Origin: Cohnella sp. SGD-V74 | GTDB taxonomy: Bacteria > Bacillota > Bacilli > Paenibacillales > Paenibacillaceae | NCBI RefSeq assembly: GCF_003001675.1 | Contig: NZ_PVYW01000001.1 | Span: 248,001-312,000 of the forward strand | Length of the DNA stretch: 64,000 bases | Direction of reading: 5' to 3' | Shown: positions 1 through 64,000 of the stretch, piece by piece | Numbering within the stretch: the stretch's first letter is position 1 | How the letters are laid out: every line of letters begins with the position of its first letter | Notes under the pieces: model-generated | What the model saw: the letters and a program-made list of their open reading frames with translations, nothing else | What the model was told of the DNA's origin: nothing | Database searches by the model: none | Program-made: the position numbers and the translations under genes

Positions 1-3000
1 GTGAAAATAAAGCACGCCCGCCGGCTTCGCCGGACGGCCCAGCCAATGCGGGGCATGCGTCACGACGACGTCGAGATAGGTAAGCATCTGCAGCGACAGT
101 CCGTGCGCCACCTCGTCCAGCTTCAGCTTCGTCGCGCTGGACTTGTAATCCAGAATGCGCAGCAAGAGGCCCGCCGACGATTCGGCCGCGTCCACGCGGT
201 CGATCTTGCCGACGATGTCCATCCAGCGCGATGAATCCAACGGGAGCGACAGCGCGGGCAGCAGGCCGTCCGGTCCGAAGCTCAGCTCCAGCCCCACCGG
301 CTTGAACGCTGACAACGCCGCATGCTCGCCCAGCATCGCGGACGCCTTCGTCACGATATCCCGCAGCTTGCGCGCCATCACTTGATGACGATGAGAGGAC
401 AGCAAAATTTGCGATTGCACGCGGGGCAGCAGCTTGTCCACCGCGGCGGCAGCCTCGAGCTGCCATCTGGACGCGTCCATTCCGGCCGGGCCTTCGGCGA
501 ACAGCTTCTCGGTTGTCTGCCGCAGCGCCGCATGAAACAGCTGCCCGATATCGGGCGATTCGACCCGGTACAGACGCCGCTCCTGCAAACGCAGTCCATG
601 CACGGCGAAATGCTGGAACGGGCAGGCGATGAACCGCTCCATCCTCGACACGCTGGCCAGCAGCCGGTCCCCATACAGCAGACGGCTCGTCTCCGGCGAC
701 AGCGGCTTCTCTTCATTCGTATAGCTCAAGGAACCGATCAGCGAACGCAGCCTCGGCTTCCACTCTTCGCGTCCGAGCAGCCAGTCGTAGACCGCCCACC
801 AGCCCGGCGCCATCGCCTCGCCCTGACGCCAGCTGCGCAGCCGGTTGAGCAGATGGGTCATCGCCCTTCCCGGTTGGGCGGCGTATGCGAGCTGTTCGTC
901 CTCCGGCTGCGTTCCTTGCGGCTCGGCCGCGACAGTCTGCACCGGGATGCCCGGGAACCGCTTGCGCAGCTTGCCGATCCATTGCGACGGCAGCAGCGTC
1001 TGCCCTTCCTCGTTCGCGATCGGGTAGCTGATCCACAGGTGGCGCGACGGCGTCGTCAACGTCAAATAAGCCAGAAACTCCTCGTCAAGCAGCCGCCTTC
1101 GGGCCCCCGGAGCAAGCTTAAGCCCCGCCGACGCCAGCCTGTCCCGCTCTTCTTCCGCAAGCAGACCGTTCTCGGGAATGCGCATCGGCAGGACGCCGTC
1201 GCTGGCGCCGAGCAAGTAGACGATCCGAACGCGGTCCGATCTCGTCCGCTCGGGACTGCCGATCAGCACGCCGTCGAGCGACGGCGGCACGGCGCCCAGC
1301 TTCAACTCCTCCAGTCCGGAGTCGACCATGCCCGCGAACAGTTCCAGATCCGGCGGCTGCTCGCCCATCAGCTCGACCAACTGATCGAGCAAGTAGACGA
1401 CGCCGTCCCACAGCGGACGATGAACCGCCATCCGGTCCGGACGTCCCGCAAGCTCGTCCTGCTTCGTCCAGCTCTCGAGGCGATCCGCCGCTCCCGTCTC
1501 TTCCAGAAACAGATAGACGGCTTCGCACAGCTCCCTGACCGAGCCCGACGCCTTCAGCCGCCCTTCGAGCGCCAGCAGCGGCTTCAGCAGGGCGTCGCGC
1601 ACTTCCCGCAGCGCCCCCATCTCCCGCTCAGCCGCGGAACCGGGCTCCGATTCGTCCTCGATATCTCCGCCGTAAAGCGGAAACCACGCTTGTTCAGCAT
1701 GCCAGCGCCAGCCGTCGATTCCCGCGGCCAGCGCGTAATTTTCCAGCCGGTCGACCTCGTCTCTCGTCACTCTTCGCTCCGGCGTGTCCAGCAGATCCGT
1801 CTTTGCGCAGCGGAACACCGCTTCCGCCTTCCAACCCCCGGTCACGCACTCGAGCGCCGAGCGCACGAATTCAACGAACGGGTGATGCGAGACGCCCGCC
1901 TTGCCGTCCAGGAAATGCGGAATGCCGTAATCGTTCAGTACCGCCTCCAGCAAGTCGGCGTAATCGTCAAGCTTGCGCGCGAAGACGGCCATATCCCGCC
2001 AGCGGCTGCCATCTTCCCGGACTCTGCGCAGCATGTCCCGGGCGACGGCTTCCGCCTCCGTCCGTCGATTGGCCGCCTCGCGCAGCGACAGCCCGCAGCT
2101 CGGGTGCTCCGGCCGCAGAATATCCGACTCTCCGCCCCAGCGCTTCCGATTCTCCCAGTTCCGCTCCAGGAAAGCGAGCATCGGGTTGTCGCGGAAACGC
2201 GGAGCTACTTCCGGCTCCAGCACGGTCGGCGCTTCCACGGCAACGCCAGAAGCCTGAGCCAGCTCGCACAGCTGAGCGGAAGTTTCCGCCGTCGGATGGA
2301 ACAGATCCAGCTCGTCCGGCCTCTCTCCCGCCCCGTACGGGCGATCGACGCAGAGCGCGACGCTGACCCGCTCCGCCTTGGCCAGCAGCGCTTCGATGAC
2401 CGCGAATTCGCCTGGCGTAAACCCATTAAATCCGTCCATCCAAATTTCGGCGCCCGACAGCAGCGCCGAATGCTCCGCCCCCCGGGCAAGCCACCCCAGC
2501 ATGTCCTCTCCGTCCAGCCAATGCCCGGACAGCTCCCGCTCCATGTCGCCGTAGATCAGAGACAAGTCGTGCAGCTTGTCCGCGAGCATCTCGCCTTCCT
2601 TCGCTCCGCTCGCGCCGCGCGCCGCGGCTTCGGCGTGGTCCGCCAGCTTTGCGCCGTCGATGCCGTACCGCTTCATCTCCGTCAGCAGCTCGTTGATGCC
2701 GGCGATCAGCCCGGACTCCCCTTTGCCGCCGCGGAACAATCTCAAACTCTCTCTTCTTGCCTCGAGCACTTTATGTAGAAGCATCGCTTTGCCGTTATCG
2801 TGAATCGGCACGACCGCCGAGCCGCCCGTCTCCTGCATGACGCGGAACGCCAGCCTGCGGAAGCTGAGCACTTGCGCTCTCATAAACCCATTTAAGCCCG
2901 GCGTCGTCGCCATCGCGTATTCCGCCTGGAAGGTCGCCTGCTCGGGCACGAGCAATATGAGCGGCGCTCCAAGCGGAGCTTCCTTCAGCCTGCTCCTGAT

Positions 3001-3063
3001 TTCGTCCAGGCACAGGCGGGTCTTGCCGCTCCCGGAGCGCCCCGTAATCAGCCGTAACGTCAT
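1..3063 (-). CDS. addB: ATP-dependent nuclease subunit B (AddB), C-terminus beyond window
   Basis: Continuous minus-strand reading frame of 1021 codons that leaves the window without a stop. AddB pairs with AddA in the Chi-regulated helicase-nuclease that resects double-strand breaks for RecA. Walker A GRSGSGKT lies at residues 8-15. Near residue 811 FIACPFQHF holds the first cysteine of the family's 4Fe-4S cluster. GKIDRVD followed by LDYKSS near residue 970 is the RecB-type nuclease core. The remaining three cluster cysteines are expected in the missing C-terminus. The ATG at 3063 follows a purine-rich GGAGGGAAA. An extended -10 (TGTTACAAT on the minus strand) covers about 3116-3124. addA should lie just outside the left edge. 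Confidence 0.95.
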   Translation of the reverse strand, partial: MTLRLITGRSGSGKTRLCLDEIRSRLKEAPLGAPLILLVPEQATFQAEYAMATTPGLNGFMRAQVLSFRRLAFRVMQETGGSAVVPIHDNGKAMLLHKVLEARRESLRLFRGGKGESGLIAGINELLTEMKRYGIDGAKLADHAEAAARGASGAKEGEMLADKLHDLSLIYGDMERELSGHWLDGEDMLGWLARGAEHSALLSGAEIWMDGFNGFTPGEFAVIEALLAKAERVSVALCVDRPYGAGERPDELDLFHPTAETSAQLCELAQASGVAVEAPTVLEPEVAPRFRDNPMLAFLERNWENRKRWGGESDILRPEHPSCGLSLREAANRRTEAEAVARDMLRRVREDGSRWRDMAVFARKLDDYADLLEAVLNDYGIPHFLDGKAGVSHHPFVEFVRSALECVTGGWKAEAVFRCAKTDLLDTPERRVTRDEVDRLENYALAAGIDGWRWHAEQAWFPLYGGDIEDESEPGSAAEREMGALREVRDALLKPLLALEGRLKASGSVRELCEAVYLFLEETGAADRLESWTKQDELAGRPDRMAVHRPLWDGVVYLLDQLVELMGEQPPDLELFAGMVDSGLEELKLGAVPPSLDGVLIGSPERTRSDRVRIVYLLGASDGVLPMRIPENGLLAEEERDRLASAGLKLAPGARRRLLDEEFLAYLTLTTPSRHLWISYPIANEEGQTLLPSQWIGKLRKRFPGIPVQTVAAEPQGTQPEDEQLAYAAQPGRAMTHLLNRLRSWRQGEAMAPGWWAVYDWLLGREEWKPRLRSLIGSLSYTNEEKPLSPETSRLLYGDRLLASVSRMERFIACPFQHFAVHGLRLQERRLYRVESPDIGQLFHAALRQTTEKLFAEGPAGMDASRWQLEAAAAVDKLLPRVQSQILLSSHRHQVMARKLRDIVTKASAMLGEHAALSAFKPVGLELSFGPDGLLPALSLPLDSSRWMDIVGKIDRVDAAESSAGLLLRILDYKSSATKLKLDEVAHGLSLQMLTYLDVVVTHAPHWLGRPAKPAGVLYFH

Positions 3064-3193
3064 GCGTTTCCCTCCGCTTTCTATTAAATCCGATTCATCC
3101 TCTATCTCGTTGAGTATTGTAACATATTTGAGAAAATGAAGAGCGGGCCTGCCATCCCCCAAATATTGCACAAATTATTGACGCCCCGTATTC

Positions 3194-3880
3194 TTACAAA
3201 TTCCACTCCCCTTTTGGATAATCAACATTATACTTTTTGCACAATAGGTAAGGCGAACAATCCTTTATACTTTTATCACCGGCTGCGGCTAAACCGATCA
3301 CCATATCTTTTTCTTTGTTGTATAAAGTTAAAAATATTCCCTGAGAAGGGCTGATGTTAACGATGGATTGGAACTCCGATAATGCAATATCACCCTCAAT
3401 AGTTTTAGTAAGAACAACGAATAGACGTCCCGATTTCTTTGTTTCACTGAAACTTTCGTCTATATCAAGATGGTAGGGTAACTCCAGAGCATTTATTTTT
3501 TCAGCATAGTATTGCTGCAGTGCTTTCTGTTCTTTAACGGGAGGCATTGATCTTATTCTTTCATAGTTGTTTAAAATCCAAGGAGCCACAAAAATAAAAG
3601 CCATATAAAAGAGGATATTTACATAATAAAGCGGATTCCTCATTTTTCTGAATAACCATATACATGAGCCAACAAGGACTGCGAGTATTAACAGCAATAA
3701 GAACAGAGATCGCGTAAAAACAAAGGTGTCTTTGGTCGGCAGCCCTGCGTTGCTCGCTGTAAAAAGCATCGTGCCTAATAGGTAAAACGTAGAAAAACCC
3801 ATCAAAGCGCTGATCGGCCAACATAAAATGGGGATGATATTTTTTAATAATTTTATTCCCAGCCCACTGACCGTCTTCAT
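3194..3880 (-). CDS. Hypothetical membrane protein, 228 aa
   Basis: I do not recognise this protein. Three hydrophobic segments are visible at about residues 14-40, 57-77 and 83-105, followed by a soluble C-terminal half of about 120 residues with alternating strand-like stretches. This suggests a membrane-anchored protein with one terminal domain on one side of the membrane. Base composition is clearly more AT-rich and codons more A/T-ending than neighbouring addB and mrp. The gene stands alone, beside a repeat element. The ATG at 3880 has a GGAG about 12 nt upstream. It may be a recently acquired or fast-evolving orphan. Confidence 0.6.
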   Translation of the reverse strand: MKTVSGLGIKLLKNIIPILCWPISALMGFSTFYLLGTMLFTASNAGLPTKDTFVFTRSLFLLLLILAVLVGSCIWLFRKMRNPLYYVNILFYMAFIFVAPWILNNYERIRSMPPVKEQKALQQYYAEKINALELPYHLDIDESFSETKKSGRLFVVLTKTIEGDIALSEFQSIVNISPSQGIFLTLYNKEKDMVIGLAAAGDKSIKDCSPYLLCKKYNVDYPKGEWNL

Positions 3881-4050
3881 CGCTTTTTATCGCTCCACTT
3901 TTTCTCGTTTTCTCTTTTCAAATTTACCACTGATCTACTCTTGTGGATATAAATTCTATATGACAAGTTAGCAATAATGATCCAAATCTGAAGAATACCC
4001 ATCTTTTATTCAAGCTGTCTCTAAAGATAATGATATGTTATTTGAAAAAA

Positions 4051-4400
4051 ACTACGGCTGACCCATTCGCGGACATCCACTCGTAACATTGAAGTTCTTC
4101 ACCAAGCGAGTTGCTCTAGAAAGTCGTGTAACGCCTCCTCTACGGTGCTCAAACGAGGGGGATTGTTCTAAGAAATCGAGTAACGTCACCCGATTGGCGG
4201 TCGAACGGAGGGCGTTGTTCTAAGAAATCGAGTAACGTCACCCGATTGGCGGTCGAACGGAGGGCGTTGTTCTAAAAAGTCGTGTAACGTCTCCCCCATA
4301 GTGCTCAAACAAAAAGCGTTGTTCTAAAAAAACGCACATCGGCACACCAGACTAGGCTCTGGCGAAGGCTGTATGTCAATTGAGCAGTGGTAGAAAAAAT
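4051..4400. repeat. Interspersed repeat element, copy A, with four 52-bp tandem units
   Basis: Four units of exactly 52 bp begin at 4111, 4163, 4215 and 4267, each opening with TTGYTCTA; units 2 and 3 are identical. They are flanked by a head (ACTACGGCTGACCCATTCGC, 4051-4070) and a tail (about 4319-4400) that recur in a second copy at 19466-19706. Two unit types alternate: one carries GGTGCTCAAAC-like sequence, the other GATTGGCGGTCGAACGG. A-runs bound both ends. No coding potential is evident. The tail ends against the mrp operon terminator. Confidence 0.9.
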
Positions 4401-4402
4401 AC

Positions 4403-4455
4403 TAAAAAACCAACAATCCACACGAGACCTGTCGCAGTCATGTGAATTGTTGGTT
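4403..4455 (-). terminator. Intrinsic terminator of the mrp operon
   Basis: On the minus strand, AACCAACAAT at 4446-4455 pairs with ATTGTTGGTT at 4408-4417. Internal sequence extends the stem with G-U pairs, and a U-run follows at 4404-4409. It lies just downstream of mrpG. Confidence 0.85.
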
Positions 4456-4481
4456 TATGATCTGGTTCCCCTTAACCAATC

Positions 4482-4865
4482 TCAAGTCCCTTCCGTCCGA
4501 GCTTCCTTCTTCTTGGCCCGCTCCAGGTCTTCGGCCAGCTCGTCCTTGATGCTCGTATCCGACAGCTTGACGCCGAAGCGGTAGGCGGAACGGACGATCA
4601 GATGGCCGGTCACGGGCGCCGTCAGGAAGACGAACACGATGCCCAGCAGCAGCCGTACGCTGAAGTAATTGTCGACGAACAGGAAATGAATGAACGTGCC
4701 GAGCAAAATAAACAAAATGCCGAGCGTTATGCTTTTCGTCGCGGCATGCGAGCGGTTGTAGACGTCGGGGAGCCGGATAAAGCCGAGCGAGCTGAGCGAG
4801 TTCATCAACGTTCCGATAATGACCATGACAAGCACGACCGCTTCAATGATTTCTTTTGCGCTCAA
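4482..4865 (-). CDS. mrpG: Na+/H+ antiporter subunit MrpG
   Basis: Small hydrophobic subunit (127 aa) of the seven-protein Mrp antiporter that exchanges cytoplasmic Na+ for external protons. Three membrane segments at about residues 5-27, 43-65 and 70-90 fit MrpG/PhaG, as does the motif GFIRLPDVYNRSHAATKS near residue 28. The charged C-terminus is typical. The start is a TTG at 4865, overlapping the end of mrpF by 23 nt, with AAAGGGG upstream, so translation is probably coupled. It is the last gene before the operon terminator. Confidence 0.93.
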   Translation of the reverse strand: MSAKEIIEAVVLVMVIIGTLMNSLSSLGFIRLPDVYNRSHAATKSITLGILFILLGTFIHFLFVDNYFSVRLLLGIVFVFLTAPVTGHLIVRSAYRFGVKLSDTSIKDELAEDLERAKKKEARTEGT

Positions 4866-5127
4866 TGACGACGCCCCTTTCCAAAAACTTGCACAACGCG
4901 ACGGTGCTTAGAAATGCCAAAATGCCGATCAGCAAAATCGTTTCCAAATAAGCGTGCGAATTCAGCAGCATCGACAATACCGCTACGATCCCGATGACGT
5001 TGTAGCCGATCGAATCGAGCGCCAAAATGCGATCGGACAAGGACGGCCCCTTAATGACGCGATAAAGGGCGATGACGATGGACACCGTCAGCAGAAACAT
5101 GGACAACTTGAGCAGCGTATCGAACAT
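4843..5127 (-). CDS. mrpF: Na+/H+ antiporter subunit MrpF
   Basis: 94-residue integral membrane subunit with three predicted helices. The segment VIKGPSLSDRILALDSIGYN (residues 25-44) is characteristic of MrpF/PhaF. It forms part of the small-subunit module (E, F, G) of the Mrp complex in the cytoplasmic membrane. Its ATG shares one base with the mrpE stop (TAATG), and it overlaps mrpG at its 3' end, so the three small subunits look translationally coupled. Confidence 0.93.
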   Translation of the reverse strand: MFDTLLKLSMFLLTVSIVIALYRVIKGPSLSDRILALDSIGYNVIGIVAVLSMLLNSHAYLETILLIGILAFLSTVALCKFLERGVVIERKRNH

Positions 5128-5603
5128 TAGCGCATCACCTCGATAATGACATCCTCCAGCTTGTTTTTCGTCTTAATGACCGACGGCTTGTTCCGCTTCA
5201 CATCCATCGCATGAACGTACAGGATACCTTCCTCCGGAGCGATCTCCATGACGACGGAGCCCGGCGTCAGCGTCAGCAGGTTGACGAGCATCGCAAGCTC
5301 CCATTCCGTCTTCAGCTTCGTCTCCATCTTGAAGATGCCCGGCTGGATGTTCAGCCTCGGACGAATCACCTGACCGATTACGACGATGCTGGACATCATC
5401 AGATCGATCCCGAACAAGTAGATCAGTTTAAGGATGGCCCACAGCTTTCTTCCGTAGAAGGGGGTCGGAAAAAATCTTCTGAACGAATAGATAATGAAGA
5501 AGCCCAAAATAAAACCGATGGTGAACGTAAGCGTGTTCCATACGTCATGGAGCAGCATCCATACCATGGCGATCAGCAGATTAAGCAAAATTTGCATCGT
5601 CAT
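5127..5603 (-). CDS. mrpE: Na+/H+ antiporter subunit MrpE
   Basis: 158-residue MrpE/PhaE family protein. Hydrophobic helices fill the N-terminal half. The cytoplasmic C-terminal half contains NLLTLTPGSVVMEIAPEEG, the family's diagnostic stretch. In the Mrp complex it joins the small-subunit module. A 41-nt gap separates it from mrpD. GGAAGTGA precedes the ATG at 5603, and an in-frame ATG two codons on is a possible alternative start. Its stop overlaps the mrpF start. Confidence 0.93.
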   Translation of the reverse strand: MTMQILLNLLIAMVWMLLHDVWNTLTFTIGFILGFFIIYSFRRFFPTPFYGRKLWAILKLIYLFGIDLMMSSIVVIGQVIRPRLNIQPGIFKMETKLKTEWELAMLVNLLTLTPGSVVMEIAPEEGILYVHAMDVKRNKPSVIKTKNKLEDVIIEVMR

Positions 5604-5644
5604 CTCATATCACTTCCTTCTTCGGACCGCAACCGTCCGTATCC

Positions 5645-7120
5645 CTATGATAGTACCGCCTCGATATAGATGGACGGATCCACGAGCGGTTCGACGGCTT
5701 GACGAACGTAAGCCAAGATCTCCTCCGCGCCCAGACCGAAGCCGACAACGAGAGCGGCCAGAATCAAGCTCGGCAGCAGCGCTCCCTTGCCCGTCGACTT
5801 CTCCTCGCCTTCGCTCAGAAGCGTCTCTCCCCAGAAGCTGTTGATGAACACCTTCATGACCGAGTACAGCACGAGCAAGCTTGACAGCAGACCGAGGGCC
5901 ACCAGGACGAACGCCTTCGCCTGCACGCCGCCTTGGAGAATCATCACTTTGCCTACGAAGCCGCTGAGCGGCGGAACCCCCGCAAGAGCCAGGGCGGACA
6001 GGAAGAACAGCCAGCCGAGTATCGGACGGAAGTGGATGAGACCGCTGATCTCGCGAAGCTTGTCGGTGCCTGCGATGCTGATGATCGCCCCCCCGAGAAT
6101 AAAGATCAGCGCCTTGGCGATCATATCGTGGATCAAATAGTAGACGGCCCCGCTCAAGGCGGCTTCCGAAGCGACGCCTACGCCGAACAGGATAAAGCCG
6201 ACCGACACGATGACGTTGTAAGCCAGAATCTGCTTGATCCGCCAGTAGGCGATGACGCCCAGCGCTCCGAGGAGCATCGTCAACCCTGCAAGCCACATCA
6301 TGATTTCGTGCGTGATTTGAGGTTGATGGGGGAAAATCAGCGTAAATGTGCGTATGATGCTGTAAATGCCCACCTTGGTCAGCAGAGCGGCGAACAGAGC
6401 GGCGATCGGCGCCGGCGGCGCGCTGTACGATCCCGGAAGCCAGAAGAAGAGGAACAGCGCGGACTTCAGCCCGAATACGGTAAGGAACAGCAGCGAGACC
6501 GTCGTCGTGAGACCGTCCTGTCCGAGCTCGGCGATCCGCTGGGCGATGTGCGCCATGTTGAGCGTTCCGGTAATCGAATACAAATACGCGATGGCGATGA
6601 CGAACAAGCTCGACGCGATAATGTTGATGACGATGTACTTGATTGTCTCCCGCAGCTGGATTCTGCCTCCGCCCAGGCTGAGCAAGACGTAGGAAGCCAG
6701 CAGCATCACTTCGAAGAAGACGAACAGATTAAAGATATCCCCGGTCAAAAACGAACCGTTAACTCCGCACAGCAAAATCATCATAAGCGGAAACGCGTAA
6801 TTTCTTTTGCGCTCGTCGTCGAGCGCGTGAAAGGCGTAGAGCAGGCAGGCGAGCGTCACGACGGACGAAATGGTGACGAGAATGGCCGCCAGCATATCCG
6901 CGACGAGCGGAATGCCGTAAGGCGCTTCCCAGCCGCCCACGTGCAGCACCTGTATGCCGTCCTTGGACACGGTATGCGCGAGCAGCGCCGAGAAGATCAG
7001 CGTGGCGAGCGTCCCCGCGGTCGCCAGCCCCATCTGGAGCCGAATGCGGTAACGGACGAAAAATAGCAGCACGCCGAACAGCAACGGCGTGACGATCGGT
7101 AACACGGCCAGATTAGTCAT
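5645..7120 (-). CDS. mrpD: Na+/H+ antiporter subunit MrpD
   Basis: 491-residue proton-channel subunit homologous to complex I NuoM/NuoN and MrpA, with about 14 predicted membrane helices. The stretch LFFWLPGSYSAPPAPIAALF, around residue 220, matches the family's conserved lysine/proline-rich helix region, and GVPPLSGFVGK near residue 380 is the second signature. It is expected to carry one of the proton paths of the antiporter. The start overlaps the mrpC stop by 8 nt. Confidence 0.95.
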   Translation of the reverse strand: MTNLAVLPIVTPLLFGVLLFFVRYRIRLQMGLATAGTLATLIFSALLAHTVSKDGIQVLHVGGWEAPYGIPLVADMLAAILVTISSVVTLACLLYAFHALDDERKRNYAFPLMMILLCGVNGSFLTGDIFNLFVFFEVMLLASYVLLSLGGGRIQLRETIKYIVINIIASSLFVIAIAYLYSITGTLNMAHIAQRIAELGQDGLTTTVSLLFLTVFGLKSALFLFFWLPGSYSAPPAPIAALFAALLTKVGIYSIIRTFTLIFPHQPQITHEIMMWLAGLTMLLGALGVIAYWRIKQILAYNVIVSVGFILFGVGVASEAALSGAVYYLIHDMIAKALIFILGGAIISIAGTDKLREISGLIHFRPILGWLFFLSALALAGVPPLSGFVGKVMILQGGVQAKAFVLVALGLLSSLLVLYSVMKVFINSFWGETLLSEGEEKSTGKGALLPSLILAALVVGFGLGAEEILAYVRQAVEPLVDPSIYIEAVLS

Positions 7121-7451
7121 TTTCTTGTCCCCTTAACTGCTCCACATCGTCCGTGCCATGCTCTTTGTAAGTGCGGTAAGCCAGCACGAGAGAAAATGCG
7201 GTAAGCGAAAAGCTGATCACGATGGAAGTCAGAATGAGCGCCTGCGGCACGGGGTCGGTGTAGCTCTCCGCTTCTTCCCCGAGCAGCGGGGCGGCGCCGC
7301 GTTTCAATCCGTTGATCGCCATGAGCATAATATGGACGCCGTGCGTAAACAACGACATCCCCATAATGATGCGCAGGAGGGTTTTGCTTAAGATCAGATA
7401 AGTGCCGACGGTGAACAGAACGCCTGCGGTAATCGTCATTAAAGTTTCCAT
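7113..7451 (-). CDS. mrpC: Na+/H+ antiporter subunit MrpC
   Basis: 112-residue NuoK-like membrane subunit with three helices. GTYLILSKTLLRIIMGMSLF (residues 16-35) and the later DPVPQALILTSIVISFS (residues 66-82) are typical of MrpC/MnhC. It occupies the position of NuoK in complex I. There is one base between the mrpB stop and this ATG, and an 8-nt overlap with mrpD, consistent with a single polycistronic, coupled operon. Confidence 0.95.
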   Translation of the reverse strand: METLMTITAGVLFTVGTYLILSKTLLRIIMGMSLFTHGVHIMLMAINGLKRGAAPLLGEEAESYTDPVPQALILTSIVISFSLTAFSLVLAYRTYKEHGTDDVEQLRGQEND

Positions 7452-7452
7452 A

Positions 7453-7875
7453 TTACATATCCTCGCTAATGCTTCTAATAATCGTCATCGTCGTGCCGAT
7501 AACGGCCAAGTAGACGCCAAGATCGAATACCAGAGCGCTGCCGAGGCCCGTCTTGCCCAGAAGTGGCAGATCGACGTACCGGTACACCTGGGTCAGGAAC
7601 GGCACGTCCGCCACGATGGCCCCGATGCCGGTCAGCAGAGCCATCAGAACGCCGATCGCTCCGATCACCTTGAAGTCTACCGGAATGATTTCCTGGATCG
7701 TCTCCACGTCGAACGCCACGTAGAGCAGCATCAGCGCAGACGCGGTAATCAAGCCGCCGATGAATCCCCCTCCGGGGTTATGGTGCCCGGCAAACAAAAT
7801 GTAGATCGAGAACGTCATGATGATAAATACGAGCACTTTGGCCGCCGTCTGCAAAATCAAATCCGAGAATTTCAA
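7453..7875 (-). CDS. mrpB: Na+/H+ antiporter subunit MrpB
   Basis: 140-residue membrane subunit with four helices. AGHHNPGGGFIGGLI at residues 29-43 is the MrpB hallmark. It is a separate polypeptide here, as in Bacillus, whereas some lineages fuse it to the MrpA C-terminus. A 4-nt overlap with the mrpA stop suggests translational coupling. Confidence 0.95.
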   Translation of the reverse strand: MKFSDLILQTAAKVLVFIIMTFSIYILFAGHHNPGGGFIGGLITASALMLLYVAFDVETIQEIIPVDFKVIGAIGVLMALLTGIGAIVADVPFLTQVYRYVDLPLLGKTGLGSALVFDLGVYLAVIGTTMTIIRSISEDM

Positions 7876-10265
7876 CGCTTTTCCCTCCTCGACTTGCGGA
7901 GATTGATCAGCGTATAGACGCCTATGCCCGCGGTAAACAGAACGACGCTCTCCAGCATCGTATCGAAAGCGCGAAAGTCGACGAGAATCGAGTTGACCAT
8001 ATTGCGGGCTCCCGAAAGCTCATACGAATTCAGGAAGAAGTGCGAAATCGGCTTGAACGGATTCGTGCTTTGCGCCGAAATTCCGATCAGGGTAAACACC
8101 GTCCCGACGCCGATGGAGATGAGCAGGTTGGACACCTTCACGCGAATTCGGACGACTTCCGTCTTCAGCTTCGGAAGGAAGTAGAAGCACAGCAGGAACA
8201 GAGCGGTCGTGATCGTCTCCACGACGAGCTGCGTAAGAGCCAGATCCGGCGCCCGGAAAATGACGAACAGCAGCGATACCAGATAACCTACCGCGCCCAC
8301 CCCGATGATCGACGTCAGCCTGGAGTTGACGAACAGGACAAATCCGGAAGATACTGCGATGGATACGGCCAGCAGGTACTCGTGCCATTCGATGACCGCG
8401 TTGGTGGACGGGTCGATGGCGAACGCCCGCTGAAGCAGGAACGAGCCCCCGACGACGATGATGACGAACGTGAAAATGTAACTGAGATAGCTGTGAAGAA
8501 AACCGTTCATATAGAAGTTCGTAACCCGGGCGGACAGCCGCTCCGCTCCCGTTAATCCCTTGTCGTACATATGGTTGAAATCGAACTTGCGCGGCAGGTT
8601 GTAGTAGATGTCCGACCACTTCTTGTACGTCTTGTACAGCAGCGACCCCATCACGACGATGCCGACGGTCATGAACAGCTCGGTATTGAAACCGTGCCAA
8701 GGTTTGATATCGACTTCGAAAACTTCTCCCGGCTGCAGCAGGCTCGGCAAGACGGAGCGCATCGCCGGCTCCAGAAGGGTGTAGGAAATCAGATTCGGGA
8801 AGAAGAAGATCACGAGCACGAGAGTCGCCAGCACGATCGGAGAAACCAGCATGCCGGCAGGCGCTTCGTGCGGCTTCTTGTCCAGACGCTCCGGACGGTA
8901 GGTGCCCGTAAACGTCTTGAACACGAACACGAGGCAGTACACGAAAGTAAATACGCTGGCGAGCCAGGCGACGATCGGCAGCAATACGACCCATTGATCG
9001 ATATGCTGGTAGGCGGTAAGCACGCCTGTGAAGAACATTTCCTTGCTCAGGAAGCCGCTGAACGGCGGAAGACCCGCCATCGACAGGCCGCCGATGATGG
9101 TCAAGGAGAACGACACCGGCATGAGGCTCAGCAGACCGCCAAGCTTGCGGATATCGCGGGTTCCCGTCTCGTGGTCCAATATGCCGACGACCATGAAGAG
9201 GGAGCCTTTGAAGATGGAGTGATTAAACAGATGGAAGACGGCCGCCAAGATGGCGCCCGAGAACAGCATCGCCTGCGCTTCGTAATTCGTATGCAGCGCG
9301 AGCGATCCGATGCCCAGGAGCGACATGATCAGACCGAGCTGGCTGATCGTCGAGTAAGCCAGCAGCGCCTTCAAGTCGAACTGCCGGATCGCCATGAACG
9401 CGCCCCAGAACAAGGTTACGATCCCGATGATCGTAATGATCCAGAACCAGCTCATATGTCCTCCGAACACCGGGGTCATGCGCGCGACCAGGTACACTCC
9501 CGCTTTGACCATCGTCGCGGAGTGCAAATACGCGCTGATCGGCGTGGGAGCTTCCATCGCGTCCGGAAGCCAGATATGGAACGGAAATTGAGCGGATTTC
9601 GTAAACGCGCCGAGCAGCACCAGCAGCATCGCCGGAATGAACAGCGAATCGTTCACGATGACTTCCTTCATGGCGACGATCTCGCGAATGCTGAACGTCC
9701 CCGCCGCCGAACCCAGCATCAGGAAGCCGAGCAGCATGGCGAATCCGCCCGTCACGGTGATCAGCATCGCCTTTTGCGCGCCGTAGCGGGATCTTTTTCT
9801 CTGGAACCAATAAGCGATAAGCAGGAAAGACGAGACGCTCGTCGCCTCCCAGAACACATACAGCACCATGAGATTGTCGGACAATACGATTCCGAGCATC
9901 GCTCCCATAAATACGAGCAAATAGATATAAAAATTATGTAACGCTTCGCGCTCTTTGGACATGTAATATATGGAGTATACAATGACCAAAAATCCGATGC
10001 CGGTAATGATGAGAGCGAACAGCATCGATAGTCCGTCCAGGTGCAGATCGAAGCGGATGCCTAACGAGGGAATCCAGGATAAGGATTGGAACAAGGGGGC
10101 CGAGCCTGAACGAAGCGGAAATTGGGCGGCAAAATAAACAAACAGCAGCAACGGAACGATAAGGACGAACCAGCCCGTATGAACGCGGGGCAGCTTCTTG
10201 AAAAATAGAGGCACGAAGACGGTGTACAGAAAAGGAAGCAGCACAGCAAAATGCAACAGCGACAA
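7872..10265 (-). CDS. mrpA: Na+/H+ antiporter subunit MrpA
   Basis: 797-residue largest Mrp subunit, close to the B. subtilis length. The N-terminal two thirds are NuoL-like (LWEATSVSSFLLI-type helix near residue 130; FPFHIWLPDAMEAPTPISAY near 225; GLPPFSGFLSKEMFF near 395). The C-terminal part carries the MrpA-specific domain related to MrpB. The complex gives Na+ and alkali tolerance at the cytoplasmic membrane. The start is a TTG at 10265, chosen because a perfect AGGAGG lies 7 nt upstream (10273-10278). It is the first gene of the operon. Confidence 0.95.
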   Translation of the reverse strand: MSLLHFAVLLPFLYTVFVPLFFKKLPRVHTGWFVLIVPLLLFVYFAAQFPLRSGSAPLFQSLSWIPSLGIRFDLHLDGLSMLFALIITGIGFLVIVYSIYYMSKEREALHNFYIYLLVFMGAMLGIVLSDNLMVLYVFWEATSVSSFLLIAYWFQRKRSRYGAQKAMLITVTGGFAMLLGFLMLGSAAGTFSIREIVAMKEVIVNDSLFIPAMLLVLLGAFTKSAQFPFHIWLPDAMEAPTPISAYLHSATMVKAGVYLVARMTPVFGGHMSWFWIITIIGIVTLFWGAFMAIRQFDLKALLAYSTISQLGLIMSLLGIGSLALHTNYEAQAMLFSGAILAAVFHLFNHSIFKGSLFMVVGILDHETGTRDIRKLGGLLSLMPVSFSLTIIGGLSMAGLPPFSGFLSKEMFFTGVLTAYQHIDQWVVLLPIVAWLASVFTFVYCLVFVFKTFTGTYRPERLDKKPHEAPAGMLVSPIVLATLVLVIFFFPNLISYTLLEPAMRSVLPSLLQPGEVFEVDIKPWHGFNTELFMTVGIVVMGSLLYKTYKKWSDIYYNLPRKFDFNHMYDKGLTGAERLSARVTNFYMNGFLHSYLSYIFTFVIIVVGGSFLLQRAFAIDPSTNAVIEWHEYLLAVSIAVSSGFVLFVNSRLTSIIGVGAVGYLVSLLFVIFRAPDLALTQLVVETITTALFLLCFYFLPKLKTEVVRIRVKVSNLLISIGVGTVFTLIGISAQSTNPFKPISHFFLNSYELSGARNMVNSILVDFRAFDTMLESVVLFTAGIGVYTLINLRKSRREKR

Positions 10266-10409
10266 CTTGGAACCTCCTACTTGTACTGTGATTTATGCAG
10301 ACTGCTCACGGAAACGCATGGCCGATCGGAAGAACCGGACGGGTCCCCTGAGCAATTTGTCTTATTATCCTCCCGATTTCATGATTGATTCACAGAAATA
10401 CGGCTATCC

Positions 10410-10437
10410 TAGTAACAGTGACTGTAATAGTAACAGT
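10410..10437. promoter_or_regulatory. Candidate operator: direct repeats between mrpA and the USP gene
   Basis: TAGTAACAGT occurs at 10410-10419 and again at 10428-10437, an 18-bp period, with the small palindrome ACAGTGACTGT inside. It lies in the divergent intergenic region (10266-10557), just upstream of the plus-strand -35. The regulator is unknown. Confidence 0.4.
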
Positions 10438-10451
10438 ATACACTAAACGCA

Positions 10452-10480
10452 TTGACAGAACCAAACAAAAAATGTACGCT
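10452..10480 (+). promoter_or_regulatory. Candidate promoter of the USP-domain gene
   Basis: TTGACA at 10452-10457, a 17-nt spacer, then TACGCT. The -35 is perfect and the -10 weak, which suggests an activator or an alternative -10. Confidence 0.45.
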
Positions 10481-10557
10481 GTATTCAATGTCCGGATGCG
10501 ACTCGACGTTCTGGATATCACCCGGCATTAAAAGTTCAGACGAGGTGAATCGTTAAA

Positions 10558-11232
10558 TTGAAGAACGGAAGAATGGATGAGAGCATACTCGTATGCGTCT
10601 ATTACGGCCCCAATGGAGAGCGATTGATTCGCAGAGGCGGTAAGCTTGCCAATATGCTGGACTGCCCTCTCTACGTGCTGACCATAGATCCGCTTCCAGA
10701 AGACGAGCTGGATATCGAGAAAATTCATTTTATCGAACAATGGAAAAAGCTAGCAAGCGAGCACGGCGCCGAACAATTCATCGTAAAATACAACGAGTCC
10801 CGACCGGTAGCCAAAGTCATCGGCGAAGTGGCCAGGAAAAACAATATTACGCAGCTCATCATCGGACAAACCGCCCAGAGCCGCTGGAAAGAGATTACCA
10901 AAGGATCTCTGATCAACGTATTGCTTAACGAGGTTCCTTTCGTCGATCTTCATATCATCTCCGTCTCGAGAGAACTCGCGAACCAGGACGGCTTTTTCGA
11001 GAAAGGCATTCGCGCCTATCTCAAGGAAGACCGCGAAGGATACAGGCTCTGCTTCAATCATACCCAGAGCGACGTTTACGAAGGCATCTTCTTCAAGGAA
11101 GTCGGCACCGACTTCAACAACGGCGTATTCAAGTTCATGATGAACAATTGCATGATCGAAGTGCAAGTCGTGGACGACTACGTCAAAGACTTCGAGAAAC
11201 AGACCACGTCCCATGCCGGCGTGAAGGAATAA
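10558..11232 (+). CDS. KdpD-type universal stress domain protein
   Basis: 224 aa. The first ~135 residues resemble the USP domain found in the sensor kinase KdpD: ILVCVYYGPNGERLIRRGGK at the N-terminus and the nucleotide-binding-like TQLIIGQTAQSRWKEITKGS near residue 103. There is no membrane, kinase or DNA-binding domain. The remaining ~90 residues are an unrecognised acidic domain. A TTG start at 10558 is preferred because GAGGTGA lies 10 nt upstream; the next ATG (10573) lacks a site. It is divergent from mrpA, so it may sense a nucleotide or ionic signal and influence ion transport, but that is inference. Confidence 0.75.
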   Translation: MKNGRMDESILVCVYYGPNGERLIRRGGKLANMLDCPLYVLTIDPLPEDELDIEKIHFIEQWKKLASEHGAEQFIVKYNESRPVAKVIGEVARKNNITQLIIGQTAQSRWKEITKGSLINVLLNEVPFVDLHIISVSRELANQDGFFEKGIRAYLKEDREGYRLCFNHTQSDVYEGIFFKEVGTDFNNGVFKFMMNNCMIEVQVVDDYVKDFEKQTTSHAGVKE

Positions 11233-11235
11233 AAA

Positions 11236-11274
11236 AAAGGCCTTGTTCTCTCCGGGAGAACAAGGCCTTTTTTG
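11236..11274 (+). terminator. Strong terminator after the USP gene
   Basis: GGCCTTGTTCTC and GAGAACAAGGCC form a perfect 12-bp stem with a short loop. It is followed by a T-run on the plus strand and preceded by an A-run, so it could also serve the minus-strand gene that follows. Confidence 0.92.
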
Positions 11275-11287
11275 CTTGCTTGCGCGA

Positions 11288-11509
11288 TTACGAAATATTC
11301 ATGTACCATTTCGTGCCGTCGTCGTATTTGAAAATCGCCGCGTCCGACCACAGCTCGATATAGCTGACGTGCTTCCAGCGGCGACGAAACTCCAGATCGT
11401 CGGCCATCGCCCGCATGCGCGTATTAAAACGGCTGCGGCTGCTCGACGTCTTTGCCCGATTCTCGAGCGGAACCGCCCGTTTGCCGAACAGGATCACTTC
11501 GTGCACCAT
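11288..11509 (-). CDS. Hypothetical small protein, 73 aa
   Basis: I do not recognise this gene. It is a basic, soluble protein rich in Arg in the middle and ending in the aromatic stretch DDGTKWYMNIS. GGGAGGG sits 6 nt before the ATG at 11509, making this the best start; a TTG two codons upstream is also in frame. It lies alone between two terminator-like regions with rlmI-type gene downstream in the same orientation system. Small size keeps confidence moderate. Confidence 0.55.
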   Translation of the reverse strand: MVHEVILFGKRAVPLENRAKTSSSRSRFNTRMRAMADDLEFRRRWKHVSYIELWSDAAIFKYDDGTKWYMNIS

Positions 11510-11643
11510 GCTCAACCCTCCCGTTTCCTTGCCTCTGACACCATCATAAAACAGAGGCGTTAGGAATGTTCCCGAAACGGCTTGAGTTCATCCGGCAGTT
11601 TGCTAACATTTCCTTAACAATTCCGCAGGGGCGGCGGCAAGCT

Positions 11644-13035
11644 TTACAGCTCCTTGCGGCTGCGAACCTCGAAAATGCCGAACTTCAAATAATTGCCCTC
11701 ATCCACCCCGGCGAGCTGCGGATGATCTTTGCCGGCCCCTCTCCACTCGACGCGACGAATGATTTTCCCCGCATCCTTGGCCGCCTCCTGGATCGTCTCC
11801 ATGAACAGGTCGGGCCGGACGTGGTAGGAACAGCTGGCGGTGACCAGGTAGCCGCCTTCGTTCAGCAGCTTCATCGCATGCAGATTAATGTCTTTGTACC
11901 CGCGGCATGCGGCTTCGACCGCGCGCTTCGTCTTCGCGAAAGCCGGAGGATCGAGGATGATGACGTCCCACGTCCGCCCTTCCGAGACGAGCGGCTTGGA
12001 CGTATCCACCTTCACACCGGCCGCCTTGGCGTTCGCCCTGGCTTGCCGCTCGTCGCGGCCTGCGACTTGCTGGCGCAAATATTCGAAGGCGTCGGCCGCG
12101 ACGAACTCCACGCGATCGGAGAAGCCGTTGATCTCGACGTTGTGGCGGGCGGTCTGCAGCGCATGCTCCGAAATATCGAGGCAGGTCACCTTCTTCGCTC
12201 CGTAAGCGCACGCATGCAGCGTGAAGCTGCCCGTATGCGCGAAGCATTCCAACACCGTCGCGCCGTCCCAATACGGGAACGTGACGATATTGCCTTTCTC
12301 GTTCACCGGTTGCAGGCTTTTGACGCCGTCCTCGGACTCCGTCTCGGCCAGCTTGATGCCGCTGCGCGCGCCCCAGCCGAGCATAAGCGGCTTGACGGAC
12401 GCCCGGTTTTCCCGTTGATCGAAGAAATAACCGGTTTTCTGGCCCTCTTCGATGTCCACCTGGACGCGAAGCCCGTTTTCCTCGATCTCCACGTGTCTCG
12501 GGCAGTCCCCGTACAGCACGCCCTTCCTTTCTTCCAGTCCCTCCAGTGTTCGTACTCCGACGTCGCTGCGCTCGTACACGCCTTGCGGCTTGAACACGTC
12601 GATCAGCGCGGGCAGCCACGCCTCCTTCGCCGTCTCCATGCCGAGCGACAGCACCTGAACGACCAGCACGCCGCCGAAGCGGTCCACGACGAGCCCGGGC
12701 AGGAAATCCGCCTCGCCGTACACGAGACGGCAGGATTGCTCCGCTCCGACGAAACGCCGGCGATGGGCAAGAGCGCGTTCGAACCTGTTCCGGAAAAACG
12801 CCTCGTCCATCCGCTCCAACGAACCGTAAGCGACCAGCCGAACCGTAATTTGCGATGCGGGGTTCCAGTAGCCGGTGCCGAGCAGCTGCCCGCGGTGATC
12901 CTTCACTTCCACCAGCTGTCCGGGCGTCGGCTCCCCTTCCGTCTTGGCGATCTCGTTCGCGTAAATCCACGGATGTCCCTCTTCCAGACGGGGCCTCCTG
13001 CTTTTATTTAACCATACTGACGCTTGACTACTCAT
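11644..13035 (-). CDS. rlmI: Class I SAM-dependent 23S rRNA methyltransferase, RlmI family
   Basis: 463 aa. An N-terminal PUA-like RNA-binding domain (about residues 5-85, with RPRLEEGHPWIYANEI) precedes a Rossmann methyltransferase. Motifs visible are VLECFAHTGSFTLHA (SAM binding, near 255), IILDPPAFAKTKRAVE (near 370) and the catalytic-type cysteine in LVTASCSYHV. Family members methylate C5 of a cytosine in 23S rRNA. This protein is longer than E. coli RlmI because of an insertion of about 45 residues after the SAM motif region (around 330-355). Assignment to the exact target base is by family only. Confidence 0.85.
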   Translation of the reverse strand: MSSQASVWLNKSRRPRLEEGHPWIYANEIAKTEGEPTPGQLVEVKDHRGQLLGTGYWNPASQITVRLVAYGSLERMDEAFFRNRFERALAHRRRFVGAEQSCRLVYGEADFLPGLVVDRFGGVLVVQVLSLGMETAKEAWLPALIDVFKPQGVYERSDVGVRTLEGLEERKGVLYGDCPRHVEIEENGLRVQVDIEEGQKTGYFFDQRENRASVKPLMLGWGARSGIKLAETESEDGVKSLQPVNEKGNIVTFPYWDGATVLECFAHTGSFTLHACAYGAKKVTCLDISEHALQTARHNVEINGFSDRVEFVAADAFEYLRQQVAGRDERQARANAKAAGVKVDTSKPLVSEGRTWDVIILDPPAFAKTKRAVEAACRGYKDINLHAMKLLNEGGYLVTASCSYHVRPDLFMETIQEAAKDAGKIIRRVEWRGAGKDHPQLAGVDEGNYLKFGIFEVRSRKEL

Positions 13036-13105
13036 TGGCCAACCACTCCTTGTCCGATCATAAACTTGTCCTCTTGCCGCATAGGGTTAATGGGAGGTGC
13101 GTAAC

Positions 13106-14086
13106 ATGTTTGCTCAACTGATCGTCCCGTCTTTGCTCGGGTTCGCGTTATTGCTGTCTGGCATGAAGGTTATGGAAGCTTCATTGGAGCGGTGGGCGGG
13201 CCACCGGCTCGTCTCCTGGGTATCCAGGTCCACCTCGACGCCGCTTAGAGGCTTCGCCGTAGGCACCGTCGCATCCGCGCTCTTGCAGAGCAGCACTGCC
13301 GTCACCGTACTCACCATCGGGTTCGTCAACGCGGGCTGGCTTACCCTTGCCCGCAGCTTCGGCATCATCCTCGGCACGAACGTCGGCACCTGTTTTACGA
13401 CCGAGCTCATGAGCCTTCAGCTCCATAAATACGGCATTTACTTCCTGGCCTTCGGCGCCGCCGGCTGGATCGTCTCCTTCGCGGCCAACGAAATGCGGGA
13501 CGCCTCTTCCGCTCCTCGCCGCATCGTGGGCCTGCGCTACGTGTCCGTTGCGGCAGGCGGCTTCGGATTGCTGCTGGTCGGCTTTAAACTGCTGCAAAGC
13601 ATCGGGCCGGCTCTGCGGGACAACGGCTATTTCGAAGCTTTGATGCGCCATACGTACGACAATCTGATGTGGGGCGTCCTCGGCGGAGCCGTCATTACGG
13701 CGCTCGTCCATTCCAGCTCGGCGGTCATCGCCATGTGCATGGGGCTAGCGGCCGCCGGAGCGATCTCTCCCGAAGCCGGCATCGCCATCGTGCTCGGCGC
13801 CAACGTCGGCACCTGCTTCACCGGGCTTGTCGCTTCGCTCGGCGGAGGCCCCGGCGGCCGCTTCGTCGCCTTGTCGCAGCTTGCGCTTAACGTCGGCGGC
13901 GCCGCCCTGTTTTATCCGCTCATCGGCGCGCTTCACGGCGCGGCCGCCTGGATCGCTCCCGGAGATCCGTCCGCCCAGATCGCTCACGCCCAGACGATCT
14001 TTAACGTGCTATGTTCCATGATCGCCCTGCCGCTTGCTTACTTGCCCATCTGGAGACGCGGGGCTTCCGACCCGACTTCCGCTTAG
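13106..14086 (+). CDS. Na+/phosphate cotransporter family protein
   Basis: 326-residue NptA/PhoU-less Na/Pi cotransporter. Two inverted repeats carry the family QSS motifs: LLQSSTAVTVLTIG near residue 55 and HSSSAVIAMCMG near 200, each followed by G(T/A)NVGTCFT. About eight membrane helices are predicted. Expected to couple Na+ entry to phosphate uptake at the cytoplasmic membrane. GGGAGG at 13092-13097 lies 8 nt before the ATG at 13106, which I chose over an upstream in-frame GTG. The C-terminal PhoU-like domain of some homologues is absent. Confidence 0.88.
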   Translation: MFAQLIVPSLLGFALLLSGMKVMEASLERWAGHRLVSWVSRSTSTPLRGFAVGTVASALLQSSTAVTVLTIGFVNAGWLTLARSFGIILGTNVGTCFTTELMSLQLHKYGIYFLAFGAAGWIVSFAANEMRDASSAPRRIVGLRYVSVAAGGFGLLLVGFKLLQSIGPALRDNGYFEALMRHTYDNLMWGVLGGAVITALVHSSSAVIAMCMGLAAAGAISPEAGIAIVLGANVGTCFTGLVASLGGGPGGRFVALSQLALNVGGAALFYPLIGALHGAAAWIAPGDPSAQIAHAQTIFNVLCSMIALPLAYLPIWRRGASDPTSA

Positions 14087-14160
14087 GCGAGGAAGTCCCT
14101 GAATTACTCCTTCTCCGTCGTCCGCCCCTTCTCCTCTCCGTTTTCTCTCTTATGTATGCG

Positions 14161-14221
14161 AAAAAAAGATTTCACCGCAAGGCGGAAGCCGGCACGCCCG
14201 CCTGCCCTACGGTGAAATCTT
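14161..14221 (-). terminator. Terminator of mtaB
   Basis: On the minus strand GATTTCACCG and CGGTGAAATC form a 10-bp stem with a GC-rich interior, followed by a U-run (A-run at 14160-14167 on the plus strand). Confidence 0.8.
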
Positions 14222-14236
14222 CGGTTCCGACTTCGA

Positions 14237-15583
14237 TTAAGCTTGCATAGCCACCGGCCTGGAGCCGGAGTCCAGCACTTCGAGCAGCTCGCCGCGGCAT
14301 TCGTTCACGCCGGATTCCGTAACCCGAACGCGGCACAGCTTGCCGATGAGGGACGAATCTCCCGCGAACTCGACTTGCAAATAGTTGTCCGTATAGCCGG
14401 AGATCGTGCCGTTGTTGTCGCCTTTGGCGTTCCGCTCCGGAATAACCTCGAGCACCTTGCCGACCCACTCGCGGCCGTACTCGGCCTGCATGCGCTCAGA
14501 CAAATCGATCAATTGGTGAACGCGTTCGTGCTTCTCGTCCTCGTCGACCTGATCGTCCATGCGCGCGGCCGGCGTTCCCGTCCGCTTCGAATACGGGAAT
14601 ACGTGCATTTCCGCGAACTTCATCTGTTCCATGAACCGGAAGCCGTTCTCGAATTGCTCCCGGGTCTCCCCCGGGAAGCCTACGATCACGTCGGTCGTGA
14701 TGGCGACGCCCGGCATCGCTTTCTGGATCAGGCGGATTTTCTCGGCGTACTCGGCTGTCGTATATTTGCGGCGCATTCTTTTCAGAATTTCGTCGTCGCC
14801 AGCCTGCAGCGGGATATGCAGGTGACGGCACATTTTGCGCGAGCTGTTCAGAATGGCGATCATCTTCTCGTCGATCTGGCTCGCTTCGATCGAGCTGATG
14901 CGAATGCGCTCCAGACCGTCGATCTTGTCGAGATCAGCGAGCAGATTGGCCAGACGGTAGTTCTCCAGATCGTCTCCGTAGCCGCCGGTGTGAATGCCGG
15001 TCAGGACGACTTCCTTGTAGCCCGCGGCGACAAGCTGGCGCGCCTGCTCCAGCACGCTGTCCGGCTTGCGGCTGCGGGACAGGCCGCGGGACCACGGAAT
15101 GATGCAGAACGTGCAGAAGTTGTTGCAGCCTTCCTGGATTTTCAGGAACGCGCGCGTCTTCTCCGTAAAGCTCGGCACGTCCAGCTCCTCGAACTCCCGC
15201 GTCTTCATAATGTTGCGAACGGCGTTCACCGGCTTGCGATCGTTCTGAATGTCCGAGATGAACGTCATCAGCTTCTCGCGATCCTGCGTCCCGATGACGA
15301 GATCTACGCCCGGAATCGCCATGATTTCCGCAGGGGAAGTCTGGGCGTAGCAGCCCGTTACCGCGATGACGGCGTCCGGATTGCGGCGCACGGCGCGGCG
15401 AATAATTTGGCGGCTCTTCTTGTCCCCCGTGTTCGTCACCGTACACGTATTGATCAAGTAGACGTCCGCCGTCTGCTCGAAGTCGACCTGCTCGTACCCT
15501 TCGTTCTTGAACAGCTGCCAGATCGCTTCGGTATCGTAAAAGTTGACTTTGCAGCCAAGGGTGTAAAATGCCACGCTAGGCAT
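14237..15583 (-). CDS. mtaB: tRNA t6A37 methylthiotransferase MtaB
   Basis: 448-residue radical-SAM enzyme that converts N6-threonylcarbamoyladenosine at tRNA position 37 to its 2-methylthio form. Domains in order: N-terminal MTTase domain with LGCKVNFYDTE (residues 8-18), radical SAM domain with CNNFCTFCIIPWSRG near residue 152, and a C-terminal TRAM domain. The three cysteines of the auxiliary cluster (C11, about C47, C81) are present. The start overlaps the rsmE stop by 8 nt. This is the yqeV position of the B. subtilis dnaK region. Confidence 0.95.
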   Translation of the reverse strand: MPSVAFYTLGCKVNFYDTEAIWQLFKNEGYEQVDFEQTADVYLINTCTVTNTGDKKSRQIIRRAVRRNPDAVIAVTGCYAQTSPAEIMAIPGVDLVIGTQDREKLMTFISDIQNDRKPVNAVRNIMKTREFEELDVPSFTEKTRAFLKIQEGCNNFCTFCIIPWSRGLSRSRKPDSVLEQARQLVAAGYKEVVLTGIHTGGYGDDLENYRLANLLADLDKIDGLERIRISSIEASQIDEKMIAILNSSRKMCRHLHIPLQAGDDEILKRMRRKYTTAEYAEKIRLIQKAMPGVAITTDVIVGFPGETREQFENGFRFMEQMKFAEMHVFPYSKRTGTPAARMDDQVDEDEKHERVHQLIDLSERMQAEYGREWVGKVLEVIPERNAKGDNNGTISGYTDNYLQVEFAGDSSLIGKLCRVRVTESGVNECRGELLEVLDSGSRPVAMQA

Positions 15584-16361
15584 CGTTGTTTCCTCCTAAC
15601 TCTCCGGACTCGTAAGCGAGGCAGGCCAGCGCGTACAGCGCCGCCGTCTCCGTCCGCAATATTCTTCTGCCCAGACCGACCGGTTTGGCTCCGGCGGCAA
15701 GCGCCGCTTCCGCCTCCTCCGGGGCGAAGCCGCCCTCGGGACCGACGACGACGAGCACGCTGGGCGACGCCGGATTACCCGGTTCTCGCTCCCGCCGGAA
15801 AGCAATCAGCGCATCCTTCAAGCCGATGCCGGAACGGCCTTCTTCCTCGTAGCAGAGCAGCACCAGGTCATACTCGGCGAACTTCTGCAGCAGAACCTTC
15901 CACGAGCTGACCGCCTCGATCCGCGGCACGACGCTGCGATGGCTCTGCTCCGCCGCTTCCTTGGCGATTTTCCGCCAACGCTCGATTCGCTTGGCCTCCT
16001 TGCGCTCGTCGTACTGCACAACGGTGCGCCGGGACAAGAACGGCAAGAAAGCAGCCGCCCCAGCTTCGGTTCCCTTCTGGATGACCGTCTCCAGCTTGTC
16101 TCCCTTCGGCAAGCTCTGGGCGACGTCAACCTTCCAGCTCATCTCCGCGGACACGGCCAGCTCTTCGATAATATCCGCTTGCACTTTATGTTTATCCACC
16201 GACGCAATCCGCGCCACGACATCGCGTCCGCTTCCGTTGCAGGCTACGAAACGGTCTCCCGGCTTCGCCCGCATAACGGCCGCCGCATGGCGCGCGTCGT
16301 CGCCTTCCAGCGTGACGGACCGTTCGTCCATCTGCGCCTCCGGCACGAAATAACGCTGCAT
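15576..16361 (-). CDS. rsmE: 16S rRNA (uracil1498-N3)-methyltransferase RsmE
   Basis: 261 aa. MQRYFVPEAQ opens an RNA-binding PUA-like domain, followed by a SPOUT fold ending in VVVGPEGGFAPEEAE and LGRRILRTETA, the knotted SAM site. It modifies U1498 of 16S rRNA. The open frame extends 23 codons further upstream, but the ATG at 16361 fits the family N-terminus and has GGGAGG/GAGGCGGA just before it. It corresponds to B. subtilis yqeU, between prmA and mtaB. Confidence 0.94.
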   Translation of the reverse strand: MQRYFVPEAQMDERSVTLEGDDARHAAAVMRAKPGDRFVACNGSGRDVVARIASVDKHKVQADIIEELAVSAEMSWKVDVAQSLPKGDKLETVIQKGTEAGAAAFLPFLSRRTVVQYDERKEAKRIERWRKIAKEAAEQSHRSVVPRIEAVSSWKVLLQKFAEYDLVLLCYEEEGRSGIGLKDALIAFRREREPGNPASPSVLVVVGPEGGFAPEEAEAALAAGAKPVGLGRRILRTETAALYALACLAYESGELGGNNDA

Positions 16362-16445
16362 TCCGCCTCTGCCTCCCGCTCGCTCCAAACTCCAACCTTC
16401 ATCATACCGCTTTCGGGCTATTTTCGCCACCGTCAGATCCAGGCA

Positions 16446-17108
16446 TTAGAACACGAGCCCGAGCAGCCACTGCATCCCTTGCACGATCGGCGATCTCAGC
16501 TGCATCAACTGCCCGATCGTCGCTTCGCGAAGCGGCGGAACAAAGACGACAATCAGGAACCCGAACGTAATCCACTGACTGTTCTCCTGAATGACCATTC
16601 TCGTCTTCAGAGGCAGGAACTCCTCCGCGATGCGATAGCCGTCAAGCGGGGGCACCGGGAGCAGATTGAACAGGAACAAGGCCAGATTGATGCTCAGCCA
16701 GTAATTCAGGAAAGTCAGTATATTGTTGAAAAAGTCCGGCGAGGCCTTATCGAAAACGTTCAACGCCCCGAGCAAATAAAAGACGAACAAAAGTAAAAAA
16801 GCAAGCAGCAAATTGCTGATCGGCCCCGCCGCCGTCACCATGATGTTCATCTGACGCGGGTTCTTGAACCTGCTTCGGCGAACCGGAACCGGCTTCGCCC
16901 AACCGAATCCGGCGATGACGAGAAACAGCATCCCGATCCAATCCAGATGGGCGATCGGATTCAAGGTCACCCGCCCTTCGCGGTAAGCCGTATCGTCCCC
17001 GAACTTCCACGCCGTCCAGGCGTGGGCGAATTCGTGCACGCTGAACGCGATCAGCATGATCAGGATGATGATCGGCAGATGCTCGATCGGAAACCAGAAA
17101 AAGTTCAC
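16446..17108 (-). CDS. Site-2 protease family (M50) membrane metalloprotease
   Basis: 220 aa. HEFAHAW at residues 25-31 is the HExxH zinc site placed in the first membrane helix. NLLPVPPLDGYRI near residue 145 supplies the third ligand (Asp) motif. About six membrane segments; no PDZ domain, so it is the short housekeeping type rather than RseP/SpoIVFB. Its ATG overlaps the prmA stop by 4 nt, so it is co-translated with prmA. It is an insertion relative to the B. subtilis prmA-rsmE-mtaB order. The substrate is unknown. Confidence 0.85.
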   Translation of the reverse strand: MNFFWFPIEHLPIIILIMLIAFSVHEFAHAWTAWKFGDDTAYREGRVTLNPIAHLDWIGMLFLVIAGFGWAKPVPVRRSRFKNPRQMNIMVTAAGPISNLLLAFLLLFVFYLLGALNVFDKASPDFFNNILTFLNYWLSINLALFLFNLLPVPPLDGYRIAEEFLPLKTRMVIQENSQWITFGFLIVVFVPPLREATIGQLMQLRSPIVQGMQWLLGLVF

Positions 17109-18094
17109 TCAACCTCCCCCTTCGGCTTGCCGGCGACGAACGCCACCCAATCTTCCTGCCTTAGCACGTCGACGATTTCGAAGCCTGCGGCGAGCAAGCC
17201 GGCCTCGACGGCCTCTTCTTTATTTTTGAAAATGCCGGAAGCGATATACAGGCCTCCCGGTTTAAGCACGTCCATGACATCGGCAATGAACAGCAAAATG
17301 ATCTCGGCGAGAATGTTGGCGACGACGAGATCTACCGGAGGCTTTACTCCGTCTGCCTGCCGCTGCTCCCCCTCGCTCTCCCTGAGCACGCCCAGCAGAT
17401 CGCTGAGTCTCACCTCGACCTCGTTCTCGTAGCCGTTCAGCTCGATGTTTTCCTTCGCGCATTTGACCGCTACCGGGTCGAGATCGAGCGCCAGCACCTT
17501 GTCCGCGCCCAGCTTCATCGCCCCGATCGCCAGCACGCCGGAGCCGGTGCCGACGTCGATGATCCGCTCTCCTCCGTCGATCGCGCTTTCCAGCGCTTTC
17601 AGGCAGAGCGACGTCGTCGGATGCGTTCCGGTGCCGAAAGCCATTCCGGGATCCAGCTCGATGATGAGCTCGCCTTCCTTCGGCTCGTACTCCTCCCACG
17701 TCGGCTTGATGACGAGACGCTCGGTAACGGCTACCGGCTTGAAAAACTGCTTCCATGCATTCGCCCAATCGTCCTCGTGGACCGAACCGATATGCACCGT
17801 AAACTCCCCGGCGTCGTATCCGTATTCCGGCAGCCCTTCAAGCAGCGTCTTCAACTCGCCCGCAATCGGCTCCATCTCGTAATCTTCCGAAAAATAAGCC
17901 TTGTACAGCGCATACCCCGGCCGTATATCGTTCAGCGGCGTATCGTATACCTCGCCGTATTTCGTATCCCGCGGCTTATCCGGCGACCAGGCCTCTTCGA
18001 CCGATACGCCCCCCGCCCCCAATTCCGTCAAATAGTGCGTCACCATTTCCTGGGACGATTCCGTCGCCAGAACGGTCAATTCATGCCAGCGCAA
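17105..18094 (-). CDS. prmA: Ribosomal protein L11 methyltransferase PrmA
   Basis: 329 aa. The N-terminal substrate-recognition domain opens with MRWHELTVLATESSQEMV. The class I methyltransferase core carries IDVGTGSGVLAIGAMKLGA near residue 178 and VVANILAEIILLF (NxxA/N motif) near 258. PrmA trimethylates lysines and the N-terminus of L11. An extra stretch of about 15 residues (near 240-255, EGEQRQADGVKPP) extends the usual ~310-residue length. The gene begins a four-gene minus-strand run, and the 9-copy motif array lies upstream of its start. Confidence 0.95.
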   Translation of the reverse strand: MRWHELTVLATESSQEMVTHYLTELGAGGVSVEEAWSPDKPRDTKYGEVYDTPLNDIRPGYALYKAYFSEDYEMEPIAGELKTLLEGLPEYGYDAGEFTVHIGSVHEDDWANAWKQFFKPVAVTERLVIKPTWEEYEPKEGELIIELDPGMAFGTGTHPTTSLCLKALESAIDGGERIIDVGTGSGVLAIGAMKLGADKVLALDLDPVAVKCAKENIELNGYENEVEVRLSDLLGVLRESEGEQRQADGVKPPVDLVVANILAEIILLFIADVMDVLKPGGLYIASGIFKNKEEAVEAGLLAAGFEIVDVLRQEDWVAFVAGKPKGEVE

Positions 18095-18198
18095 ATCCGT
18101 TCCTCTCCTTATCGCAGCTCAATGAATCCCATTATACACGCACTGTTTTGCCGGATGCAAAACAATCTCCTCCCCTCTCCCTTTATCTCCGTTATCTC

Positions 18199-18847
18199 CG
18201 TTATCCCCTTCGCTCAGTCTTGCTCCTCGCCGCCGCCCTCCCTTTTCTCCCCGCTTTTGTCGATATCCCCTTCGATCAGTCGCGCTCCACGTCTCCTCCG
18301 CTTATGGCCACTATCCCCTCCGCTCAGTTGCCCTGCCGATCGATCCACCGCACTCTCTTCGTCCTCTCCTAGCATTCCTTTTCAAGCTGCCTTTTGCCGT
18401 TATCCCTTTTGTTCAGGACTCCTCCTTCCGCTCCTTCTCGTCTCGTCCCGTCCTCTCCTCTCCTCTCCTCGTCCCTATGTCCATTATCCCGCTCGCTCAG
18501 TTAACACTGACTTCTATCCATCCGCACCTCTCTCCGAACCTTGCAACTACTCTCTCAAGCCTCTTTTAGCCACTATCCCTTTCGTTCAGAAGCACATCTT
18601 ATCCGCCTACTCCCTAACTATCATGATGAAAATAGGAGCCATTAAGAGCGATCCGACAAGTTCGACCATAACAGCGTGAGGTGATCTATTCCCCCACTGC
18701 CATTCTGAGTCGAGGGGATAATGGCCATAGACGCGCAGATCTGCATACTTTCGCATTGTCGTTCTGAGTGACGGAGATAATGGCCATAGCGGCGAAAATG
18801 GAGGTAGACATACTAACGTGTTGCTATTCTGAGCGAGAGGGATAGCG
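18199..18847. repeat. Array of nine copies of a 19-bp motif in two opposed blocks
   Basis: Consensus CRYTATCCCYTTCGYTCAG. Plus-orientation copies start at 18199, 18261, 18309, 18398, 18482 and 18571; reversed copies lie at 18705-18723, 18764-18782 and 18829-18847. Similarity often extends about 7 bp further (CTTTTRGC before the core). Spacing is 48-89 bp and the intervening CT-rich DNA is not conserved. The stretch between prmA and the next gene (18095-18913, about 820 bp) holds no convincing gene. Confidence 0.85.
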
Positions 18848-18913
18848 GCAAAAGGGGGGACGAGGAGGATGAGAAGGGCGCACACTGCTTAGCCGTGTAC
18901 GCCCGGGGATCAA

Positions 18914-19228
18914 TCAGTAGATTACACCGCCGGCTTGACGGATGACGGTGCGCGCTTGGTCGGCTGCAGCAGCAGGGACGATGGCGGACAGCGTGAATTC
19001 GGCATCTGCAGCGGAGGCGGCCGCGTCAGACGGTGTGGCGATGACGCCGAGATCCGACCCGACCTCGGCGCTCCACGCCTGGCCCCCGGAAGAAGCCGCA
19101 GCTCCCGCGTTCGCTCGCTCCAGCCGGAAGCGGTCGCTGCGAAGAGCGGACAGCTTGCGGATGACCGATTCCGCTTGGTCTTGAGTCTCGAATCTGGCTT
19201 GCAACGGTTCCATATCCACGCGGCTCAC
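18914..19228 (-). CDS. Hypothetical protein, 104 aa
   Basis: I do not recognise a family. Two blocks with an alternating hydrophobic pattern (residues 8-40 and 72-100, FTLSAIVPAAAADQARTVIR) are joined by an Ala/Ser/Gly-rich linker, suggesting a small alpha-beta protein similar in size to general-stress YflT-like proteins, though I see no decisive motif. The frame opens at a GTG overlapping the yfhD stop by 4 nt (GTGA); a GTG three codons and an ATG five codons further in are alternatives, and the AGGAG spacing fits the internal GTG best. Likely co-transcribed with yfhD. Confidence 0.6.
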   Translation of the reverse strand: MSRVDMEPLQARFETQDQAESVIRKLSALRSDRFRLERANAGAAASSGGQAWSAEVGSDLGVIATPSDAAASAADAEFTLSAIVPAAAADQARTVIRQAGGVIY

Positions 19229-19368
19229 TCTCCTTGCTCTCCGGCAGCTCGCCGATCAGCCGCCTCAGCTCGCTCCTGCGCTTTTTTATCGTCTCCGTCA
19301 GCTAGCTCCTCCGAATATTCCACATCTTCCGCCTTGGCGACCGGCAAACGTTCGCGTTCTTTGGCCAT
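19225..19368 (-). CDS. yfhD: YfhD family protein, 47 aa
   Basis: Short acidic protein. KAEDVEYSEELADGDDKKAQ followed by RAEAADRRA matches the YfhD family of small Bacillales proteins of unknown function. AGGAGG lies a few bases upstream of the ATG at 19368. Its stop overlaps the first possible start of the following gene. Confidence 0.75.
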   Translation of the reverse strand: MAKERERLPVAKAEDVEYSEELADGDDKKAQERAEAADRRAAGEQGE

Positions 19369-19465
19369 AAATCAACATCCTCCTTATCGGTTGCTCCGCG
19401 GCAGCAATGCGCATCGCAATTACTCCAATAGGTTTTCCCGGGCCTTCGCACTTATACTATAAAAA

Positions 19466-19706
19466 ACTGCGGCTGACCCATTCGCGTACAAGGACACGTA
19501 ACATTGAAGTTCTTCGCAAAACGAGTTGTTCTAAAAAGTCGCGTATCGTCTCCCCCATGGTGCTCAAACGAGGGTATTGTTCTAAAAAGTCGAGTAACGT
19601 CTCCCGATTGGCGGTCGAACGGAGGGGGTTGATCTAAAGAATCGCGCATCGGCACTCCAGGCTAGGATCTGGCGAAGGCTGTGTGTCAATTGAGCAGTGG
19701 CAGAAA
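19466..19706. repeat. Interspersed repeat element, copy B, with two tandem units
   Basis: Same head and tail as copy A (ACTGCGGCTGACCCATTCGC at 19466-19485; GTCAATTGAGCAGTGG near 19685-19700). It contains only two units, starting at 19526 (51 bp) and 19577 (52 bp), one of each type, before the tail unit at 19629. The orientation is the same as copy A, and the tail again runs into an A-run shared with a minus-strand terminator, here that of dnaJ. Confidence 0.9.
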
Positions 19707-19740
19707 AAAAACGGCCGCCAGCGTCAGGCTGGTCGGCCGT
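19704..19740 (-). terminator. Terminator of dnaJ (heat-shock operon)
   Basis: ACGGCCG and CCAGC pair with GCTGG and CGGCCGT across 19711-19740, and a U-run follows on the minus strand (A-run 19704-19711). Confidence 0.88.
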
Positions 19741-19748
19741 CGTTGCTT

Positions 19749-20870
19749 TTATTCTCCAAGAATCGCGCGCTTCATCCGCTCGAAAATGTTTTTGCTCTGC
19801 TCGTGCGTAGACTCGCCGCTCTTGGACGCGAACTCCCGAAGTAGCTCCCGCTGGTCTTCGCTCAGGTTGGTCGGGGTGACGATCGTCACCTTCACCTGCT
19901 GATCCCCTTGCCCGTAACCGCGAAGCTTCGGAACACCCTTGCCCTTAAGCCGGAAATACGTGCCGGTCTGAGTGCCGGGAGGAATCTTCAACTTGACCTT
20001 CTCGGACAAGGTCGGAATTTCGATCTCGTCCCCGAGCGCCGCCTGCGTAAAGGTCAACGGAATTTCGCAGTAAATGTCGTCGCCTTCCCGTTCGAAGAAG
20101 TCGTGGGATTTCACGCGAAGAACGATGTAGAGATCCCCCGAAGGGCCTCCGCGCAACCCGCCTTCCCCTTCGCCGCTTACGCGCAGTTGGGCTCCATCGT
20201 CGACGCCAGCGGGAATTTTGACGTGGATTTTACGTTGTTTCTTGATTTGGCCGCTGCCGCCGCAAGTTCCGCAGCGATCTTTAATAATTTTGCCTCGTCC
20301 GGAACATGCGGTACATGCCCGACGATTCACGATGCGTCCGAACGGCGTATTCTGCGCCACTTCCTGCTGGCCGGAGCCGCGGCAGACGGAACACGTTTCC
20401 GGCTTCGTGCCGGGCTTGGCGCCATTTCCGTGACACGTGTCGCACGATTCGGTCCGCGGAATCGTGATGTCCATCTCTTTGCCGAACACCGCTTCCTTGA
20501 ATTCGATCGTCATCGTGTATTGCAGGTCGTTGCCCCGCTGCGGCGCGTTCGGATCTCTCCGGCCTCCGCCGCCTCCGAAAAACATATCGAATATATCTCC
20601 GAAGCCCCCGCCGAAATCGGCTCCTCCCGCTCCTCCGAAACCGGCGTTCGGGTCCTGGTGGCCGAACTGGTCGTAACGCGCGCGCGCCTGATCGTCGCTC
20701 AGTACGTCGTACGCTTCTTTCACTTCTTTGAATTTCGTTTCGGCGTCGGGCGCCTTGTTGACGTCAGGGTGATACTGCCGAGCCAGCTTGCGATAAGCTT
20801 TCTTCACGTCGTCCGCGGAGGCGTTCTTGGAAAGCTCCAGAACTTCGTAATAGTCTCTTTTGTCCGCCAC
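19749..20870 (-). CDS. dnaJ: Chaperone DnaJ
   Basis: 373 aa. A J domain at residues 1-70 with the HPD motif (YHPDVNK), then a Gly/Phe-rich linker ([16 protein letters not shown]). The zinc domain has four CxxCxGxG repeats ([32 protein letters not shown]), and a C-terminal substrate-binding domain follows. It stimulates DnaK ATPase and delivers unfolded proteins. The GTG at 20870 was chosen because GAGGAGGTG lies about 8 nt upstream and it gives the canonical [11 protein letters not shown]-terminus; a longer frame starts at 20888. Last gene of the hrcA operon. Confidence 0.96.
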
Positions 20871-20892
20871 TTCTCTCCACCTCCTCATGAAG

Positions 20893-20941
20893 GAAAGTCA
20901 AAGCGATTCCGCATTGCTGGGGAATCGGCTTTGACTTTCCG
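20893..20941 (-). other. Long hairpin between dnaK and dnaJ
   Basis: GGAAAGTCAAAGC-GATTCC (20893-20911) pairs with GGAATC-GGCTTTGACTTTCC (20922-20941), giving about 19 bp with one bulge. There is no U-run on either strand, so it looks like an mRNA stability or processing structure, not a terminator. Confidence 0.75.
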
Positions 20942-20958
20942 TGTATGCGGCATCCGAA

Positions 20959-22806
20959 TTATTTCTTGTCTTCGTCTACGACTTCATAGTCCGCATCGAC
21001 GACGTTGTCTTTGGCCGGACCGGAACCGGCGGAGCCTGCGTCCCCTGCTTCTTGACCCGGCTGCGCCTGCTGCGCGGCCTGCTCGTAAAGCTTCACGGAC
21101 AGCTGCTGCACGATTTCGGTCAGCTCTTCGGTCGCTTGATTGATCTGTTCAAGGTTATCGGATGCGACCGCGGTTGTCAACTTCTCTTTCGCTGCGTTCG
21201 CCTTCTCGATTTCGCCCGCGTCGACTTTGTCGCCGAGGTCCTTGATCGTCTTGTCGACGCTGTAGATCAGTTGGTCCGCGCTGTTCTTCGCTTCGACCAG
21301 CTCGCGGCGAGCTTTGTCCTCTTCCGCGTGCAGTTCCGCTTCCTTCTGCATGCGCTCGATGTCTTCTTTGCTCAAGCCGCCGGAAGAAGTGATCGTGATT
21401 TTCTGCGTTTTGCCGGTCCCCTTATCGAGAGCGGATACGTTAACGATACCGTTCGCATCGATATCGAACGTCACTTCGATTTGCGGCACGCCGCGAGGCG
21501 CTGGTGGAATTTCGCTCAGAACGAAGCGGCCGAGCGTCTTATTGTCCTTAGCCATCGCACGTTCGCCTTGCAGGACGTGAATTTCGACTTGCGTCTGCAT
21601 GTCGGCGTAAGTCGAGAACACTTGCGATTTGCTCGTCGGGATCGTCGTGTTGCGATCGATCATTTTCGTCAAGACGCCGCCGGCCGTTTCAATGCCGAGG
21701 GACAGCGGAGTGACGTCGAGCAGCACGACGTCTTTGACTTCGCCCGTCAATACGCCCGCTTGAACGGCAGCGCCGAGAGCAACCACTTCATCCGGGTTAA
21801 CGCCTTTGTGCGGCTCTTTGCCCGTCAGCTTTTTGATCGCCTCTTGGACGGCAGGAATACGCGTGGAACCGCCGACTAGAACGACTTTGTCGATGTCCGC
21901 AGGAGACATGCCGGCATCCGACAACGCTTGGCGGGTAGGCGACATCGTGCGTTCTACCAGACTAGCCGTAAGCTCGTCGAACTTCGAACGGCTCAGGTTA
22001 AGCTCCAAGTGCTGCGGCACTCCGTCTACAACCGTGATGAACGGCAGGGAGATCGTCGTGGAGACGACGCCGGACAGCTCCTTCTTCGCTTTCTCAGCCG
22101 CGTCCTTCAGACGTTGCACCGCCGCTTTGTCCTTCAGCAGGTCGATGCCGTGCTCTTTTTTGAATTCGCCGGACAGCCATTCCATGACCGCTTGGTCGAA
22201 ATCGTCGCCGCCGAGGTGGTTGTCGCCGCTCGTCGCTTTAACTTCGAAGAAGCCGTCGCCGAGCTCCAGAATACTGACGTCGAACGTGCCTCCGCCGAGG
22301 TCGAATACGAGAATCGTTTGATCCTCTTGCTTCTCGAAGCCGTAAGCGAGCGCGGCAGCCGTAGGCTCGTTGACGATCCGCAGCACTTCGAGGCCCGCGA
22401 TGTTGCCCGCGTCCTTCGTCGCTTGACGCTGGCTATCGTTAAAATATGCAGGAACGGTAATAACCGCTTGCGTGACCGGTTGGCCTAAGTATGCTTCTGC
22501 GTCGGCTTTGAGCTTCTGCAGGATAATCGCCGAAATCTCCGGCGCGGAGTATGCTTTTCCTTCGATCGTTTCCTTGTGGGTCGTTCCCATGTGGCGCTTA
22601 ATGGAACTAACCGTGCGATCCGGATTCGTAATCGCTTGACGCTTCGCAGTCTCGCCTACGACGCGCTCTCCGTCTTTCTTGAAGCCGACGACGGAAGGGG
22701 TGGTGCGGTTGCCTTCCGCGTTAGGGATAACGACGGCTTCGCCGCCTTCCATGACCGCGACGCACGAGTTCGTCGTACCGAGGTCGATTCCGATTACTTT
22801 ACTCAT
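20959..22806 (-). CDS. dnaK: Chaperone DnaK (Hsp70)
   Basis: 615 aa, the usual length. [18 protein letters not shown] at residues 5-22 is the ATPase phosphate-1 motif; [13 protein letters not shown] and [13 protein letters not shown] complete the actin-like site. The substrate-binding domain and a helical lid follow, and the tail [14 protein letters not shown] carries the conserved EEVD-like acidic end of bacterial DnaK. It works with GrpE and DnaJ in refolding. A 65-nt gap from grpE holds no second CIRCE. Confidence 0.97.
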
Positions 22807-22871
22807 AGCTGGGTGTTCCTCCTTTGATATAAGTGCACGATCGACTTTCCTCTCTTGCGAAGGAAGCCGTG

Positions 22872-23462
22872 CTAACCGCTGACTTTCACCATTGCCGGAC
22901 GGATGACTTTCTCCTTGAGCATATAGCCGGTCTGAACGACCTCGACGACGGTTCCTTCCTCATGCTCGTCGCTCTCCACACGCATGATCGCCTGATGCAA
23001 TTCCGGATCGAACGGCTGCCCTACGGCATCCATCGGCTTAAGGCCTTCCGCTTCCAGCACCTGGGACAGTTGACGGAATATCATATCCACGCCCTTGGCG
23101 AAAGAATCGGTTCCGCCTGCCCCTTCGCCCGCTTGAAGCGCGCGTCCGAAGTTATCCAGAACGGGCAGCAGCTGCGTAATCAGCTTCATGGAAGCGTATT
23201 GCGCGAGCTCCTCTTTCTCCTTCTGCGTACGTCTGCGGAAGTTATCGAAATCGGCTTGCGCGCGCAAATAACGACTATGATGATCATCGGCCAAACGTTC
23301 TAGTTCGGCGATGCGTTCGCTTTCCCCGGTTGTCTGTTCCTCGGCTTGCGGCTCGTCGCCGGAAACGGCCGAATCGTTCGTTTCGATTACGTTGTCCTGT
23401 TCCAAAACCTCTTCCTGACGCTCATCCATGTTCGCAGACTCCTTCGTTTCGTTCGTACTCAT
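22872..23462 (-). CDS. grpE: Nucleotide exchange factor GrpE
   Basis: 196 aa. A long acidic, Gln-rich disordered N-terminus (residues 1-50) precedes a coiled coil (about 50-90) and a beta domain ending [18 protein letters not shown], the GrpE signature. It releases ADP from DnaK. It sits 51 nt downstream of hrcA in the CIRCE-controlled operon. Confidence 0.96.
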
Positions 23463-23513
23463 GTACGATTCACCTCCTTACCGTGCCTCCCGATTTCGGG
23501 GGCTATGCAACCT

Positions 23514-24539
23514 TTATTTATGCCAGCGGGACATCAACTGGACGATATCCTTGGATAAATAATCAAGCAAGCCGATGACCTTCGCGTACTCCATGCGGGT
23601 CGGACCCAGAATGCCGATCGTGCCGAGCGACTGTCCGTCGAAGGAATACGTCGCGGTAATCAAACTGCAGTGATTGATGGCCTCGTGCGCGTTCTCCGTT
23701 CCGATCTTCACCTGGATGCCTCCCGGATTGGACTGGAACAGCTGCACGACGAGCGGAGTTGCCTCCAGCATGCCGAGAATCGACTTCGCCTTGTCGACGT
23801 CCTTGAACTCCGGTTGGGTCAACATGTTGGACGCGCCGCTCAAAAATACTTTCGGTTCCTGCTTCTCGTTGATCGTCTGTTCAAGCAGCGCCAGAATTTC
23901 CTCGAATCTCTCCACATAACGACTGAGCTCCTTGGCGATCTCGCTGTGCAGAACCGACTTGACCTTGTAGAACGGCACCCCGGCCAGCTTGTCGTTGAGC
24001 AGGTTCACGGTTTTCGTCATATCGTCCATCGTGATGCCTTCCGGAATGGAAATCGTCCGATGCTCGACGTGCCCCGTGTTCGTTACGATAATCGCGACCG
24101 CGGAATTGTCCGTCAGCGGAATCACCTGAAAATGCTTCAAAGCCGTATTGAACATCTCCGGACCGAGCACGATCGAGGTGTAATTCGTCATCTGGGACAA
24201 AACGGTCGCCGCATGCTCGATAATGCCTTCCCAATGCGTCATTTTCTCAGCGAAAAAAGAACGAATCATCCGCGCGTCCCGGTCCCCGATCTCGCCCAAG
24301 GTAACGAGATGATCCACGTAATAACGGTAGCCTTTAATAGAAGGGATTCGGCCCGCGGAAGTGTGCGGCTGCTCAAGCAGCCCCATCTCCTCCAGATCCG
24401 CCATCTCGTTGCGGATGGTCGCCGGACTGAAAGACACGTCTCCGCGCTTGGAGATGCTGCGGGAACCGACCGGCTCCGCAGAACGGATATAATCGTCGAT
24501 AATCGCATTCAGGATCATGCGTTGGCGTTCGCTCAGCAT
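23514..24539 (-). CDS. hrcA: Heat-inducible transcription repressor HrcA
   Basis: 341 aa. A winged-helix DNA-binding domain at the N-terminus (RQRMILNAIIDDYIRSAEPV, then GSRSISKRGDVSFSPATIRN) precedes the GAF-like and dimerisation regions, ending GILGPTRMEYAKVIGLLDYL. It binds CIRCE and depends on GroEL for activity. First gene of its operon, directly downstream of a perfect CIRCE, so it represses itself together with grpE-dnaK-dnaJ. Confidence 0.97.
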   Translation of the reverse strand: MLSERQRMILNAIIDDYIRSAEPVGSRSISKRGDVSFSPATIRNEMADLEEMGLLEQPHTSAGRIPSIKGYRYYVDHLVTLGEIGDRDARMIRSFFAEKMTHWEGIIEHAATVLSQMTNYTSIVLGPEMFNTALKHFQVIPLTDNSAVAIIVTNTGHVEHRTISIPEGITMDDMTKTVNLLNDKLAGVPFYKVKSVLHSEIAKELSRYVERFEEILALLEQTINEKQEPKVFLSGASNMLTQPEFKDVDKAKSILGMLEATPLVVQLFQSNPGGIQVKIGTENAHEAINHCSLITATYSFDGQSLGTIGILGPTRMEYAKVIGLLDYLSKDIVQLMSRWHK

Positions 24540-24575
24540 CCGAATCTCCTCCTTGAATTGGCTTTCCCGTTATCG

Positions 24576-24602
24576 TTAGCACTCAATTACGACGAGTGCT
24601 AA
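24576..24602. promoter_or_regulatory. CIRCE operator
   Basis: TTAGCACTC-N9-GAGTGCTAA, a perfect match to the HrcA inverted repeat, placed just downstream of the hrcA -10 element. Confidence 0.98.
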
Positions 24603-24613
24603 AGGCTACTACA

Positions 24614-24643
24614 AAAATACCAAACCGAAGGCGGTCGTGTCAA
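24614..24643 (-). promoter_or_regulatory. SigA promoter of the hrcA operon
   Basis: TTGACA (minus strand, 24638-24643), an 18-nt spacer and TATTTT (24614-24619). The CIRCE overlaps the expected transcript start. Confidence 0.85.
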
Positions 24644-24673
24644 GGACGTTCCCGCTCGATTTGGCATGTTCGC

Positions 24674-25174
24674 TTACATTTGGGCAAAACTTAAGCGCTC
24701 GTTCTCCTGCGCCGGTTCGATGATGCGAACGACGGCGATTTCGTCGCAGCATTGCTGCTTCGGACAGTTGACGCAATCCGTCCATACTTTCTCGGGAAAA
24801 ATCTCCTTGTCGACGATCCGGAACCCGTTCTTCTGGAAAAACGCCGCTTCGTACGTGAGCGCCATGACCTTCGGGATTCCTTGCAGCTTGGCTTCCTCGA
24901 TCAGCGCGTCCACGAGCTTGCTCCCGATGCCCTGGCCTTTGTAGCCGTCCGCGATGCCGAGCGAGCGAATCTCGACGAGATCGCTGCCGAGCCGGCATAG
25001 CGAACCGCATCCGATCAGCTGCTCCCCGTCCTGAGCCACGATAAACGTGTCGATATTGCGGGCAAGCGCCTCCCGGGATCTGGGCAGCATGATGCCTTTG
25101 GCGGCATAGCCTTGTATAAGTTCGTAAAGCCCCTCCACGTCTTCCGGGATCGCTGGGCGGCAGAGGACCGACAT
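24674..25174 (-). CDS. GNAT N-acetyltransferase, ArgA C-domain-like
   Basis: 166 aa. CRPAIPEDVEGLYELIQ opens a GNAT fold. SLGIADGYKGQGIGSKLVDA contains the acetyl-CoA loop (Q/RxxGxG/A) near residue 88. The C-terminus has a cysteine cluster DCVNCPKQQCCDE, shared with proteins often annotated as short N-acetylglutamate synthases resembling the ArgA acetyltransferase domain. Substrate is unproven; glutamate is a plausible acceptor. AGAAGGA favours the ATG at 25174 over one six codons upstream. Inserted between hemW and hrcA relative to B. subtilis. Confidence 0.8.
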   Translation of the reverse strand: MSVLCRPAIPEDVEGLYELIQGYAAKGIMLPRSREALARNIDTFIVAQDGEQLIGCGSLCRLGSDLVEIRSLGIADGYKGQGIGSKLVDALIEEAKLQGIPKVMALTYEAAFFQKNGFRIVDKEIFPEKVWTDCVNCPKQQCCDEIAVVRIIEPAQENERLSFAQM

Positions 25175-25303
25175 GACCATTCCTTCTCTCATCCAATGAA
25201 TATGTATGAATAAATATACAACATCTCATCAGATCCCTCAAGAGACTTTTCGAACGAAACGAAAAAACCGTTTATCGTCCCGATCGCAAATCGAAATACC
25301 GCG

Positions 25304-26497
25304 TCAGACGAACGCCCCGAACACCTCGTTGCCGAGCAGCACGCCCCGCGAAGTTAAGCGGTAGCCCGGCTCCCCGTCCATCGTCCGTTCGAGCAAATCT
25401 TGCTCCACGAGGCGGGCCAACTCCTTGCCGTAAACCTCTTCCATGCTGGCTCCGCCGAACTGCTTGGCGAAGTCGGCTTGCTTTACGCCTTCTCTCAGTC
25501 GGAGGCCGACCATCATGAAGTCGCCCATCGCCTCCTCCGCGCTGACGTCGCTGCGCTCAAGCCGCGGCAGGCCGCGCCGGGCTGCGTCGATATACGGCTG
25601 CACGCCTTTAATGTTGATATGGCGCTGCCCAAGAGCGTAGCCGTGGGCGCCGGCTCCAAGCCCGTAATACGGCTGGTTGTGCCAATACACCGTATTGTGC
25701 CGGCTCTCGAAGCCCGGCTTGGCGAAGTTGCTGATCTCGTAATGGCGATAGCCCGCTCCGCTCAATCTCTCCATTAAATACTCGTACATCGCGACCTCTT
25801 CCTCTTCTTCGGGCAGAGGCAGTTCGTCCCGTTGGTACAGACGGTAGAACAGCGTATTTTCCTCCACCTTCAGTCCGTACAAGGAATAGTGCGGCAAGTC
25901 GAGCTCCAGCGCCTTGTTCACGCTGTCCTGAAGCTGCTCGAGCGTCTGGTTCGGCAAGCCGAACATCAGGTCGATCGACAAATTCGCAAATCCGGCCGCC
26001 TTGGCGTTGGCGATGCTCTGCACGACGTCCTGTGCGGCATGGATTCTCCCGATTCTCTCCAGCAGGCCGTTGTCGAACGTCTGCGCGCCGAAGCTGATCC
26101 GATTCACACCCCCTTCGCGCATCGCGGCAAGCTTCTCCATGTCCGTCGTACCCGGATTGGCTTCCATCGTAAACTCAGCGTCGGCCGCCAGCGGAAAATG
26201 CCGTCTCACCGCATCCAGAAAACGGCTCATCTGCGGCGGCGTCAGCACGGTTGGCGTTCCCCCGCCCACGAAAACGGTATCGATCGAGGCCGGCGGCAGC
26301 TCGGCAACGGTCAGCTCCATCTCGTTCTCCAGCGCGTCCAAATACGCGTCGATCGGCTGCCCCGCGGCGACGTAAGAGTTGAAATCGCAGTAAAAGCACT
26401 TGTTCGTGCAAAAAGGGATATGAATGTACAGCGCTCTCGGCGTCCATCGGTGCAGCGGCGGCACAAGCGTCGCCGCCCTCTCGGAATCGGTCATCAT
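25304..26497 (-). CDS. hemW: Heme chaperone HemW (radical SAM)
   Basis: 397 aa. Radical SAM cluster motif CTNKCFYCDF (CxxxCxxC) near residues 30-39; GGGTPTVL and EANPGT follow, and the C-terminal HemN-type domain is present. The fourth cysteine typical of true coproporphyrinogen dehydrogenase HemN (CxxxCxxCxC) is replaced by F, consistent with the heme-trafficking HemW class. It lies downstream of lepA as in B. subtilis but a terminator-like hairpin separates them. Confidence 0.92.
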   Translation of the reverse strand: MMTDSERAATLVPPLHRWTPRALYIHIPFCTNKCFYCDFNSYVAAGQPIDAYLDALENEMELTVAELPPASIDTVFVGGGTPTVLTPPQMSRFLDAVRRHFPLAADAEFTMEANPGTTDMEKLAAMREGGVNRISFGAQTFDNGLLERIGRIHAAQDVVQSIANAKAAGFANLSIDLMFGLPNQTLEQLQDSVNKALELDLPHYSLYGLKVEENTLFYRLYQRDELPLPEEEEEVAMYEYLMERLSGAGYRHYEISNFAKPGFESRHNTVYWHNQPYYGLGAGAHGYALGQRHINIKGVQPYIDAARRGLPRLERSDVSAEEAMGDFMMVGLRLREGVKQADFAKQFGGASMEEVYGKELARLVEQDLLERTMDGEPGYRLTSRGVLLGNEVFGAFV

Positions 26498-26517
26498 TAG
26501 TCGTTCACCTCGAATAG

Positions 26518-26541
26518 AGAAAAGCGGGCCGGCAGCCCGCT
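26518..26541 (-). terminator. Terminator between lepA and hemW
   Basis: Minus strand GCGGGC-TGCCG-GCCCGC followed by UUUUC, placed 10-30 nt past the lepA stop. Partial read-through into hemW is likely. Confidence 0.75.
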
Positions 26542-26550
26542 TCCCTCATC

Positions 26551-28368
26551 TTAATCCTCATCCAGCTTCAATACGGCCATGAACGCTTCCTGCGGCACTT
26601 CGACGTTGCCGACCTGCTTCATCCGCTTCTTGCCTTCCTTCTGCTTGTCGAGCAGCTTGCGCTTACGCGAGATGTCGCCGCCGTAGCATTTGGCAAGCAC
26701 GTTTTTGCGCATTGCCTTGATCGTCTCGCGGGAGACGATCTTCTGCCCGACCGCCGCCTGGATCGGAACCTCGAACATCTGGCGCGGAATAAGATCCTTC
26801 AGCTTCTCGCAGATGACCCGCCCGCGGTTGTAGGCGCGGTCCCTGTGCACGATGAACGAAAGCGCGTCGACCTTCTCGGAGTTCAGCAAAATGTCCATCT
26901 TGACGAGCGAAGATTGCCGGTAGCCGATCAGCTCGTAGTCGAACGAAGCGTAGCCCTTCGTGCTCGATTTCAATTGGTCGAAGAAATCGTAGACAATCTC
27001 CGCCAGCGGCACATTGTATTGGATTGTAACGCGATCCGTGTCCAGATACTGCATGTCGATAAACTCGCCGCGTTTGCCCTGACACAGCTCCATAATCGCG
27101 CCTACGTAGTCGTTCGGAACGATAATCGACGCCTTGACGAAAGGCTCCTCGACGAAATCGATCTTGGCGGAATCCGGGTAATCGGCCGGGTTGGAAATTT
27201 CCTGCACTTCCCCACTCGTCAATGTTACCCGGTAAATAACGCTTGGAGCGGTCGTAATAAGCGGAATGTTGAACTCGCGCTCGATCCTCTCCTGAATGAT
27301 CTCCATATGCAGCATCCCCAGGAAGCCGCAGCGATAACCGAAGCCAAGCGCCTGAGAGGACTCGGGCTCGTAACGCAGCGAAGCGTCGTTCAGCTCCAGC
27401 TTCTCCAGCGCGTCCCGCAGGTCGTTGTAGTCCGTCGAATCGATCGGATACATGCCGCAGAACACCATCGGGTTAATGCTTCGGTAGCCCTCAAGCGGCT
27501 CGGAGGTCGGATTTTTCGCGTCAGTGATCGTATCGCCGACTCGCGTATCCTTCACGTTCTTGATCGAAGCGCTGACAAAGCCTACGTCTCCAGGTCCAAG
27601 CTCGGCTACAGCCGTCGGTCGCGGCATGAATGTGCCGACCTCGACAACCTCGAACTGTGCTCCGGTGGCCATAAACTTCATTTTCGTGCCGGCCTTGATC
27701 GTGCCGTCGATGACGCGAATGGAGCAGACGACGCCTTTATATGCATCATAGTGGGAATCGAAAATAAGCGCCTTCAACGGCTTGTCGCGATCTCCTTGCG
27801 GAGGCGGAACCTGCTTGACGACCTGCTCCAAAATTTCTCTGATGCCGATTCCGTTCTTCGCGGAGGCGAGCACCGCATCGCTGGCGTCGAGTCCGATGAC
27901 ATCCTCGATCTCCTGCTTAACGCGATCGGGTTCGGCGCTCGGCAAGTCAATCTTGTTGATAACCGGAACGATCTCCAGATTGTTATCCAGCGCCAAGTAG
28001 ACGTTGGCCAGCGTCTGGGCTTCAATGCCCTGCGCCGCGTCGACGACAAGAATTGCGCCTTCGCACGCTGCCAGGCTGCGAGATACTTCGTACGTAAAAT
28101 CGACGTGTCCCGGCGTGTCGATCAGGTGGAGCAAATAGGTTTCGCCGTCGTCGGCCTTATACAACAGACGGACAGCCGTCATCTTGATCGTAATGCCGCG
28201 CTCGCGCTCCAGATCCATCGAGTCCAGCACCTGCTCCTGCATTTCCCGGGAAGTCAGTGCGCCCGTATATTCCAAAATGCGGTCGGCCAGCGTCGATTTG
28301 CCGTGGTCGATATGCGCGATAATGCAAAAATTGCGAATGTGACTTTGCTTGATAGACAGTTCTGCCAT
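26551..28368 (-). CDS. lepA: Elongation factor 4 (LepA)
   Basis: 605 aa translational GTPase. G1 AHIDHGKST at residues 18-26, G3 DTPGHVDF, G4 NKID; the EF-G-like domains III and V are followed by the LepA-specific C-terminal domain ending [20 protein letters not shown]. It acts on ribosomes during stress or late assembly. The neighbour upstream is a mutS-like gene instead of yqxA directly. Confidence 0.97.
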
Positions 28369-28566
28369 TCCAATGAGTACCTCCAGCCGGTTCCATAACG
28401 TCGAATGACGATCACTTCATTATAACAGCGTCCGCCGCTCTCATCAATGGAGGCCAACGTCCGACCCGGAGCTCCGCTCTCGCGTGCGAGAGACCGACCC
28501 GTTCGGAGCCGGGCCGTTCTCCTGCGCCATGAGGCGCCAACCAAAGCCGGCAGTGTCCCCGCGCGG

Positions 28567-30516
28567 CTACTCCTCCGAGGGACGCTCGATCGTCAGGCCG
28601 TCCACGTGCCGCTTGCCCATCAAATGGCGCTTCTTGCGGTTTTCCACCGAATCGAACACGATGTCCAAGTCGTAATCTTCTCCCGGATACAGATGTTTCT
28701 TGTCGATATATTTGCGGATCCGCTTGTGGTTAAGCTTGATCTTCTCCTTCTGCACCTGCACGATCAGGTTGCCCTTCTCGTCCGGCAGCCGATAGACGAC
28801 GCCCGGCTTGCGCAGATGCGGGATGAATACGAGGTCTCCGACGGACCATCGGCCGGCAAGCTCCCGCTTCGTCTCCTCCGACTTCGCCCGCCCTTGCGAA
28901 TGCCGCTCAGATTTGCGATTGTCCGCTCGGAAACCGGAATGCTTCGGCTCTTCCTTCGCCGGCGGGACGGCTGCGTCGCCCCGCCCTTCCTTCAACCGGT
29001 CTGCGATCGTACGCGCCCTCTCGATAATGCGCGGCGCAATGCCCAGCTTGGAGGCGATAACGAAGGCATAGCTATTGCCGGCCTCCCCCATGTCCAGGCG
29101 GTACAGCGGGCTGAGCGTCTCTTCGTCGAACGCCATCCGGGCGTTCCGGAAGCCTTCCGTCACCCGGGCGTATTCCTTGATCTCGTTAAAATGCGTCGTC
29201 GCCATGATCACGCAGCCGCGACGGTACAGCTCCTCCAGCACCGCGATCGACAGGCCGACCCCCTCCCCCGGATCGGTGCCGGTCGCGAGTTCGTCCAGCA
29301 GCACCAGCGTGGAAGGCCCGGCATGAGCGAGAATGTCGATCACGTTGCGCAGATGGGAGGAAAACGTGCTCAGCGACGATTCAAGGCTCTGGCCGTCCCC
29401 GATATCGACTTCGACCGATTGAAATACGGCGACGCGGCTTCCTTCGGCGGCGGGAATAAGCAGGCCAGACTGGGCCAGCAGCGTGAGCAGTCCGGCCGTC
29501 TTGAGCGCGACGGTCTTGCCGCCCGTATTCGGTCCCGTGATCAGCAGCGCCCGATAGCCGTCGCCGGCGCGAATGTCGAGCGGCACCGGCTTCGCCGCCA
29601 GAAACGGATGACGCGCCTCCTTGAGATCCAGCACGCGATCGCCGTTCAGCTCCGGAGCGATGCCCCCGATCGCCAGCCCCCACTTCGCCTTCGCGAACAG
29701 AAAATCGCAGTATCCGACCGCGTCCAGGTTGACGGACAGCTCCTGCGCATACGACTCCGCCTCGCCGGTCAGACGGGCGAGAATAAGCGTCTCCTCGCGG
29801 CTTTCCTGAAACCGCAGCTCGCTCAGTTCCATCTGCGGACCGGCCAGCTCCGACGGCTCGACGAACACGGTCTGGCCGCTCGACGATTCGTCCAGCACCG
29901 CTCCGGGTACGCGCTTGCGATATTCCCGCTTCACCGGCAGCACGAATCTGCCGTCTCTGCGGCTGACGATTCTCTCCTGCAGGCAATCCGCCAGCTTGGA
30001 CATGAGGCTCTCCAGCCGCTTCTGCAGCTTCTCCTCCGTCGCGCGGATTTTCTTCCTCACCTTGTGCAAGTCCGGGCTCGCCGTATCCACGACGCGTCCC
30101 CGGTCGACGCAGGCTTCGATCGCTTCCCGCAGCGGCTTCAGATCGTACATCGACATGCCGTAGCCGGCCACCGACGGAAACTCGGTTTTCTTCGCGGCCA
30201 TGTACTGCCGCAGCTGCTCGCAGCTTCGCGCGAACTGGGCGAGATGACCGAAATCCTGTTCGGTCAGAACGTACCCCGTTCCGAGCAGAGCCATCAGCGC
30301 CTCCATGCCCTCCAGCGAAGGAAGGGGCGGATGCGCGCCTCGGGCCAGCAGCCGGGAAGCCTCCTCCGTCTCCGCCAGCTTGCGCCGAATGATCGCGATA
30401 TCCGCGATTGGCCGCAGTTGCTCGATTCTCTTTTTCCCCAAATATGTGACCGTGTAATTCAGGAGCGCGGATATCGCGCGAGGATATTCCAGTTTGTCGA
30501 GGGAATGCTGTCTCAT
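28567..30516 (-). CDS. MutS2-like protein without the Smr domain
   Basis: 649 aa. The MutS core and lever helices are followed by the ATPase with Walker A ITGPNTGGKTVALKTAG near residue 330 and Walker B LVLLDELATGTDPGEG near 410, then a long charged coiled region (about 510-570) and a KOW-like beta region (GDLVFIPHLRKPGVVYRLPD). MutS2 proteins usually run to about 780 residues and end in an Smr nuclease domain. Here the protein stops before it. It could bind branched DNA or collided ribosomes without cleaving. AGGAGG is 12 nt before the ATG at 30516. It is inserted between yqxA and lepA. Confidence 0.88.
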   Translation of the reverse strand: MRQHSLDKLEYPRAISALLNYTVTYLGKKRIEQLRPIADIAIIRRKLAETEEASRLLARGAHPPLPSLEGMEALMALLGTGYVLTEQDFGHLAQFARSCEQLRQYMAAKKTEFPSVAGYGMSMYDLKPLREAIEACVDRGRVVDTASPDLHKVRKKIRATEEKLQKRLESLMSKLADCLQERIVSRRDGRFVLPVKREYRKRVPGAVLDESSSGQTVFVEPSELAGPQMELSELRFQESREETLILARLTGEAESYAQELSVNLDAVGYCDFLFAKAKWGLAIGGIAPELNGDRVLDLKEARHPFLAAKPVPLDIRAGDGYRALLITGPNTGGKTVALKTAGLLTLLAQSGLLIPAAEGSRVAVFQSVEVDIGDGQSLESSLSTFSSHLRNVIDILAHAGPSTLVLLDELATGTDPGEGVGLSIAVLEELYRRGCVIMATTHFNEIKEYARVTEGFRNARMAFDEETLSPLYRLDMGEAGNSYAFVIASKLGIAPRIIERARTIADRLKEGRGDAAVPPAKEEPKHSGFRADNRKSERHSQGRAKSEETKRELAGRWSVGDLVFIPHLRKPGVVYRLPDEKGNLIVQVQKEKIKLNHKRIRKYIDKKHLYPGEDYDLDIVFDSVENRKKRHLMGKRHVDGLTIERPSEE

Positions 30517-30534
30517 CGTTCGTTCATGCCTCCT

Positions 30535-30846
30535 AAAATTGAAAATAAAAAAGCAGGCCGCGAGGACGTGCGCCATCGGCGCAAGCTCGCAGCCTGCCTG
30601 AAATCAGCCTCGAAGAGACGCGCGGCCGCTCGGGCGCAAACCCGAAAAATCGCGCAAAAAAACCGTACCCTGACGAGCACGGCAGATCTCCCCGATAGCT
30701 TCGCTTCGGTAGGGGCGGTCTTGTCCGGTTCCTCACTGGTTATTCCAGCCGCGACGAGCCCATCGGCAAACAAACCTGCGTACTTCGAGGTTCGTTGCTC
30801 CTTGCATGGATCGTTAGCGACTTATTGAATAATTCAGTTCAGAACC
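30535..30846 (-). promoter_or_regulatory. Long structured leader of the mutS2-like gene
   Basis: About 300 nt of non-coding DNA upstream of the RBS with several hairpins (for example around 30695-30720). It ends in an attenuator-like terminator. No known riboswitch or T-box signature (AGGGTGG) was recognised. Small open frames inside lack ribosome binding sites. Confidence 0.4.
30542..30597 (-). terminator. Attenuator-like intrinsic terminator before the mutS2-like gene
   Basis: Minus strand GCAGGCTGCGAG (30586-30597) pairs with CTCGCGGCCTGC (30552-30563), followed by UUUUUUAUUUU. The AGGAGG of the downstream gene begins only about 8 nt later, so the hairpin is placed to control its transcription. 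Confidence 0.8.
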
Positions 30847-30981
30847 ATGACCAACATTAAAATTTCCCCTTTGAAACGGAATTACTCCCATCATAGTCTA
30901 CGGCCGGACCCGCGTCAAGCCGACCGGGCGCTGTCTCCTCCATCTTGCAACCCCGATTCGGACCGATCATGCCGCCGTTCG

Positions 30982-31374
30982 CTATCCGAGCACTTTGTCG
31001 AACAGGGAGACGACCATGCGAATGCCGTTGCGGGACAGATCGTGCAGCACTTCGGCCGTCTTGCCGGACATGCGATCGACGATCGGCTCGCGATCCGCCC
31101 TCGGAATGCCGAACTCTTCGTCTCCCTCTCCGGCGTTAAGCCCCTCCTCCTGCGCCTGGGATCGCGTCTCCTCCCGGGGCTTCGCGCCTTGCCGCGGGTC
31201 CTTCGCAGGCAGCGTCCAATCGTCGTCCGCCGCAGGCTGCTCGACCGTCGCGCCCTCCGTTTCCCACGGGCCTTTGACGTTCTCGATCCCTTTGGAGGAC
31301 AGCTCCATCCCGTACAGAACAGCAAATCCGAGCAGTCCGGCAAAAATAAGCAATTTGAACGAATCTCTGCGCAT
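30982..31374 (-). CDS. yqxA: YqxA family protein (DUF3679-like)
   Basis: 130 aa. An N-terminal membrane helix (residues 7-25, LLIFAGLLGFAVLYGMEL) precedes an acidic disordered middle and a conserved C-terminus (DRMSGKTAEVLHDLSRNGIR). Position directly after spoIIP matches B. subtilis yqxA. Function unknown; presence in spore-formers and co-orientation with spoIIP suggest a sporulation link. 15 nt from spoIIP. Confidence 0.8.
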   Translation of the reverse strand: MRRDSFKLLIFAGLLGFAVLYGMELSSKGIENVKGPWETEGATVEQPAADDDWTLPAKDPRQGAKPREETRSQAQEEGLNAGEGDEEFGIPRADREPIVDRMSGKTAEVLHDLSRNGIRMVVSLFDKVLG

Positions 31375-31389
31375 TCGCGCACCTCCTTT

Positions 31390-32637
31390 CTATTTTTGCG
31401 GCGCAGCCGCCTCAATCGCCTTCTCGTCGTTCCAATAAATGTCCGAGATGACTTTCGCAAGCGCGTCCGCCGTCCGATAGCATTCCTCAAGCGTATTGTC
31501 GACGCCGCCGATCTCGATCAGCACGCTGCCGGGCGCAACGGATTGATTGTACTCCCCGTTGCCGTTGGCCGCCGTCTTGCCCCACACCCCTCTGGACAAG
31601 CCGGGATACTGCTTCTCCAGCCGCTCGTGGATGCGATTGGCGAAATCCTCGTTCTCGCGCCAGTTCGGATTGCGGTGCCCGATAATAAAGTACACTTGCG
31701 CATAGTCCTTGTCTTTGATCGTCGCCGTCGTCTTCGCGCGTCTCTGCGAATCCCTGTGAATGTCGAAGAACAATTTCAAGTCCTCGTTGTCGGCCATCGC
31801 CTGACGCACGGTCTGCAAAGAATATTTATACGAATAATTCCAATTATAGCCCTGAACCGACGTCGGATAATCCTTGGGCGAGTGCACGGCTCCGATTCCC
31901 CGTTTTTCAAGCTGTCCGGCAAGCCGCTTGCCGACCAGGGTGACGTTGATTTTGCTCGAATTCGGGTCCTTCGTTCCTTCTTTAAGCTCCGGATAATAGG
32001 ACTCTCGGTTGTGAGAGTGGTAAATAAACGCGATTTTGCGCCCTTCCGTCGACGGCTCTTCGTCCGGGGAAGACTTATCCTCTCCGCCCGAAGGTTCGGG
32101 AGAAGCCGAAGGCTCGTTATCGGGCTCCGTCTCCGGAAAGCGGTCGGGGTCCTGCGACTCGGCCGGGTCCCCGTGATCCGCGGTCAGCCCCTCTTCGGTA
32201 AGCGGGCCGTGATCTTCGGGCGCTTCGGGCGCCCCCGTCCCCGGCCGAAGGAGCACGGAGCGGTCGCGGTCCATTCCCGGAAGCTCCAGCGACAGCAGGC
32301 TCTTCGGATTGTCGGGGTTCACGTCGGTCATAAACCAAAGCAGGAACGACGCCATTCGGCCCGTCTCGAAGGGCGAGTCGGCCGAAGCTTCCATATGCGG
32401 CATCTCCATCGCGAGCAGCGATTGAAAAAATTGACCCGACAGCGAAGCGGCCATCCCTTTCATCGATTGAACGGGCGATACGGACAGCTTGTTCTGCAGC
32501 AAGCCCCCGAGTCCGAGCAAGACGAACAGAGCCATTGAGCTTGCGCTGAGCAGGAAAAAGGCTCGTCCGGTAATCAGAATCTTGCGCCATTTCGCGCGCA
32601 GCAGCGGCCAATCCGTCGATGCGTTCATCCGTTTCAT
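31390..32637 (-). CDS. spoIIP: Stage II sporulation protein P (SpoIIP)
   Basis: 415 aa. A membrane anchor near residues 25-45, a Pro/Glu/Ser-rich linker (about 140-205), then the zinc amidase/endopeptidase domain with FIYHSHNRESYYP near 208, FFDIHRDS near 297 and VLIEIGGVDNTLEE near 370. With SpoIID/M it degrades septal peptidoglycan during engulfment. The linker is unusually long and acidic. A second start three codons in (ATG, MNASTD) is possible. Confidence 0.94.
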   Translation of the reverse strand: MKRMNASTDWPLLRAKWRKILITGRAFFLLSASSMALFVLLGLGGLLQNKLSVSPVQSMKGMAASLSGQFFQSLLAMEMPHMEASADSPFETGRMASFLLWFMTDVNPDNPKSLLSLELPGMDRDRSVLLRPGTGAPEAPEDHGPLTEEGLTADHGDPAESQDPDRFPETEPDNEPSASPEPSGGEDKSSPDEEPSTEGRKIAFIYHSHNRESYYPELKEGTKDPNSSKINVTLVGKRLAGQLEKRGIGAVHSPKDYPTSVQGYNWNYSYKYSLQTVRQAMADNEDLKLFFDIHRDSQRRAKTTATIKDKDYAQVYFIIGHRNPNWRENEDFANRIHERLEKQYPGLSRGVWGKTAANGNGEYNQSVAPGSVLIEIGGVDNTLEECYRTADALAKVISDIYWNDEKAIEAAAPQK

Positions 32638-32758
32638 GTTGCTCTACCTCCCGGTGTCTTCGTCTTGCGAAGACGCCCTCTCTTTTTTTCCCAGGTATCT
32701 CATCCTATGAGACGGGCGGGAATGATAGAACCGGGAGGTTGCTAGAATGAGAGACGGA

Positions 32759-32980
32759 GCTGTCCCACAAGTAAAAAGGGACGTACAGATCGATTATCGA
32801 TGGATGGATGGATGCATGCCCATGATGAAGCATCTATCTCCTTCCGATGCTATACGATCCTGAAATGGGAACGGTAAACCCGTGAATAGGTGATTTCAGG
32901 ACCGTATGAGGCAGTCTCCAGGAGATAGATGCTCACTTTTTCTCATCGATAATCTTGTACGTCCCTACTTACGGGACAAC
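32759..32980. mobile_element. MITE-like long imperfect hairpin element, 222 bp
   Basis: Ends GCTGTCCCACAAGTA and TACTTACGGGACAAC are inverted. Inner matching arms include GGGACGTAC/GTACGTCCC, CGATTATCGAT/ATCGATAATC, GCATCTATCTCC/GGAGATAGATGC and ATCCTGAAAT/ATTTCAGGAC. The whole element folds into one long stem. No coding capacity. It lies between gpr and spoIIP; no clear target duplication was seen. Confidence 0.8.
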
Positions 32981-33000
32981 CCCGACCACTTGAGGCTGCG

Positions 33001-34005
33001 CTAATGCGTATAGGCGGCCACGTTGTCCGTGTCGACCGCTTCGTGGAGAGCGGCGTTTAAGCCGCTGGCGATAACGTTGGCGATATCCTCGATGAACTTG
33101 TCGATCTCCTTGGGCGTGACGAGCAAGTCATGTCCGAGCGGATGAAGCACTTCCCGTACGAGCTGCAGCCGTTCATTGTCGGCCATTTTGCCGAAAATGC
33201 CGAACATCGGATCGGTGTTGTCCGTATGCTGCTTCATATGCTCGAACATCATGTCCATCGTGTTGTTCACGATCGTGGACGCGTACACGACGGTCGGGAC
33301 GCCGATGCCGATGCAGGGCACGCCGAGAATTTCCTTGGTCAACCCTTTGCGCTTGTTGCCGATGCCCGATCCGGGGTGGATGCCCGTATCGGCGATCTGG
33401 ATCGTCGTATTGACCCGTTCGAGGGACTTGGCGGCAAGAGCGTCGATGGCGATGATCAAATCCGGCTTCGCCTTCTCCACGATGCCCTGCACGATGTCGC
33501 TCGACTCGATGCCCGTCGTGCCCAGCACCCCCGGCGCAACCGCGCTGACCGCCCTGTAGCCCGGACTTACCTGGTCGGGCATCAGCTCGAAGAAGTGCCG
33601 CGTCACCATAATGTTCTCCACGACGATCGGCCCGAGCGCGTCCGGCGTTACGTTCCAGTTGCCCAGCCCGACGACGAGCACGCTGTGCTTGGGAGTCACT
33701 CCGACCCGCTGCAGGAACGCTTCGAACTCTTTCGCCATCGCCGTCGCCACTTTGTCCTGAAGCTCCGTGTCGCCCTGCCGCATGTCCGGCACTTCCAGCG
33801 TGACGTAGTGCCCGACCATTTTGCCAATCCGCTGCGCGGCCTGATCGTTCTGGATTTCCATGCGGGTGACGGTGATTCCGTCCTCGCTCGCCGTCTCCGA
33901 CCACAGCCCCGGAATATCCGGCGTCTCATGCCCTTGCGAGGCGATCTCCTTTGCTTCCAGCGCCAGATCCGTGCGTATATCGTACATCGATAAATCTTTG
34001 TCCAT
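33001..34005 (-). CDS. gpr: Germination protease GPR
   Basis: 334 aa. The N-terminus [20 protein letters not shown] carries the propeptide and the autoprocessing region before [19 protein letters not shown] near residue 125 and the later [14 protein letters not shown] and [16 protein letters not shown] stretches are family signatures. GPR degrades small acid-soluble spore proteins at germination. It is divergent from rpsT, as in B. subtilis. A forespore promoter is expected in 34006-34055 but I could not assign it confidently. Confidence 0.96.
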
Positions 34006-34055
34006 CGGGTGAATTGAAGCCCCTTTCGCTTGCGGATTGAGGTGGGAAATCAGCC

Positions 34056-34084
34056 TTGCTTTTTACCCCCTTGCATGATAGAAT
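34056..34084 (+). promoter_or_regulatory. SigA promoter of rpsT
   Basis: TTGCTT at 34056-34061, a 17-nt spacer and TAGAAT at 34079-34084, 50 nt before the rpsT start. Confidence 0.75.
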
Positions 34085-34134
34085 GTTACAAGTTGTGTGG
34101 AGAAATACTTCTGTTTGATCTGGAGGTGAAAAGA

Positions 34135-34407
34135 ATGCCAAACATCAAATCCGCCATTAAACGTACCAAAACGAACGAAGCTCGCCGCCTGCGCAACGCT
34201 TCGGCTAAATCCGCTCTTCGTACGGTTGTTAAACAAGCCGACGCAGCGGTAATTGGAACGGACGTGAACGCTGCTAAAGCAGCATACGGCGCGGCTCAGA
34301 AGAAGCTGGACAAAGCGGCAACCAAAGGCCTCATTCACAAAAATGCAGCCGCTCGCAAAAAGTCCCGTCTGGCCAAGAAACTCAACGCATTGTCCGCGCA
34401 AGCTTAA
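34135..34407 (+). CDS. rpsT: 30S ribosomal protein S20
   Basis: 90 aa, highly basic and helical. [20 protein letters not shown] is the canonical S20 N-terminus, and the family [13 protein letters not shown] motif ends the protein. It binds 16S rRNA at the bottom of the 30S subunit. The ATG at 34135 follows GGAGGTGAAAAGA. The 35 codons of open frame upstream are not part of it. Confidence 0.97.
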
Positions 34408-34455
34408 GGCTGCGCTTGACGAATATGCGGCCGGCCGCTTTACGGCGGCAGCCAT

Positions 34456-34506
34456 GGAAGAGCCATCCCCGGCAGGATCGTCCTGCTTGTAGGATGGCTC
34501 TTTTGG
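34456..34506 (+). terminator. Terminator of rpsT
   Basis: AAGAGCCATCC and GGATGGCTCTT form an 11-bp stem with an inner GCAGGA/TCCTGC stem, followed by TTTTGGTTGTTTTT. Confidence 0.88.
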
Positions 34507-34549
34507 TTGTTTTTCATGTTGCCGCGCGTCGGGACGAGGGCGGCTTCTC

Positions 34550-35581
34550 TCAGCTCGCTCCCCGGGAACCGGTTCGGAGCAGGAACAGCTCGAGTCCGAG
34601 CGCTTTGTCCACTCTCCCCGACTTCATCGCGTAATCCAGCTCCGCAAGCTCGCCGAGCAGCGAGGCCAGCCGTTCCAGGCTGAACTTGCGCGCCTGCTCG
34701 GCCGTAATTTTCACCGCGTACGGGTGCAGCCCGATCTGCGAAGCCATCTGCTGGGGAGAATAGCCTTGTCCTCCCAGCTCCTTGACGTAGAGCATGTTGC
34801 GGAATTGGCGGACGAGCAGCGCCATCAGCTTGATCGGCTCTTCCCGCTGCTTCAGCAGATCGTGGTACAGCGAGATCGCTTCCGCCGTGCGCAGCGCGGC
34901 CAGTTCCTCCGTCAGCTTAAATACGTTCTGCTCCGTCGCCATCGGCACGAGCGTCCGCACCGATTCGAGCGTGACCGCGCCTCCCTGCCCCGCGTGCAGG
35001 CACAGCTTGTCCGTCTCCGCGGCCAGCGCGTGCATATCGGTGCCTACGCGCCGCAGCAGCTCATCCGCGGCGTCGGCGCCCAGCGAGCGTCCCTGGCTGC
35101 CGGCGCGCTTGACGAGCCAGCGCAGCAGCTCATCCGGCTGCAGAGAAGCGAAAGAGACGACCCAATCTTTGGCTTTGGCCGCTTTCACCGTTTTCTTGCG
35201 TTCGTCCAGCTTCTCCTGGGGCACGATAAAGACGAGCACCGTCGATTCGAGGGGCTGATCCATATAGGCGAGAAGCCGTTCGGGACGGTGCTCGGTCTTG
35301 GCCGACTCCTTGCCCGAAGCGAACAGCACCTGATCTCGGACGAGCACGATTTTGCTCGGGACGAGAAACGGCAGCGTCTCCGCCTCGTCGACGACGGTAT
35401 CGATCGGTGTCTCCCCCGTGTCGAAGCGGACGATCGCCATCTCCCTGTGCTCGGGCTGCACCAGCTTCTCCTGCAGCCGTTCGATGAATTCGTTCATCAT
35501 ATAGGACTCCGACCCGTAGATGACGTACACGGGCGAGACTTGACCTTGATTAATGGATCGAAAAGCTTGCTTGGCGTCCAT
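34550..35581 (-). CDS. holA: DNA polymerase III subunit delta
   Basis: 343 aa. N-terminal domain with VYVIYGSESYMMNEFIERL near residue 18, and the helical collar domain with LVRQFRNMLYVKELGGQGYS near 262. HolA opens the sliding clamp as part of the clamp loader. Its position next to rpsT and near comEC matches B. subtilis yqeN. Tail-to-tail with rpsT. Confidence 0.94.
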   Translation of the reverse strand: MDAKQAFRSINQGQVSPVYVIYGSESYMMNEFIERLQEKLVQPEHREMAIVRFDTGETPIDTVVDEAETLPFLVPSKIVLVRDQVLFASGKESAKTEHRPERLLAYMDQPLESTVLVFIVPQEKLDERKKTVKAAKAKDWVVSFASLQPDELLRWLVKRAGSQGRSLGADAADELLRRVGTDMHALAAETDKLCLHAGQGGAVTLESVRTLVPMATEQNVFKLTEELAALRTAEAISLYHDLLKQREEPIKLMALLVRQFRNMLYVKELGGQGYSPQQMASQIGLHPYAVKITAEQARKFSLERLASLLGELAELDYAMKSGRVDKALGLELFLLRTGSRGAS

Positions 35582-35681
35582 GATGCCGCTCCTTGCTCTT
35601 ATGTAGTTCGGTTTTCAGCACCGAGAAGTTATCTTTCATTGTACTACAAAGACCGGGGGAATCACACTCGAAATAGACGAA

Positions 35682-35711
35682 GGGGTCGCGCCTCTTGCGA
35701 GGCGCGACCCC
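35682..35711. other. Perfect 13-bp hairpin downstream of the anti-sigma gene
   Basis: GGGGTCGCGCCTC-TTGC-GAGGCGCGACCCC. No T-run on either strand. It lies in the 279-bp gap between holA and the anti-sigma gene, where I see no gene, and may end transcription or stabilise the sigma operon 3' end. Confidence 0.65.
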
Positions 35712-35860
35712 TCCGTTCTCGGACATCTATATCAACGTCCGCCGGCCGGCCCATGGTACCGGCGCGAACGAGCGTGACGATAGTCCGGAGACGATCGTCG
35801 GCTTCTACCGTACACTATACGCGGCCGCACCCGAAAGGGTGACAGCCGCGAAGCCGATCA

Positions 35861-36808
35861 TCATCTCTTCGTTTCCGCGAACGTCGTCATGTCAAGCTGC
35901 CACTGCGTCGCGTTGCCGTCGGCATCGGTAACCGTAAAGTTCAGCACAGTGCTGTCGGCGCTCCAAATCAGCAGGCCGATGCGGCCTTCCTTCGGCTCCG
36001 TATCGTACACCAATTCGTTGTTCTCGATCCCGTAAATCTGGAGCGTTCCGTTGCCTTCCACCGCGACGGCTCTCCACTTGTCATTCGGAGAATCCGCCGT
36101 CTCGGCCGGAATGGACAGTCCCGAAACCGCCGGATCCTCGCCGCCGCCCGTAAGCGTCGGATTCTGCGTGATTTCGACTTCCTCAGGCATCATGTTTCTT
36201 GCCTCGGCGGAACCTTCAGGAAGATCGGCCTCGCCCGAATCGGAAGTCGCAGATTTGTTTCTCAGCACGTCTCCGTACTGATCCTGGACCTGCGCGTCTT
36301 CTCCTGCGCCCGAGGCGGAGAACAGGCTGGCTTCCTGCTTCGCCATCGGAGCCGACGCCGGACTCGGCATCGCCGCGTCGTTGCTGCTTCCGCCGCGCTG
36401 CAGCCATTCTCCCGGATTGCTGAACAGAAGCAGACCGACGACAACCCCTGCGGCGACGACGCCGGAGATTTTGCGGAAGAGCTGCTGCCGGGCCGGCCGA
36501 TTAGAACGAACCGGAGACGGCGATGGCGACGCAATGGCGGAATCGCCTGCGGCTTCGCCCGCCCCAATGGCCGTGCTGCCGGCCGCATGCAGACGTTCAA
36601 GCTCCGGAAGAATCGAGTCCACGATGCTGAACTTCGGCACGACCCGCGGCAACTGCTCGAGCTCGCTCGACAGCTTCCGAAGTCTGGCCAACATGGCGGC
36701 GCAATCCGAGCATCGATCGGCATGTTCCATCATGAGCGATGTTTCTTGTTGATCCAAGTCACCGTCAATGTAACGCTGCATGAGTTCCATCACCTCTTGG
36801 CACTTCAT
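35861..36808 (-). CDS. Anti-sigma factor with zinc-finger (zf-HC2) domain
   Basis: 315 aa. MKCQEVMELMQRYIDGDL followed by MMEHADRCSDCAAML is the zinc-binding anti-sigma domain (HxxxCxxC). One membrane segment lies near residues 112-130 (ISGVVAAGVVVGLLLF), then a Ser/Ala-rich extracytoplasmic region of about 180 residues of unknown fold. Its ATG overlaps the sigma gene stop by 4 nt, so the pair is coupled. Signal probably reaches it from outside the cell, possibly by regulated proteolysis as in RsiW. Confidence 0.88.
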   Translation of the reverse strand: MKCQEVMELMQRYIDGDLDQQETSLMMEHADRCSDCAAMLARLRKLSSELEQLPRVVPKFSIVDSILPELERLHAAGSTAIGAGEAAGDSAIASPSPSPVRSNRPARQQLFRKISGVVAAGVVVGLLLFSNPGEWLQRGGSSNDAAMPSPASAPMAKQEASLFSASGAGEDAQVQDQYGDVLRNKSATSDSGEADLPEGSAEARNMMPEEVEITQNPTLTGGGEDPAVSGLSIPAETADSPNDKWRAVAVEGNGTLQIYGIENNELVYDTEPKEGRIGLLIWSADSTVLNFTVTDADGNATQWQLDMTTFAETKR

Positions 36809-37353
36809 CCCCGGACACCACCTTTCTGATAATCGTGAAGTAAAGTTTGCAATTGTTGCCGGGCTCTAAATAAGTAGGATTTGACGGTGTTAAGCGGCAA
36901 ATTCAAAGAATCGGCAATTTCGTTATAAGAGAAATCCTGGAGATACCGGAGAACGACAACGGTACGATGATGCTCGGGAAGCTTACCGATGGCTTCTCGT
37001 ATTTCCTCCGCGGCGTACGCGGACAATACTTCGGTCTCCACGTTGTCCCCCGCCTGGAAAACCATCTCGTGCTCATCAATGGAGACGGACGGCTTTTTGC
37101 GCCGAAACTTGTCGATGCAGATGTTCGTGACGATTCGCTGCACCCAGGTGCGAAACTGCGCTTTTTCCTCGTAGGATCCGATTTTCGTATATATCCGAAT
37201 GAGCGCATCCTGCGACGCGTCGAGCGCATCCTGCTCGTTGTTCAGCAAATAGTACGCGGTGCGGTACACTTGATTCTCGATTTCGCGGAGTAGCGTAACG
37301 AGAGCTTCCCGGTCGCCCGCTTGTGCGGCTTTGATCAGAGCCGGCTCCACCAC
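36805..37353 (-). CDS. ECF-type RNA polymerase sigma factor (SigW-like)
   Basis: 182 aa with sigma-70 regions 2 (YLLNNEQDALDASQDALIRI, residues 36-55) and 4 (LPEHHRTVVVLRYLQDFSYN, then EIADSLNLPLNTVKSYLFRA). No region 3 or 1.1, as for ECF factors. It precedes its anti-sigma gene with a 4-nt overlap. An ECF-type promoter upstream (GCAACC-N16-CGTC, 37383-37408) suggests autoregulation. Confidence 0.93.
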   Translation of the reverse strand: MVEPALIKAAQAGDREALVTLLREIENQVYRTAYYLLNNEQDALDASQDALIRIYTKIGSYEEKAQFRTWVQRIVTNICIDKFRRKKPSVSIDEHEMVFQAGDNVETEVLSAYAAEEIREAIGKLPEHHRTVVVLRYLQDFSYNEIADSLNLPLNTVKSYLFRARQQLQTLLHDYQKGGVRG

Positions 37354-37382
37354 AGAAGATCCTCCTCCCCTGCACCTTCACA

Positions 37383-37408
37383 GACGCATGCGTCCGAATA
37401 AAGGTTGC
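37383..37408 (-). promoter_or_regulatory. ECF-type promoter of the minus-strand sigma gene
   Basis: GCAACC (37403-37408), a 16-nt spacer, CGTC (37383-37386), about 30 nt upstream of the start codon. AAC in the -35 and CGTC in the -10 match ECF consensus features. Confidence 0.7.
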
Positions 37409-37503
37409 AATTCCCCCGTGGGAATTTTCGGTAACTAGTAATCCATACTCTCTAAGTCTAGCAAAAATGCGTGGAAAGTCACAATGTTTTATGTTGGATA
37501 AAC

Positions 37504-37529
37504 GGAACCTGAGCGCGAATTGACCGGTC
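37504..37529 (+). promoter_or_regulatory. ECF-type promoter of the plus-strand sigma gene
   Basis: GGAACC (37504-37509), a 16-nt spacer, GGTC (37526-37529), 21 nt before the GTG start. The -10 differs by one base from the CGTC of the divergent promoter. Confidence 0.6.
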
Positions 37530-37550
37530 TAATAGGGTGGAGGTGATCTC

Positions 37551-38084
37551 GTGGAGCCCGATTATCTAAAGCACGTCGAATCGGTTGACGGCGCCGAGCT
37601 TAGGCAACTCATGGACCGATACGGCGACGATGTGTGGAAATACGCTTACGTTCTCACGAAAGACAGGGAGCAGGCCAAAGATATCTCCCAGGAAGTATTC
37701 ATTAGAGCGCATTACAATATCCGCTCCTTCAGAGGGCAGTCCTCCTTGAAAACCTGGCTTCTCGCGATCGCCAGGAACCAGAGTCTGAACTACTTGTCTT
37801 CGAGTTATTTTCGGAAAATCGGGCTGCGGGAGACGGTACGCCCCAAGCAATCGGCACCGTCCGCCGAATCGGCGTACTTGGGGCGGCAATCGGCCGCGGA
37901 AATCTGGGACGTCATCTTCGGATTATCGAAAAAGCTCCGGGAGGCGCTCGTGCTGGACCTGGAGCACGAATTAACGGTGCAGGAAATCGCACAAGTGTTG
38001 AACCTGCCGGCAGGCACGGTGAAGTCGAGGCTTCATCGCGCCCGCAAAGAAGTCGAAAAGCGGCTGAAGGGGTGGGAACAATGA
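37551..38084 (+). CDS. ECF-type RNA polymerase sigma factor
   Basis: 177 aa. Region 2 covers residues 20-85 (YVLTKDREQAKDISQEVFIR) and region 4 covers 115-170 (ALVLDLEHELTVQEIAQVLN, PAGTVKSRLHRARKEVEKRL). The GTG start has GGAGGTGAT 4-8 nt upstream. It is followed with ATGA overlap by a membrane anti-sigma protein. It is divergent from another ECF pair, so two extracytoplasmic stress circuits share this intergenic region. Confidence 0.92.
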   Translation: MEPDYLKHVESVDGAELRQLMDRYGDDVWKYAYVLTKDREQAKDISQEVFIRAHYNIRSFRGQSSLKTWLLAIARNQSLNYLSSSYFRKIGLRETVRPKQSAPSAESAYLGRQSAAEIWDVIFGLSKKLREALVLDLEHELTVQEIAQVLNLPAGTVKSRLHRARKEVEKRLKGWEQ

Positions 38085-39577
38085 AGGAAACCAGACCGGA
38101 TTGGTACTCGATCGCCAAAGGAGGACTCGGCGACTCCTTGTTCACCGAGGAGATGAAACGGGAAGTCGGGCGAATCGTCGAGCAGCCCCGCGCTCGGAGG
38201 CGAAGCGGACGCTGGATCGCCGGCACTGCGCTTGTCGCCCTGTGCGTCGCTGCCGTTCTGCTGATTATCCCGCTCGCCCGGCCCGACTCTCCCGCTCCTT
38301 CTCCGGCAGTGACGGACGAACCTTCCCCGGTTCCATCTCCGGATCAGCCGCTCCCGACACCTGAGAGCCCGGAGCCCGAGCCTTCGGAAACTCCACCGCC
38401 TCCCATCGCCGATTCGGAAGTCCGGCTCGCGTACGAGAGCCCGGAGAACCATTCGGGGGTTTATCCCGTGGAGACAGACCGCGTTGAAGGGAAACGAATC
38501 GACAAGGCGTCCGTCCGCATTCAACGAACCATCGAGGTCGAGGGAACGGGAAGCTTTGCGATCTACGTACGAGAGGAAGGCGACTCCCAGCTGTATGCCG
38601 GCATGGAGGCGAGCGGCGGGAGCGCTACCGGACACAGGGAGACTGACCATCTGTACGAAATCGGACCGATCGGCGAGCTCGTTTACGCTGACGATGTCTC
38701 CGTCACGCCAAGCAGCGCCTTCGGGCTGTCCGGTTTTCGAATCTTCGGCCCGTGCGGCGCCAACTGCGTCGTGAATGTCTGGATTCATTTCGAAGAGGAG
38801 ACGCCCGGCGTTCCGATCAGCGACTTCCGGCTAAACGCGCACGCGCAGGAAGTCGATCTCGACGAGGACGGAATTCCCGAAGTCGTCGCGACGGAGACGT
38901 TCGCAACGGGCAAGGTGCAAATCTACAAAAAGTTCGAGGATCGGCTGTTGTTCGTCGACGTCAATGAGGCTTTGCGAGCCGAGGAACCGAGCGCGGTCGT
39001 CTACGAAGGTTCGCAGCGTATCTTTCTTGCGCTGCTGCCGGATCGGACCTTAACGTACCGTTACGGAATACGCGAAGACTTATTGAAGCTTACGGACGAG
39101 AGTTCCGTAGAGACCGATCTGGACCGTTTAATTGTCGAGAGAGCCTATGACGGCAGCAAAAGCCTGCGGCTCGAAGTCGACGGGGAAGCGTACGAATCCA
39201 CTTGGTTTGCCAATGAAACATTCTCTGTCGGGACATATCTGCCCAATGACGGCGATAAAGTATTGCGCAAGATTGTGTTGACGGACGGGTTCACTTACAC
39301 GACGGAGAACGGCTCGGCATCCCTGACGTTCAAGGCTGCGGGCGAAGAAGATCTTCCCGAGCTGCGCAAGGAAGACGATTTGGCCATTTACGGAGACTAC
39401 ATGGGAACGGAGTTTACGGGCAATGCACCCTACAATCGCCGCGATTATTTTATTTACGATCGGGATGCGAATCGTCCGATCTGCGTCGTGCTTCAATATG
39501 CCGGCGACAGCGCGAGCGTCGTTCGACCGCTGCTGTTGGCCATCGCGGCCAACATTCGCTATATCCCCGAAGCTTAA
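38081..39577 (+). CDS. Membrane-anchored anti-sigma factor with large extracytoplasmic domain
   Basis: 498 aa. A ~45-residue basic cytoplasmic region without an obvious zinc site, a membrane helix at about residues 45-67 (WIAGTALVALCVAAVLLIIP), a Pro/Ser/Glu-rich linker (about 70-108), then ~390 residues outside the membrane, including CGANC near residue 228. The function is inferred from the ATGA overlap with the sigma gene and the topology. The outer domain resembles no family I recognise. Chosen start is the ATG at 38081 after GGGGTGGG. Confidence 0.7.
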   Translation: MKETRPDWYSIAKGGLGDSLFTEEMKREVGRIVEQPRARRRSGRWIAGTALVALCVAAVLLIIPLARPDSPAPSPAVTDEPSPVPSPDQPLPTPESPEPEPSETPPPPIADSEVRLAYESPENHSGVYPVETDRVEGKRIDKASVRIQRTIEVEGTGSFAIYVREEGDSQLYAGMEASGGSATGHRETDHLYEIGPIGELVYADDVSVTPSSAFGLSGFRIFGPCGANCVVNVWIHFEEETPGVPISDFRLNAHAQEVDLDEDGIPEVVATETFATGKVQIYKKFEDRLLFVDVNEALRAEEPSAVVYEGSQRIFLALLPDRTLTYRYGIREDLLKLTDESSVETDLDRLIVERAYDGSKSLRLEVDGEAYESTWFANETFSVGTYLPNDGDKVLRKIVLTDGFTYTTENGSASLTFKAAGEEDLPELRKEDDLAIYGDYMGTEFTGNAPYNRRDYFIYDRDANRPICVVLQYAGDSASVVRPLLLAIAANIRYIPEA

Positions 39578-42192
39578 TTCAGGTCCGGGCCGGCTGAGAT
39601 CATCGTTCTGCGCTTCATCGCGCCGTCCGGCGCTATCCGATACTGGATTTCGCCGTCGGCGTCGGTCCTCCAGATCAGACTGCCCGCATTTTCGAGACGC
39701 TGGAGTACACCCGGATTCGGATGGCCGTAGAAGTTGTTGCGCCCGACGGAAATGACCGTTTCCGTCGGCTTCCAGAAATCGACCCACAAGCCGGTCGTCG
39801 ACGTCTTGCTCCCGTGGTGACCGGCTTTTAGCACGTCGATGCTGAGGCGTTTGTTATTGACGTCTTCATCTGCGGCACTCCCCCTTATGGCGTGTTCCGC
39901 TTCCACGACCGCATGTTCTCCCCGAGTCTCCAAATCCCCGGGCAGCAGAAATCGCCGTCCGTACAACGTCGCCAGCAAAACGACGCTTCGGTCGTTCTGC
40001 TCCTCGCTCGACGTCACCGGTTCGTCGGACTCGTTGCCGGACGGCAACGGGTAGAGCACCCGGAAGGTCGCGGACGCATCGGCTTGCCATTCCAGCGGCG
40101 AATGCGCGGCATAGACGGGAATGCCTTTGTCCGCCACCGTCTGCATAAGCGCCAGCGCGCCGGGCGAATCCTTTAACGCGCCGTTAAACAGCAGCGCCCG
40201 CACAGGGATATTGTCCAGCACGGCCCGCGCGCCTCCGATATGGTCCGCGTCCATGTGGGTAAGCACGAGCGCGTCAAGCTTCCCGACTCCCCGGCTCAGC
40301 AGCAACGGAACGAGCAGCTTCCGTCCGACCTCGTACGGATCGCTTCTCTCCCTCCATTCGTCTCCCGGCTTGCGGAAGCTGACCGTCCCTCCGGCGTCGA
40401 TCAGAATATGTTTGCCGTAGCCGGTCCGGATGAGGATGCTGTCTCCCTGCCCCACGTTCAGAAAAGAAACTTCGGCTTCGCGATCCAGCCAGGCCGGCTG
40501 CGCTCCCCATACGAGCCAACCGGAGAGGGCGGCACCGAACGCCGCGCGCCTGGCAAGCGAGCGAAACCTCTCGGCGCGAGTCGTTCCGGGAATGGTCAAA
40601 TCGAGCGGCGCCGTAACTTCGGCATCCGCCAGCCCTGCCGCTTGCCCGCTCCACCATTCCCGCTCCCTAAGCCGGTTCGAGCGGCGCCTCAGTCCCGCAA
40701 GACCGATTCCCATCAGCCCGTACGCGCAGACGACCCAGGCCAAAGACGGCTGAGGCCATATCGTCCTCCAGCCCGAGAAGCCGCTTAGCCAGTCGACCGT
40801 CAGGAAGGTCAGGTCGTTGCCCATCGTCGCCAGCTTCGCCGGAACAATGCCGAGGGGGGACCATATCCCGCCGAGCACGAGGGAAGCCATGCCCAATGGC
40901 ATCACGATGACGCTGATGAAAGGAACAAGCGCGAAGTTGGCCGGAAGGGACAACAGATGCATGGAGTGGAAGTAGTAGACCGATACCGGAAAAGATACGA
41001 TCTGGGCGGTTACGGTAACCGCGATCGCCCCCTTCAGCCAATTCCATCTGATCGGAATCAGCTCCGACAACGCCGGCACGAACAGAATCAGCCCGGCGGT
41101 AACGATGAAGGAGAGCTGAAAGCTGACGTCTTCGATCAGCAGCGGATTCCAGATCAGCATAGCCATCGCTGCGGCGAACAGCAGATGCAGGCCGTCCTTC
41201 AACGCGTTGCGCCGGGCCAGGCTCAGCGCGATCATCGCCATCAGGCAGGCGCGAACCGCGGACGGCGACGCTCCCGTGACCATCATATAGACCGGCATCA
41301 TCGCAATCGTCAGTTCGAGCGTTCGCTCGCGGGTCAGCCTGAGCCATCCGCCGATCTGCAGCAGCAAATAGACGATTACGGCCACATGCAGTCCCGAAAT
41401 CGCGAGAATGTGCGTCAGCCCCAATCTCGCGAATTGATCGAACTGCACCGGATCGAGATCGGAGCGAATGCCGACGACCAGCCCCTTCATATATCCCGAG
41501 TCTCCGTTCGGGTACAGGCGATCCGCTAGCTCGCCAATCCGATCTCTCAAGTCGTCCAACAGTCTCAGCGGCTTCATCCACACAGGGGCCGGCTCCCGCT
41601 TGTACTCGATCGTATCCAGACCTTGGACGGAAAGCTGCCAGAAAACGCCTTGCTTCATTAAATAGCGGCGATAATCGAACGCTCCGAAATTGCCGGCCTC
41701 CCCGGGAAGCTCCAGCGTGCCGAACAGACGCACACGGTCTCCCCTCCTCCACTCCCCAGCCGTCTGCTGTTCGGATTGCTTGGCCAGCTTTACCCGAACG
41801 ACGATATCATCCTTCGTAAGCCTCTCATCGAAATCGCCTAATCGTATCTTCTCCGCCTTCAGCCTGAACGTCACCAGATCTCCGTCCACTTCCGCTACGG
41901 AGTCAAGCCGGCCGCCAAGCTCGGCTATTCCGCCTCCCGCTTCCACCTCGGCCGCCTGAATATCCGATGATAAGCGCTGATCGACCCACGCCCTCTCTCC
42001 ATGCGCGATTACCAGCGCGGCTGCGCACACAAGCGCCAGCTTCGGGGAAGTCGCGCCCGCGAACGCCAGTGCCAGCAGCACCGTCAGCAGTCCCGCGATC
42101 GCCCATATGGCGCCTTCCACCGAACACAAAGACAGCAGCGCGGTCCCCACGATCCAACAACAGCTTACGGCGACCAACGGCCTTCGATTCAT
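39574..42192 (-). CDS. comEC: DNA internalization protein ComEC/Rec2
   Basis: 872 aa. N-terminal membrane and OB-like region (DUF4131), then the competence core with GLTHILAISGLHVAVIVYLL near residue 255, and a C-terminal metallo-beta-lactamase-like domain with ILIDAGGTVSF, THMDADHIGGA and DVLKAGHHGSKTST. The channel brings single-stranded DNA into the cytoplasm during transformation. The gene is preceded by a terminator that separates it from comEB. It ends tail-to-tail, overlapping by 4 nt, with the plus-strand anti-sigma gene. Confidence 0.94.
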   Translation of the reverse strand: MNRRPLVAVSCCWIVGTALLSLCSVEGAIWAIAGLLTVLLALAFAGATSPKLALVCAAALVIAHGERAWVDQRLSSDIQAAEVEAGGGIAELGGRLDSVAEVDGDLVTFRLKAEKIRLGDFDERLTKDDIVVRVKLAKQSEQQTAGEWRRGDRVRLFGTLELPGEAGNFGAFDYRRYLMKQGVFWQLSVQGLDTIEYKREPAPVWMKPLRLLDDLRDRIGELADRLYPNGDSGYMKGLVVGIRSDLDPVQFDQFARLGLTHILAISGLHVAVIVYLLLQIGGWLRLTRERTLELTIAMMPVYMMVTGASPSAVRACLMAMIALSLARRNALKDGLHLLFAAAMAMLIWNPLLIEDVSFQLSFIVTAGLILFVPALSELIPIRWNWLKGAIAVTVTAQIVSFPVSVYYFHSMHLLSLPANFALVPFISVIVMPLGMASLVLGGIWSPLGIVPAKLATMGNDLTFLTVDWLSGFSGWRTIWPQPSLAWVVCAYGLMGIGLAGLRRRSNRLREREWWSGQAAGLADAEVTAPLDLTIPGTTRAERFRSLARRAAFGAALSGWLVWGAQPAWLDREAEVSFLNVGQGDSILIRTGYGKHILIDAGGTVSFRKPGDEWRERSDPYEVGRKLLVPLLLSRGVGKLDALVLTHMDADHIGGARAVLDNIPVRALLFNGALKDSPGALALMQTVADKGIPVYAAHSPLEWQADASATFRVLYPLPSGNESDEPVTSSEEQNDRSVVLLATLYGRRFLLPGDLETRGEHAVVEAEHAIRGSAADEDVNNKRLSIDVLKAGHHGSKTSTTGLWVDFWKPTETVISVGRNNFYGHPNPGVLQRLENAGSLIWRTDADGEIQYRIAPDGAMKRRTMISAGPDLN

Positions 42193-42215
42193 TCCCTTTC
42201 CCTCCCTTTCAAACG

Positions 42216-42263
42216 CAAAAAAGCACCTCCCCGCAGAGCGTTAAGCTCGGCGAAGAGGTGCTT
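42216..42263 (-). terminator. Terminator between comEB and comEC
   Basis: GAGGTGCTT/AAGCACCTC stem (about 42221-42230 with 42255-42263) with a GC-rich interior, followed on the minus strand by UUUUUUG. Confidence 0.82.
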
Positions 42264-42291
42264 CCTCTTCCACTGTGTCGCTATTCCATAG

Positions 42292-42804
42292 CTACGAACC
42301 GTCCTGAACCTCAGTGTCCGCGGGAGGAACGTAGTTGTCCAGCTTGCGGAAAATGAGTCCCCGCTGCTCCATCAGGGCGGCGACTTTGGCGTAATCCTTC
42401 GGGTACGGCCTGAAGTAGACGATCTCCGCGATGCCGCTGTTGGCGAGCATGTTCGCACATGTCCAGCAGGGCTGGTCCGTCACGTAGACGACGGAGCCTT
42501 CGCGATCCACCCGATCGGTGAACAGCAGCAGGTTCTGCTCGGCGTGGATCGTCCGAATGCAGCGCTGCTTCTTGATCATCTCCGAGGAGCCGGCTGAGGC
42601 CGGCTCATACTCTTCCACGATCATACAGCCTGCCTCGGAGCAATCCTGCACGCCCATCGGAGCGCCGTTGTACGCCGTGCCGAGCAGCTTTTTCCCCTGA
42701 ACGAGCACCGTCCCGACATGGCGCCGCGGACAGCGCGAACGGGTAGAAGCCATAAAAGCGATATCCATGAAATACGTGTCCCAGTCTTTGCGCAAGGCTG
42801 CCAT
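42292..42804 (-). CDS. comEB: dCMP deaminase family protein ComEB
   Basis: 170 aa. Cytidine/deoxycytidylate deaminase fold with the zinc-site motifs TIHAEQNLL near residue 87 and QPCWTCANML near 110, plus the N-terminal CPRRHVGTVLV. It would convert dCMP to dUMP; in B. subtilis comEB sits in the com operon but is dispensable for transformation. Placed between metY and comEC. Confidence 0.92.
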   Translation of the reverse strand: MAALRKDWDTYFMDIAFMASTRSRCPRRHVGTVLVQGKKLLGTAYNGAPMGVQDCSEAGCMIVEEYEPASAGSSEMIKKQRCIRTIHAEQNLLLFTDRVDREGSVVYVTDQPCWTCANMLANSGIAEIVYFRPYPKDYAKVAALMEQRGLIFRKLDNYVPPADTEVQDGS

Positions 42805-42834
42805 CTCCCTACCTCCGCACCGGGGCTTGCCGAA

Positions 42835-44154
<1,320 letters not shown>

Positions 44155-44173
44155 TTAGATAGATTTCCCTCCC

Positions 44174-44202
44174 ATTCTCTCATAAAATATGGCCATTGTA
44201 AA
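44174..44202 (-). promoter_or_regulatory. Candidate promoter of metY
   Basis: TTTACA (44197-44202), 17-nt spacer and GAGAAT (44174-44179) with a TG one base upstream (extended -10). I see no S-box or T-box between it and metY. Confidence 0.55.
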
Positions 44203-44218
44203 AGCTATCCTCAGGTTT

Positions 44219-44860
44219 TTATTTCCTGGCCGCGACGTGGACGAGAGCGGATAGCCGTTCGAACACTTTAGGCCCGATTCCTTTGACGTCCAGCAGTTGA
44301 TCCACGCGTCGGAAGCCGCCGATTTTGTCCCGGTGCGCCACGATGGCTTTCGCCTTCGAGGGGCCGATGCCGGGCAGCGCGTCCAGATCGGCTTCGGTCG
44401 CCTTGTTCAAGTCCAGCGTTCCGGCGGCGACGGCGGGCGAATCCTCTTCAGCGTCCTTAACAGGCTCTGCCGGGGGAGCCGGAGAGGCGTCTGGCGACTC
44501 TTCCGAAAGACCCGGAGGGCTGCCCGGCGCATCGGACGAGGAGCCGACACCGCTTGCTGACGCCGAAGTCTCGGCGGCAACATCGGGAGATGCGGGACTT
44601 GACGAATGGGTCGGCGGCTGGATCGGAGCTTGGGTCGGCAATGCGCTTGGCGTCAGAGGCGTCGACAGGAATGAGGCGTTCCCTTCTTCCGAAGTTAGCG
44701 CGTCGATCGCCTGCTTCAGCGAATCGTTGACGGGCGTCCAGCCGGCGATCGGATGCTGCCGCGACCCGCCGAATAAAGCGATGCAGAACACCGCCGCCCC
44801 GATGGCGAATAAAGCCGCGGCAATCGGCTTGCGCATGCGGAAAGTGTTATTTTTATTCAT
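44219..44860 (-). CDS. comEA: Competence protein ComEA
   Basis: 213 aa. A membrane anchor near residues 12-30, a long Ser/Pro/Ala-rich linker (about 65-150), then a helix-hairpin-helix DNA-binding domain (LDLNKATEADLDALPGIGPS, AKAIVAHRDKIGG, GIGPKVFERLSAL). It binds incoming double-stranded DNA outside the membrane. The ATG at 44860 has GGAGGAT 8 nt upstream; the frame is open further. It is followed by metY rather than comEB. Confidence 0.93.
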   Translation of the reverse strand: MNKNNTFRMRKPIAAALFAIGAAVFCIALFGGSRQHPIAGWTPVNDSLKQAIDALTSEEGNASFLSTPLTPSALPTQAPIQPPTHSSSPASPDVAAETSASASGVGSSSDAPGSPPGLSEESPDASPAPPAEPVKDAEEDSPAVAAGTLDLNKATEADLDALPGIGPSKAKAIVAHRDKIGGFRRVDQLLDVKGIGPKVFERLSALVHVAARK

Positions 44861-44985
44861 ATTTCTGTATCCTCCGTTTCTTTTTTCGCATAAATATATG
44901 AAAAATCGTTCATGACGTCCAAGCACGTATTCATATATTGGAATGAATGAACGTCAAAGACGAGTGTTCTGTAGGAGGGACCAGG

Positions 44986-45819
44986 ATGAAGATCGGCTTC
45001 ATCGGTGCGGGTAGTATGGGAAGCTTATTGGTGGGGGCCTTCGTACGCGCCGGCGCGATGCAGCCGGACGACATCGTCGTCAGCTCCCGAACGCAAACCA
45101 GGCTGTCCGCTCTGGCCGAGCAGTATCCCGGCCTTCATATCGCCGCTTCGAACAGGGAAGCCGCGATCGGGGCCGATTATTTGTTTCTGTGCGTCAAACC
45201 GTTGGACTTCCGCAGGGTGCTGGACGAGATTGCGCCCGTATTAACCCCGGAGCAGATCGTCGTCTCGATTACGAGCCCCGTCAAAATCTCCTCGCTGGAG
45301 GAGCTGCTGTCCAGCAAAGTCGCGAAAATCATCCCCAGCGTCGTGAACGCCGTCGGCAGCGGAGCCTCGCTCGTCATGTGGGGAACCCGGCTTGCGGAAG
45401 AAGATAAGCGGGGGCTCTGGGAGCTGTTCGCCTCGATCAGCCGCCCGATCTGCGTCCCGGAGGAGGAAGTCCGGGTCGCCTCGGACTTGTCCAGCTGCGG
45501 TCCGGCTTTCATGGCGTTCCTGCTCGAGCAGTTCATTGACGCCGCGGTGCTGTCCGCTGGCATGGAGCGGGAGACGGCAACCGCACTGGCCTGCGAGATG
45601 ATGCTGGGCACGGCGCGGCTGATGCTGGAACTCCCCTGCTCGCCCGCCGAGCTTCAAGCCCGGGTGTCGGTACCGGGCGGCATTACGGCCGCCGCCCTGG
45701 AGTCGCTGCGCAAGTCGACCCGCGGCGCGTTCCTGCAAGTGCTGTACACGACGCACGAGAAGTTCGCCGAAGACCTCGACCGCGTCGACTCCTCCCTCTT
45801 CCCCCGCGAGCGCACTTAG
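44986..45819 (+). CDS. comER: Late competence protein ComER
   Basis: 277 aa, related to pyrroline-5-carboxylate reductase. MKIGFIGAGSMGSLLVGAFV (residues 1-20) is the NAD(P) Rossmann motif, and RVSVPGGITAAALESL near residue 230 is the P5CR signature. It is divergent from comEA as in B. subtilis. AGGAGGGACC precedes the ATG at 44986. The enzyme activity, if any, is unproven. Confidence 0.92.
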   Translation: MKIGFIGAGSMGSLLVGAFVRAGAMQPDDIVVSSRTQTRLSALAEQYPGLHIAASNREAAIGADYLFLCVKPLDFRRVLDEIAPVLTPEQIVVSITSPVKISSLEELLSSKVAKIIPSVVNAVGSGASLVMWGTRLAEEDKRGLWELFASISRPICVPEEEVRVASDLSSCGPAFMAFLLEQFIDAAVLSAGMERETATALACEMMLGTARLMLELPCSPAELQARVSVPGGITAAALESLRKSTRGAFLQVLYTTHEKFAEDLDRVDSSLFPRERT

Positions 45820-45952
45820 CCGCGGGGTAGAGCGGGTTTCGCCCACATAGGCCTCCCTCACGTCTGGCCGTTCATGCAGAACGGTTACAGTCCCTCCCTT
45901 TGCGCATTGAGTTCCGCCTGACGCTATCCCCCCCTTTCGTCCGATATACGAG

Positions 45953-46004
45953 GAAAAACAAAAACGCCGCCCGACCTCGTCCCTGAAGACGGAGTCAAGC
46001 GGCG
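45953..46004 (-). terminator. Terminator of leuS
   Basis: Minus strand CGCCGC...GACTCCGTC pairs with GACGAGGTC...GCGGCG, followed by UUUUUGUUUUU. The 284-bp gap between comER and leuS holds nothing else I can support. Confidence 0.82.
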
Positions 46005-46103
46005 CGTGCTTCGCGCTGCGATTATTGTATCGTTCCTGCGTTCCTTGCAGTTTCGCCATTGGGCGGCCGCTCCTATTTCGAGGCAGCGGGCCCGAGGCTC
46101 AAG

Positions 46104-48539
<2,436 letters not shown>

Positions 48540-48564
48540 GTCGTTTAACTCCCTTTGTCAGTAA

Positions 48565-48835
48565 ATAAAAAAGCTCCCGCCCCCAGCGTTGTCGCTAGGG
48601 ACGAGAGCGTATCTCCCGTGGTACCACCCTAGTTGACGGCATCCTGCTTGGATGTCCGCCCACTCAGCCTCGTAACGAGAGGTAACGCCTTGCCTACCCG
48701 TCTTCGTCCGTTCGGCGTATCGAAAACGTTCGGCTCGGAGGCTCCAAGGCGAGTTCGTCGCATTCGTCAACCGGCTCGCACCAACCGCCGGCTCTCTGAA
48801 ATAACGTCTTGCGAGTACTGATCCTTATCGCAGCC
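48565..48835 (-). promoter_or_regulatory. T-box leader of leuS (tRNA-Leu)
   Basis: On the minus strand the T-box AGGGTGGTACCACG is at 48617-48630, followed by a terminator stem (48573-48608: GCTCTCGTCCCTAGCG with CGCTGGGGGCGGGAGC) and a U-run before the start. A CTC codon at 48751-48753 is the likely Leu specifier in stem I, and an AGTA-type motif lies near 48815. Uncharged tRNA-Leu should relieve termination. Confidence 0.93.
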
Positions 48836-48908
48836 AAAGTATGCCATGATTATAGCCAATTCGCGCGATTCGTGTCAAGCCGACGCCAGGAGACGGAGGA
48901 AGCTCTCT

Positions 48909-49532
48909 TTACTTGCCCCCCGCCCCGTTCAAGAACAAATCCACGACGGCCGCTGCCAGCCGCTCGGGAGCAAACTCCTCTTCGCCGATCCGCTCCCGGC
49001 TGCCGATCATCAGAAGCGCGGAGAAAGCATGGGACAGCAGCATCGGATGCCCCGGCGGAATCTCTCCGCTCTCCATCGCCCTGGCGAATTCGGCGGCCAG
49101 CACCTCGTGAATGCGATGCTCCGCCCGGCGGATTTCGGCGCGCTGCTCCTCGCTCAGCGAAGGCAGAGCCTCCCGCATCAAGCTTTCGAACTCGACGTGG
49201 GCCTGCGACTTCGTCATTTTGGACAGGGCGATCTGCGCAAGACGTTCGCGCAAGCTTCCGTTTTCCCCGATGATCCGCTCGGTGACGGCGCTGATTCGCA
49301 GCATCATTTCCGTTACGGCGGCCGTGAACAGAATCGATTTGTTGGCGAAATAATAGTACACGGACGCCTTGGTGACTCCGGCGCGCTCCGCGATCATATT
49401 GATCGAGACCGGTTCGTAGCCCAGCTCCATAAAGAGGACCGATGCGGTCAGCAGCACCTTGTCCCTCATCGACGGACGGTTCGGTCCGCTCTTCGGTCTT
49501 CCGGGGGCGCGCTTGGAACGGGATGCGTTCAT
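48909..49532 (-). CDS. TetR/AcrR family transcriptional regulator
   Basis: 207 aa. N-terminal TetR helix-turn-helix: LLTASVLFMELGYEPVSINM then IAERAGVTKASVYYYFANKS (residues 27-66). The C-terminal ligand domain is unspecific. Divergent from the MMPL exporter, which it probably controls. The ATG at 49532 follows AAGGAGGGGAAGGCG; the frame is open 11 codons further. Confidence 0.9.
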   Translation of the reverse strand: MNASRSKRAPGRPKSGPNRPSMRDKVLLTASVLFMELGYEPVSINMIAERAGVTKASVYYYFANKSILFTAAVTEMMLRISAVTERIIGENGSLRERLAQIALSKMTKSQAHVEFESLMREALPSLSEEQRAEIRRAEHRIHEVLAAEFARAMESGEIPPGHPMLLSHAFSALLMIGSRERIGEEEFAPERLAAAVVDLFLNGAGGK

Positions 49533-49564
49533 CGCCTTCCCCTCCTTCGTTCGAAATTTCGTCA

Positions 49565-49685
49565 TTGCATAATTAACCTTCCGGTATATATAATTAATTT
49601 GCGATCCAAACCCATTATATCCGAAAATAGCAATACGATCAGCTTTCCTGAGGATCTCGTATCGAACGAAGGAGGATTACCCGCA
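49565..49685. promoter_or_regulatory. Divergent promoter/operator region of tetR and the MMPL gene
   Basis: AT-rich stretch with two TAATTA palindromes flanking CCTTCCGGTATA (about 49567-49598). It is a candidate TetR operator, but the symmetry is imperfect. Confidence 0.35.
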
Positions 49686-51923
49686 ATGAGCGACAAAGAA
49701 TACCGCTTCGGAAACTGGGTTTCCGGCAAGCGAAGCAAGTGGATTACGCTTCTGGTCTGGATTGCCGCGGCCGGCCTGCTGAGCGCGCTGCTCCCGTCGG
49801 TGAACAGCCAGGAAATCAACAACGCTCCCAATCTGGATTCCGGCAAGCCTTCGGTACAGGCAGACGCCGTCGCTGCCAAAGAATTCCCCGGCGGGTCGGA
49901 CATTCCGGCGCTTGTCGTCCTGCGCAAGGGAGCGGGACTCGCGGAGTCCGACCTGGAGGACGTCCGCAAGCTGACGGAGAAGCTGACCGCTTCCCCCGTC
50001 CCTTACCAGACGTCCGTCCCGCCTCTGCACGCGCTGCCGCCCCAGGCGCTGCTGGGCCAGCTGTCCGAGGACGGCAGCACGCTGGTCGTGCCCGTCCTGT
50101 TCGACAGGCAGGCGGACGCGGAACGGCTGAAGGAGGGAACCGGCGAGCTGAAGCGGGTGCTGACCGACATCGTCGGGTACGATCCTTTCGCCGAGTCCCG
50201 CGATTCCCAAGACAAGCTGAGCGCGCGCGTCACCGGCCCCGTCGGCATTCTGATCGACGCGACGGGCCTGTTCCAGAACGCCGACGTCAGCCTCCTCATC
50301 GGAACCGTTCTGCTCGTGCTCGTCCTGCTGCTGCTCATTTATCGTTCCCCGATTCTTGCGCTCCTGCCTCTCGTGGCGGTGGGCTTCGCTTACGGGGTCA
50401 TCAGCCCGCTTCTCGGCTGGATGGCGAGCAATGGATGGATCGTCGTGGACGGCCAGGCGATCTCGATTATGACCGTTCTCCTGTTCGGGGCGGGAACGGA
50501 CTACTGCCTGTTCCTCATTTCCAGATTCCGTCAGCTGCTGAAAACCGAACGAAGCAAAGCGAAAGCGCTGCTCGCCGCCATCACCGGCTCCTCGGGCGCA
50601 ATCGCCATGAGCGGCTTGACGGTCGTCATTGCGCTGCTCGCGCTGCTGGCGGCGGAATTCGGGGCGTATCAGCGCTTCGCCGTTCCGTTCAGCCTGGCTA
50701 TTCTGATCATGGGCATCGCGAGCTTGACGCTGGTCCCCGCGATGCTGGCCATCATCGGCCGGGCCTCCTTCTATCCGTTCGTGCCCAGAACGCCCGAAAT
50801 GCAGCGGGAACGCGCCGTGCGCAAAGGCAAACCTGCCCCCGCCGCTCCCAAGGAGCCGCGCAACTGGGCCGGCAAGATCGTGACCGACAAACCGTGGACC
50901 GTGCTTGTCGTCTGCGTACTGCTTCTCGGAGGACTGGCGGCCGTTACGCCGCAAATTAAATTCACGTACGATCTTCTGTCGTCTTTTCCGAAGGATATGG
51001 AGTCCAGGGAAGGATTCGCCACCATCGGAGAGCAGTTCTCTCCGGGAGAGCTGGCGCCGGCGAAGATCATCGTCGACACGGAAGGACTGTCCGTCGATTT
51101 GTCCGCTAAGCTGGCCGCCCTGCCTTACGTCGACGTCGTATCCGAGCCCCAGGTGGGCCAATCGAACCCGAACATCGTCGCGTACGAGGTTCAATTCGAT
51201 CTGAATCCGTATTCTATTGAAGCGATGAACCATATTCCGGAGCTGAGGACGGTCGCGGAACAGGCGCTGGCGGAAGCCGGGGTTCTCAGTTCGCAGGCCG
51301 GAATCTCGAGCCCGGAGACCCGCGTATGGATCGGCGGCCAGACTGCGGAGCAGTACGACAACAGGGCGACCGGGGAGCGGGACACGAGGCTCGTCATTCC
51401 GATCGTCATCGGGCTCATCTCCCTGCTTCTGCTTCTGTATCTGCGTTCCGTCGTTGCGACCGTCTATCTCGTGCTCACCGTCATCGTATCCTTTTTCTCC
51501 GCGCTGGGGCTCGGCTGGCTGATCGTTCATTACGGAATGGGGGCGGAGGCGATCCAGGGCGCGATTCCGCTGTACTCGTTCGTGTTCCTGGTCGCCCTGG
51601 GAGAGGACTACAACATCTTCATGATCTCGAGCATCTGGCAGAAGAGAAAGAGAATGCCGCTTAAGCAGGCGATCAAGGAAGGCGTCGGCGAGACGGGCGC
51701 CGTCATTACTTCCGCGGGGCTCATTCTCGCCGGAACGTTCGCCGTGCTGGCGACGCTGCCGATTCAAGTGCTCGTGCAATTCGGGACGATTACCGCAATC
51801 GGCGTGCTGCTCGACACGTTCGTCGTGCGGCCGTTCCTCGTGCCGGCGATTACGCTGCTGCTCGGGCGCCGGGCGTTCTGGCCGGGCAAGCTCGAGCCTG
51901 TCGGAGAGAAGGACGCTTCCTGA
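49686..51923 (+). CDS. MMPL family RND transporter
   Basis: 745 aa. About 12 membrane segments in two halves, each an MMPL domain (first around residues 180-360, ALLPLVAVGFAYGVISPLLG and the GAGTDYCLFLISRFRQLLKT loop; second around 560-740, with VALGEDYNIFMISSIWQKRK). It belongs to the YdfJ/MmpL group that exports lipids, drugs or toxic compounds using the proton gradient. Divergent from tetR. GGAGGATTACCCGCA precedes the ATG at 49686; earlier in-frame codons are antisense to tetR. Substrate unknown. Confidence 0.9.
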   Translation: MSDKEYRFGNWVSGKRSKWITLLVWIAAAGLLSALLPSVNSQEINNAPNLDSGKPSVQADAVAAKEFPGGSDIPALVVLRKGAGLAESDLEDVRKLTEKLTASPVPYQTSVPPLHALPPQALLGQLSEDGSTLVVPVLFDRQADAERLKEGTGELKRVLTDIVGYDPFAESRDSQDKLSARVTGPVGILIDATGLFQNADVSLLIGTVLLVLVLLLLIYRSPILALLPLVAVGFAYGVISPLLGWMASNGWIVVDGQAISIMTVLLFGAGTDYCLFLISRFRQLLKTERSKAKALLAAITGSSGAIAMSGLTVVIALLALLAAEFGAYQRFAVPFSLAILIMGIASLTLVPAMLAIIGRASFYPFVPRTPEMQRERAVRKGKPAPAAPKEPRNWAGKIVTDKPWTVLVVCVLLLGGLAAVTPQIKFTYDLLSSFPKDMESREGFATIGEQFSPGELAPAKIIVDTEGLSVDLSAKLAALPYVDVVSEPQVGQSNPNIVAYEVQFDLNPYSIEAMNHIPELRTVAEQALAEAGVLSSQAGISSPETRVWIGGQTAEQYDNRATGERDTRLVIPIVIGLISLLLLLYLRSVVATVYLVLTVIVSFFSALGLGWLIVHYGMGAEAIQGAIPLYSFVFLVALGEDYNIFMISSIWQKRKRMPLKQAIKEGVGETGAVITSAGLILAGTFAVLATLPIQVLVQFGTITAIGVLLDTFVVRPFLVPAITLLLGRRAFWPGKLEPVGEKDAS

Positions 51924-51929
51924 GTTAAC

Positions 51930-53210
51930 CTACAACCGCCGTATTGTCTGGTTCCGATGAGGACCGACCGATACGGCGGTTATGTTTACGCCGATAGCCG
52001 ACTCGATATAGGCAACGTAGCTTCTCGCTTCTTCGGGCAGCTCGGCGAACGTGCGGCAACCGGAGATGTCGCTCTTCCACCCCGGAAGCTTCCACAGCAC
52101 CGGCTTCGCTCTTCGCAGCAGCGGCAAGGTCGGGAAATCGCCGCTGACCGTTCCGTCCGCCTCATACCCGACGCACAACGGAATTTCATCCAAGTAGCCG
52201 AGCACGTCGAGATTCGTCAGCGCGACCTCCGTCGCTCCTTGAATCATGCAGCCGTACCGGGTGGCGACCGTATCGAACCACCCTACGCGCCTTGGCCGGC
52301 CGGTGACGGCCCCGTATTCTCCGGCATCCCCTCCCCTGCGCCGCAGCTCTACGGCTTCTTCCCCGGCCAGCTCGGAGACGAACGGCCCCGCGCCGACGCA
52401 GGAGGAGTACGCTTTGACGACGGCCAGCACGCGGGTGATGGCGTACGGCGGCAAACCCGCACCGACCGCGCCGTGTCCGGCCAGCGTGGACGAGGACGTC
52501 GAATAGGGGTAGATGCCATGATCCGGGTCCCGCAGCGCGCCAAGCTGGCCTTCGAGCAGGATCGGCTCTCCGCTCGCCCAAGCCTGCCGGAGCAGCCTGG
52601 TCGTGTCGCATACGAAGGGAGCGAGCTTCCTTCCGAGCTCGACGAGCTGCCCGATCAAGCCGGCCGGATCCAAATCCGGTCTTCCGTACAGGTGCTCCAG
52701 CAGCACGTTTTTGGCCGCGTACGTCCGCTCCAGCTTGCTTCGCAAAATATCCTCGTGAAACAGATCCGCAACCTGGACGCCCAGCTTGGCGTATTTATCG
52801 GCGTAAAACGGCGCGATGCCGTTCTTCGTGGAACCGAAGCTTTGCGCGCCGAGTCTTGTCTCCTCCAGCTCATCGAGCAGCCGGTGCGCGGGAAGCACGA
52901 CTTGGGCTCGCTCGGACAGCCTCACATTCGGTTTCGGAACTCCGCGCTCCTCCAGCCGCTCAAGCTCGGCCAACATCCGCTCCGCGTCCAGCGCGACTCC
53001 GGGACCGATGACGTTCACGGTCTGAGGATGAAACACGCCGGAAGGCAGCATGCGCAGGGCGAACTTCCCGTAATCGTTAATGATCGTATGCCCGGCGTTG
53101 CTTCCTCCTTGATACCTGACCACGTATGAAGCCTTCTCCGCGTACAGATCGGTCATTTTCCCCTTGCCTTCGTCTCCCCAATTCGCTCCTACGATCGCCG
53201 TAACCGTCAT
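51930..53210 (-). CDS. purA: Adenylosuccinate synthetase, clostridial-type PurA
   Basis: 426 aa. P-loop ANWGDEGKGKMTD (residues 8-20) with the catalytic Asp present, GGSNAGHT near 38, and ITRVLAVVKAYSSCVGAGPF. It forms adenylosuccinate from IMP, aspartate and GTP. GIAPFYADKYAKLGVQ and DPDHGIYPYSTSSSTLAG look like PurA of many Clostridia rather than the usual Bacillus form, as I recall them. GAGGAGG precedes the ATG at 53210. Only 6 bp separate it from the MMPL stop. It is divergent from a LysR gene, so it may be an accessory copy. Confidence 0.88.
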   Translation of the reverse strand: MTVTAIVGANWGDEGKGKMTDLYAEKASYVVRYQGGSNAGHTIINDYGKFALRMLPSGVFHPQTVNVIGPGVALDAERMLAELERLEERGVPKPNVRLSERAQVVLPAHRLLDELEETRLGAQSFGSTKNGIAPFYADKYAKLGVQVADLFHEDILRSKLERTYAAKNVLLEHLYGRPDLDPAGLIGQLVELGRKLAPFVCDTTRLLRQAWASGEPILLEGQLGALRDPDHGIYPYSTSSSTLAGHGAVGAGLPPYAITRVLAVVKAYSSCVGAGPFVSELAGEEAVELRRRGGDAGEYGAVTGRPRRVGWFDTVATRYGCMIQGATEVALTNLDVLGYLDEIPLCVGYEADGTVSGDFPTLPLLRRAKPVLWKLPGWKSDISGCRTFAELPEEARSYVAYIESAIGVNITAVSVGPHRNQTIRRL

Positions 53211-53251
53211 ATTTCCCCGGCCTCCTCTTTCGTTTTGTCCATGCAAGGCTT

Positions 53252-53297
53252 ATTATAGAGGCAGAGTTTTCATAAAAATAATTGATATTCCTAATAC
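53252..53297. promoter_or_regulatory. Shared purA/lysR regulatory region
   Basis: Perfect TATAAT on the minus strand at 53252-53257 toward purA. ATTGATATTCCTAAT (ATT-N9-AAT) near 53281-53295 is a LysR-type T-N11-A candidate. Confidence 0.45.
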
Positions 53298-53321
53298 CCG
53301 ATATAAATGGAGATTATGTCA

Positions 53322-54212
53322 ATGGATACGAATACGGAGTGGTACCGCGTCTTCTACCGGACGGCGGTCTGCGGCAGCTTGTCCAAGGCGGCCGAAGCGC
53401 TGCACATTACGCAGCCGGCAGTCAGCCATACGATCAAGCAGTTGGAGCGCCAGCTCGGAACGCCGCTCTTCTTCCGGACGCCGAAGGGGGTGTTGCTGAC
53501 CCACGAAGGGGAAGCGCTGTTCGCCTACGTCGAGCAAGCGTTCAGAATGATGGAAGCGGGAGAGAAGAAGCTGGCGGAAATGCGGGATCTCGAAAGCGGG
53601 GAAATCCATATCGGGGCGAGCGATACGCTGTGCAAGCACTATCTGCTGCCTTATTTGCGGAAGTACCGCGAAGCGCATCCGAAAGTGCGGATACACGTCA
53701 CCAACCGGACGACCGACGAGACGCTCGGCCTGCTCAGGAACGGCCAGATCGATTTCGGCATCGTCAATCTTCCCGTCGACGACGGCAAAGTCGACATCCG
53801 GGAAAGCCTGGTCTTGCACGAATGCTTGATCGGAGCCCCCTCCAGCTTCCCGGATGCCGGAAAGCCTCTGCCTCTGTCGGAGCTGCACGCCTATCCGCTC
53901 ATCCTGCTGGAGCCAGGGGGAAGCATCCGGCGATTCCTTGAGCGGTACGCCTCGTCCCATGGCGTCGCGCTGACGCCCGAGCTGGAGCTGGGCAGCATCG
54001 ACCTGATCGTCCAATTCGTCCGCAGCGGGTTCGGACTCGCGTTCGCGGCGCGGGAATTCGTCGAGGAGGAGCTGGCGTCGGGACTCGTCGCCGAAATCCC
54101 GCTGCTCCCTCCTCCGCCGCCCAGACGGATCGGCATCGTCACGCTGAAGGGCACCCCGCTGTCCGCCGCCTCGAAGCGGTTTATCGCGCTGCTGCCTGCC
54201 GGGACGAAGTGA
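53322..54212 (+). CDS. LysR family transcriptional regulator
   Basis: 296 aa. N-terminal winged HTH (GSLSKAAEALHITQPAVSHT, IKQLERQLGTPLFFRTPKGV) and a periplasmic-binding-like effector domain (about residues 90-290). The ATG at 53322 has GGAG 9 nt upstream; ATGs at 53307 and 53316 are also in frame. Divergent from purA, its probable target. The inducer is unknown. Confidence 0.93.
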   Translation: MDTNTEWYRVFYRTAVCGSLSKAAEALHITQPAVSHTIKQLERQLGTPLFFRTPKGVLLTHEGEALFAYVEQAFRMMEAGEKKLAEMRDLESGEIHIGASDTLCKHYLLPYLRKYREAHPKVRIHVTNRTTDETLGLLRNGQIDFGIVNLPVDDGKVDIRESLVLHECLIGAPSSFPDAGKPLPLSELHAYPLILLEPGGSIRRFLERYASSHGVALTPELELGSIDLIVQFVRSGFGLAFAAREFVEEELASGLVAEIPLLPPPPPRRIGIVTLKGTPLSAASKRFIALLPAGTK

Positions 54213-54261
54213 ACCCGCGAGCGAATAAGTCCGTTGCATTCCGATAGAGACAAGCACGCGA

Positions 54262-54328
54262 AAGGGCTGCTTCCAAGTCCGACGGAATCGATGTTCCGTC
54301 CGTTTGACTTAGAAACAGCCCTTCTCTA
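54262..54328. terminator. Bidirectional terminator between lysR and yqeM
   Basis: AAGGGCTG...AAGTCCGACGGAA pairs with TTCCGTCCGTTTGACTT...CAGCCCTT. T-rich sequence follows on the plus side. Confidence 0.8.
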
Positions 54329-55120
54329 TTATTCCGGTTTGCGAGCGACGTAAAACAGCCTTTCCGATTCCGCGTTCGGCCTGTCCCACTTGAAGTCGGC
54401 GACCCGATGCAGCAGTTCGAAGCCGACCTGCTCCAACTCCCCGGCGATCCAGTCGGGATCGTACGCCCTCTGCACATGAGATTCCTCGAAGCGGCTGTAC
54501 AGCGCGCCAGCCCCGGGAGCTGTCGCGTCTTCCCGGATGAAGAACGTCAGCGAATGCTCGATCTCCATCCGCTCCTCGTCGTAGTCGCTCGTCCACAAGT
54601 ACGCCACATCCGGCTCGTCGTAGACGAACGGCTGCTCCTCCGCGTACCGCTCCAGCTGCCGCGGAGCGTGGACGTCGAACAGGAACAGCCCGCCGGGAGC
54701 GAGCCCCCGGTACGTCTGCCGGATCGTCGCCGAGACGTCCTCCGGCTCCGTCAAGTAGTTCAGGCAGTCGCAGAAGCTGATGACCGCGTCCGCCGGATGG
54801 GGCAGCTCCCAGTCCCGCATATCCTGCTGCAGCCAGCGTACCGTTCCCAGCTCGTCGCGATAGCCGCTGCGCGCCGGCGGTTCCTCCCACTTGCTGCGGG
54901 CGACCGAGAGCATCTCCGAGGAGATATCGATGCCGAACACGCCAAAGCCGGAGCGGGCGAGCGGAATCGACAGGTTGCCCGTGCCGCAGCCGAGGTCGAC
55001 GACCGTCTGCGGTATGCCGTAACGATCCCAGCATTGACGAGCGAAGCTCAGCCATTCGGAGTACGGCATGTCCTCCATCAGACGGTCGTAGATGGCCGCA
55101 AATTGACGATATGTGCGCAT
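54329..55120 (-). CDS. yqeM: SAM-dependent methyltransferase YqeM
   Basis: 263 aa class I methyltransferase: TVVDLGCGTGNLSIPLARSG near residue 41 binds SAM, and FGIDISSEML is motif II. The substrate is unknown. It ends the yqeG-yqeM block before comER in B. subtilis; here a MMPL/purA region has been inserted instead. MRTYRQFAAIYDRLM at the ATG 55120 matches the family start; the frame continues upstream. A small palindrome (GGCCCAA/TTGGGCC, 55159-55176) lies upstream. Confidence 0.9.
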   Translation of the reverse strand: MRTYRQFAAIYDRLMEDMPYSEWLSFARQCWDRYGIPQTVVDLGCGTGNLSIPLARSGFGVFGIDISSEMLSVARSKWEEPPARSGYRDELGTVRWLQQDMRDWELPHPADAVISFCDCLNYLTEPEDVSATIRQTYRGLAPGGLFLFDVHAPRQLERYAEEQPFVYDEPDVAYLWTSDYDEERMEIEHSLTFFIREDATAPGAGALYSRFEESHVQRAYDPDWIAGELEQVGFELLHRVADFKWDRPNAESERLFYVARKPE

Positions 55121-55229
55121 GATTGCCGCAACTCCAGTCCGTAGGTTGAAATAGAAGCGGCCCAACGCATTGGGCCTGACCTCGCTGTGCCTGTTAGGTT
55201 AACCGATAGGGCAGTCCAGCCGGCGGGAA

Positions 55230-56165
55230 TCAGGCGCTGCCGTCTTTCTCCGCCTCGTCGCCCGGCTCGTTCGCGGACTTCAGGTGCGTCCAGTTGCCCT
55301 TCTGCTCGATCAGCCCGTCCTTCAGCAGCTTGCCGAGCGCCCGCTTAAACGCGGATTTGCTGAGCTGGAACCGCCTCTGGATGTCCTCCGCGCTCGTCTG
55401 ATCGGAGTAAGGCATCGCCCCGCCCGGACGTTCTTTCAGAAACGCCAAAATCCGGTCCGCGTCCTCCAGCCGGCCGACCTCCTTCGTCGCCTTGATGCTG
55501 AGCGACACCCGTCCGTCCTCGCGGACTTGCGTGACGCGGGCGCGGAATTTCTGACCGATGCGCAGCGGATGAACCATTGCGCCCTCGTTGATGTAGCCGA
55601 GCGCGCCGAAGCCGAGCACGCCTCCGTCGACGAGCGCGAATACGCCGTCGCGGAACACGTCCGTGACCCAGCCTTCCTGCCACTCGTTCTTCCAGGAGGA
55701 AGGCGCGCGGAACACGAGCGGCGCGAAATCGTCGATTTTGGCGAGCCGCGCCAGCATACGCCCTTCCTTATCGTGCTTCATGACGACGAACAACTCGTCC
55801 CCTGTCTGCGGCCATGCGTTTTTGCGCTCCGCGGGGAAAGACTTGACGGGCAGCAGAAGCTGCCGCCCTATGCCCATCTCCAGGAAAAAGCCGAAGCTGG
55901 GATGAAAGTCGGCCACCTTCAGCCGAGCCAGCTCTCCGAGCCGGATGAGCGGCTGGCGCAGCGTGGCGGTAATCCGCTCTTTGTCGTCGTGGAAGAGGAA
56001 AGCGTCGATGTCCGTCCCAACTTCCGGGCGATTCTCGACCGCCGCCTCGCCGTACGGAAGCAGCACTTCCGGCCCGTCCTCGGGACCGAAGCCGAGAAAC
56101 CAGCCGTAGGGAGACACTTCTCTGCGAACGCGCAGGCTTTGCACCGTTCCGGCGGTCAGGTTCAT
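55230..56165 (-). CDS. cvfB: CvfB family S1 RNA-binding protein
   Basis: 311 aa. N-terminal S1-like domains (MNLTAGTVQSLRVRREVSPY, a central S1 pair around residues 70-220 with the RNA-binding surface) and a C-terminal winged helix (EDIQRRFQLSKSAFKRALGK). Staphylococcal CvfB affects virulence gene expression through RNA binding. The start ATG at 56165 overlaps the rsfS stop (ATGA); the open frame continues for 73 codons upstream through rsfS. The tail is acidic. Inserted between rsfS and yqeM relative to B. subtilis. Confidence 0.88.
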   Translation of the reverse strand: MNLTAGTVQSLRVRREVSPYGWFLGFGPEDGPEVLLPYGEAAVENRPEVGTDIDAFLFHDDKERITATLRQPLIRLGELARLKVADFHPSFGFFLEMGIGRQLLLPVKSFPAERKNAWPQTGDELFVVMKHDKEGRMLARLAKIDDFAPLVFRAPSSWKNEWQEGWVTDVFRDGVFALVDGGVLGFGALGYINEGAMVHPLRIGQKFRARVTQVREDGRVSLSIKATKEVGRLEDADRILAFLKERPGGAMPYSDQTSAEDIQRRFQLSKSAFKRALGKLLKDGLIEQKGNWTHLKSANEPGDEAEKDGSA

Positions 56166-56506
56166 ACGATCTCCACAGCCTTCGCGTCGGACCACAGACG
56201 CTCCAGATGATAATACTCGCGCTCGTCCCGATGGAATATGTGGGCGACGACGTCTCCCATATCCACGAGCACCCAGCGCGCCGTGTCCAAGCCTTCGGTG
56301 CGCACGCGGTATCCGGCCAGCTCGGCGTTTTTGCGAATTTCCGTCGCGATCGACAGCACCTGCGTATCCGAGTTGCCGTGGCAAATGACGAAATAGTCCG
56401 CCACCAGCGAAATTCCTTGCAAATTCAGAGCGACGAGGTCGTGCGCCTTCTTCTCTTCCGCGGCGTGAATAACCGTCTTAAGCAATTGTTCCGAACTTCC
56501 TGCCAT
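56162..56506 (-). CDS. rsfS: Ribosomal silencing factor RsfS
   Basis: 114 aa. The family motifs KAHDLVALNLQGISLVADYF (residues 19-38), VICHGNSDTQV and WVLVDMGDVVAHIFHRDERE are present. It binds L14 and blocks subunit joining in starving cells. A 3-nt gap follows yqeK and the stop overlaps cvfB. Confidence 0.96.
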   Translation of the reverse strand: MAGSSEQLLKTVIHAAEEKKAHDLVALNLQGISLVADYFVICHGNSDTQVLSIATEIRKNAELAGYRVRTEGLDTARWVLVDMGDVVAHIFHRDEREYYHLERLWSDAKAVEIV

Positions 56507-56509
56507 GTC

Positions 56510-57091
56510 TCAGCCTCCGTTATCTTTTTGTTTCATTTGCATGATCAGATCGTTGCGCGCCAGAACGGTGAGCGGAAATATCCGCTTGCCCCGTTCGATC
56601 AGCACTCCGATGGTGGAACCGAAAGCCGCCACAAGGGCTTCCTCCATACTATGTTCAGCCCGTTCGCGGATGATTTCGACTCCGGGATAGTTTCTTCCGG
56701 GCTCGATATAATCCGCCAAACAGACGATTTTGTCCAGCTTTGTCATGCCTTCGCGTCCCGACGTATGGTACCGGATCGCATCCAGCACTTCTTCATCGTC
56801 GATGCCGTGCTCGGCGCGAACCGCCCAGGCGCCGACGTGCGCGTGCCACAGCTCCTTGTCGTGCTCCAGCAGCTCGGCGGGCAATCCGTGCAGCCGAATG
56901 ACGGCTTCCATCCGTTCGATCGCCCACGCCTTGGAATAGTCGTGCAGCAAGGCGGCCAGCTCGGCCTGTGCCGGATCTCCGCCGTAGCGCTTCGCCAGCT
57001 CGATCGCCGTATCCACGACGCCCAGCGTATGCCTCCACCTTTTGTCCGGCATCTGCGCGCGGGTCGCTTCCCTCAGCTTGTCAAGATTCAT
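56510..57091 (-). CDS. yqeK: Ap4A hydrolase / HD-domain phosphatase YqeK
   Basis: 193 aa. HD-domain motif H...HD: KRWRHTLGVVDTAIELAKRY, then LAALLHDYSK near residue 50, and HAHVGAWAVRAEHGI. YqeK enzymes symmetrically cleave Ap4A to two ADP. The ATG at 57091 lies three codons into the open frame and has GAAGGA 9 nt upstream. It overlaps nadD by 11 nt. Confidence 0.92.
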   Translation of the reverse strand: MNLDKLREATRAQMPDKRWRHTLGVVDTAIELAKRYGGDPAQAELAALLHDYSKAWAIERMEAVIRLHGLPAELLEHDKELWHAHVGAWAVRAEHGIDDEEVLDAIRYHTSGREGMTKLDKIVCLADYIEPGRNYPGVEIIRERAEHSMEEALVAAFGSTIGVLIERGKRIFPLTVLARNDLIMQMKQKDNGG

Positions 57092-57668
57092 ATAATCCAT
57101 TCCTTCGGATGTAGTCGATCACCGCATCGGGCAGCATGTAGCGAACGGAACGCCCTTCCCGGATTCTGCGCCGGATATCGGTGGAGGAAATGCCCATCGG
57201 CGGCATCTTCGCACGGGTCAGCTTGCTCCGGACGTACTCCGGCAGCAGCGCGTCGTCGCTCGGCTGATCCGGCCTCTCCAGCCCGACGAAGACGACCGTC
57301 GCGGCCAATTCCTCGGCTCTGCGCCAATTCGGCAGATCGCGGATCATGTCCGAGCCGACGATCCAGTGAAACCGCGCGTCCGGATGTCTCCCGCGCAGCT
57401 CGGTTACGGTGTCGACCGTGTACGACGTTCCTTCCTTGCGCAGCTCGATATCCTCAACCCGGAACGCCGGATTGTCCACGATCGCCGCTTCCAGCATCTC
57501 GCGCCTGCGCGCCGCGTCCGTGCCCGGCTGAGGCTTGTGCGGCGGAGTCAAGGTCGGAACGAACCAGACTTCGTCCAGGCCCAGCGCGTCCCGCGCGGTC
57601 TCGGCGGCCAGCAGATGCCCATGGTGCACCGGATCGAACGTTCCTCCCAGCAAACCGACTTTACGCAT
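57081..57668 (-). CDS. nadD: Nicotinate-nucleotide adenylyltransferase
   Basis: 195 aa. GLLGGTFDPVHHGHLLAAET (residues 5-24) contains the nucleotidyltransferase GxFxPxHxGH motif, and ISSTDIRRRIREG is the C-terminal SSTxxR motif. It makes deamido-NAD from NaMN. The position between yhbY and yqeK is the standard Bacillales order. Confidence 0.96.
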   Translation of the reverse strand: MRKVGLLGGTFDPVHHGHLLAAETARDALGLDEVWFVPTLTPPHKPQPGTDAARRREMLEAAIVDNPAFRVEDIELRKEGTSYTVDTVTELRGRHPDARFHWIVGSDMIRDLPNWRRAEELAATVVFVGLERPDQPSDDALLPEYVRSKLTRAKMPPMGISSTDIRRRIREGRSVRYMLPDAVIDYIRRNGLYES

Positions 57669-57692
57669 GTCGCTCAGCCGCCTTCCTTATCG

Positions 57693-57986
57693 CTACCTGG
57701 GAAGCACGATTTCCTTGTGGTCGACGGATTCCTTGTACAGGACGATCGTCTTGCCGATCACCTGCACCAGCTCGCAGCCCGACTTCTCGGCAAGCTCTGC
57801 GCCGATCTCGCGCGGGTCCTCGTCGTTGTTGTTGAGCACGGATACCTTAATCAGCTCGCGCACTTCGATCGCTTCCTGGATGTGCCGAACGAGATTGTCG
57901 TTCGTCCCGCCCTTGCCGACCTGGAAGATCGGGGTAAGGTGATGGGCGAGCGAACGGAGATAACGTTTTTGTTTGCCTGTTAGCAT
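57693..57986 (-). CDS. yhbY: Ribosome assembly RNA-binding protein YhbY
   Basis: 97 aa CRM-domain protein. MLTGKQKRYLRSLAHHLTPI and the GxxG-type VGKGGTND are the family signatures. It associates with pre-50S particles. 17 nt from the aroE stop. Confidence 0.95.
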   Translation of the reverse strand: MLTGKQKRYLRSLAHHLTPIFQVGKGGTNDNLVRHIQEAIEVRELIKVSVLNNNDEDPREIGAELAEKSGCELVQVIGKTIVLYKESVDHKEIVLPR

Positions 57987-58003
57987 TGGATTTCCCGCTT
58001 TCG

Positions 58004-58864
58004 TTAAGATTGCCCCGCTTGCCGAATCGTGAACGAAGCCAGCACGACTTCGCGCATGGCCGCGACCGGCGCCGGTTGGCCGGTCCAGTATTCGAAGGCG
58101 TAAGCGCCTTGGTAAATAAACATGCCGAGACCGCCATGGATGCGGCAGCCTCTCTCCTCGGCCCCGCTGAGAAAAGCGGTCTTGAGAGGATTGTAAATCA
58201 AGTCGCTGGCGACCGCGCCCGGCTTCATCCAGGACGGGTCCATCGGCAGCTCGTCGACGTTCGGCGACATGCCCACGGAGGTCGTGTTAATGACGACGTC
58301 CGCTTCCGCGGCGACGCTCCGCAGACCGCTCCACGGAACGGCCGATATTCCCAGCTCCGCCGGAAACGAAGCAGCCAGCTCGGCGGCTCTCGCTTCCGTG
58401 CGGTTCGCGACGAAGACGGCAGCCGGTCCTTCTTGCGCGAGCGCCCATAGAATACCCCTGGCCGCTCCCCCCGCTCCGAGCACGACGATCGTCTTGCCGG
58501 ACAATTCGGGTTCGGCCTCTTCTTTCAGAGACCGGACGTAGCCGATGCCGTCGGTATTGTAGCCGATCAGCCGGCCGTTCTCGTTGACGATCGTATTGAC
58601 CGCGCCGGCGGCCCGGGCGCCTTCGCTGATTTCGTCGAGATACTTCATCACTTCGACTTTATGCGGAATCGTCACGTTCAGGCCGCGGAAGCCGAGGCCC
58701 CGCACGCCCGCGATCGCCTGCTCCAGACGTTCGGGCACGACGTGAAAAGCGGCGTAAGCGCCGTTGATGCCGATTTCCCGGAACGCGCGGTTCAGCATGA
58801 CCGGCGACTTCGAATGGCGAATCGGATCGCCGATCACTCCGAACATTAGCGTATGGCTGTCCAT
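58004..58864 (-). CDS. aroE: Shikimate dehydrogenase
   Basis: 286 aa. GVIGDPIRHSKSPVMLNRAF (residues 9-28) is the shikimate-binding N-terminus, NVTIPHKVEVMKYLDEISE carries the catalytic Lys/Asp region, and VVLGAGGAARGI binds NADP. It reduces 3-dehydroshikimate in aromatic biosynthesis. Confidence 0.96.
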   Translation of the reverse strand: MDSHTLMFGVIGDPIRHSKSPVMLNRAFREIGINGAYAAFHVVPERLEQAIAGVRGLGFRGLNVTIPHKVEVMKYLDEISEGARAAGAVNTIVNENGRLIGYNTDGIGYVRSLKEEAEPELSGKTIVVLGAGGAARGILWALAQEGPAAVFVANRTEARAAELAASFPAELGISAVPWSGLRSVAAEADVVINTTSVGMSPNVDELPMDPSWMKPGAVASDLIYNPLKTAFLSGAEERGCRIHGGLGMFIYQGAYAFEYWTGQPAPVAAMREVVLASFTIRQAGQS

Positions 58865-58900
58865 TGCTCGATCATTCCCCCTCTCCCGATGCAGCGGCCA

Positions 58901-58949
58901 GGGCGTGTATGCAACCTCCGAGGAAAGCAGCTGGTTTGCCTATACGCCC
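58901..58949. repeat. Inverted repeat between yqeH and aroE
   Basis: GGGCGTGTATGCAACC (58901-58916) faces GGTTTGCCTATACGCCC (58933-58949). The same core recurs at 60655-60672 upstream of yqeG. No T-run follows. Confidence 0.65.
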
Positions 58950-58977
58950 TAGGCCGTCCACGGGAATGAATCTCTCT

Positions 58978-60099
58978 CTACAATACGCTGTCACGCAGCA
59001 TGACTTTAATCCCCTTGGGTGCATGAACATCGATGACGGCTCCGGTCGTGCCGTTCACCTGAATCCATCCCAGTCCCGAAATAAACACGTCCTGCTCCGC
59101 ATTCCGCGGGACGCGCAGGCGGTGCCGGGTCCAGGCCGGGAACGAGTCCAAATCCTCTCGTCCGGGCGGGCTCAGCATCTCGCCCCGATGCTGGGCGTAC
59201 AGCTCGTCGGCGCGCTCCAGCTTCGTCCGGTGAATCGTAAGCCCTCCGGACACCTGCGCCGTGAACGATTGACGTTCCCCCTCGATGAAGTCGAATCGGG
59301 CCAACGCGCCGAAGAACAGCGTCTGGCCGGGGTTAAGCTGATACGTCATCGGCTTAAGCGGCTTGTCCGGAAGCAGCGCCGCCAAATCCTTGCGCGGCAC
59401 GATCTCCGACATTCGCCAATCGTAGACGATGCCCGGCGTGTCGATGATGCTCTTGCCGTCGTCCAGCGGAATGTGCACCGCGTCGAGCGTCGTGCCGGGA
59501 TACCGGGATACGGTCAGTTCCCGCTTCAGATCGCTGTAGTCGGAGATAAGCCGGTTGATCAGCGTGCTCTTGCCGACGTTGGTCGCGCCGACGACGTAGA
59601 CGTCGCGGCCTTGGCGATAAGTATTCACGGCGTCGACGACCCGGTCGAACCCGATGTTGCGGCGCGCGCTGCACAGCACGACGTCCGTCACCTTCAGCCC
59701 CTCTTCCCGCGCCTGCTTCTGCACCCAGTTGCGCAGCCGGTTCCAGTTCGTCACCGGAGGCAGCAGGTCGATCTTGTTCACGACGAGCAGCACCGGATTG
59801 TTGCCGACGAAGCGTTGCAGACCGGAGATCAGGCTGCCCTGGAAATCGAACAGGTCGACGATGTGGACGACGAGGCTGTCGGTGCCGGCGATGCCGCCGA
59901 GCAGCTTCAGGAACTCGTCCTGATCGACGGTAACGGAGGAAGCTTCATTATAATTTTTGATGCGGAAGCAGCGCTGGCATACGGCGCCTTCCTTGTTCAG
60001 CGAAGAGGCGGGCACGTACCCCGGCTTCTTCTGGTCTTCGCTTTGCAGCGCGATGCCGCAGCCCGTGCAGCGCGGAGGTCGATGCGGTTCACTTGCCAT
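58978..60099 (-). CDS. yqeH: Ribosome biogenesis GTPase YqeH
   Basis: 373 aa. N-terminal zinc finger CTGCGIALQ...VCQRCFRIKNY, then a circularly permuted GTPase with motif order G4-G1-G3: VVNKIDLLPP, GATNVGKSTLINRLI near residue 175, and DTPG. It functions in 30S maturation. Overlaps the yqeG stop by 11 nt. Confidence 0.95.
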   Translation of the reverse strand: MASEPHRPPRCTGCGIALQSEDQKKPGYVPASSLNKEGAVCQRCFRIKNYNEASSVTVDQDEFLKLLGGIAGTDSLVVHIVDLFDFQGSLISGLQRFVGNNPVLLVVNKIDLLPPVTNWNRLRNWVQKQAREEGLKVTDVVLCSARRNIGFDRVVDAVNTYRQGRDVYVVGATNVGKSTLINRLISDYSDLKRELTVSRYPGTTLDAVHIPLDDGKSIIDTPGIVYDWRMSEIVPRKDLAALLPDKPLKPMTYQLNPGQTLFFGALARFDFIEGERQSFTAQVSGGLTIHRTKLERADELYAQHRGEMLSPPGREDLDSFPAWTRHRLRVPRNAEQDVFISGLGWIQVNGTTGAVIDVHAPKGIKVMLRDSVL

Positions 60100-60625
60100 G
60101 CTGAGGTCCTCCCTTGTCCGGCCATAGCCCTTTCTTGCGAAGGCGGGCCAGCGCGATCTTCTCGATGCGGCGGTTGATCTGCGTCGCCCAGCCTTCTTCG
60201 GCCGGCGCGATCGGCGTTACCAATATCGTATGCAGCCCCGCGCGTCTTCCGCCGAGAACGTCGGTCAGCATCTGATCGCCGACGACGACCGCCTGTTCCG
60301 CGGGAAGCTCCATCAGCTTCAGGGCGCGCCTGAAAGCCGCTCCTGCTGGCTTGCGGGCTGCGGGAATATAAGGGATGCCGAGCGGCGCAGCGAACTTGCC
60401 GACGCGCGCGTCATTGTTGTTGGAAAGAATGACAACCCGAAATCCCCGCTCCTTGACGAGATCCAGCCAGCCGATCAGCTGCGGAGTCGCCAGCGGGGTT
60501 TTGGCGCTGACCAGCGTATTGTCAAGGTCCGTAATGATGCCGCGGATCCCTTGGGCGTGCAGTTCATTCAGATCGATCTCGTAAACGGTGTTCACGATCC
60601 GATCGGGAAGCAAACGCTTGAACAT
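60089..60625 (-). CDS. yqeG: YqeG family HAD phosphatase
   Basis: 178 aa. HAD IIIA-type motifs: GIITDLDNTLVSAKTP near residue 27, ILSNNND, and VVVGDQMLTDVLGGRRAGL. Homologues dephosphorylate phosphatidylglycerophosphate in some organisms, but the substrate is unproven here. The ATG at 60625 opens MFKRLLPDRIVNTVYEIDLN, the family start; 13 earlier codons are open. It heads the yqeG-yqeM operon. Confidence 0.92.
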   Translation of the reverse strand: MFKRLLPDRIVNTVYEIDLNELHAQGIRGIITDLDNTLVSAKTPLATPQLIGWLDLVKERGFRVVILSNNNDARVGKFAAPLGIPYIPAARKPAGAAFRRALKLMELPAEQAVVVGDQMLTDVLGGRRAGLHTILVTPIAPAEEGWATQINRRIEKIALARLRKKGLWPDKGGPQHGK

Positions 60626-60654
60626 CTTGAATAATGGCTCCTGTCTGCTAGAGC

Positions 60655-60672
60655 GGGTTTGCATACACGCCC
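60655..60672. repeat. Second copy of the GGTTTGCATACACGCCC motif upstream of yqeG
   Basis: GGGTTTGCATACACGCCC, the reverse complement of the left arm of the inverted repeat at 58901 with one extra base. Confidence 0.55.
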
Positions 60673-60718
60673 AAGCGGCTAATCTTCCTCAAAATATACC
60701 ATACCCCATGCGGCCTTG

Positions 60719-60777
60719 CAAAAAAAACAACCTGCCTCGCGAGTCGCGGCCGATATGACCGAGATGACCGAGGCAGG
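60719..60777 (-). terminator. Terminator of the TgpA-like gene
   Basis: CCTGCCTCG (60731-60739) pairs with CGAGGCAGG (60769-60777), with inner stem sequence, followed on the minus strand by a run of about nine U's. Confidence 0.88.
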
Positions 60778-60801
60778 CCGTTTCATCCATCGTTAGTCCG
60801 A

Positions 60802-63027
60802 TTATAACGCTTTGCGGATTTTCTCCGATACTTCGTTAAAAGAGGTCAGAAGCTGGCCGTCGCCTTGGCCTTCCCCGTATCTGGCCTGCTCGAACAGCCT
60901 CACCGCGCCTTCGAATTCCGCGCTTAAGGACGAGAACTTGCGGCTCCACCGTCCGAACGTTTCGCGAATCGTCTCGTGCGACTCCCTGCGCAGCCCTTGG
61001 CGATGCAGGAAAGAGAGCAGCCGTTCCATCTCGCGCACGACTCGCTGATTCGGCGTCGTTCCGCGATGGCGAAGACGGCTCCATACGTTCCTCGCGCGGC
61101 GGCTCTTGACGACGAACAACGTTGCCGCCGCGGCGACCAGCAAGGCGCCGACAGAGACGCTGGTAATCAACAGCCAGTTGTTCTCCACGACGACAACTTC
61201 GGGTTCGACGGGAGACGCGTCAACCGGCGCGCTCGACTCGATCGGTTCCGGCGCGTTCGCCGGACGAGGCTGCGGCACCGAGAAGCCGGACGTCGGCTCG
61301 AACGGAATCCAGCCGTAGCCTTCGAAGTACACTTCCGCCCAGGAGTGGGCGTCGGCGTTCCGAACCGTGTACGTTCCAGCGCCGAGAGGATCGGGCTCCA
61401 TGTCGGGTCCTCCGAAGCGAGCCCGCTCCATCGCGGCTTGATCGTATCCGGTCGCGTAGCCTTTCACCCATCGGGCGGGCAGCCCGATCGAACGAGCCAT
61501 GACGACGAACGACGTCGAGAAATAATCGCAATAGCCTTCCTGAATCTCGAACAGGAACGAGTCGACGATATCCCCGTTCCGGTCGGATTGGCGGGACAGG
61601 TCCGGCGTGTTCGTGTACGGATACGTTTGTTTCAAATATTGCTCCAGCGTCTTGGCGCGGTCGTAGGCGTTCGAGGCACCGCTCGTCTGCTCCGCGGCCA
61701 GATCGCGGACTCTCTGCGGCAGATCGTCCGGCAGCTGCAAATACGGAGTCAGGTCGACGCTGCTCGGAGCGGAAGGATCGAGATTGCGCAGCGCCTCCTC
61801 GTCCAGCACCGCCACTTCGGACACGACCGAATACGTCTGCACGCGCGACGTCTTGCCCCAGCGCAGCTCCCATTCGGCAGGATCCCACCTGAGTCCGGCG
61901 TTGTTGTCGCTCTTGAGATCGGTCACCGCCGCGGCGGGTCCGGCAGTGAACAGGACGGGCAGCTTGTCTCTGCGCTCGATTTTCACGGTCTGAACGACCT
62001 CGATCGTCTCTACGCCCTCGGCTCGCGGCGGATCCAGCTCATAGCTTGGAACTTCGCTGCCGATCTGAGCCTGGACGAGGGCGGGATTTTTGAGATCTTC
62101 CCAGCCTTTGCCCGTATAGACTGATTTGCTCTCCCCGCGCCAGTAGCTGCGCTGGGAAGTCGTAACGGTCATCACGGGTGAATAGTCGAATTGGAACCCT
62201 CCGCCGATCTTGCGGTCGTCCCGGCTATAGCCGGACAAGGAGGAACCGCTGCTTCCCGGCGCGTTCGCTCGCTGCACGCCGCCTTCCCCGGAGAATACCG
62301 GAACCTCGCGTCCCTGGGCTTCCGTCCAGATCGTATAGGGGTCTTCCAGAATGATCGGAGCGCGCGGCATCACGATTCCGCTCACCAGAACGATCGTAAT
62401 GATCAGAACGGCCGGGAACGCGATATCCAGCGGTCGTTCGGCCATCGCCTCCCAGCTGTCGGGATGACGGATTTGAAGCTGTCTGAGATGCAGAACGACG
62501 AGCCAGGCCAGGCCCGCGGTCACGATCCAGGCGATGTTGCGCCACAGCTCCAGCGGGAAGAACGAGTCGACGACCGCCATGACCATAATAGACAGCACGA
62601 TGATCGCGATCGCCCCGTTTCTTCTGGAGCCGATCCAGCCCAGAACGTGAACCGCGAGCAGAACTCCCGCCGCCAACTCGAAGAACGGATGGAACTGGGC
62701 GAGATGGAACGACAGAAATCCGTCGATTTGTTCCCATGACCTCCAGCTTTCCGGCCACCCTCCCCATTCGATCGGTATTTTCCACACAATCATTCCGGCA
62801 ATCGATCCGAGCTGCAAAATCAGTCTGACCCACAGCAGCCGGGTAAACAGCAACTCCGTAACCGCCGTTACGGCCAGCGCCCCGTAGATGACGGTGTACG
62901 TTTCTTCCCACCAATAATCGGAGAAGCACCGGATCAGCTGAAGCACGACGACAAGCGCCAAGAGTCGATGAAACCGCTCGAGCACGAGCCGTCTCCAGAA
63001 CCGTCCGGACAACAGAAGCTTCTTCAA
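60802..63027 (-). CDS. TgpA-like transglutaminase-family membrane protein
   Basis: 741 aa. About seven membrane helices in the first 230 residues, then an extracytoplasmic transglutaminase-like domain. Its catalytic Cys is in EGYCDYFSTSFVVMARSI near residue 515 and His in ADAHSWAEVYFEGYGWIPFE near 577. A membrane helix near 620 leads to a basic cytoplasmic tail. TgpA-type proteins occur with DUF58 and MoxR ATPases; their substrate is unknown. A TTG start at 63027 overlaps the DUF58 stop (TTGA), with GGGGGT upstream; a longer frame to 63105 reads through DUF58. Confidence 0.85.
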   Translation of the reverse strand: MKKLLLSGRFWRRLVLERFHRLLALVVVLQLIRCFSDYWWEETYTVIYGALAVTAVTELLFTRLLWVRLILQLGSIAGMIVWKIPIEWGGWPESWRSWEQIDGFLSFHLAQFHPFFELAAGVLLAVHVLGWIGSRRNGAIAIIVLSIMVMAVVDSFFPLELWRNIAWIVTAGLAWLVVLHLRQLQIRHPDSWEAMAERPLDIAFPAVLIITIVLVSGIVMPRAPIILEDPYTIWTEAQGREVPVFSGEGGVQRANAPGSSGSSLSGYSRDDRKIGGGFQFDYSPVMTVTTSQRSYWRGESKSVYTGKGWEDLKNPALVQAQIGSEVPSYELDPPRAEGVETIEVVQTVKIERRDKLPVLFTAGPAAAVTDLKSDNNAGLRWDPAEWELRWGKTSRVQTYSVVSEVAVLDEEALRNLDPSAPSSVDLTPYLQLPDDLPQRVRDLAAEQTSGASNAYDRAKTLEQYLKQTYPYTNTPDLSRQSDRNGDIVDSFLFEIQEGYCDYFSTSFVVMARSIGLPARWVKGYATGYDQAAMERARFGGPDMEPDPLGAGTYTVRNADAHSWAEVYFEGYGWIPFEPTSGFSVPQPRPANAPEPIESSAPVDASPVEPEVVVVENNWLLITSVSVGALLVAAAATLFVVKSRRARNVWSRLRHRGTTPNQRVVREMERLLSFLHRQGLRRESHETIRETFGRWSRKFSSLSAEFEGAVRLFEQARYGEGQGDGQLLTSFNEVSEKIRKAL

Positions 63028-64000
63028 GCCGATGCACCCCCTAGAGCCTGGGGCAGCCTGTCCAACTCGTTCACCGAGATGAACTCCCACTGCTTGGCCT
63101 GGCACAGCAGCTGCCAGTTGCGAACTTTGGCGGCAGCCTCCGCGGGCAAATGCTTATGGCCGATATGGATAATGCTCGGAACCATTCTCTTGCTTTCCAG
63201 AGCGTTCATCGCCGCCGACAGCTGTTCGTCCGCCGCCGATCCGATGACGACGATATGAACGCCCGACTCGTAACGCTCCGCCACCTGGCACAGCAGCTGG
63301 CCGATCGGCAGGCTGCCGTCCGCTTCGACGTCGACCAAATGCTGGAACACCTCGTCCTTGGACACCGGCGTGCGTCCTTCCCCGTACCAGCGTTCGGTTT
63401 GCCCGGCCGACACGAAGCCGATCGGCATGCCCCGGGAAATCGTCAGCTCCAGCAAGGAAGCGGCAGCCGACACGGCCAGCTCGAACTGGTCCGCGTACGG
63501 GTAAGATTGGGCGTTCCGGTCCAGCACGAAGACGACCCGAGGCAGCGCCTCTCTCTCGAACTCCTTCGATTTCCATTGCCCCGTCTTCGCCGTCGCGTTC
63601 CAATGAATGCGCGACAGCCGATCTCCGTGAATGTACTCCCGGACCCCGTCGATCTGCGTCGTTTCCCTTGCCCACAAAGAAGTGAACGTATGATGGAACA
63701 CGCCCCGCTGCGAACGGCGGAACAGCCGCCAGTCCTTCAGGGGAACGGTGCGGGGCAGCACTTGCACGTACAGCGGCTGATGAAACGAACCGCGATGCTC
63801 GAACAAGCCGAAGATGTCCCGCGTCGAGCAGTCGGTCTGCTGAAATTGATACCGGCCTCTGCGCAGCGGAGCAGTCTCGAACTGCACTTCGCCCCGCCGC
63901 TTGTAGTCCGGCACGAAAGACATCTCGTACAATTGCGCGTCGCCGCCGGTCGTGCGAACCAGCTTCTCCCGGACGATGACGTACGGGAGCGGCCAAAATC
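63024..64000 (-). CDS. DUF58 domain protein, N-terminus beyond window
   Basis: 325 codons are present, running off the right edge without its start (reading begins FWPLPYVIVREKLVRTTGGD). SRIHWNATAKTGQWKSKEFE, around the middle, is the DUF58 motif, followed by a von Willebrand-like fold (VVFVLDRNAQSYPYADQFEL). A MoxR-type ATPase gene is expected next, outside the window. Co-translated with the transglutaminase gene through a 4-nt overlap. Confidence 0.88.
   Translation of the reverse strand, partial: FWPLPYVIVREKLVRTTGGDAQLYEMSFVPDYKRRGEVQFETAPLRRGRYQFQQTDCSTRDIFGLFEHRGSFHQPLYVQVLPRTVPLKDWRLFRRSQRGVFHHTFTSLWARETTQIDGVREYIHGDRLSRIHWNATAKTGQWKSKEFEREALPRVVFVLDRNAQSYPYADQFELAVSAAASLLELTISRGMPIGFVSAGQTERWYGEGRTPVSKDEVFQHLVDVEADGSLPIGQLLCQVAERYESGVHIVVIGSAADEQLSAAMNALESKRMVPSIIHIGHKHLPAEAAAKVRNWQLLCQAKQWEFISVNELDRLPQALGGASA

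Follow-up and report, generated by a model that had tools for sequence, protein, structure and literature searches.

The repeat found at two sites in the window (the whole stretch of 64,000 nucleotides from Cohnella sp. SGD-V74 that was analysed) is a BOX/MITE-like, non-autonomous element with target duplication. The tandem arrays in its interior belong to a class that is wider, and probably older, than the element of this species. The reading we prefer has two layers, a mobile BOX-like element and a genus-wide array that would act as duplex DNA at the 3' ends of genes, and we give it a probability of slightly under one half (about 0.48). In this strain, a small frame resembling a jumping element appears to have carried the arrays round the genome.

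Direct reading of the window showed that copy A spans positions 4052-4393 and consists of a head, four units of 52 bp and a tail, and that copy B spans 19467-19703 with a head, two units (51 and 52 bp) and a tail (Table 1). TRF reported a 52-bp array at 4110-4331 in copy A, and the repeat search gave spacings of 52, 52 and 52 in copy A and of 51 in copy B. Both ends of the two copies are imperfect versions of one inverted repeat, CTACGGCTGACCAATT, which the earlier note had overlooked. The tail of copy A begins with a partial fifth core and finishes with the inverted-repeat end. The neighbouring genes, mrpG at copy A and dnaJ at copy B, both lie on the minus strand. Pfam identified MnhG/MrpG (1e-23), MrpF (7.4e-18) and DnaJ_C (4.9e-58) among the flanking genes and gave no match for two other flanking ORFs of 228 and 104 aa. 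No Rfam family was found at copy A (E up to 1) or at the window arrays (gathering scores). A coding repeat was rejected, as 52 is not a multiple of three.

Table 1. Modules of the two window copies, their flanking runs and the adjoining terminator.
Feature	Position	Strand	Remark
Copy A left A-run, target duplication	4045..4051	.	seven A before head
Copy A head module; opens with terminal inverted repeat CTACGGCTGACC	4052..4109	+	23/26 to head consensus
Copy A unit 1, type I, 52 bp	4110..4161	+	
Copy A unit 2, type II, 52 bp	4162..4213	+	
Copy A unit 3, type II, same sequence as unit 2 over 52 bp (one-base shift)	4214..4265	+	
Copy A unit 4, type I, 52 bp	4266..4317	+	
Copy A tail module	4318..4393	+	15/19 to tail consensus
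Copy A right A-run, target duplication	4394..4399	.	six A after tail
mrpG terminator-like hairpin and U-run	4404..4452	-	adjoins copy A but separate
Copy B left A-run, target duplication	19461..19466	.	
Copy B head module	19467..19524	+	23/26 to head consensus
Copy B unit 1, type I, 51 bp	19525..19575	+	
Copy B unit 2, type II, 52 bp	19576..19627	+	
Copy B tail module	19628..19703	+	14/19 to tail consensus, just below strict cut-off
Copy B right A-run, also the U-run of the minus-strand dnaJ terminator	19704..19711	.	terminator judged by eye

This anatomy agrees with the description in the earlier note of two copies that share head and tail and differ in unit number, four against two. Units 2 and 3 of copy A are indeed identical over all 52 bp (4163-4214 and 4215-4266), and an A-run stands ahead of each head, as had been stated. 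The two unit types were said to alternate, which is true of copy B (I-II) but not of copy A, where the order is I-II-II-I. The A-run at the tail was also taken for the U-run of a terminator in both copies; this applies to copy B (dnaJ), whereas the tail A-run of copy A stands four bases off the A-run of the mrpG terminator (4404-4409). The mrpG hairpin was left unscored by the fold-based terminator test.

A BLAST search with copy A gave 43 matches in its own genome, the best non-self match having an E value of 5.7e-81, which is not due to chance. When the sequences were read, the matches resolved into 30 array loci. The head consensus CTACGGCTGACCAATTCGCGTACATG reached the cut-off of 17 of 26 in 18 of the 30 loci. 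The null was the 64-kb window itself, with a 99th percentile of 16 and a maximum of 18, so that 12 of these heads lie above the null maximum and six do not. The tail consensus GTCAATTGGTCAGCCGTAG passed its cut-off in 8/30 loci, and both ends were present in 7/30. The start of the head and the end of the tail are imperfect inverted repeats of each other over about 16 bp. Many arrays of this species lie within the element, which is a short, gene-less structure made of a head, one to nine tandem units and a tail.

The runs flanking the strict own-genome copies were compared, and they match in base in all seven loci with both ends. A-runs flank L001, L017, L049 and L051, T-rich runs flank L042 and, roughly, L006, and TTTTATA stands on either side of L045. 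Another six copies (L002, L003, L021, L046, L047 and L052), whose ends are weaker or shifted, have flanks that agree in 6/6 cases as judged by eye. The flanking A/T-rich runs are usually 6-8 bp long, and we conclude that the element inserts in A/T runs and as a rule duplicates 6-8 bp. L045, together with L182 described below, weighs most in this respect, because a poly-A duplication is indistinguishable from an insertion inside a longer A-run. The preference for terminators as such that the earlier note had suggested was not seen: a strong hairpin with a T-run adjoins 10 of the 19 copies whose ends were mapped, compared with 19 of 29 ordinary T6+ runs of the window. An earlier stem scan, which missed some hairpins, had placed 8/20 copies and 8/29 runs near hairpins. 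The impression of terminator targeting is explained by the fact that intrinsic terminators often supply A/T runs, the real target. Meanwhile, the proposal of a non-autonomous mobile or once-mobile element with a variable unit number was upheld by the dispersal, the imperfect inverted ends and the target duplications, and there is good support for past movement of the element in this species.

A mobilising transposase with such ends was not found in this genome by searches with PF12762, which gave 0 matches, and PF01797, which gave one partial match in an open frame of 90 aa with one internal stop. An IS1595 partner, for which the genome holds no match, was rejected, and so was a REP/RAYT origin, for which it holds a single broken gene. 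At the dnaJ site of a relative (G017), the array is absent and about 60 bp of other sequence are present, which is not a clean empty site; the identity there is 87% on the dnaJ side and 71% on the other.

Besides the array loci, six further loci carry such an inverted end, and ORFs are present near them. The same inverted end was seen in G000 at L068 (both ends) and L065 (one end seen) around another interior that has no 52-bp units. A second short repeat of about 150-200 bp, in which no gene was seen, starts with CTAGGGCGTGTATGCA and closes with its inverse. It is nested inside several array elements or lies beside their ends, at L049 (G000:C8:255000-262000), L061, L070 and L087.

A different end module encloses the same kind of array in C. 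silvisoli. At this locus (L182, G031:C10:128500-133500, reverse strand 2808-3082), four 51-bp units lie between imperfect 28-bp inverted ends (23/28) whose sequence is unlike that of the own-species ends, and an 8-bp duplication, TTTTCGTT, surrounds the array. The idea that arrays of other species generally bear inverted ends was rejected: clear ones within 170 bp, exceeding every mismatched pairing, were found for 3 of 71 scored arrays; those of L182 and L133 adjoin the array, and those of L179 are far from it. L133 and L242 (G016) are flanked by GGTTAATGCTTAGGTCTC and GAGACCTAAGTAGTAACC, or by a variant of GAGACCTAAGTAGTAACC after the array, and these flanks are possibly a third kind of end module.

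The arrays occur throughout the genus, mostly without the head and tail described above, which was overlooked in the earlier note. The 23-base core pattern matches 5 of 37 Cohnella genomes, with C. silvisoli among the named matches. The paired-core pattern matches 22 of the 37, at as many as 75 places in one genome, and it is rare elsewhere (42 of 394 family genomes in all); many single matches outside Cohnella, and the one in G001 inside it, look like chance. Several counts for the pattern control were nonzero because the reversed pattern also fits GGCTA-type arrays, and G020 and G025, which match the control only, stand outside the array reading. Fifteen matches to the paired-core pattern were seen in G386, a genome of genus g32.

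From 20 Cohnella genomes, 73 arrays of 2-17 units were read, and the core in at least 67 of them is a dyad of 23 bp around a 5-nt centre that is mostly A-rich. The core of the 67 counted arrays is approximately GWTANYCGA-NNNNA-TCGRNTAAC. The array orientation was set by our own core score. Six arrays were kept outside the core counts, namely L177 and L142 with another core, L133, L163 and L134 with a variant or mis-phased core, and L100 with an ordinary core, which was excluded needlessly; the remaining 67 gave 57 distinct cores. The scanner produced no chain for L003, L021, L026, L045, L050 and L188, and L162 and L132 were dropped. A phage origin was rejected, as no viral contig matches the 23-base core and the paired pattern occurs at 80 or more viral loci, with one match at each of those listed, as chance hits would give. 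The arrays are not CRISPRs either, because the spacers of an array are not unique but nearly alike (0.154 differences per site).

The spacing of the units is nearly constant. As many as 385 of 392 intervals measure 51 or 52 bp (254 of 52, 131 of 51, 3 of 53 and 4 of 50), a figure of 98% that is partly built in by the 50-54 bp range of the chain scanner. In 38 of 319 pairs of neighbouring units the two lengths are unequal. Individual genomes lean to one value: 52 bp was found in 84/86 intervals of G000 and 24/24 of G010, and 51 bp in 21/21 of G006 and 30/31 of G032, with mixed periods in G011, G012, G026, G028 and G031. This tendency is drawn from few genomes, four or more arrays having been read only in G000, G031, G032 and G006.

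The position of the arrays relative to genes was determined with a home-made gene caller based on a GC3 heuristic, which left 2 of the 73 arrays unclassed and gives observed gap shares. The 71 classed arrays lie in 25 convergent, 41 co-directional and 5 divergent gaps. The co-directional arrays show a weak bias, 27 of the 41 pointing along transcription and 14 against it. The arrays seem to avoid shared promoter regions, or to be tolerated at 3' ends.

Each unit is composed of a palindromic core with arms of about 9 bp and an unstructured spacer of 27-28 bp. Of the 513 dyad cells in the 57 distinct cores, 81.9% are paired, compared with 22-44% for slid dyads and 79.5% after shuffling of columns. 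The covariation value of 0.228 exceeds the 0.186 of shuffles, and double-changed cells number 24 against 15.6 (0/500 shuffles as high in both cases). The two-sided-change pairs (4 against 3.8, 410/500 as high) and the pair types (13 against 12.1, 172/500) are not unusual, and the dyad slid by +3 gives 26 double-changed cells compared with 24 for the unslid one. Pair 4-20 is standard in 57/57 rows, through G.U, A-U and G-C, and mismatches occupy 93 of the 513 arm cells. Folding was scored for the consensus sequences of 67 arrays against composition shuffles. The core folds better than the shuffles (mean z -2.4 on one strand and -2.0 on the other), and the spacer of these arrays shows no folding above them (mean z -0.07 and 0.07). 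A spacer hairpin was rejected as well: CCTCC can pair with GGAGG in own-genome spacers, but the mean z over the 67 arrays is about 0.

The non-Watson-Crick arm cells on the assigned strand comprise 68 G.T, 8 A.C and 85 others. This excess of G.T over A.C fits RNA pairing better than duplex DNA, and it keeps alive the rival explanation that the array acts as RNA, in which a string of hairpins on read-through transcripts would shield the 3' end, dampen read-through or serve as the binding site of a regulator, roles that have been proposed for REP/BIMEs. The unbroken standard pairing at 4-20 and the location of the arrays, mostly at 3' ends and in divergent gaps in 5/71 cases, also speak for it. 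However, an unstructured spacer gives an RNA no cause for a fixed spacing of 51/52 nt, the direction bias is weak, the arms contain the mismatches given above, and copy A has no Rfam match, and we consider action as RNA unlikely. B-DNA has 10.2-10.4 bp per turn, so 51 or 52 bp are near five turns. Action as duplex DNA is favoured because the spacing stays nearly constant, and close to five turns, across spacers that are unstructured and drifting.

The drift of the spacers can be followed both within arrays and between genomes. Adjacent units of equal length differ by 0.073 per site in the core and by 0.154 in the spacer. Among orthologous arrays with flanks matching on two sides, L164 and L178 have 11 and 6 units (core 21/24, spacer 15/28 identical), L165 and L191 have 8 and 5 units (24/24 and 25/28), and L152 and L175 have 5 and 15 units (21/24 and 11/28). 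Two pairs with one-sided synteny, both with 52 against 51 bp, have diverged further: L044 and L196 retain 15/24 in the core and 3/27 in the spacer, which is chance level, and L164 and L193 retain 11/24 and 6/27.

The region behind argS shows turnover at a single site. The argS search gave a match in 20 of 37 Cohnella genomes, and TRF found a 50-52-bp array behind the gene in 7 of the 20 and none in 12, one being unreadable because its contig ends too soon. The palindromes at this site are of the GCCGA type in G012 and G034, of the TCGA type (51 bp) in G032, and of the GCGC type (GATAGCGCCCAAATGCGCTTATC and kin) in G013, G005, G036 and a second array of G034. In G034 the GCCGA-type and GCGCC-type arrays are adjacent, both with a period of 52 bp. 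The strain's own genome has behind argS a 50-bp array of another sequence with no clear palindrome. In the dnaJ surroundings of 29 other Cohnella genomes, three of seven arrays have periods of 51, 52 and 53. One array near dnaJ (L327 in G014, 53-843) has 15 units of 52 bp with the palindrome TTAAGAAAGAAAGTTTCTTAA, which has no sequence kinship to the TCGA core. The spacers, and at some loci the palindromes too, differ while the geometry stays the same, and geometry seems to be conserved more than sequence in these arrays.

Turnover of this kind may also come from neutral minisatellites of one old origin, whose period is inherited, whose size is changed by hairpin slippage and whose geometry is unselected. 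The unit numbers that vary between orthologues (11/6, 8/5 and 5/15), the arrays that come and go at argS (7/20 with and 12/20 without), and neighbouring units that are identical or, in 38/319 pairs, unequal in length are in line with neutrality, and a common ancestral period could persist without selection. It is opposed by the core, which within arrays changes at half the rate of the spacer, by the arms, which covary by two of five measures, and by orthologous spacers, whose identity is down to 11/28, and in a pair with one-sided synteny to the 3/27 of chance, at lengths that differ by no more than one base; we hold neutrality to be improbable, to the same degree as the RNA explanation. A selfish origin, in which a single-strand enzyme (HUH, REP/RAYT-like) with a fixed ruler would copy hairpin units into new ones of 51/52 bp, agrees with palindromic tandem units of fixed length and with an architecture that appears to resemble REP clusters, but the own genome has a single broken Y1 transposase and all units of an array point one way, which makes it highly improbable.

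Arrays of the same spacing were also found outside Cohnella. A loose pattern led to loci of genus g24 that have period-51 arrays with other palindromes, such as TCAACGGGAAAAGTCCCGTTGA and TGAGAGGTATTTATACCTCTGA, two different palindromes in one g24 genome. L205 and L210 (G255, genus g24) together show three period-51 arrays with three different palindromes in one genome. A test freer than the chain scanner was performed by running TRF (period 25-110) on chunks taken at fixed round-number positions with no core pattern; the Cohnella genomes were picked for few contigs, and the seven g24 genomes all had an earlier pattern match. Periods of 50-52 bp were found in 4/7 arrays in 400 kb of Cohnella, in 4/12 in 400 kb of g24 and in 1/12 in 740 kb from the family's other genera. 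Outside this last count, 40 kb of another family (L288 and L289) gave arrays of 46 and 112 bp. The 8/19 arrays of Cohnella and g24, two of the eight being neighbours in L251, exceed a log-uniform expectation of 4% (binomial 3e-7, with the null chosen afterwards), and the comparison with 1/12 in the other genera gives a Fisher p of 0.10. The palindrome scores mildly higher in 16 arrays of 50-53 bp, a set that includes argS loci selected for having an array, than in 30 others (p = 0.037); its z is 3 or more in 5 of the 16 and below 3 in 11.

It is conceivable, if doubtful, that the Paenibacillaceae hold a class of DNA elements defined by geometry, with one palindrome per five turns, in which the letters are replaced again and again, spacing and symmetry are kept, and each genome tends to have its own exact period (51 or 52). 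Should such a class exist, a cellular machine that reads or makes the geometry would be implied. Most bacterial interspersed repeats are defined by sequence, whereas here spacing and symmetry seem to outlast it, at orthologous loci and in two genera.

According to the two-layer reading, the element of the first layer would be moved in trans by a putative transposase, its unit number would shift by unequal exchange or slippage, and its mobility would spread new arrays. In the second layer, the array would act as double-stranded DNA that offers a palindrome on one and the same side of the helix at five-turn intervals, where a putative dimeric or hairpin-recognising protein might bind cooperatively at the 3' ends of genes. 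The bound array would organise or insulate the DNA between genes, as suggested for REP/BIMEs. This leads to the testable prediction of a protein or process with a five-turn ruler. The system shows unit-number change, BOX-like dispersal and palindrome replacement together, and it would bear on the question of why bacteria retain palindrome arrays at gene ends.

The Cohnella arrays were compared with known repeat systems. The MIRU minisatellites of mycobacteria are likewise dispersed tandem units of variable copy number; they belong to another phylum, and the Cohnella arrays differ from them in the palindromic core and in the terminal inverted repeats of some copies. As in MITEs, the Cohnella element is short and gene-less, with inverted ends and target duplication, but its interior is a tandem array of variable number and its parent insertion sequence was not found. 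At the level of titles and abstract openings, among the matches listed, the open-access literature contains no account of these repeats.

REP families are palindromic and sometimes tandem (PMC3733652, in the main text of which neither Paenibacillus nor Cohnella occurs). Like the Cohnella cores, REP/BIMEs are extragenic palindromes that are often clustered. The Cohnella units differ from them in being direct repeats, core and spacer alike, without alternating orientation, in having a strict 51/52-bp period, and in that the own genome has no intact REP-type Y1 transposase. In architecture the Cohnella element resembles the BOX elements of Streptococcus, which have the structure boxA-boxBn-boxC and in S. 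suis also boxE-boxBn-boxF (PMC3049150). There, too, two end modules with terminal inverted repeats enclose a variable number of tandem internal modules, and in S. suis the same internal modules lie inside different end modules (PMC3049150). The Cohnella unit differs in being a 51/52-bp palindrome plus spacer that is found genus-wide, mostly without end modules, and in that the palindrome itself can vary between arrays. The Cohnella element would thus work like a BOX, to which we liken it by architecture, not by sequence, and we do not call it one.

Elsewhere in the window, a T-box leader (Rfam RF00230, 109.8 bits) was identified on the minus strand at 48594-48840.
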